IMG/VR virus record: IMGVR_UViG_3300037961_001651
Location: 1-23,913 of that record
DNA from: a virus
Direction: 5' to 3' (one strand)
DNA: 23,913 bases
Positions 1 to 23,913 of the stretch are shown here, in pieces (position 1 is the stretch's first letter; each line of letters begins with the position of its first letter). A program made the translations under genes and the position numbers. The notes beneath the pieces are model-generated. The model ran no database searches and was not told the DNA's origin. It saw only the letters and a program-made list of their open reading frames with translations.

Positions 1-33
1 TATTTTATCAAATGGATTTTTTTCTATTGCCAT
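1..33 (-). CDS. Start of an unknown late gene, cut by the window edge
   Basis: On the minus strand an ATG at 33-31 opens a frame that stays open to the window edge and gives only 11 residues (MAIEKNPFDKI). Its start shares one base with the stop codon of the preceding gene (TAATG), the tight spacing seen through this leftward block. It lies downstream of the terminase and the two paralogous proteins, so a structural or packaging role is plausible by position only. Too little sequence is present to assign a family. Confidence 0.55.
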   Translation of the reverse strand, partial: MAIEKNPFDKI

Positions 34-557
34 TATATTGCTCTCTGTGTATTATAATTTTTGTAGTAATCTTTCATTACTGTTCCCCCTTTTTTCTTTT
101 CTGTAATTCCTTTTATAACTAATTTTGGATTAGCAGGTGCACCACTAGGCATATTGTCTAATACATATTTATATGCATTTTTAAATTGAGGTGTTTCTTT
201 TAATAATTTTTTTGCTTCTTCTTCTGAAGATGCTTTAATAGTAACATTATTAATATTATCTCCAATTCTAAAACTACCTTTTTCACCACGATAAAACATT
301 TTAGGACTTATTACTTTAAAGTTAATTTTGTATTCATTTAAAGGTGAAGCTGATTTACCAAACTTATTAATTAACTTTGACTTTAATTCAGAATCTGTTA
401 TTAAGTCTTCATCTTTTTGTTTATAAAAATTATCTAAAGTTTTTTCATCAGACTTTGTTAAATTTTTATTTGCATATGTTTCAAGTATTTTTTGAGCTTT
501 AGTTTTTGTTGTAGCTCCTGTTAATAGTTTACTTAAACCTGATAGTGCTTTTGTCAT
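33..557 (-). CDS. Phage protein sharing both termini with its neighbour (short paralog)
   Basis: 174 residues, lysine-rich, no signal peptide or membrane segment. I do not recognise a family. Its first 30 or so residues (MTKALSGLSKLLTG, then KAQKILETY) closely match the start of the upstream 348-residue protein, and its last 14 (KDYYKNYNTQRAI plus a preceding Gly-Gly pair) are nearly identical to that protein's end, while the middles differ. The start ATG overlaps the stop of that gene (ATGA), so the two are translationally coupled. It sits between terminase and further late genes, so it is probably a minor virion or ejected protein; that is an inference from position. Confidence 0.8.
   Translation of the reverse strand: MTKALSGLSKLLTGATTKTKAQKILETYANKNLTKSDEKTLDNFYKQKDEDLITDSELKSKLINKFGKSASPLNEYKINFKVISPKMFYRGEKGSFRIGDNINNVTIKASSEEEAKKLLKETPQFKNAYKYVLDNMPSGAPANPKLVIKGITEKKKGGTVMKDYYKNYNTQRAI
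42..74. repeat. 33-bp direct repeat at the 3' ends of two paralogous genes (mate at 563-595)
   Basis: Positions 42-74 and 563-595 match with one mismatch. Each copy encodes the shared C-terminal tail (DYYKNYNTQR) of the two leftward paralogs, so the similarity is kept at DNA level and not only in the protein. This suggests recent duplication or gene conversion of the tail-coding end. Confidence 0.75.
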
Positions 558-1600
558 ATTAGTCTCTGTGTATTATAATTTTTGTAATAATCTTTTGCTA
601 TCATTCCACCTTTTTCATAATTTTGTATATTTGTAAATCTAGGATTTTTTGCTAATACTAAAGGACCAACTTGAATTACTTCATCTGCAGATTCAATCGC
701 TGTTTGTTTAGGAATTATGTTATCACCTTGTTTAAAATTTTCTCTTGTATAAAATACACCATGTCTTCTTGGGTCATAACCTATTTGAACATACTCTGAA
801 TTATTAATAAGTTCATTAGCTATTTTTTCTAATTCTTTTGGATTATGATTTACCCATTGCCCTCTAATAGTTCCAAAAACATTTTTTCCATATTTTTGTC
901 CTTTATTTTTTCCACTTGTATATCTATCTCCTCTACCAACTCTAGCTGCTAAATTAGAACCATGTTTAAATTCTACATTTTGTAATAATGCAGTTGGTGA
1001 ATAAATAGTTTCTTTTTTACCTTTAGATGTTCTTGTTAATGTAGCAACCCATTTATCAAAATCTAAATATGCATGTATATCTAATCTTGTATCAATAATT
1101 TCCCCATCTTGAATATTTTTATTTAATTGATATACTCCTGCATTTTCTTTTACAATACCATCTTTATTATAAAGTTTATTTGCTCGTAAAACAAAAGGTA
1201 TTTCTTCAGATGGTGTTATAGAGGGAGAAGATTCAAAAGTTCCTATTGGTTTTAATTTTTCAACTGTATTTTTATGAGCTTCTATAGTTTTTCTACCCTC
1301 TGTAACATCTCTAACAGATTCTTCTAAATCTTCTATAATATCATCTTTATAACCTGAACTAGTTTTTGATAATTCTTCTTTTCTAATATCAAAATCTTTT
1401 TTTGTTATTTTTCTTCCAAAAAAATTACTTAAAGCTTCAAAAATATTTTTACTTTCATCTGCTTCAGGTAAACTTTGTAATCCTTTTTCTACTTTAGTAG
1501 GTGACTTGTCAATATAAGTTTCAAGAATTTCTTGTGCTCTAGTTTTAGGACTTCCTCCTTTAACTAAAAGTTCTGCAAAATTTGATAATGCTTTTGTCAT
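554..1600 (-). CDS. Phage protein sharing both termini with its neighbour (long paralog)
   Basis: 348 residues. The start ATG is preceded on the minus strand by AGGGGAAATT, a good ribosome binding site. Its N-terminus (MTKALSNFAELL, then RAQEILETY) and C-terminus (KDYYKNYNTQRLI after Gly-Gly) match the adjacent 174-residue protein, but the central 270 residues do not. The middle contains a segment GSNLAARVGRGDRYTSGK and a tail rich in aromatic and charged residues, with no catalytic motif I recognise. It follows the terminase by 29 bp in the same direction and is likely co-transcribed from the leftward promoter at 3266-3294. Likely virion-associated; function unknown. Confidence 0.82.
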   Translation of the reverse strand: MTKALSNFAELLVKGGSPKTRAQEILETYIDKSPTKVEKGLQSLPEADESKNIFEALSNFFGRKITKKDFDIRKEELSKTSSGYKDDIIEDLEESVRDVTEGRKTIEAHKNTVEKLKPIGTFESSPSITPSEEIPFVLRANKLYNKDGIVKENAGVYQLNKNIQDGEIIDTRLDIHAYLDFDKWVATLTRTSKGKKETIYSPTALLQNVEFKHGSNLAARVGRGDRYTSGKNKGQKYGKNVFGTIRGQWVNHNPKELEKIANELINNSEYVQIGYDPRRHGVFYTRENFKQGDNIIPKQTAIESADEVIQVGPLVLAKNPRFTNIQNYEKGGMIAKDYYKNYNTQRLI

Positions 1601-1629
1601 AATTTCCCCTATTAATTGTTATTATATCA

Positions 1630-3171
1630 CTAAGTTCTCCAATATGCAACCTTTTTTTTCATAGGTGGGTCATCCCACTCTGGGTCTTCAGGATGTTCTA
1701 GGTGCCAGGACTCTTTCATATAGTGTATTGCCATAGTCATAGCATCAACCTGGTCATCATGTGCTGCATTTGGAAAACGTAATAGTTCTTCTAATAAATC
1801 TTCTGACCATTTTCTATTACTAGGTATCCATACTCTACCTGCTTCCATCATGGGAGTTGCAGAATATACTCTAGCTACTTTATCTTTATCTGGTAAATAT
1901 TCTAAAACAGGTAACCCTGCTCTTCGCATATCTTGTATTAGTGATTGACCAGATGCTTTCTTTTCTATCATACAAACATCAGGTCTGTGTTCATCATATA
2001 ATTGTTGTGCTATACGTCTTAACTCTGGATATTCAAATCTACCTTTTATGTTTCCTAACAATATTAGTTGAGCTACATATTGTTCATAGCCATCCTCTGT
2101 TTCTTCATAGGTATGAAAGATTCCCCATGTTTGTATTACACTATAGTCTGCAGTTCTTGATGTAGAGAACGCAGTATCATAAGTCTGTATTATAAATTCA
2201 CAAGGTGGTGGCTCTTCATCTTCCCAATACTGTATCCATTTCTTTTTTATGATACCTCCCTCATCAGGAGTTGGGTCTTGCATGTAAAGTGCGTTCCAAT
2301 ATCGAGAACCATTAGATGCTTTTATCTCTGCTTCGTCTACCTTGAGAACATCATCAGGTTTCCACTCTGGAAAATAGCTTGAACCCACAGGCAACTGCAG
2401 TAACGAAGCTGACTCCTCGTCTAACCAGGCAGGTATTCGTACCACATGCCAGGGAGTCACAGCATAATCACCTACATTCTCTTCTTGTTTTAGTAACCAT
2501 CCACATAAATCGTCATAATGATATCGTGTATTAATAATAAGAATAGAACCATTGGGCATAATACGTGTTCGTAGTCCTGATGGATACCATTCTTTTACAT
2601 ATCTTCTTCCTGCTGCAGAGAATGAGTCCTCTTCAGACATCACATCATCTAATATAGCTATGTGAGCTCCTCGACCTGCTATCTGTGACCTAACACCTGC
2701 TGCATAGTACGTGCCATTTTGGTTTGTCTTCCATTTTCCTGCAGCTCTTACGTCACTTCTTAGAGAAACACCTTTGAATATGTTTTGAAATCGTTCATCA
2801 TTTACAATATCTCTTACACTTCTACCAAAATCACTAGATAATTGGTCACTATGGGAAACAGTTAGTATTTCATGCTCTGGATTTCTACCAATATACCATG
2901 CAGGAAACAGTTTAGAACAGATTACAGACTTGGAACTACGTGGAGGTAGAAAGACCATAAGTCTTTTTATCTCTCCAGATTCTAATTGTTGTAGTTTATG
3001 GCTAATTAACTCTATGTGGCGACCCATTTTCCAATCAGAAACAAGGGTTGGAGCTAATGTTCTAACAAAAGTGACAAAGTTTTCTTTAGATTCTTGTTTT
3101 ATTTTTGTTTGTAACAAAGTATCTAAGTGAATATAGGGACTTATAGTATCTATAGTCTGTATAGTTTCCAA
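1630..3171 (-). CDS. terL: Terminase large subunit (DNA packaging ATPase/nuclease)
   Basis: 513 residues, the usual length for a phage large terminase, which pumps DNA into the procapsid and cuts it. Seen in the sequence: an ATPase Walker A-like FLPPRSSKS at about 74-82, a Walker B AILDDVMSEED near 172, the coupling segment INTRYHYDD, then the RNase H-fold nuclease with its first acidic motif QTYDTAFS and the late acidic motif AAHDDQVDAM close to the C-terminus. The start is TTG, with no in-frame ATG before an upstream stop; an AGG sequence lies about nine bases before it. The N-terminal FVTFVRTLAPTLVSDWKMG is typical of the family, which supports starting here and not at the internal methionine. 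It is the first gene of the leftward late block. Confidence 0.96.
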   Translation of the reverse strand: METIQTIDTISPYIHLDTLLQTKIKQESKENFVTFVRTLAPTLVSDWKMGRHIELISHKLQQLESGEIKRLMVFLPPRSSKSVICSKLFPAWYIGRNPEHEILTVSHSDQLSSDFGRSVRDIVNDERFQNIFKGVSLRSDVRAAGKWKTNQNGTYYAAGVRSQIAGRGAHIAILDDVMSEEDSFSAAGRRYVKEWYPSGLRTRIMPNGSILIINTRYHYDDLCGWLLKQEENVGDYAVTPWHVVRIPAWLDEESASLLQLPVGSSYFPEWKPDDVLKVDEAEIKASNGSRYWNALYMQDPTPDEGGIIKKKWIQYWEDEEPPPCEFIIQTYDTAFSTSRTADYSVIQTWGIFHTYEETEDGYEQYVAQLILLGNIKGRFEYPELRRIAQQLYDEHRPDVCMIEKKASGQSLIQDMRRAGLPVLEYLPDKDKVARVYSATPMMEAGRVWIPSNRKWSEDLLEELLRFPNAAHDDQVDAMTMAIHYMKESWHLEHPEDPEWDDPPMKKKVAYWRT

Positions 3172-3265
3172 TATATGTAAACCTATTGTATGTTATGATA
3201 TGAAAATAATAATAAAAACAAATAAAAGATAAACAAAGTACATTTATTTTTATTAACTATATATA

Positions 3266-3294
3266 ATTATACATAACTCCCCCACGTTTGTCAA
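3266..3294 (-). promoter_or_regulatory. Consensus sigma-70 promoter for the leftward late genes
   Basis: Read on the minus strand: TTGACA (3294-3289), a 17-base spacer containing GGGGG, then TATAAT (3271-3266). Both hexamers are perfect consensus. Transcription would start near 3259 and give an untranslated leader of about 88 bases before the terminase. Recognition by host RNA polymerase is inferred from the consensus. Confidence 0.85.
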
Positions 3295-3393
3295 GTATTT
3301 TTTTATATTTTTATTATTTACCCTAGTATTTTGATGCATATATGGGGGTGGGGTATATATATATACAGCACAGCACAATTTTTTTTGCTAGGC

Positions 3394-3411
3394 TGTGACA
3401 TTTTTACAACA
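3394..3411 (+). promoter_or_regulatory. TGTGACAT-N5-CAACA motif, copy 1
   Basis: TGTGACATTTTTACAACA. First of five similar 18-base sites, all in the non-coding control regions (others at 3491, 5045, 5065 and 5127). The outer bases form a weak dyad (TGTG, ten bases, AACA), the shape of a dimeric regulator site. Confidence 0.5.
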
Positions 3412-3490
3412 CTGTCAAAATTCCAACAATAAATGATATCTTATGAGAACAAAACGAGAACCTGGACTTGTCAAGTAAATAATTTGACAT

Positions 3491-3508
3491 TGTGACATTA
3501 TGGCAACA
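3491..3508 (+). promoter_or_regulatory. TGTGACAT-N5-CAACA motif, copy 2
   Basis: TGTGACATTATGGCAACA. It lies 17 bases upstream of a TATAAT at 3514-3519 if TGTGAC is counted as a -35 box, so it could instead be a promoter element. Confidence 0.5.
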
Positions 3509-3669
3509 GTTATTATAATTGCATAAATTTAAAAAAATATTCTATTTAATTATATTTTATATACTTTTCATTATATAAATTATTTAATAAATAATAATTA
3601 CAGTTATTACAATTAATATAATAGTTATGATAATTAATTATATTTTATATATATATAGTTATACTGGTC

Positions 3670-3703
3670 TATAGGAAAATCCTATAATAGATATAGGTTT
3701 ACA
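3670..3703 (+). repeat. 34-bp palindromic control element, copy A
   Basis: Begins with the perfect palindrome TATAGGAAAATCCTATA (7-base arms, 3-base centre) and ends in TATAGGTTTACA. All 34 bases are identical to copy B at 4818-4851. The terminal TTTACA is well placed to be the -35 box of the promoter at 3698-3726, which puts the palindrome directly upstream of it, where an activator or repressor could sit. Confidence 0.75.
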
Positions 3704-3726
3704 CTATAATATATATTTGCTATTAG
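3698..3726 (+). promoter_or_regulatory. Possible rightward promoter after element A
   Basis: TTTACA (3698-3703), 17 bases, TATTAG (3721-3726). The -10 box is poor; the case rests on equivalent placement of -35/-10 pairs after copies B and D of the same element. It would serve the 55-residue and Gp88-like genes. Confidence 0.4.
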
Positions 3727-3760
3727 TTAATTATTATTAATTTAACAAAGGAAAAATAAA

Positions 3761-3928
3761 ATGAATACAAAAGAAAAAAACAAAAATAAAAATATTGATA
3801 ATAATATTATTGATAAAGAGGTTAATGAAAATAACATAGTAGATAATAATATTTTTATTAATGATATAAAAGACAATATAAATAATAATAAAAGTATTGA
3901 TAATATATTTATAATTGATACTATATAA
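3761..3928 (+). CDS. 55-residue Asn/Ile/Asp/Lys-rich small protein
   Basis: Starts MNTKEKNKNKNIDNN and consists almost wholly of Asn, Ile, Asp and Lys, with no motif. Reasons to believe it is a gene: the open frame is complete, and the leader AATTTAACAAAGGAAAAATA before ATG is nearly identical to the leader of the next gene, giving the same Shine-Dalgarno spacing. Against it: the composition is what AT-rich DNA gives by chance. If translated it is probably disordered. No function can be assigned; the leader duplication suggests it is expressed together with the Gp88-like gene 27 bases downstream. Confidence 0.5.
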   Translation: MNTKEKNKNKNIDNNIIDKEVNENNIVDNNIFINDIKDNINNNKSIDNIFIIDTI

Positions 3929-3955
3929 TTTTAATTTAACAAAAGGAAAAATAAA

Positions 3956-4648
3956 ATGAAAAAAGAAAATTTATTATGTATATCAAAATTAAATGGGAAA
4001 CTATCTCAATTTAATGCTATTTCTACATATACACTTGAAAATAATTTTTGTATTAAAATGCATAAAGCAAAAAAAGAAAATGTAATTTGTACGTATTGCT
4101 ATAGTCATGATAGTTTAAACAAGTTTCGATTCCCTAGTTTAAACAATGCATTAAAAAGAAATAGCAATATCTTAAGTAATAGATTGTTAACAAGTAAAGA
4201 AATAAAAGAAAATTATATTTTTAATAGTCATAGTTTCAGATTTAATGCACATGGCGAGTTGATAAACGAATTACATTTAAAAAACTTAATTAATATTTGT
4301 TTACATAATCCAAACACTAATTTTGGATTGTGGAGTAAAAGAAAAGATTTAATTAAAAAATATTTTAAATTAAATGAAAAACCTAAAAACTTAATATTAA
4401 TTTATAGCAACCCTATTGTTAATAATATTTTACCAGAAAATAAGATACCAGAATTTTTTGATAAAACTTTTAATAATGTACATCATGATGTTAATATTGA
4501 AAAACAAAATTGTACGAATCAGAAATGTATAGATTGTTTAAAATGTTATAAACACGATACAACAAAAACAATAGTAGAAGCTGTCAAGTTAAATGGTAGA
4601 GTAAAAAAAGACTTGCCAAAAATAACAGTTATTAGAAAAGCTTTATAA
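3956..4648 (+). CDS. Gp88-like phage protein with cysteine motifs
   Basis: 230 residues. A CTYCYSH motif at about residues 45-51 and a cluster CTNQKCIDCLKC near residue 185 suggest metal or iron-sulfur binding. The segment HSFRFNAHGEL followed by PNTNFGLWSKR resembles the core of the phage 'gene product 88' family known from mycobacteriophages, whose role is unknown; this match is from memory of the motif pattern. The gene is monocistronic or in a pair with the 55-residue gene, and is closed by a strong intrinsic terminator at 4666-4702. It begins with AAAAGGAAAAATAAA before ATG. Other possibilities: a radical-SAM-like or zinc-binding regulator. It lies in the earliest-expressed position right of the control region, which fits a host takeover role (inference). 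Confidence 0.85.
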   Translation: MKKENLLCISKLNGKLSQFNAISTYTLENNFCIKMHKAKKENVICTYCYSHDSLNKFRFPSLNNALKRNSNILSNRLLTSKEIKENYIFNSHSFRFNAHGELINELHLKNLINICLHNPNTNFGLWSKRKDLIKKYFKLNEKPKNLILIYSNPIVNNILPENKIPEFFDKTFNNVHHDVNIEKQNCTNQKCIDCLKCYKHDTTKTIVEAVKLNGRVKKDLPKITVIRKAL

Positions 4649-4665
4649 TTTCATAAACTCCCAAT

Positions 4666-4702
4666 AAAAGCTAGTAGTATTAATTTATTACTAGCTTTTT
4701 TT
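4666..4702 (+). terminator. Intrinsic terminator after the Gp88-like gene
   Basis: 11-bp perfect stem AAAAGCTAGTA (4666-4676) with TACTAGCTTTT (4689-4699), a 12-base loop and a run of seven T. Confidence 0.88.
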
Positions 4703-4742
4703 ATATCTACTATACAATTAAAAAGCTTTTTAAAGCTCATAG

Positions 4743-4769
4743 AGTACCATTAAATAAAATTATGGTACT
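4743..4769. other. Short inverted repeat (stem-loop)
   Basis: AGTACCAT (4743-4750) and ATGGTACT (4762-4769) form a perfect 8-bp stem with an 11-base AT loop. No T-run follows. It lies in the otherwise featureless stretch between the Gp88 terminator and element B; it may be an operator or an RNA hairpin. Confidence 0.4.
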
Positions 4770-4817
4770 ATCTAGCATAAAATAAAATTAAGTTAATCAG
4801 TAAGCCTTAAAACCTGG

Positions 4818-4851
4818 TATAGGAAAATCCTATAATAGATATAGGTTTACA
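4818..4851 (+). repeat. 34-bp palindromic control element, copy B
   Basis: Identical over all 34 bases to copy A at 3670-3703. It is followed by a plausible -10 (TATACT, 4868-4873) 16 bases after the terminal TTTACA, so it may start the short RNA that ends at the 4993-5026 terminator. Confidence 0.75.
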
Positions 4852-4891
4852 TAATAATAATATACTATATACTTAATAATAATAATATATA

Positions 4892-4951
4892 AATATAAAA
4901 CACTTATAAAGATATTTATATAATATAAAACACTTATAAAGATATTTATAT
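4892..4951. repeat. Perfect tandem repeat, 2 x 30 bp
   Basis: 4892-4921 and 4922-4951 are identical. Each unit contains AACACTTATAAAG between the self-complementary arms ATAT/ATAT, so each can fold into a weak hairpin. It could be an iteron-like pair (origin) or a repeated RNA element. Confidence 0.75.
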
Positions 4952-4992
4952 TTTATATTATTATTTTTTCATTTTATAATAACTCCTAAATT

Positions 4993-5026
4993 GAGGGTGT
5001 CAAAATAGTTGGCACTCTCTTTTTTT
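4993..5026 (+). terminator. Intrinsic terminator of the candidate short RNA
   Basis: GAGGGTGTCAA (4993-5003) pairs with TTGGCACTCTC (5009-5019) over 11 positions with two G-U pairs, a 5-base loop and seven T. No coding gene lies between this and the previous terminator. Confidence 0.85.
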
Positions 5027-5044
5027 ATGGTAAGCCTTAACCAG

Positions 5045-5062
5045 TGTGACATTTATGCAACA
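5045..5062 (+). promoter_or_regulatory. TGTGACAT-N5-CAACA motif, copy 3
   Basis: TGTGACATTTATGCAACA. Only 20 bases before copy 4, so the two sites lie on nearly the same face of the helix two turns apart. Confidence 0.5.
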
Positions 5063-5064
5063 GG

Positions 5065-5082
5065 TGTGACATATTTATCACT
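5065..5082 (+). promoter_or_regulatory. TGTGACAT motif, copy 4
   Basis: TGTGACATATTTATCACT, the most palindromic half-site pair (TGTGA and TCAC). It abuts element C. Confidence 0.45.
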
Positions 5083-5126
5083 ATAGGAAAATCCTATAAT
5101 AACTATAGAAAAAACCTATACCAGGG
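5082..5126 (+). repeat. Palindromic control element, copy C (variant)
   Basis: The first 20 bases match copies A and B, including the 17-base palindrome. It then diverges to ACTATAG and ends in CCTATACCAGG, the reverse complement of CCTGGTATAGG found at the left edge of copy B. It lacks the TTTACA end, so it may be a binding site without its own promoter. It is flanked by TGTGACAT copies 4 and 5. Confidence 0.65.
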
Positions 5127-5144
5127 TGTGACATAAATACCACA
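5127..5144 (+). promoter_or_regulatory. TGTGACAT motif, copy 5
   Basis: TGTGACATAAATACCACA: outer dyad TGTG, ten bases, CACA. It lies 25 bases upstream of the -35 box of the promoter at 5170-5198, in activator position. Confidence 0.45.
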
Positions 5145-5169
5145 CAGAAAAATTATTTTTAATATACTA

Positions 5170-5198
5170 TTGACAACATAAAAAATTTTTGATATATA
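5170..5198 (+). promoter_or_regulatory. Sigma-70-like promoter for the early rightward operon
   Basis: TTGACA (5170-5175), 17-base spacer, TATATA (5193-5198); TATATT at 5195-5200 is a second reading with a 19-base spacer. Start would be near 5205, about 35 bases before the first gene. Confidence 0.72.
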
Positions 5199-5238
5199 TT
5201 GTATAGTTTTTATTAATTATTAAATGGAGTTTGTAAAT

Positions 5239-5400
5239 ATGAATAAGGAAGATTATATAGAAAAGTTAGAAAAAGAAAATAAAGAATTAAGAAAGTTAAT
5301 TAATAACTACAAAAGTTTAGTTATAAGACATAATGAATTAAAGATGGATACTAAACTGTTTTGGGATAGTGCATTATTATTAACAACATATAAAATATAA
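5239..5400 (+). CDS. 53-residue coiled-coil small protein
   Basis: First gene after the promoter at 5170-5198, with TGGAG about ten bases before ATG. The first 25 residues (MNKEDYIEKLEKENKELRKL) show leucine/isoleucine heptad spacing and dense charge, a short coiled coil. The rest (FWDSALLLTTYKI) is hydrophobic. No family is recognised; a small dimeric regulator or host-factor binder is possible. Confidence 0.72.
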   Translation: MNKEDYIEKLEKENKELRKLINNYKSLVIRHNELKMDTKLFWDSALLLTTYKI

Positions 5401-5421
5401 TAAACAAGGGAGAATATATAT

Positions 5422-5724
5422 ATGTCTTATGTAATTAGAATAAGAAAAAATAAATTTAAACCTACATTAACATACAATAAATTTACTGCTAGAGAAGATA
5501 AAGAATATATAGAAGTAGATAGAACAGATAAGGGTAAATTAAAAATAGAAATAAATAATTTAGTTATATATGTTAATGCATTACCAATAGTAGACAATGC
5601 AACAATAGACTTACAAGGTGTTGAGATACTAGCTAACCATACGCAATTACAAGTATTTCAAAATAGAAAAAGTAAAACTAAAAAGACTATTGAACACACT
5701 ATAAGTTTATTAAATAGAGATTAA
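5422..5724 (+). CDS. Hypothetical early protein, 100 residues
   Basis: Begins MSYVIRIRKNKFKPTLTYNK after AAGGGAG. It is rich in alternating hydrophobic and charged residues (KLKIEINNLVIYVNALPIVD, then a segment IDLQGVEILANHTQLQVF), so mainly beta strands are expected, and the C-terminus is basic (RKSKTKK). No catalytic motif is seen. It lies 21 bases after the coiled-coil gene and ends before a hairpin at 5733-5762. Function unknown. Confidence 0.8.
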   Translation: MSYVIRIRKNKFKPTLTYNKFTAREDKEYIEVDRTDKGKLKIEINNLVIYVNALPIVDNATIDLQGVEILANHTQLQVFQNRKSKTKKTIEHTISLLNRD

Positions 5725-5732
5725 AAATAATT

Positions 5733-5762
5733 GGTGCTATTGAATTAATTTTTAATAGCACC
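5733..5762 (+). terminator. Hairpin between early genes (weak terminator or regulatory stem)
   Basis: GGTGCTATT (5733-5741) pairs perfectly with AATAGCACC (5754-5762) around a 12-base loop. No T-run follows, so complete termination is unlikely; a transcription damper or mRNA end-stabiliser is as likely. The methyltransferase gene begins 24 bases later. Confidence 0.5.
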
Positions 5763-5786
5763 ATTCAACCATAGGAGAATATAAGT

Positions 5787-6407
5787 ATGAATAAAAAATT
5801 AAAAGTTTTAGTAGCTTGTGAATATTCTGGAACAGTAAGGGATGCCTTTGCAAAACTAGGGCATGATGCATGGAGTTGTGACATTTTACCATCTGAATCA
5901 GAAGGCAATCATATACAAGGAGATGTTATAGAACAGTTAGATAAGGGTTGGGATTTAATGGTGGCACATCCTCCTTGTACTCATTTAGCAGTAAGTGGTG
6001 CTAGATGGTTTACAGAAGGAGTAAAGCCTTGGTCATTGCAGGAAGATGCATTAGATTTTGTAAGAAAATTATTAAATGCACCAATAAAAAGAATAGCTAT
6101 AGAAAATCCAATAAGTGTTATATCAACAAAAATTAGAAAACCCAACCAGATTATACAACCTTGGATGTTTGGAGATTTAGCAACAAAAACTACTTGTTTA
6201 TGGACTAAGGGATTACCTAACTTAATTCCTAGTGTTACTAAAAAACCTGAGTTAGAATATCACTACACTAAGTCAGGTCGTAGGATGCAGAAGTGGATGT
6301 ATGATATTAGATGTAAGACTACTAAAAATGGTCTTAGACAAAAGTTAGCTAGTAAAACATTCAAAGGAATAGCAGATGCTATGGCAAATCAATGGAGTAA
6401 AATATAA
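5787..6407 (+). CDS. Cytosine-C5 DNA methyltransferase-like protein
   Basis: 206 residues, preceded by TAGGAG. Seen: an N-terminal SAM-binding strand VLVACEYSGTVRDAF (about 7-21), a second strand SCDILPSE, GDV at 45-47, then HPPCT at 61-65 whose Cys64 corresponds to the catalytic cysteine of C5 methylases (usually PPCQ), and IENP at 105-108 matching the catalytic ENV/ENP motif. The protein is about half the length of a classical C5 methylase and has no room for a full target recognition domain or the late motifs IX-X. This small form is common in phages. A role in protecting phage DNA from host restriction is the usual interpretation; activity is inferred. The C-terminus is basic and may contact DNA. 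Confidence 0.85.
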   Translation: MNKKLKVLVACEYSGTVRDAFAKLGHDAWSCDILPSESEGNHIQGDVIEQLDKGWDLMVAHPPCTHLAVSGARWFTEGVKPWSLQEDALDFVRKLLNAPIKRIAIENPISVISTKIRKPNQIIQPWMFGDLATKTTCLWTKGLPNLIPSVTKKPELEYHYTKSGRRMQKWMYDIRCKTTKNGLRQKLASKTFKGIADAMANQWSKI

Positions 6408-6422
6408 GGAAAGGAAAAAAAT

Positions 6423-6746
6423 ATGAATAAAGAACCACACAATTATGTATTTAGTGATATACCTAACAACAAAGAAGGCAAAGAACTTGTTAGGCTAATG
6501 AAAAAATATCTAAACAAAGAAAGATATACCATAAAAGCTAGAGGACAATATCTTATTGATAGTGAGAGGTCAAATTGGAGATACTATTCTTATGGGCAAC
6601 CTTTAAATAAAAGTAAGTGTATAAGAATTTATATTGATGACTACATAAAAAAAGAAAAAGAACATAATTCTTATGTAAAGAGATGGGAAAATATAGATAA
6701 AGTTAAACAAATAATAAATATAAGTGAGGAGATATTAAATGACTAA
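6423..6746 (+). CDS. Hypothetical phage protein, 107 residues
   Basis: Preceded by AAGGAAAGG. A compact middle motif, RGQYLIDSERSNWRYYSYGQ, is rich in arginine and aromatic residues; the tail is a charged helix (KRWENIDKVKQIINISEEIL). It overlaps the following membrane-protein gene by eight bases. I have no secure family name. RNA or DNA binding would fit the composition, but that is weak inference. Confidence 0.82.
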   Translation: MNKEPHNYVFSDIPNNKEGKELVRLMKKYLNKERYTIKARGQYLIDSERSNWRYYSYGQPLNKSKCIRIYIDDYIKKEKEHNSYVKRWENIDKVKQIINISEEILND

Positions 6747-6987
6747 ATTAGGATTAATTGTTTTTACTATGGGAGTAATGTTTTTTTTATCAGCTATGAT
6801 GATAGATACTTTTGATAACTTACTGCTATACTTTGACCATTTAATAAAAGCATTAACAGATAAAGAATATTTTTTAAGTAATATTGAAGGAACATTTAGA
6901 GTTATGCTATGGTTCTTTATGATGTGGTTAGGTGGTGTAATATGTTTAGCAGGTCTAACAATGATGAAGTTAATTCCTTGGAGGTAA
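6739..6987 (+). CDS. Two-pass small membrane protein
   Basis: 82 residues with two clear hydrophobic segments: about 4-24 (LGLIVFTMGVMFFLSAMMI) and about 54-76 (VMLWFFMMWLGGVICLAGLT), joined by a charged loop. No signal cleavage site is evident. GTGAGGAG lies before the ATG, inside the upstream gene. Probably an inner membrane protein of unknown role; a holin is conceivable from size and topology, but there is no endolysin next to it. Confidence 0.8.
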   Translation: MTKLGLIVFTMGVMFFLSAMMIDTFDNLLLYFDHLIKALTDKEYFLSNIEGTFRVMLWFFMMWLGGVICLAGLTMMKLIPWR

Positions 6988-7019
6988 TAGGAAAAACTAA
7001 TAATAGATATAGATTGTAA
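6986..7019 (+). repeat. Degenerate copy D of the 34-bp control element
   Basis: Aligns without gaps to copies A/B with about 26 of 34 identical, including the core TAATAGATATAG. The palindrome is lost. The last six bases (TTGTAA) take the place of TTTACA and form the -35 box of the promoter at 7014-7041. Confidence 0.55.
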
Positions 7020-7041
7020 TTATAATTAAGATGTGTATAAT
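7014..7041 (+). promoter_or_regulatory. Promoter before the structured RNA region
   Basis: TTGTAA (7014-7019), 16 bases, TATAAT (7036-7041). It would transcribe the 56-residue gene and the structured RNA at 7247-7436. Confidence 0.55.
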
Positions 7042-7078
7042 AAATTTAAATTAAATATAAATGAAAGGAAAAAATAAA

Positions 7079-7249
7079 ATGATAAATTTTAAATTAATAA
7101 AAATAATTGCTAGGTCGCATAAAAAACCAATACCAAAAGATGTGGTAGATTTTATGAACCAAGAAAGAAAAGGTATAAAGTTTGGAGATATGGATTTTAT
7201 ACACTTAATAAGAGCATTTAACAAGATGCAGAAAGATGCTAGAGAATAG
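7079..7249 (+). CDS. 56-residue hypothetical protein
   Basis: The start at 7079 is chosen over an in-frame ATG at 7061 because the bases between them (AAAGGAAAAAATAAA) are the ribosome binding site used before other genes here (3761, 3956), placed correctly only for 7079. The product begins MINFKLIKIIARSHKKPIP, is basic at the N-terminus and helical after residue 20. Its TAG stop is the first pair of the long stem of the structured RNA, so ribosomes reaching the stop would enter that helix. Function unknown. Confidence 0.7.
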   Translation: MINFKLIKIIARSHKKPIPKDVVDFMNQERKGIKFGDMDFIHLIRAFNKMQKDARE

Positions 7250-7436
7250 CATTTACATGGAGAGTTGTCAGCGAGGTGATGTGACTATTAGATGTGATAA
7301 TTTATTAGGTAAAATTGCATGGCACGTTCCTAGAGTAATAAAAGATAAGCCCTTAGAGTTATAGCTAAGGTGTCTAGGCAGGTACTATAACTACCTGAAG
7401 AAAGGGGCAGAGCCTTTACTCTCCATGTAAGTGCTA
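7247..7436 (+). ncRNA. Candidate structured RNA with 18-bp closing stem and complementary hairpin loops
   Basis: The ends 7247-7264 and 7419-7436 pair over 18 continuous positions (one G-U). Inside, four further stems can be drawn: GTCA/TGAC (7267-7270, 7282-7285, weak); CCTAGA/TCTAGG (7329-7334, 7373-7378) capped by CCTTAG/CTAAGG (7351-7356, 7365-7370); CAGGTA/TACCTG (7379-7384, 7392-7397); AAAGG/CCTTT (7401-7405, 7413-7417). The loop of the second hairpin contains GTTATAG (7358-7364), the exact reverse complement of the whole 7-base loop CTATAAC (7385-7391) of the third: a kissing loop, within or between molecules. No gene fits this stretch. It matches no RNA family I can name with confidence. 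Confidence 0.72.
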
Positions 7437-7462
7437 AAACCAGGATAACAAAGGAGAAGTGA

Positions 7463-7744
7463 ATGAGTAATATATATAATGAACAAAGAGCAGAACAGAT
7501 GTTTGAAGAAATGAAAGAAGATAACATCTCAAAAGAATCATTAGTAGAAGTTATAGATTTTATAAAAAAATATCTTGTAAAAAATATAACTTCTAAATGG
7601 ACTGAAGAATTTGTAAAGGTAGATAATATGGCATTATTAAAATTAATACTTGACAAAGTAAAACAAATAGATGATAATGCAAGAATGAAAGCAGAACATT
7701 TTGTAGAAAAGAACAAAGACTTTTGGTTAGAGGGAGCAGATTAA
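7463..7744 (+). CDS. Hypothetical helical acidic protein, 93 residues
   Basis: Start follows AAAGGAGAAGTGA, a strong ribosome binding site 26 bases after the structured RNA ends. It is almost all charged helix (MFEEMKEDNISKESLVEVID, then VDNMALLKLILDKVKQIDD), without cysteine or membrane segments. It is first in a run of short overlapping genes. No family is recognised; small acidic helical phage proteins are often inhibitors of host enzymes, but nothing here shows it. Confidence 0.82.
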   Translation: MSNIYNEQRAEQMFEEMKEDNISKESLVEVIDFIKKYLVKNITSKWTEEFVKVDNMALLKLILDKVKQIDDNARMKAEHFVEKNKDFWLEGAD

Positions 7745-7933
7745 ATGACAGATAGAAATAAATTAAAAAGATTAATAGAGGAATATGAATACACTATGAG
7801 TATCAGTAGAGAAACATTAAGAAGTGAATCAGCTATCACTACTGATATAGAACAAGAGTGCAAAAGATTAGGAATAACACCAGAAGAAGGTTATGAATGG
7901 TATGATATAAAGGAAGGGAGATATAAAATATGA
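7745..7933 (+). CDS. Hypothetical protein, 62 residues
   Basis: ATG directly abuts the TAA of the previous gene; GAGGGAG lies upstream. The N-terminal half is a charged helix (NKLKRLIEEYEYTMSISRET), then a short motif LGITPEEGYEWYDIKEGRY. No known domain. Its stop overlaps the next start (ATGA), so translation is coupled. Confidence 0.75.
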   Translation: MTDRNKLKRLIEEYEYTMSISRETLRSESAITTDIEQECKRLGITPEEGYEWYDIKEGRYKI

Positions 7934-8232
7934 ATAGAAAAGATTATATAAAATTAAGAACATACATAGTAATGGCAAAGAGAGTTTATACCTATGTAAA
8001 TATGCATCAAGAAGGTCAAGAAGGTGAGTATGTTAAACTATCTAAGAAAGATTTAATAGATAGACTAGACAACATTCACATTCAAAACAAGCATAACATA
8101 GAAGACTATGGTGAAGGTGCAGTAGTAAGAGAGATAGATACAGACAAGTTTTGTTTTGTTACTAAAGATGATAAAAGATTTTGGTTAAATACAAAATGGT
8201 TAGGTAGACCTGAAGAAGTGTGGATTAATTAA
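7930..8232 (+). CDS. Hypothetical protein, 100 residues
   Basis: Starts within the previous stop (ATGA) after AAGGAAGGGAG. Residues 1-24 are basic and helical (MNRKDYIKLRTYIVMAKRVY); the C-terminal half is beta-like with aromatic residues (DKFCFVTKDDKRFWLNTKWL). It closes a group of three coupled genes and is followed by 133 bases of hairpin-containing sequence. Function unknown. Confidence 0.82.
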   Translation: MNRKDYIKLRTYIVMAKRVYTYVNMHQEGQEGEYVKLSKKDLIDRLDNIHIQNKHNIEDYGEGAVVREIDTDKFCFVTKDDKRFWLNTKWLGRPEEVWIN

Positions 8233-8244
8233 CCATAAAGAGAT

Positions 8245-8345
8245 GTGGTTTGTTGAGGAGTTGCTCCTAGTTCTTCCACTAAAAAAATGAACTAAATTGC
8301 GAGTAATGTTTTTGGTAGTTTTTAAACTCTAAAAGAAAAAACTAC
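8245..8345 (+). promoter_or_regulatory. Two hairpins in the gap before the 8366 gene
   Basis: First hairpin: GTGG/CCAC (8245-8248, 8276-8279) and AGGAG/CTCCT (8256-8260, 8264-8268) separated by a symmetric 7x7 internal loop, with a TTG triloop; AGGAG is a buried Shine-Dalgarno-like sequence. Second: GGTAGTTTTT (8314-8323) with AAAAACTACC (8336-8345), a perfect 10-bp stem ending just before the real ribosome binding site at 8354. No T-run follows, so leader control is more likely than termination. Confidence 0.45.
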
Positions 8346-8365
8346 CACATAACAAGGAGAATATT

Positions 8366-8638
8366 ATGAGCAAAAGATTTAAACAAGTAAATGTACAACA
8401 CTTTGCTACACTTGTGCAAGAGATAGATGTATCCAAGTATACCCAAAAAGAATATGTAGAAATTGTAGAGGAATTATATATGGGTATCTTCAGACACAAT
8501 ACAAATGGTGACTTTGTTGTAGAAACATTGCCTAATGAGGAGGGTAATTGGAAGGTGCATAAACCTTCTGCTACTAAAGAAGAAGTTATGGAGTTAATAA
8601 AACAAGGTAAGGTTGTATGGGACAAGAACGTAATCTAA
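8366..8638 (+). CDS. Hypothetical protein, 90 residues
   Basis: Strong CAAGGAG six to twelve bases upstream. N-terminal region MSKRFKQVNVQHFATLVQEI, then a helix YTQKEYVEIVEELY and a small beta segment GDFVVETLPNEEGNWKVHK. It reads as a compact mixed fold with no recognised motif. It overlaps the next gene by 22 bases. The two hairpins before it may control its expression. Confidence 0.8.
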   Translation: MSKRFKQVNVQHFATLVQEIDVSKYTQKEYVEIVEELYMGIFRHNTNGDFVVETLPNEEGNWKVHKPSATKEEVMELIKQGKVVWDKNVI

Positions 8639-8808
8639 CACCAACACAACATTGGGAAATGCATCAAGGACTATGGCATATGCTAGGTTGTGATATGAAA
8701 TTAATCTATAAAGATAGAAATAATATTGTATATGTTGACAAGAAAAAAAATATACAGTATACTTATTCAGCATTAGGAATTTTGCAGGAGAAAAGATTAG
8801 ATGGCTAA
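8617..8808 (+). CDS. Hypothetical protein, 63 residues
   Basis: Overlaps the upstream gene by 22 bases in another frame, with AAGGT as a weak ribosome binding site, so its translation probably depends on the upstream ribosome. Contains HWEMHQGLWHMLGCDMKLIY, rich in His, Trp and Met; metal binding is possible but unsupported. It overlaps the next start by eight bases. Confidence 0.65.
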   Translation: MGQERNLTPTQHWEMHQGLWHMLGCDMKLIYKDRNNIVYVDKKKNIQYTYSALGILQEKRLDG

Positions 8809-8986
8809 ATTTATTATCTATGCACAGAAAGTTTTGCACTATAAGAAAGAAATAAATTCTAAAGATAGGGATAGTGCAGAAGACAGGGGTCGCACTTATG
8901 AAGCAGACGACAATCCAGAAAGATTGTTTACACATAATGGCGAGGAGTTTTATATAACAAGTATAGAGGAGAGTGAAGATGAGTGA
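8801..8986 (+). CDS. Hypothetical protein, 61 residues
   Basis: Preceded by GGAGAAAAG. Starts MAKFIIYAQKVLHY, a strand similar to the opening of the nearby glutaredoxin (MIKYIIYTQNRCGY), but it lacks the CxxC pair, so any relation is uncertain. The rest is very acidic. It ends GAT GAG TGA, whose bases also provide the next start codon. Confidence 0.72.
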   Translation: MAKFIIYAQKVLHYKKEINSKDRDSAEDRGRTYEADDNPERLFTHNGEEFYITSIEESEDE

Positions 8987-9167
8987 TAATTTTTTTGAAG
9001 GTGCAATAAATTCAGATATAACTGATAAGCTAGAAAAGTACGAGGAACTATGTGAAGCATTAGCAGGTGTAGATGCTACATCAAGATACAGTCATCAAGA
9101 TATGCTTTCATATATTCACAATTTAAAAAGCATAGAGGAGAGATTTTATGACAGTAAGAAAACTTAA
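8979..9167 (+). CDS. Hypothetical protein, 62 residues
   Basis: A GTG at 8973 would lengthen it by two residues, but AGAGGAG (8965-8971) is spaced properly only for the ATG at 8979, so I use that. Product begins MSDNFFEGAINSDITDKLEK, then two acidic helices. No family. It overlaps the next gene by 20 bases. Confidence 0.72.
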   Translation: MSDNFFEGAINSDITDKLEKYEELCEALAGVDATSRYSHQDMLSYIHNLKSIEERFYDSKKT

Positions 9168-9390
9168 TGACGAAGGGCAGATAGATTTAGCAAAAGAATA
9201 TATAATGGATATGTTTGAAGAGTTACGAGACAGAGTATCTGTACCTAATATGATACTTGCTATGCAAATGGAAACAACAGACCTTGCATATGGTACTGCA
9301 CCTAGTCATAATGTAGCTACAAGTATGTTGTTAGAAGTTATTAATATGAAACTTAGAATGGAAACAGAAAAGGAGTTTGCAGATGAGTAA
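9148..9390 (+). CDS. Hypothetical helical protein, 80 residues
   Basis: AGAGGAGAG lies eight bases before ATG, inside the upstream gene. The sequence is helical with many methionines (LAKEYIMDMFEELRD, MILAMQMETTDLAY, MLLEVINMKLRMETEKEF). It ends GCA GAT GAG TAA, the shared junction motif that also encodes the next start. No domain recognised. Confidence 0.78.
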   Translation: MTVRKLNDEGQIDLAKEYIMDMFEELRDRVSVPNMILAMQMETTDLAYGTAPSHNVATSMLLEVINMKLRMETEKEFADE

Positions 9391-9601
9391 CATAACAAAA
9401 AAGGATATGGAAGAGTTTTTAAAAAGAAGTAAAGGAACAACACTTACATCTTTGTTTGTAGATGATGATAAAAACTTTTCTTATAATTTAGCAGTTAAAC
9501 TATTATGTGACATTGCTAATAAAAGATATAGTTTAGATTCATTTACAGATGATGTTTTATATATGATAAATAATCCAGATATGGAGGTCAAAGATGAGTA
9601 A
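9383..9601 (+). CDS. Hypothetical protein, 72 residues
   Basis: AGGAG at 9371-9375 fits ATG 9383 (GATGAGTAA junction); a TTG six bases earlier is too close to it. Starts MSNITKKDMEEFLKRSKGTT. It is acidic and probably globular with helices around residues 30-45. It ends with the same GATGAGTAA junction. Function unknown. Confidence 0.75.
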   Translation: MSNITKKDMEEFLKRSKGTTLTSLFVDDDKNFSYNLAVKLLCDIANKRYSLDSFTDDVLYMINNPDMEVKDE

Positions 9602-9857
9602 ATATACATATGGATTTGAAGAGTGGTCAAGAGATACACGAAGATATACTATAGAATGTGATAGAAAACTAACACGAGATGAAGTCAATGATGCTATCTA
9701 TGAAGTTCAAACAAGTATAGATTTAAATGAAGAAGAAACAACACACAAAATTCCATTAGATGATGGTTCTATTGCAATACTTACTTATCATGGTAATGAG
9801 TATGGTAATTCAGATTCTGAAATTACAGAAGGAGAGGAGGACTTAGCAGATGATTAA
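9594..9857 (+). CDS. Hypothetical acidic protein, 87 residues
   Basis: ATGGAGGTCAAAG before the start gives GGAGG with good spacing. The first part (MSKYTYGFEEWSRDTRRYTI) is followed by KLTRDEVNDAIYEVQ and a very acidic tail (SDSEITEGEEDLADD), the kind of charge seen in DNA-mimic or protein-binding phage products, though this is composition only. It overlaps the glutaredoxin start by eight bases. Confidence 0.78.
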   Translation: MSKYTYGFEEWSRDTRRYTIECDRKLTRDEVNDAIYEVQTSIDLNEEETTHKIPLDDGSIAILTYHGNEYGNSDSEITEGEEDLADD

Positions 9858-10170
9858 ATATATTATCTACACACAGAACAGATGTGGATACTGCGAGAGT
9901 GCTAAGAAGTTATTAACAGATGCAGGAGAAACATTTGAAGAAAGAAAGTTAGACACACTTGAAAAGATAAAAAGATTTAAAGATGCAGGACATAAGACTG
10001 TACCACAAATATTTCTACACATTGGAGGGTATGCAGAACTAGAAGAGTTTATGTTTCCAGATGTAGATTTTGAGCCAGACATACACCTGGTAGAGGATTT
10101 AAAACCTACTGCAAAAGTAATACCTTTCAAAGGAAAGATAGGTGCTATATCAGGAGAGAAAGATGAGTAA
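9850..10170 (+). CDS. grx: Glutaredoxin
   Basis: 106 residues. The thioredoxin fold opens MIKYIIYTQNRCGYCESAKK with the redox pair Cys12-Gly-Tyr-Cys15; the cis-proline loop KTVPQIFLHIGGYAELEEF matches the glutathione-binding TVPQIF and GG motifs of dithiol glutaredoxins. The usual length is about 80, so roughly 25 extra C-terminal residues are present. It reduces disulfides using glutathione; phage glutaredoxins commonly recycle ribonucleotide reductase, and this phage carries one at 18445-20370. GGAGAGGAGG precedes the start. It ends in the GATGAGTAA junction that begins the next gene. Confidence 0.92.
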   Translation: MIKYIIYTQNRCGYCESAKKLLTDAGETFEERKLDTLEKIKRFKDAGHKTVPQIFLHIGGYAELEEFMFPDVDFEPDIHLVEDLKPTAKVIPFKGKIGAISGEKDE

Positions 10171-10408
10171 AAAAATAAAATTTAATGACAGTTATAAGTC
10201 TAATGCTTTAGAATATAGTGTTGATGTAATTAATGATTTATTAAAATCTCGTGGTATTAAAATAGATATAACCTTTCTTGAACATTATGATGGTAATGAT
10301 GTTATATCATTTGAAGATTCTAATGATGATGATGGAGAGTTTGTTTGGGAGATGAAAGTAAAGGAATTAAAAGATGAAATACAAAGTAGAAATAGAATTA
10401 GACTTTAA
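10163..10408 (+). CDS. Hypothetical acidic protein, 81 residues
   Basis: Starts in the last codons of glutaredoxin (GATGAGTAA), with CAGGAGAG eight bases upstream; an earlier in-frame start at 10142 has no such site. It contains VISFEDSNDDDGEFVWEMKVKE, a strongly acidic middle, and ends in a basic RNRIRL. Unknown function. Its tail is overlapped by the next gene. Confidence 0.75.
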   Translation: MSKKIKFNDSYKSNALEYSVDVINDLLKSRGIKIDITFLEHYDGNDVISFEDSNDDDGEFVWEMKVKELKDEIQSRNRIRL

Positions 10409-10550
10409 CAGACGACCTAACAAAAAAAATGTGCTAGATAGGTTGTTTGATATGTTAAGAGATAATAAAGTTAATTATAAATTACATAAATATAACAATA
10501 GTTTATACGAAAAAGTTGAGAGGAGTATTAAGAATGATAAATATAAATAA
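10374..10550 (+). CDS. 58-residue basic small protein
   Basis: AAAGGAATTAAAAG before ATG is a good ribosome binding site inside the upstream gene, which it overlaps by 35 bases. Product: a strand MKYKVEIELDFNRRP then a helix NKKNVLDRLFDMLRD and a Lys/Tyr/Asn-rich tail. Net positive. The beta-then-helix pattern with two arginines could bind nucleic acid, but no family is identified. Confidence 0.65.
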   Translation: MKYKVEIELDFNRRPNKKNVLDRLFDMLRDNKVNYKLHKYNNSLYEKVERSIKNDKYK

Positions 10551-10626
10551 AGAAATGATACAGATATTTGCAGGTATTTTAGTGTGGTATTTTCTATGTT
10601 TCATTGTACCTTATGTAGGGTATTGA
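10534..10626 (+). CDS. 30-residue membrane microprotein
   Basis: GAGAGGAG ends eight bases before ATG, a very strong site for so short a frame. After MINIKEM-like polar residues comes one hydrophobic segment (IFAGILVWYFLCFIVPYVGY), so a single-pass inner membrane peptide. It overlaps the previous gene by 17 bases. Role unknown. Confidence 0.6.
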   Translation: MININKEMIQIFAGILVWYFLCFIVPYVGY

Positions 10627-10630
10627 CTAT

Positions 10631-10864
10631 ATGGAAAATGTAATGTATAATAAAACTAATGTGAAAAAACAAATGTTCGTTATCGCTATGCCATATCCTA
10701 AGAATAAAAAATTACCAGATATTTTAGAAGAAGATGATGGTCAGGTGATGTATTTCAAAAGAGAGAAAGATGCTGTAAATTTTTTACAGAACTTATATGA
10801 TGAAAGAAATATACACATACAAGCATTGATAGATGATAACATAGAAATTATGAGAGTTCAATGA
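10631..10864 (+). CDS. Hypothetical protein, 77 residues
   Basis: Begins four bases after the previous stop. Middle segment MFVIAMPYPKNKKLPDILEE followed by MYFKREKDAVNFLQNLYDER suggests a small alpha/beta fold. No family recognised. Its TGA overlaps the next ATG (ATGA). Confidence 0.75.
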   Translation: MENVMYNKTNVKKQMFVIAMPYPKNKKLPDILEEDDGQVMYFKREKDAVNFLQNLYDERNIHIQALIDDNIEIMRVQ

Positions 10865-11037
10865 ATGAAGTAGATAGATTAAAACAAGAAGTAGTAATGC
10901 TAAAAAAAAATGTCAGAGATTTACAAGAACAATTAGGTTATGCTTACACAAGATTAAAGGAAGAAATAGAAAAGAACGAAAAGAAACCTGATAAGGGATT
11001 ATACAATCCTGATGCAGGGCATATTGAAGATGAATAA
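10861..11037 (+). CDS. 58-residue coiled-coil protein
   Basis: Starts in the previous stop (ATGA). Residues 2-42 are a regular heptad helix (VDRLKQEVVMLKKNVRDLQE continuing to about 42), then a short tail PDKGLYNPDAGHIEDE. It resembles small phage coiled-coil accessory proteins, but no name is justified. It overlaps the next start by eight bases. Confidence 0.68.
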   Translation: MNEVDRLKQEVVMLKKNVRDLQEQLGYAYTRLKEEIEKNEKKPDKGLYNPDAGHIEDE

Positions 11038-11167
11038 AGCAAGAGAAAGAAGACTAAAAGCTACAGGTAAATGGTTTCAAAAAACTAAGAAGAAAAGTCT
11101 CTGGATAAATAATATTTTTCCTGCGATATTAATTATTAGTTTTATTTTTTACTTGATAACATTATAA
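11030..11167 (+). CDS. 45-residue single-pass membrane protein with basic N-terminus
   Basis: The first 25 residues are strongly basic (MNKARERRLKATGKWFQKTK), the last 18 hydrophobic (IFPAILIISFIFYLITL), giving an N-in, C-terminally anchored topology. The ribosome binding site is weak (GAAG), so translation is likely coupled to the overlapping upstream gene. Role unknown. Confidence 0.6.
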   Translation: MNKARERRLKATGKWFQKTKKKSLWINNIFPAILIISFIFYLITL

Positions 11168-11181
11168 CAAGAGATAAGAAG

Positions 11182-11361
11182 ATGAATTTATTACAAGCAG
11201 AACTCAAAGAACTTATAAAAGAAAGATACTATGAGTACTTAGAAGAGGGTTATGAATCTTTTGAAGCTATGGAGTTAGCTAAAAGAGATATAGAAGAAAG
11301 AGCAGACTCTGATATAGGTGCGTATAGAAAATTATATAATAGTTCTTTTGAGGTTGACTAA
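11182..11361 (+). CDS. 59-residue acidic helical protein
   Basis: AGAGATAAGAAG precedes ATG. All-helical: LLQAELKELIKERYYEYLEE then YESFEAMELAKRDIEERAD. The last codons, including TAA, are also the -35 box of the replication-module promoter at 11354. It is the last gene of the small-gene run. Function unknown. Confidence 0.68.
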   Translation: MNLLQAELKELIKERYYEYLEEGYESFEAMELAKRDIEERADSDIGAYRKLYNSSFEVD

Positions 11362-11382
11362 GTTAAAGTTTTAGTATATAAT
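11354..11382 (+). promoter_or_regulatory. Sigma-70 promoter for the replication module
   Basis: TTGACT (11354-11359), 17 bases, TATAAT (11377-11382). Start near 11389, giving a 17-base leader with AGGGG before the primase-helicase ATG. Confidence 0.85.
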
Positions 11383-11405
11383 ATTAATTTTTAATAGGGG
11401 ATTTT

Positions 11406-13049
11406 ATGGAGAAAAGATGGCTAGACAGGGGTGCTTGTCCTAAGTGTGGGTCAAGTGATGGGAATGTTAAACATTCTGAAGGATATAGCTATTGCTTTTC
11501 TTGTAACACTAGATTTGGAGAGAGTATGCAACAAGAAAAAGTAGTGCCTATGCCTACAGAAAGTGCTATCAAAACTGTAGGTACAACAGGTGCATTGACA
11601 GAAAGAAATATTAGCAAAGAAACTGCACAGAAATATAATACAAGTGTAAAAGTAAATGGTAATATGAATACACACCACATTTATAAATACTACAATGAGA
11701 GTGGTGCTAATATAGGAAACAAAGTAAGAGATGTTGCCACTAAAAATATGTGGGTAGAAGGAAATATAACTGAAGCTACATTGTTTGGACAAAATCTATT
11801 TACAGGTGGTGGTAAGTATGTCACCATAACTGAGGGTGAAGTAGATGCTATGTCTGCCTATGAATTATTAGGCAGTAAGTGGGCATGTGTTTCTGTTAAG
11901 ACAGGAGCAGGTTCAGCACTAAGAGATTGTAAAAAAGCATTTGAATATTTAGATAGTTTTCAGAACATAGTCATATCTTTTGATATGGATAAACAAGGTA
12001 GAGAAGCTAGTGAGAAAGTAGCACAGTTGTTTAGTCCTAACAAATGTAAGATTATGAATATGGAATTTAAAGATGCTAATGAATATCTAAAGATGGGTAA
12101 AAGAGAAAAGTTCTCCCAAGCATGGTGGAACGCACAATCATATACACCTGCAGGTATTATTAATCTTAGAGATTTAGGTGACAAGTTATACACAGAAGAT
12201 TTTTGTGAAACTGTACCCTATCCCTGGGCTAAGTTAAATGATAAGACTTATGGATTAAGAACAGGTGAGTTAATTACATTTACTTCTGGTGCAGGTATGG
12301 GTAAGTCTTCTATTATGCGAGAGATGATGCACCATTTACTCAAGAATACAAATCATAACATAGGTATACTTGCATTAGAAGAAGGTATAAAGAATACTGC
12401 ATTTAATATTATGTCAGTAGAAGCAGATGCTAGATTGTATATCAAAGAGATTAGAGAAAAGTTTAGTTTAGAACAGTTAAAAGAATATGAGAAGAACACT
12501 ATAGGTTCTGGAAGGTTCTTTGCTTTTGACCACTTTGGTTCAATAGACAATGATGAAATATTATCCAGAGTTAGATTTATGGCACAAGCATTGGAGTGTA
12601 AGTGGATATTTGTAGACCATTTATCTATCCTTGTATCAGGTCAGGAAGAAGGAGACGAAAGAAAGTCTATTGATATTCTTATGACTAAACTTAGAAGTCT
12701 TGTAGAACAAACAGGTATTGGCATGCTATTAGTATCACACTTGCGTAGACCTGCAGGAGATAGAGGACATGAAGATGGTAAAGAGATTACACTTTCACAC
12801 TTACGTGGTAGTGCAAGTATTGCTCACTTATCTGATGGTGTTATTGGATTAGAAAGAAATCAACAAGATACTGATGATGTAAAAGCTAATACAACAACAT
12901 TAAGAATATTAAAGAATAGATATACAGGAGATACAGGTATAGCTACACATTTACATTATAATAAAGAGACAGGTCGTATGAAAGAGATTGACAATCCTTA
13001 TGAAGTAGACTATAATGCAGAAGATAATACAGAAGAGGTGCCTTTCTAA
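11406..13049 (+). CDS. T7 gp4-like primase-helicase
   Basis: 547 residues, close to T7 gp4 (566). Domains in order: a zinc finger with Cys11, Cys14, Cys30 and Cys33 that reads primase sites; a TOPRIM primase core with ITEGEVDA (Glu143) and SFDMDKQG (Asp193, Asp195); a linker around 250-275; and a RecA-like hexameric helicase with Walker A GAGMGKSS (295-302), Walker B IFVDHLS (Asp404) and VSHLRRP. The C-terminus is acidic and ends in phenylalanine (EDNTEEVPF), the arrangement T7 gp4 uses to contact its polymerase. It unwinds the fork and lays primers for the lagging strand. First gene of the replication operon; its stop shares a base with the next start (TAATG). Confidence 0.95.
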   Translation: MEKRWLDRGACPKCGSSDGNVKHSEGYSYCFSCNTRFGESMQQEKVVPMPTESAIKTVGTTGALTERNISKETAQKYNTSVKVNGNMNTHHIYKYYNESGANIGNKVRDVATKNMWVEGNITEATLFGQNLFTGGGKYVTITEGEVDAMSAYELLGSKWACVSVKTGAGSALRDCKKAFEYLDSFQNIVISFDMDKQGREASEKVAQLFSPNKCKIMNMEFKDANEYLKMGKREKFSQAWWNAQSYTPAGIINLRDLGDKLYTEDFCETVPYPWAKLNDKTYGLRTGELITFTSGAGMGKSSIMREMMHHLLKNTNHNIGILALEEGIKNTAFNIMSVEADARLYIKEIREKFSLEQLKEYEKNTIGSGRFFAFDHFGSIDNDEILSRVRFMAQALECKWIFVDHLSILVSGQEEGDERKSIDILMTKLRSLVEQTGIGMLLVSHLRRPAGDRGHEDGKEITLSHLRGSASIAHLSDGVIGLERNQQDTDDVKANTTTLRILKNRYTGDTGIATHLHYNKETGRMKEIDNPYEVDYNAEDNTEEVPF

Positions 13050-13246
13050 TGAAATGTTATAATTGTGGAACAGAACTAATATGGGGTGGAGACCATGATT
13101 GTGAAGATGATGAAGACCATGCTATTGTTACCAATTTATCTTGTCCTAATTGTGACGCTTTTCATTTAGTGTATTGGGGTCACAAAGATAAAGAAGATAA
13201 ACCAAGTTGGGAAGAAGGATATAAAGAATGGCTAAAAACAAGATAG
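13049..13246 (+). CDS. Small zinc-ribbon protein
   Basis: 65 residues. CYNCG at 3-7 and CPNC at about 32-35 make a two-knuckle zinc ribbon; an acidic loop with His and Cys (GGDHDCEDDEDH) lies between. The rest is Trp-rich and acidic. Wedged between helicase and polymerase genes, it may assist replication or transcription, but this is only context. It overlaps the next gene by 19 bases. Confidence 0.78.
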   Translation: MKCYNCGTELIWGGDHDCEDDEDHAIVTNLSCPNCDAFHLVYWGHKDKEDKPSWEEGYKEWLKTR

Positions 13247-13440
13247 TTTATGAACCAAAAAAATTAACATTTAAGGAAAAAAGAATGATAGTTAAAGCAC
13301 AAAAAAATTTATTTAGCGATAAAGAACCAGAGATGTGGGAACATTATTGTGAAGAAGAGAAAACTGAAATGGCAGTAGGCAAAGGTGAACCTTGTAATTG
13401 GTGTGGAAAAAAGGAGGAAGATTGTGAAAGTTGTTCTTGA
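13228..13440 (+). CDS. Small protein with C-terminal cysteine cluster
   Basis: 70 residues: a basic helical N-terminus (MAKNKIVYEPKKLTFKEKRM), a middle EMWEHYCEEE, and a C-terminal CNWCGKKEEDCESC with four closely spaced cysteines, likely one zinc site. The Cys-rich end overlaps the polymerase gene's ribosome binding site and start, so the two are coupled. I know no named family. Confidence 0.78.
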   Translation: MAKNKIVYEPKKLTFKEKRMIVKAQKNLFSDKEPEMWEHYCEEEKTEMAVGKGEPCNWCGKKEEDCESCS

Positions 13441-15058
13441 TATAGAGACAGACCAATTAGATGCTAGTGTAGTTAATTGTATAGTAGCTAAGAATATAGA
13501 TACAAATGTATCAACAGTATTTGACCCAAGTAATATGCACGTATTTAAAAATTGGTCTAAAGATATTGAACAATATATTATGCACAATGGTTTATCTTTT
13601 GATGCTCCTGTATTAAATAGACTATTAGGTACAAATATTAAACCATCACAAGTATTAGATACATTAATATTATCACAGTTATTTAATCCACTAAGAGAAG
13701 GTGGTAATGGATTAAAAGCATGGGGAGATAGATTTAATTTTCCTAAAGGAGAGATAAATAACTTTGCAAAGTATACAGATGAGTTAAGAAAATATTGTAT
13801 GCAAGATGTAGAGATAACACATAAGTTATACAATCATTTAAAAAAAGAGGGCAAAGGTTTTTCTAAGTCTTCTATTCACATGGAACATCAAGTAAGAGTT
13901 ATTATAGACCAACAAGAAAAGAATGGTTTTTATCTTGATGTAAAGAAAGCTATGTGTTTACACAATACTTTATTAGATGAAGCTAATGATTTAGAGAAGT
14001 GGGGTCGTATATATTTTGACCCAACAAGAAAAGATTTAAAAACAAAAACAAAATATATACCTTTCAATATAGGTTCACGACAACAGATAGCTGATAGACT
14101 TATGGACATAGGTTGGAAACCAAAGAAACATACAGAGAAAGGTAATGTAATTGTTAATGAAGAAGTTTTAGATGGTATTAACTTACCAGAAGCTAAAAAG
14201 ATTTCTAGATATTTGTTGCTTCAAAAACGAATAGCACAAATCAAGTCCTGGATAGATGCTTGTGATGATACAGATGGTAGAGTGCATGGTCGAGTACATA
14301 CTTTAAAAACTATAACTGGTCGTATGGCACATCACAGTCCTAATATGGCACAGATACCTGCTGTTCGTTCTCCCTATGGAAAAGAGTGTAGAGATTGTTG
14401 GACAGTCGAGAATCCCTACACTCATTCCATTGTAGGTACAGATGCTAGTGGATTAGAATTAAGGTGTTTAGCACATCTAATGAATGATACTAATTTTACT
14501 GAAGAAGTTTTAAATGGAGATATACATACTGCTAATATGAAGATGGCAGGTATATCAGATAGAGACCAAGCTAAAACATTTATCTATGCTTTTATGTATG
14601 GTGCAGGTGCTAGTAAGATAGGTAAGATAGTAGGTAAAGGTGCTAAAGAAGGGCAAGAACTTATGAATAGATTTTTATCTAATATGCCATCTTTAAAAAG
14701 AGTTAGAGATAGTGTAACAAACTCAGCAACAAAAGGTAAGATAAAAGGTATTGATGGTAGATTACTACATGTACGTTCTCCACATAGTGCATTAAATACT
14801 TTACTACAAGGAGCAGGTGCAGTTGTGTGTAAGCTATGGTTAATTAATATGAATAAAAGAATACAAGCATCTGGAGTAGATGCTAAATTAGTTGCTTCAA
14901 TACATGATGAATATCAATATGAGGTTGCTAAAAAAGATGTACAGAAATTTGGTAGTATTACCAAAGATGCAATGAAGGATACAGAACAACAGTTGCAAAT
15001 GAAATGTCCATTAGACAATGAATGGAAGGAAGGTACAACATGGGCACAAACACATTAG
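13424..15058 (+). CDS. T7-like family A DNA polymerase with 3'-5' exonuclease
   Basis: 544 residues from a GTG start at 13424, chosen because AAGGAGG ends seven bases upstream and the protein then begins directly with the exonuclease strand MKVVLDIETD (Asp6, Glu8). Further exonuclease motifs: HNGLSFDAPVL and YCMQDVEITH. Polymerase motif A is TDASGLELR (Asp340), motif B is KTFIYAFMYG (Lys384, Tyr388), motif C is IHDEYQYE (494-496). TGRMAHHSPNMAQIP is the template-binding signature. Tyr388 is the equivalent of E. coli Pol I residue 762 and T7 Tyr526. It is shorter than T7 gp5 (704), so the thioredoxin-binding insertion is probably missing. Replicates the phage genome with the adjacent helicase. 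Confidence 0.96.
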   Translation: MKVVLDIETDQLDASVVNCIVAKNIDTNVSTVFDPSNMHVFKNWSKDIEQYIMHNGLSFDAPVLNRLLGTNIKPSQVLDTLILSQLFNPLREGGNGLKAWGDRFNFPKGEINNFAKYTDELRKYCMQDVEITHKLYNHLKKEGKGFSKSSIHMEHQVRVIIDQQEKNGFYLDVKKAMCLHNTLLDEANDLEKWGRIYFDPTRKDLKTKTKYIPFNIGSRQQIADRLMDIGWKPKKHTEKGNVIVNEEVLDGINLPEAKKISRYLLLQKRIAQIKSWIDACDDTDGRVHGRVHTLKTITGRMAHHSPNMAQIPAVRSPYGKECRDCWTVENPYTHSIVGTDASGLELRCLAHLMNDTNFTEEVLNGDIHTANMKMAGISDRDQAKTFIYAFMYGAGASKIGKIVGKGAKEGQELMNRFLSNMPSLKRVRDSVTNSATKGKIKGIDGRLLHVRSPHSALNTLLQGAGAVVCKLWLINMNKRIQASGVDAKLVASIHDEYQYEVAKKDVQKFGSITKDAMKDTEQQLQMKCPLDNEWKEGTTWAQTH

Positions 15059-15597
15059 TCAAAGAATTTGTGGGTAGAAAAGACCACAAAGACTATATTA
15101 AACGTGGTACTGCAGTAGAAAATTTACTTGCAGAAGAGGGTTTACAAAGAGGATATACTGTAATACCTTCTTCAGAAAAACAAAATATGTATGACCACAT
15201 TGATTTAATTTTAACGAAAGGAGATAAAAAATTTACAGTAGATGTAAAAGCTAGAAGAACAGGAACAGATAAGTCAAAGGGATTTGATGACTTATGGACT
15301 GTAGTGGAGTTTAAAAATACTATGGGTGATTCAGGTTGGTTATATAGCAAATCTGATTATATTGTTTTTGAACGTAAAGAAGACTTTGTATTTGCAGATA
15401 CAACACAGCTTCGAAATATGTGTGAAGATATTGTAGATGTAACAAAGAGAGTAGCATCATTTAGAAATGCAAATTATAAAGTTTGGGGTAGAAGTTATCA
15501 AGGTAAAAAAGATTTAATATCAAGAATAGAAATGTGTAAAATTATTGAGTTAGATAAAACATTTATTTGGTTAAAAAATCTTGACAAAAATGTATAA
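15040..15597 (+). CDS. PD-(D/E)XK endonuclease (Holliday-junction-resolvase-like position)
   Basis: 185 residues from ATG 15040; GGAAGGAAGG just upstream favours this over an in-frame ATG at 15022. The nuclease core is visible as YDHIDLIL (Asp52, Asp55) followed by FTVDVKARR (Asp68, Lys70), the D...(D/E)xK signature, with Glu27 as a possible third acid. Size and location between polymerase and ssDNA-binding protein recall T7 endonuclease I (gp3), which resolves branched DNA, but overall similarity to it is not demonstrated; a different nuclease of the superfamily is possible. Overlaps the polymerase end by 19 bases; its own end contains the promoter for the next gene. Confidence 0.78.
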   Translation: MGTNTLVKEFVGRKDHKDYIKRGTAVENLLAEEGLQRGYTVIPSSEKQNMYDHIDLILTKGDKKFTVDVKARRTGTDKSKGFDDLWTVVEFKNTMGDSGWLYSKSDYIVFERKEDFVFADTTQLRNMCEDIVDVTKRVASFRNANYKVWGRSYQGKKDLISRIEMCKIIELDKTFIWLKNLDKNV

Positions 15598-15609
15598 CTC
15601 TGCTATAAT
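15581..15609 (+). promoter_or_regulatory. Perfect-consensus promoter for the ssDNA-binding protein
   Basis: TTGACA (15581-15586), 17 bases, TATAAT (15604-15609). Placed at the very end of the nuclease gene, with a start near 15616 and GAAAGGAAAA before the ATG at 15633. It gives the abundant binding protein its own strong transcript. Confidence 0.9.
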
Positions 15610-15632
15610 TTTAATTTTGAAAGGAAAATAAT

Positions 15633-16109
15633 ATGAGTGTATTAAAAGGAAATGCTTATTGGGCAAGCATAACAAGCCCTAACACAACATTTGATTCTGA
15701 TGGTGTGTGGACTATTGATGTGGGTAATCTTGATGCAAAGAATAAAAAGATGGCTCAAGAAGATGGTCTTAATGTTAAGAATAAAGGTGATGACAGAGGA
15801 GACTTTGTTACCATTAAAAGAAAAGTTAAAAACAAACGTGGTGATTTAAATAAAGCACCAGAGGTTGTAGATGCACAAAAGAGAGCCATGATTAATACGT
15901 TAATTGGTAATGGCTCAGAAGTCAATGTGTTGTATTCTACATATGACTGGGAATTTGGTGGTAAGTCTGGAGTGTCTGCTGATTTAAGAGCAGTCCAGGT
16001 TACTAATTTAATTCCTTATAATGCAGATGCAGATGCAGACAATGCATTTGATGTTGTGCCTGATGGTTTTGTTTCTAATGAAGATACAGATGCAAGGTTT
16101 GCTTCTTAA
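15633..16109 (+). CDS. gp2.5-like single-stranded DNA-binding protein
   Basis: 158 residues. The start SVLKGNAYWASITSPNTTFD and WTIDVGNLD are typical of the T7-like marine phage ssDNA-binding proteins; the middle is basic and beta-rich (FVTIKRKVKNKRG), then YSTYDWEFGGKSGVSADLRAVQV completes the OB-like fold. The tail is acidic (NADADADNAFD ... SNEDTDARFAS), as expected for a binding protein whose tail contacts the replisome; unlike T7 gp2.5 it does not end in Phe, although Phe is third from the end. It coats single-stranded DNA in replication and recombination. A private promoter and a downstream hairpin suggest high, independent expression. Confidence 0.78.
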   Translation: MSVLKGNAYWASITSPNTTFDSDGVWTIDVGNLDAKNKKMAQEDGLNVKNKGDDRGDFVTIKRKVKNKRGDLNKAPEVVDAQKRAMINTLIGNGSEVNVLYSTYDWEFGGKSGVSADLRAVQVTNLIPYNADADADNAFDVVPDGFVSNEDTDARFAS

Positions 16110-16121
16110 CTAAGAAAGGAC

Positions 16122-16173
16122 ATGGGGAGTTCTGGCAAAAACCAACGTACAGTAATCAGCTTGGTCTCCCCAT
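16122..16173 (+). terminator. Composite hairpin after the ssDNA-binding protein
   Basis: ATGGGGAG (16122-16129) pairs with CTCCCCAT (16166-16173). On the 3' side this stem runs directly into TTGGT (16161-16165), which pairs with ACCAA (16141-16145), leaving an 11-base bulge and a 15-base loop. TTTAATT follows, a poor T-run. Likely a partial terminator or 3' stabiliser; the fold is more elaborate than a plain terminator. Confidence 0.55.
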
Positions 16174-16182
16174 TTTAATTAC

Positions 16183-17046
16183 ATGAAGACAATAGATACA
16201 TTAGTAGAAGATATATATAATTTATTTGAGCCAAGTATTATTAATCAAATAAGTGAAAAAGATTTAGAGAAACATTTAAAAGAGTTTACAAAAAATGTAA
16301 CGAACAATATTAAAACTGTTTTAAATGAACAACCTATAAAGAAGAGAAAATTATCTTTGTCTTCAATAGGTAAACCAACAAGACAACTATGGTATGATAA
16401 ACATTCTAATTCAGAAGCTAGACCTTTAGCTCCATCAACAAGAATTAAATTTTTATATGGACATATCTTAGAAGATTTACTTATACTTTTATCTAGAGTA
16501 GCAGGACATACAGTTACAGAAGAACAAAAGGAAGTAGAAGTAGAAGGTATTAAAGGACATCAAGATTGTAAGATAGATGGTGTGTTAGTAGATTGTAAGA
16601 GTGCTAGTGGTTTTGCATTTAAAAAGTTTGCTAACAATAGATTAGCTGATGATGACCCTTTTGGATATATAGCACAAATATCTGCATACTCTGAGGGTAA
16701 TGGTGTGAATGAAGCATACTTCTTAGCAATAGATAAACAACATGGTAACATTGCACTAACTAGAGTGCATGATATGGAGATGATAAATGCAAAAGAAAGA
16801 GTACAGTATCTCAAAGGTGCTTTGGAATCTAAAACAATTCCTGATAGATGTTATAGTGATATTCCTGAAGGTGTTTCTGGGAATAGGAAGCTTGCTATTG
16901 GTTGTGTTTTTTGTCCTCATAAAAGAGAGTGTTGGTCTGATGCTAACAATGGTCAAGGACTTCGTGCTTTCAAGTATGAGAAAGGTCCAACGTATCTTAC
17001 ACACGTTTCAAAAGAACCAAGAGTAGAAGAAATATTAGAATGGTAA
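16183..17046 (+). CDS. PD-(D/E)XK exonuclease (Cas4/RecB-like)
   Basis: 287 residues in the position of T7 gene 6 exonuclease. The catalytic core reads GHQDCKIDGVLVDCKS: Asp128 and Asp137-x-Lys139, with the helix GYIAQISAYSEG that follows in RecB-like nucleases. Near the C-terminus IGCVFCPHKREC (Cys241, Cys244, Cys250) matches the three-cysteine half of the Cas4/AddB iron-sulfur site, but the expected N-terminal cysteine is absent: the segment is SSIGKPTRQLWYD. Probably degrades host DNA and processes ends for recombination. No clear ribosome binding site directly before ATG 16183; a hairpin ends ten bases upstream. Its stop overlaps the homing endonuclease start. Confidence 0.85.
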   Translation: MKTIDTLVEDIYNLFEPSIINQISEKDLEKHLKEFTKNVTNNIKTVLNEQPIKKRKLSLSSIGKPTRQLWYDKHSNSEARPLAPSTRIKFLYGHILEDLLILLSRVAGHTVTEEQKEVEVEGIKGHQDCKIDGVLVDCKSASGFAFKKFANNRLADDDPFGYIAQISAYSEGNGVNEAYFLAIDKQHGNIALTRVHDMEMINAKERVQYLKGALESKTIPDRCYSDIPEGVSGNRKLAIGCVFCPHKRECWSDANNGQGLRAFKYEKGPTYLTHVSKEPRVEEILEW

Positions 17047-17564
17047 ACAATCATTGGGTGTGGTATAAGAGTGGTAAACCTTTTGTACCTGATGAAGAGA
17101 AGTTTGGTTTTGTATACATAATAACTAATACTAAAACAACAAAAGCTTATGTAGGTTGTAAACAATATTATATAGGTAAGTCTAAAAAAAAATCTAAATG
17201 GCAAACATATGTAGGTTCTTCTAAATATTTAAAAGAGGATATTAAAAAGATAGGTAAGAAACATTTTATTTTTGAAGTAATAGCAGAGTATAAAAATAAA
17301 AGAAGTTTACGTTACTATGAAATGCATTATCAAGTAAAATGGAATGTTCTTACTTCTACTATAGAAGGTAGTGATGAGCCTGCATATTATAATTCATATG
17401 TAGGTGGTAAATTTTATAGACCTATTGAAAGTTATGATGATACATTTAAACAAAAATTACGAGAAGCAAATTTAGGAGAAAAAAATCCTATGTATGGTAA
17501 AGCTCGTTCTGAAGAAACAAAAAGAAAAATTAGTCAAACATTAAAGGAAAAAACATGGCAATAA
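17040..17564 (+). CDS. GIY-YIG homing endonuclease, free-standing
   Basis: 174 residues. The nuclease domain begins GFVYIITNT (23-31) and continues KAYVGCKQY (35-43), a GIY...YIG variant, with YVGSSKYLK and the conserved glutamate in RYYEMHY. The C-terminal LGEKNPMYGKARSEETKRKI is a NUMOD3 DNA-binding repeat, standard in phage homing enzymes. It cuts alleles lacking the insertion so that its own gene spreads. It starts within the exonuclease stop (ATGGTAA) and ends over the next start by ten bases, so it is tightly fitted and does not interrupt a gene that I can see. No intron structure is evident around it. Confidence 0.9.
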   Translation: MVNNHWVWYKSGKPFVPDEEKFGFVYIITNTKTTKAYVGCKQYYIGKSKKKSKWQTYVGSSKYLKEDIKKIGKKHFIFEVIAEYKNKRSLRYYEMHYQVKWNVLTSTIEGSDEPAYYNSYVGGKFYRPIESYDDTFKQKLREANLGEKNPMYGKARSEETKRKISQTLKEKTWQ

Positions 17565-17776
17565 AAACACATATATTAGAAGCAGTTATGTCTCACTATA
17601 CAGCAGAGAGAGATAAAGCATTAGCAAATATTAAAATACATCTTAACAATCCTGTAGGTGTAGGCGAGCACCCTAAGATTGTAGAAGATGTTATTGAGTT
17701 AGTACATAAAGCATCTGAAGCAAAAGATGCAATGGATATGTTGACGAGTATAGTAAATAATGAAAAAGACCATTGA
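17555..17776 (+). CDS. Conserved-looking marine phage protein, 73 residues
   Basis: Helical, with the turn NNPVGVGEHPKIVEDVIELV between two helices. I associate this NPVGxGEHP pattern with short uncharacterised proteins of marine T4-like and T7-like phages, from memory and unchecked. AAAGGAAAAAAC precedes ATG. It overlaps its neighbours by 10 and 17 bases. No function known. Confidence 0.75.
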   Translation: MAIKTHILEAVMSHYTAERDKALANIKIHLNNPVGVGEHPKIVEDVIELVHKASEAKDAMDMLTSIVNNEKDH

Positions 17777-18062
17777 CATTTTTTTAGATGTAGAGTATAC
17801 TAAAAAAGAATTACCAGAAAGAGGTTTGTTTCTATCTGTTATATTACAAGCTTTACTAGATGCTACAAATAAAAAAAGTAAAGTACATAGAGATAAAGCA
17901 ATAGCCTGGTTTTTTTGTAGTGTTGGTGTTACGTGTGATAACTTTGAGCAGATATGTAACCATGCAGGATTAAGTCCTTCATATACAAGAAGTTTTGCAT
18001 ACAAAGTTATTCATTCACCAGATTTAAAATATGTTAGACAAAGAATAAAAAAGATGTTATAA
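17760..18062 (+). CDS. Putative HTH-type DNA-binding protein, 100 residues
   Basis: The C-terminal half, DNFEQICNHAGLSPSYTRSF, has helix-turn-helix spacing (helix, Gly turn, recognition helix with Ser/Tyr/Arg) and sits after AIAWFFCSVGV, an arrangement seen in a widespread group of phage and bacterial small HTH proteins. The N-terminus (FLDVEYTKKELPERGLFLSV) is not recognised. It could regulate middle or late genes; the operator-like repeats at 3394-5144 are possible targets, purely as inference. Confidence 0.68.
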   Translation: MKKTIDIFLDVEYTKKELPERGLFLSVILQALLDATNKKSKVHRDKAIAWFFCSVGVTCDNFEQICNHAGLSPSYTRSFAYKVIHSPDLKYVRQRIKKML

Positions 18063-18063
18063 T

Positions 18064-18153
18064 ATGGAATTTGATTTATTAACATGTTTTATTACAGGAA
18101 TAATATTAGGTATGTTTATTATTTTAGTAGCATACTTTTTAACTAGATTATAG
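18064..18153 (+). CDS. 29-residue membrane microprotein
   Basis: MEFDLLTCF then a hydrophobic run ITGIILGMFIILVAYFL and a basic end TRL, a single-pass membrane peptide. The ATG follows the previous stop by one base; no strong ribosome binding site, so it depends on coupling. Confidence is limited by size. Confidence 0.5.
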   Translation: MEFDLLTCFITGIILGMFIILVAYFLTRL

Positions 18154-18161
18154 GAGAGAAT

Positions 18162-18458
18162 ATGGGATTGATGGATAAAGCTATTGCAGATACAGTTAAA
18201 GATACAAAAGATTTTAAGAAAACAAATATAGAAAAAGAAGCAAGATTAGCTACAGCAAGACAAGTGGGTGGTAGTCATTACAAATCATGTAAGATACAAC
18301 CTGTTGATTATATTGTAGAAAATAATCTAACTTTTCTTGAAGGCAACGTAGTTAAATATATTACAAGACACAGAAGAAAAGGCGAGGGTGCTAGTGATAT
18401 AGAGAAAGTAATACATTATTGTGAATTAATATTGGAGAAAGATTATGGCAGGGAATAA
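18162..18458 (+). CDS. DUF3310 protein, related to T7 gp1.7 nucleotide kinase region
   Basis: 98 residues, GGAGAG before ATG. The C-terminal part GGSHYKSCKIQPVDYIVENN, then LEGNVVKYITRHRRKG and IEKVIHYCELILE, is the DUF3310 signature (HY...QP.dyi, gN..KYi.R...K). In T7 the same region is found in gp1.7, reported as a nucleoside monophosphate kinase, so a role in dNTP supply beside the ribonucleotide reductase is reasonable. The N-terminal 30 residues are a charged linker. It overlaps the reductase start by 14 bases. Confidence 0.88.
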   Translation: MGLMDKAIADTVKDTKDFKKTNIEKEARLATARQVGGSHYKSCKIQPVDYIVENNLTFLEGNVVKYITRHRRKGEGASDIEKVIHYCELILEKDYGRE

Positions 18459-20370
18459 CTATTTACCAACAGAATATCAGACGTTTATTCATGCATCTAG
18501 ATATGCACGTTGGTTACCTGATGAGGGTAGAAGAGAAACATGGATAGAAACAGTTACAAGATTAACTAACTTTTTTCAAATACATTTAAAGAAAAACTTA
18601 GATGTTGAAATAGATAGTGAGATATGGAGAAGAATAGAAGATAATATTATTAATCTATCTGTTATGCCTTCTATGAGAGCATTGATGACTGCAGGTCCTG
18701 CATTAGAAAGAGAAAACATAGCAGGATATAATTGTTCTTACATACCTATTGATAATCCAAAAGCATTTGATGAAGTATTATATATACTTATGAATGGTAC
18801 AGGTGTAGGTTTTTCTGTTGAAAGACAATACATAGATAAGTTACCTACTATACCAGATAGAGAGTTTGAAAAAACAGATGATGTTGTTTCTGTTAATGAT
18901 TCAAAAGAAGGTTGGGCAAGAGCATTTAAAGATTTAATATCTTACTTATATACTTGTAGAATACCTAAAATAAATATAAGCAAGGTTAGACCTGCAGGTG
19001 CTAGACTAAAAACATTTGGTGGTAGAGCTAGTGGTCCTCAACCTTTGGTAAATCTATTTGATTTTACTATTGATAAGTTTAAAAATGCTAGAGGTAGAAA
19101 GTTATCTTCTATGGAGTGCCATGATATAGTTTGTAAGACAGGTGAGGTTGTAGTAGTAGGAGGAGTACGTAGGTCAGCTCTTATATCCCTGTCTAATTTA
19201 TCAGACCAGAGATTAAGAGTTGCCAAGTCTGGTGCATGGTGGGAAACAAATCCTGAAAGAGCATTAGCTAATAACTCTGTAGCATACACAGAAAAACCAG
19301 ATGCAGGTATCTTCATGAAAGAATGGTTGGCATTATATGAAAGTAAATCTGGTGAACGTGGTATCTTTAACAGAAAGTCTGCTCAAGAAAAAGCTAGAGA
19401 GAATGGTAGACGTAATGCTGATTGGGACTTTGGTACTAACCCTTGTAGTGAAATTATATTAAGACCTAATCAATTTTGTAACCTTACAGAGGTAGTTGTA
19501 AGACCTACAGATACAGAAGAAACATTACACGATAAAATAGAAGTAGCTACTATATTAGGGACAATACAAGCTACACTTACAAACTTTGGTTATCTACGTA
19601 AGAGATGGCAAACAAATACAGAAGAAGAAAGATTATTAGGTGTATCTCTTACAGGTATTATGGACAATAGCTTATTATCTAGAATGAGAACTCAATTACC
19701 AGATGTGTTAAGCAAGATGCGACATAAAGCTGTAATGACAAATGAAGAATGGTCAAAGAAGTTAGGCATACCACAGTCAACAGCTATTACTTGTGTTAAA
19801 CCTTCTGGTACAGTTAGTCAATTAGTTGATTCTGCTAGTGGCATACATGCTAGACACAATCCATATTACATTAGAACAGTAAGAGGAGATAAGAAAGACC
19901 CATTAACACAGTTTATGGCAGACCAGGGTATACCTTGTGAAGATGATGTAATGCAACCTAACAATTCTGTCTTTTCTTTTCCTATGAAAGCAGACCCTAG
20001 TGCTATCTTTAGATATACTATGACTGCTATTGAACAGTTAGAAATATGGAAGTGTTACGCACAGCATTGGTGTGAACATAAACCATCAGTAACTATATCT
20101 GTTAAAGAACATGAATGGATTAATGTAGGTAACTGGTGTTGGGATAATTTTGATACACTATCTGGTATATCATTCTTACCTTTCTCAGACCATACATATC
20201 AGCAAGCACCTTATCAAGATATAGATGAGGTACAATACAATGATTTACAATCTAAAATGCCAAAGGATATTGATTGGAATAAGTTACAAGATTATGAAAC
20301 AGAAGATAATACAAGAGGTTCACAGGAGTTAGCATGCAAAAGTGGTTCATGCGAATTGGTGGATATATAG
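18445..20370 (+). CDS. Class II (B12-dependent) ribonucleotide reductase, monomeric type
   Basis: 641 residues; the Lactobacillus enzyme has 739. Reduces ribonucleoside triphosphates using adenosylcobalamin. Active-site residues line up with the Lactobacillus numbering: Cys97 in AGYNCSY (C119), Cys334 and Glu336 in NPCSEI (C408 thiyl radical, E410), Cys345 in QFCNL (C419; the spacing of 11 is conserved), and a C-terminal relay pair Cys631/Cys636 in ACKSGSC. The common NPCGEI is NPCSEI here. CVKPSGTVSQL and SASGIHARHNPYYIR are phosphate-binding signatures. GGAGAAAG before ATG. Provides dNTPs for replication; reduction could be supported by the phage glutaredoxin. The 3' end overlaps a membrane microprotein gene. 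Confidence 0.95.
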   Translation: MAGNNYLPTEYQTFIHASRYARWLPDEGRRETWIETVTRLTNFFQIHLKKNLDVEIDSEIWRRIEDNIINLSVMPSMRALMTAGPALERENIAGYNCSYIPIDNPKAFDEVLYILMNGTGVGFSVERQYIDKLPTIPDREFEKTDDVVSVNDSKEGWARAFKDLISYLYTCRIPKINISKVRPAGARLKTFGGRASGPQPLVNLFDFTIDKFKNARGRKLSSMECHDIVCKTGEVVVVGGVRRSALISLSNLSDQRLRVAKSGAWWETNPERALANNSVAYTEKPDAGIFMKEWLALYESKSGERGIFNRKSAQEKARENGRRNADWDFGTNPCSEIILRPNQFCNLTEVVVRPTDTEETLHDKIEVATILGTIQATLTNFGYLRKRWQTNTEEERLLGVSLTGIMDNSLLSRMRTQLPDVLSKMRHKAVMTNEEWSKKLGIPQSTAITCVKPSGTVSQLVDSASGIHARHNPYYIRTVRGDKKDPLTQFMADQGIPCEDDVMQPNNSVFSFPMKADPSAIFRYTMTAIEQLEIWKCYAQHWCEHKPSVTISVKEHEWINVGNWCWDNFDTLSGISFLPFSDHTYQQAPYQDIDEVQYNDLQSKMPKDIDWNKLQDYETEDNTRGSQELACKSGSCELVDI

Positions 20371-20459
20371 TTAATTTTATGGCTATTTGCGTAGGTGCTT
20401 GGTGCATCTACGTAATGGTTATGGCTATATTAAACACCTTTGGTTTACTAAATATATAA
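20334..20459 (+). CDS. 41-residue membrane microprotein overlapping the reductase end
   Basis: Starts 37 bases inside the reductase gene in another frame, with CAGGAG correctly spaced upstream. After MQKWFMRIGGY comes one long hydrophobic stretch (IVNFMAICVGAWCIYVMVMAI) and NTFGLLNI, so one membrane segment. Its stop lies seven bases before the -35 box of the Hsp20 promoter. Function unknown. Confidence 0.6.
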   Translation: MQKWFMRIGGYIVNFMAICVGAWCIYVMVMAILNTFGLLNI

Positions 20460-20466
20460 AAAGTTC

Positions 20467-20495
20467 TTGACTTTCATATGTTTATAATGTATAAT
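20467..20495 (+). promoter_or_regulatory. Sigma-70 promoter before Hsp20
   Basis: TTGACT (20467-20472), 17 bases, TATAAT (20490-20495), the same hexamers as at 11354-11382. Start near 20502, directly at a hairpin. Confidence 0.82.
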
Positions 20496-20504
20496 TACAT
20501 AAAT

Positions 20505-20530
20505 GAGTGCCAGAAATGGACTCTTTTTTT
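20505..20530 (+). terminator. Terminator-like hairpin within the Hsp20 leader
   Basis: GAGTGCCA (20505-20512) pairs with TGGACTC (20517-20523) leaving one bulged G, with a GAAA tetraloop, then seven T. It ends the reductase transcript and, because the promoter start is about three bases before it, also lies at the 5' end of the Hsp20 RNA, where it could attenuate. Confidence 0.75.
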
Positions 20531-20556
20531 AACTTGCTTAATAAGGAGATAAATAT

Positions 20557-20958
20557 ATGTTTGAAGTAGATACATTTTCAAGACAAGCTATTGGCTTTGA
20601 TAGATTGTTTGATGTGATGAACAACATAAGAGGGACAGATACAAACTATCCACCTTATGATATTATAAAAAAAGATGAAGAAACTTTTGTTATAGAGTTT
20701 GCTTTGTCAGGATTTAAGAAAGATGATTTGAATATTGTTGTTAAAGAAAATCATTTAACTATAGAAGGTGATTATGCAAGAGCAGAAGAAAATGAATACT
20801 TGCATAAGGGTATTGCTAAGAGGTCTTTTACTAGGGACTTTGTTCTAGCAGACACGTTAAACGTTGAAGACGTTACATTCAGCGAAGGTATATTGAGAAT
20901 TACTCTCAAGCAGATTATACCTGAAGAACAAAAACCTAAGAAGATTGAAATTAATTAA
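20557..20958 (+). CDS. hsp20: Small heat shock protein (Hsp20/alpha-crystallin)
   Basis: 133 residues. The alpha-crystallin domain runs from about 28 to 120: YPPYDIIKKDEETFVIEFAL, the loop GFKKDDLNIVVKENHLTIEG, KRSFTRDFVL and the closing GILRITL; the C-terminal KKIEIN carries the I-x-I motif that anchors oligomers. It holds unfolding proteins and is frequent in marine phages, where it probably aids virion or replisome protein folding (inference). AAGGAG precedes ATG. It has its own promoter, leader hairpin and a strong terminator, so it is a single-gene unit. Confidence 0.95.
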   Translation: MFEVDTFSRQAIGFDRLFDVMNNIRGTDTNYPPYDIIKKDEETFVIEFALSGFKKDDLNIVVKENHLTIEGDYARAEENEYLHKGIAKRSFTRDFVLADTLNVEDVTFSEGILRITLKQIIPEEQKPKKIEIN

Positions 20959-20962
20959 GTTA

Positions 20963-20997
20963 TATAGGGAGTTGAAATATACTCCCTATTTTTTTTG
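20963..20997 (+). terminator. Intrinsic terminator after Hsp20
   Basis: TAGGGAGT (20965-20972) with ACTCCCTA (20981-20988), extended by an A-T pair, 8-base loop, then eight T. Confidence 0.9.
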
Positions 20998-21005
20998 GAG
21001 AAGAT

Positions 21006-21257
21006 ATGAATAAGTTATTTGTTGTGCTAACATTATTATGGTTACAAAATATATTTTTTACTAACGTATATGCTTTTGATTCGTTAGGATATAGATACTA
21101 TCATGATTTAGATAATGAACATGATGGTTCAAAGTTTAGAGCTTATGCTACTAAAAAGTTTTATCAAAGTAAATTAAAGTTTGCTTATGAAAGAAAAAGA
21201 ACAGGTACAGGTATAGAAGCAGGTACTTGGTTTATTGACCACGAATATAAATTTTAA
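21006..21257 (+). CDS. Small exported protein with a signal peptide
   Basis: 83 residues. Lys3 then a hydrophobic core (LFVVLTLLWLQNIFF) and NVYA before FDS gives a classical signal peptide with cleavage near residue 23. The mature part of about 60 residues is rich in Tyr/Phe, alternates polar and aromatic residues (KFRAYATKKFYQSKLKFAYE, then TWFIDHEYKF) and ends in Phe, like outer-membrane beta-barrel strands. Too short for a full barrel alone; it could oligomerise or be a periplasmic or surface factor, for instance in superinfection exclusion. GGAGAAG precedes ATG. Function not established. Confidence 0.75.
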   Translation: MNKLFVVLTLLWLQNIFFTNVYAFDSLGYRYYHDLDNEHDGSKFRAYATKKFYQSKLKFAYERKRTGTGIEAGTWFIDHEYKF

Positions 21258-21267
21258 GGATAAAGTA

Positions 21268-22062
21268 ATGCATGTACTATTAAAGAATCAAATGGTAAAC
21301 ACAGTTTATGTAGGGTATGACCCTAAAGAACATACTGCTTATGAGGTATTAAAATTTTCATTAGAGAGAATATCCACTAAACCTGTTAGAGTTATACCTT
21401 TAAGAAGAGATATACTTACAAAGATAGGTATATATACTAGAAAACATAATAGCATAGGTGGTCAAGATTATGATGAAATAGATGGTAAACCTTTCTCTAC
21501 ACAGTTTAGTTTTAGTAGATTCCTAATACCTGCATTAAATATGTATGAAGGATTAGCTTTGTATATGGATTCTGATATGTATGTAAGAGCAGATATAACA
21601 GAATTATTTAAAATGTGTGATAATAATTATTATCCTATACATGTAGTTAAACATAAATATGAACCTAAAGATAAAAAGAAAATGGATGGTAAAGAACAAC
21701 ATGTTTATCCTAGAAAGAATTGGTCTAGTTTAATTATGTTTAATTGTGGTCATGAGGTAAATCAAAAACTTACACCACAAGAAGTTAATACTAAATCAGG
21801 TAGATGGTTGCATACATTTCAATGGTTACCAGATAAAGAAGCAGATATAGGAACAATACCAGAAGAATGGAATTGGTTAGATAATCATTCATCTTCTGAT
21901 ATTGATGCAAAGAATGTTCACTTTACTACTGGAGGTCCTTGGTTTAAAGAGTGGGGTTCAAAAAGAGATATAGATAATAAGTATGCTATAGAGTGGAGCA
22001 ATGATGCACAATGGCTACAAATGCAAGGTATATTAGATGTTAATAAGGATTACATGATATGA
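21268..22062 (+). CDS. Glycosyltransferase, GT-A fold with DxD motif
   Basis: 264 residues from ATG 21268, chosen because TTAAGGA lies seven bases upstream and a longer TTG-started form does not have one. VYVGYDPKEHTAYEVLKFSL starts the Rossmann-like half; LALYMDSDMYV carries the DSD metal-binding motif expected of family 8-like retaining enzymes; MFNCGH and HFTTGGPW follow in the acceptor half, as in that family. It transfers a sugar from a nucleotide-sugar to an unknown acceptor, perhaps host LPS or a virion protein. Its TGA overlaps the next gene's ATG, and the neighbour is also glycan-related. Confidence 0.85.
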   Translation: MHVLLKNQMVNTVYVGYDPKEHTAYEVLKFSLERISTKPVRVIPLRRDILTKIGIYTRKHNSIGGQDYDEIDGKPFSTQFSFSRFLIPALNMYEGLALYMDSDMYVRADITELFKMCDNNYYPIHVVKHKYEPKDKKKMDGKEQHVYPRKNWSSLIMFNCGHEVNQKLTPQEVNTKSGRWLHTFQWLPDKEADIGTIPEEWNWLDNHSSSDIDAKNVHFTTGGPWFKEWGSKRDIDNKYAIEWSNDAQWLQMQGILDVNKDYMI

Positions 22063-23913
22063 AAATAAATTTTGTTACATGTTTTAATGAAGACTTATAC
22101 AATAAGTTTGGTGCTTTACTATTTAAATCTGTTTATGAAAACTGGGAACCTACTTTAAAAGTAAAAGCTTATTATCATAATTTTCCTGCTGATAAATATT
22201 CATTAGAAAAACATATTGATTATACAAATCTTGAAGAACATAGAAAGTATAAAAGATTTGTAGAAGAAAATGCTGTTCATAATGGTACAGAAGATGGACA
22301 GATACCTTACAATGATAAACTTGATGCTATTAAATGGTCACATAAAATGTTTGCTTTAACTGACCATGCTTTTACATTAGCAGAAAAAGATAAAGAACCA
22401 GGTTGGTTAATATGGATTGATGTTGATTCATATGCTACTAAAAGATTAACACAAAAAGATTTAGAAAAGATATTAACTGATAATGTAGATATAGTACATA
22501 CAGGTAATCATTCTTTTATTGCTTTTAATTTAAATAAAAAACCACCACTAGATTTGCTATGGGATTTAAGAAGAACCTATATGAATGGTGAAGTTATACA
22601 ATATAGAGAATGGACAGATAGTTTTATTCTTGAAAGACTTTTAAATATATATAAAGCTCATGGTTTAAAAATAAAAGATGCCAGAGATATTATACCTAGT
22701 TATGTAATACATATGGCAGGAGCATCTAGTTCTAATATATTACCACTTAGAGATTCTAAGGGTAATCGTGTATTTGAATTATCAAAAGATAAAGTATCAC
22801 AAGATATTAGACCTGCAAGATACGAAAGAAATGCAGAACTTATAAGACATTTTAAACCTAAAACTATATTAGAAACAGGTACATGGAATGGTGGTCGTGC
22901 TATTGAGATGGCATTAGCTGCTTTTGAAAATACAGATAAAGTTACATATTATGGTTTTGATTTGTTTGAAGATGCAACAATAGAAACAGATAAAGAAGAA
23001 TTTAATGTTAAAGCACATAACACTTTAGAAGCTGTTCAAAAAAGATTAGATGAGTTTAAATTTAAAATGAAAGAAAAAAATAAAACATTTAATTTTGTTT
23101 TAACTAAAGGTAATACAAGAGAGACATTAAAAGCTTCTAATCTATTTGAGTTTTTACCAGATATTGACTATGCTTTTATAGGTGGTGGTGATAGTATAGC
23201 TACAAAACAAAGTGACTATGATTGTTTAAAACATATACCTGTTGTTGTATTAGATAATTACTTCTCTAAAGATAAAGATGGTAACACAGTTAAGCCAGAA
23301 TATTGTGGAACAAATAAAGTAAAAGATAATCTATCTAAAACTATTAAGAATAATATTATACCTAGTGAAGATAAAGTTAGAGATGGTGGTAATACACACT
23401 TATTATTAATAGTAAATGATAGTAAATTACCATCTCCACCTAGACATTTATTTAGTGTACCTATCAAGGTAAATCCTAGAGATTGTGTACCTAAAGATTA
23501 TATAAGAACTAATATTAAAACTAATTTTAAACTAATAGATAGATGGTTAGGTAAGTTTCCTATGCATGATACAAAATGTATTATAGTATCAGGTGGACCT
23601 TATACAGATTATGCAGAGTTACATGCATTAATTAAGGCTAATCCTACAGCAAAGATAGTAGCTGTTAAACATTCTTATCCTAAACTATTAGAACATAATA
23701 TTAAACCTTGGGCATGTGTTGTATTAGACCCTAGACCTATTACAGGTACAAGTACACATGGTGTAGTAAGAAAAGATTTATTTAAAAACATAGACCCAAG
23801 CACTAAATTTTTTGTAGCTTCTATGACAGACCCTTCTGTTACTAATTATTTAATAGAAAGAAAAGCAGATATATGGGGATGGCATGCATTTACAGAATCA
23901 TTACGTGACCCTG
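22059..23913 (+). CDS. Multidomain glycan-modification protein, 3' end beyond the window
   Basis: At least 618 residues with no stop before the edge, starting ATG at 22059 inside the previous stop. Three parts are visible. Residues 1-235 resemble a GT-A glycosyltransferase: WIDVDSY carries a DVD motif (Asp121, Asp123), then HTGNHSFIAFNLN. Residues 255-420 resemble a TylF/macrocin-type SAM-dependent methyltransferase: TILETGTWNGGRAIEMALAA near 269, YYGFDLFED, DYAFIGGGDS near 369-379 (usually DxG/GDH in the family) and VVLDNYF. Residues 500-618 resemble the MptE-like/DUF115 domain: CIIVSGGPYTDYAELHALIK, AKIVAVKHSY, KPWACVVLDPRP. Such domains occur in flagellin or surface-sugar transferases. Its substrate is unknown. 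Confidence 0.75.
   Translation, partial: MKINFVTCFNEDLYNKFGALLFKSVYENWEPTLKVKAYYHNFPADKYSLEKHIDYTNLEEHRKYKRFVEENAVHNGTEDGQIPYNDKLDAIKWSHKMFALTDHAFTLAEKDKEPGWLIWIDVDSYATKRLTQKDLEKILTDNVDIVHTGNHSFIAFNLNKKPPLDLLWDLRRTYMNGEVIQYREWTDSFILERLLNIYKAHGLKIKDARDIIPSYVIHMAGASSSNILPLRDSKGNRVFELSKDKVSQDIRPARYERNAELIRHFKPKTILETGTWNGGRAIEMALAAFENTDKVTYYGFDLFEDATIETDKEEFNVKAHNTLEAVQKRLDEFKFKMKEKNKTFNFVLTKGNTRETLKASNLFEFLPDIDYAFIGGGDSIATKQSDYDCLKHIPVVVLDNYFSKDKDGNTVKPEYCGTNKVKDNLSKTIKNNIIPSEDKVRDGGNTHLLLIVNDSKLPSPPRHLFSVPIKVNPRDCVPKDYIRTNIKTNFKLIDRWLGKFPMHDTKCIIVSGGPYTDYAELHALIKANPTAKIVAVKHSYPKLLEHNIKPWACVVLDPRPITGTSTHGVVRKDLFKNIDPSTKFFVASMTDPSVTNYLIERKADIWGWHAFTESLRDP

Follow-up and report, generated by a model that had tools for sequence, protein, structure and literature searches.

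A conserved, structured phage RNA with a probable tRNA(Tyr)-like anatomy and a masked anticodon

Introduction

What kind of molecule is encoded by a stretch of 190 bases that lies between two phage genes, and that is predicted to fold into a structure with two perfectly complementary hairpin loops? The question is raised by positions 7247-7436 (plus strand) of the virus record IMGVR_UViG_3300037961_001651 from IMG/VR, which was analysed over its entire 23.9 kb (23,913 nucleotides, called the window in the following). An initial annotation, made from the sequence of the window alone, had described an end-to-end stem, further inner stems and the two matching loops. It had considered a free phage RNA, a cis-acting leader, a molecule that multimerizes through its loops as the phi29 packaging RNA does, and a two-state switch. 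Here, we use relatives of the element from other phages to ask which of its parts are conserved, what it resembles, and what role it may have.

Results

The element and its surroundings in the window

The predicted folding energy of the candidate RNA is -64.8 kcal/mol, compared to -44.3 ± 4.1 kcal/mol for dinucleotide shuffles (z -5.06; 0 of 200 shuffles as stable). The end-to-end stem, originally given as 18 bp, has 19 pairs by our count, one of them G-U (7247-7265 with 7418-7436), so that the earlier figure was a fair one. The inner stems that had been noted are also present in the fold, and the helices are backed by the comparative data presented below. The loop sequences GTTATAG (7358-7364) and CTATAAC (7385-7391) are indeed exact reverse complements. 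That chance is an unlikely source of this match is borne out by shuffling: seven complementary bases between predicted hairpin loops occurred in 0 of 1000 dinucleotide shuffles, the maximum being six, in two of them.

The RNA is located within a run of small genes, with the terminase on the left (minus strand), and the primase and polymerase on the right. A DNA methyltransferase gene (phrog_757, 5787-6407) is found near the RNA in the same small-gene block. The stretch had been called gene-free, which is correct for the interior of the RNA, but its first three bases (7247-7249) are also the TAG stop codon of a small upstream ORF (7061-7249, plus strand; 62 aa, with a second in-frame ATG at 7079-7081). 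The product of this ORF is charged and has a weak PHROG match of unknown function; no matching protein was identified among the annotated phage records searched. Its relatives have 53-62 aa. Where aligned loci of the main neighbourhood (see below) include the upstream sequence, they stop at the same point with few exceptions. An upstream promoter had also been claimed. A sigma70-like match, TTGTAA-16-TATAAT (7014-7041, plus strand), is present according to a consensus scan only, but it precedes the small ORF, about 205 bases 5' of the RNA, and is the probable promoter for the small ORF together with the RNA. The ribosome binding site described downstream is found as AAGGAG (7451-7456) ahead of an ATG at 7463.

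The promoter match overlaps a copy of a 42-nt intergenic repeat, which carries an inverted repeat (TATAGGAAAATCCTATA) and is followed by promoter-like sequence. Copies of this repeat, which is probably a repeated phage promoter or operator, are located at 3670-3711, 4818-4859, 5082-5123 and 6986-7027 of the window, and several relatives have a similar element that begins precisely where the RNA ends. Elsewhere in the window (4892-4951), a 30-nt AT-rich unit is perfectly duplicated in tandem.

Relatives and their distribution

Relatives of the RNA were collected from IMG/VR by three routes, namely via the downstream protein, with the pattern CCTAGAGTAATAAAAGA, and with a pattern for the anticodon-like arm (see below) that does not overlap with CCTAGAGTAATAAAAGA. 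Since the third route leaves the first pattern untouched, the helix termed H5 below is free of search bias. The RNA was found in 25 phage contigs, with covariance-model scores of 109-224 bits for the members, and 22 distinct sequences were aligned (alignment A3). The pattern AGGTGTCTAGG..GG.A retrieved no members beyond the known ones, the GTAATANAAGANAA pattern no new members among the matches listed, and an exact pattern search of GTDB genomes gave 0 matches. A blastn search with the window RNA against phage records returned short chance matches only. Rfam 15 assigned the window RNA to no family at the gathering threshold, and at permissive thresholds (up to E 10) nothing rose above the cut-off for the window and three relatives. 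Literature searches did not yield a description of the ~190-base RNA.

A match to the T-arm pattern in another contig (L290, 10249-10362) was rejected as a member. It scores 14 bits, is only a degenerate tRNA-like stretch that has AAAGATTGGTTCGAATCCTTT in common with the T arm of the RNA and nothing else, and receives no ARAGORN call. Matches to the pattern AGGTGTCTAGG..GG.A in marine phages also revealed a conserved element of the form ACCTTATT...AATAAGGTGTCTAGGTAGGCAAG...CTTGTCTACYGC, unrelated to the RNA, immediately 3' of the end of one gene (L056, ~459-475, minus strand; L059, ~2772, plus strand; L061, ~1481, plus strand; at least a dozen similar loci). It resembles paired hairpins and is perhaps a terminator or other RNA element.

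The DNA polymerase of the window is 46-47% identical to the polymerases of the pelagiphages HTVC103P, HTVC104P and HTVC115P, a resemblance that makes SAR11 the likely host. The covariance model detected the RNA neither in these three phages nor in other loci fetched via primase and terminase relatives (many of them short fragments), which indicates that the RNA is sporadic among close relatives. The covariance model (R1) also gave no convincing match in 397 SAR11-family genomes; a single 20-bit match was taken as chance.

At nearly all loci of the main neighbourhood with upstream sequence, the small upstream gene has its end right at the start of the RNA, but the downstream genes differ. In L025 and L046, the RNA is placed between other genes, with an endonuclease-like product encoded downstream in one case, and the phage helicase is nearest to those of Pseudomonas and Rhizobium phages. 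L276 represents a third neighbourhood. Judged from these sequences, the RNA is present in at least two different phage lineages, beside different genes. Moreover, a promoter-like repeated element begins at the 3' end of the RNA in many relatives. The differing neighbours (L025/L046 and L276) and this repeat together argue for a separate, trans-acting RNA that moves between phages, and not for a leader.

Covariation and the loop-loop helix

The proposed structure has 52 pairs. Across the 22 sequences, 94.6% of the alignment cells hold a standard pair, and two-sided changes are seen in 24 of the 52 pairs (104 cells), compared to 2-5 pairs in a control with slid partners. For each helix, two-sided events were counted on trees from which that helix had been left out. 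The initial annotation had let its case depend on compensatory changes in the stem and the two loops of relatives. Such changes are found in both loops and in almost all stems, and identify the element as a real, conserved, structured phage RNA with a loop-loop match that is under selection.

In the window (all positions plus strand), the 5' strand of an outer stem (7247-7258) pairs with 7425-7436, beyond the tRNA-like core. The remainder of its 3' strand (7426-7436) is placed by fold and alignment. In many relatives the outer stem is interrupted by an internal loop, and it is apparently absent from L276. Next comes a 7-bp acceptor-like stem, H2 (GGAGAGT at 7259-7265 with 7418-7424; paired in 22 of 22 sequences, three two-sided events), whose 3' strand ACTCTCC is followed by a discriminator-like A (7418-7425 together), an invariant column of the alignment. 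A D-arm-like stem, H3 (7266-7270 with 7320-7324), has two-sided changes in three of its five pairs (four events). Its enlarged loop contains a D-loop-like motif, AGG (7274-7276; GGG in most relatives), analogous to tRNA positions 18-20, and a hairpin of its own, H4 (7287-7306; 83% paired, two-sided change in all six pairs, seven events). H5 (CCTAGA at 7329-7334 with TCTAGG at 7373-7378; six events, none broken) forms the base of an inserted hairpin domain. From it, an A-rich and, in the alignment, nearly invariant single-stranded joining strand (GTAATAAAAGATAAGC, 7335-7350) leads to hairpin H6 (CCTTAG...CTAAGG, 7351-7370; eight events). The loop of H6 forms 7 bp with the loop of H8, an anticodon-arm-like hairpin (CAGGTA-CTATAAC-TACCTG, 7379-7397; seven events) that ARAGORN takes for the anticodon arm of a tRNA-Tyr in relatives. 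The "anticodon" of the masked 7-nt loop reads ATA in the window, and GTA or CTA in relatives. The last helix, H9, is a T-arm-like hairpin placed by alignment (AAAGG-GGCAGAG-CCTTT, 7401-7417), with 0 two-sided events.

The loop-loop helix (H7) retains all seven pairs in 22 of 22 sequences, with 0 broken states and about six two-sided events. One of its pairs (7362/7387) occurs as U-A, C-G, G-C and U-G, another as G-C and A-U. Covariation of this kind would arise from pairing within one molecule as well as from pairing between two. The two-state switch suggested earlier is based on an alternative 8-bp helix from the loops and their flanks. Nearly all copies could form this helix, owing to a conserved A and U next to the loops, but nothing favours a switch. 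A different pairing between the 5' strands of H5 and H8 (GUUCCUA with UAGGAAC), which some relatives allow, is broken in the window and was rejected.

Resemblance to tRNA(Tyr)

The arrangement of these helices suggests, with considerable probability, a tRNA-like anatomy with a masked anticodon, a resemblance that had escaped the initial annotation. The 3' half consists, in this order, of a 6-bp arm with the 7-nt loop (C/U)UNUAAC, 3-4 nt, the T-like arm, directly adjoining it the 7-bp acceptor, and the invariant A. The anticodon-like loop has U at position 33 and A at position 37. The acceptor has a covarying 5' strand, GGAGAGU, and all 22 sequences have the stem and the following A. Most T loops (about 15-16 of 22; near-identical rows change the count) read TTCGAAT, TTCAAAT, TTCGACT or TTCAAGT. 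They are degenerate in the remaining relatives, with the window copy, GGCAGAG, the least tRNA-like. U-U mismatches take the place of the two middle pairs of the T stem in 15-16 of 22 relatives, and an alternative 4-bp hairpin, GATT/AATC, competes with this stem.

tRNA detection programs agree in part. ARAGORN finds no tRNA in the window. With default settings, it reports tRNA-Tyr in two of 22 relatives (L025 and L046), compared to 0 of 1100 shuffles, and misses the other 20. With relaxed settings, it reports tRNA-Tyr in 16 of 22, compared to 7.5% of shuffles; all calls have an NTA anticodon, and nearly all end at the same acceptor-like 3' strand. The Rfam tRNA family (RF00005) is the best one for L018 (E 0.034) and L036 (E 0.16), with a best score among relatives of 20.9 bits, below the cut-off of 29. 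Both programs place the 5' acceptor strand of their cloverleaf inside H6, and not at the covarying GGAGAGT, and they therefore vouch for the 3' half only. In a blastn search, the most divergent copy (L276) matched tRNA-Tyr genes of Klebsiella phages via the T arm, acceptor and discriminator, and the acceptor GGGGAGT/ACTCCCCA of L018, L036 and L039 is identical to that of one Klebsiella phage tRNA-Tyr. The tRNA-Tyr of SAR11 shares the start of the anticodon loop (CUGUAA), the T loop TTCGAAT and the discriminator A, but has a different acceptor, GGAGGGG.

The D-like and T-like loops may also be in contact. The loop motif of the D-like arm is (A/G)(G/C)(G/C)T, with its first base in the place of tRNA position 18 and its second in that of 19. 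Among all D-by-T combinations of variable unpaired positions, 19-56 and 18-55 rank first and second for covariation; among 231 feature pairs, they rank 5 and 13, with few events. In the L037/L047 clade, G-C at 19-56 has become C-G. At 18-55, G-U has become A-G independently in the window and in L011, and stepwise in L009, and 54-58 has changed from U-A to G-G twice. Covariation between the loops is suggestive of tRNA elbow contacts in the parallel register of tRNA, and only suggestive because the events are few.

Anticodons AUA and GUA read tyrosine codons, and CUA reads the amber stop codon. Position 34 of the anticodon-like loop, which is fully paired in all 22 sequences, is A, G or C, and has changed about five times together with its partner, which would be too costly for a tRNA that decodes. 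The loop therefore appears to be kept for pairing, not for decoding. The short variable loop and A34 or C34 make for poor tyrosyl-tRNA synthetase identity, which counts against a tRNA(Tyr) plan.

Discussion

The best overall explanation for the data, to which we give about an even chance, is a stable, trans-acting phage RNA on the plan of a tRNA(Tyr). The comparison of relatives shows its parts: a 7-bp acceptor-like stem with the invariant A behind it, a D-like arm enlarged by a loop hairpin, an anticodon-like arm, and a T-like arm that is preceded by a short variable region. The hairpin domain sits between the D-like and anticodon-like arms, with its loop paired to all seven bases of the anticodon-like loop. 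Host tRNA enzymes (RNase P, 3'-end trimming activities, perhaps CCA addition) might shorten the outer stem or shield the ends, in the way they act on a pre-tRNA. With its anticodon paired, the RNA would not read codons, and its rigid, L-like shape could be recognized as a tRNA that is translationally dead. It might then serve as a decoy for, or a regulator of, a tRNA-handling protein of the host (or the phage), with one that encounters tRNA(Tyr) as the likeliest target. As to function, our best guess is mimicry directed at tRNA-handling proteins, even if we regard such a role as somewhat unlikely.

By analogy, a decoy role is plausible in principle because tRNA(Tyr) is a known battleground: it is degraded by retron-Eco7 and Septu, and phages respond with tRNA-Tyr of their own, which in the case of T5/SP15 and T6 rescues them from these systems (PMC11555353, PMC13096335). 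The phage tRNA-Tyr genes (T5/SP15, T6 and Klebsiella phages) are similar to the RNA in the acceptor (GGGGAGT/ACTCCCCA in three relatives), the discriminator A, the T arm GGTTCGANTCC, and the NTA anticodon in a 7-nt loop. However, the RNA described here is ~100 nt longer, has additional hairpins within and behind the D arm, and lacks a long variable arm and an encoded CCA. Its anticodon loop is fully paired to another loop and hence masked, unlike that of the SP15 tRNA-Tyr, which requires the anticodon for rescue (PMC11555353). A PrrC/RloC-type protein (PF13166) was found above the cut-off in 0 of 99 genomes of SAR11, the presumed host. Therefore, no target of this type is known in the presumed host, which counts against a decoy.

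Among viral tRNA mimics, the tyrosylated tRNA-like structure of brome mosaic virus, a plant RNA virus, is also virus-encoded, of similar size, and an imitation of tRNA(Tyr). The RNA studied here differs in that it stands by itself and comes from a DNA phage, forms its acceptor as an ordinary helix where the plant virus uses a pseudoknot, and has a hairpin that covers the anticodon. tmRNA likewise has a tRNA-like acceptor/T domain attached to extra RNA, but the RNA receives no tmRNA call from ARAGORN and has no significant tmRNA match in Rfam (best E 7).

Alternatively, the RNA could be a free phage RNA in which the loop-loop helix forms between two molecules (as a dimer or higher multimer), as in the phi29 packaging RNA, with the tRNA-like parts serving only to protect the ends. 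The loops are exactly complementary in every copy, and H6 is joined to H5 by only two nucleotides (TG) on one side, so that pairing in cis looks sterically tight. Nevertheless, we consider the multimer unlikely: the joining strand of 16 nt on the other side gives cis pairing some slack, nothing requires a multimer, and the phage has a standard large terminase. Complementary loops that are able to kiss are also found in the phi29 packaging RNA, which has a paired 5'/3' end as well, and in ColE1 RNA I/RNA II. However, the phage type and terminase are different, there is no sequence or Rfam match, and tRNA-like arms are present here. The RNA is not a member of the phi29 family that the initial annotation had brought up as an analogy, as judged by the ordinary terminase large subunit (phrog_38, E 1.7e-114) and by the closing helix, which includes the tRNA-like acceptor.

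It is quite improbable that the RNA is instead a structured RNA of unknown role, with an anticodon-like arm (a 7-nt kissing hairpin) and a T-like arm (a small stem) that have arisen by convergence. Several copies, that of the window among them, have a degenerate T arm, and 7-nt, fully paired kissing loops are also found in ColE1 RNA I/RNA II, which was once likened to tRNA. Yet all parts would have to converge, including the 0-nt link between the T-like arm and the 7-bp acceptor, the invariant A, the canonical-type T loops in about 15-16 of 22 sequences, and the D/T-loop covariation at the positions of elbow contacts.

A cis-acting leader or riboswitch-like switch on the next gene, another of the original suggestions, fares worse. 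The ACTCTCC strand could for example pair with the GGAG of the ribosome site when the closing stem opens, and indeed a strong ribosome site and its start codon follow, the latter 27 nt after the RNA, and the 3' acceptor-like strand of the RNA is complementary to GGAGA. However, the downstream genes belong to several unrelated families, with starts 10-402 bases away, the ribosome-site region is not conserved along with the RNA, and the promoter-like repeat sits at the RNA 3' end in many relatives. We therefore regard a leader as improbable.

The hairpin domain could also be an intron or another removable insert of an interrupted tRNA-Tyr gene, the mature product of which would decode. After removal of the segment between the acceptor strand and the AAGGTGTCTAGG stretch, the L018 sequence is called as tRNA-Tyr(GTA) by ARAGORN, but the D stem of this product (e.g. 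GCC/GGT) is not kept in relatives, whereas H5 and H6, which the removal would destroy, are conserved and covary. Moreover, the changes of the first anticodon base (A, G or C) with its partner would turn tyrosine into amber reading, and no group I or II intron, or other Rfam family, was matched. In eukaryotic and archaeal pre-tRNAs, the anticodon is paired with the intron, and an inserted segment of the same RNA thus covers the anticodon as it does here. The insert in the phage RNA, however, is outside the anticodon loop, and bacteria are not known to have the eukaryotic or archaeal type of tRNA splicing machinery. An intron-containing tRNA was thus rejected as very improbable.

Least likely is a bacterial Y RNA, which tethers the Ro60/Rsr protein and has a tRNA-like head on top of a long stem between its two ends: the general idea is alike, in that the acceptor of the tRNA-like module of YrlA runs on into a long closing stem, but the phage RNA has kissing loops, matches no such Rfam family even at E 10, apparently lacks the outer stem in L276, and would find a TROVE-domain (Ro60) protein (PF05731) in 0 of 99 genomes of SAR11, the inferred host.

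Most known cases of viral tRNA mimicry come from plant RNA viruses, and the tRNAs of phages are now recognized as counter-defence agents. Overall, the most fitting description of the molecule is a tRNA-like phage RNA whose anticodon is hidden, and with it a novel form of tRNA mimicry by a virus. Tentatively, and in a reading that falls short of probable, it may stand for a new class of phage RNA that derives from tRNA(Tyr), carries a complement to its own anticodon loop, is handled as a tRNA yet cannot be used by the ribosome, sabotages or shields tRNA metabolism, and has moved between phage lineages. The alignment of 22 sequences could serve as a model for this RNA family. If the interpretation is correct, phages that probably infect SAR11, whose members are some of the commonest bacteria in ocean surface waters, would possess a mimic that keeps the exterior of a tRNA and drops decoding. 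The RNA would then be a concrete molecule for probing how phages exploit tRNA-handling enzymes.
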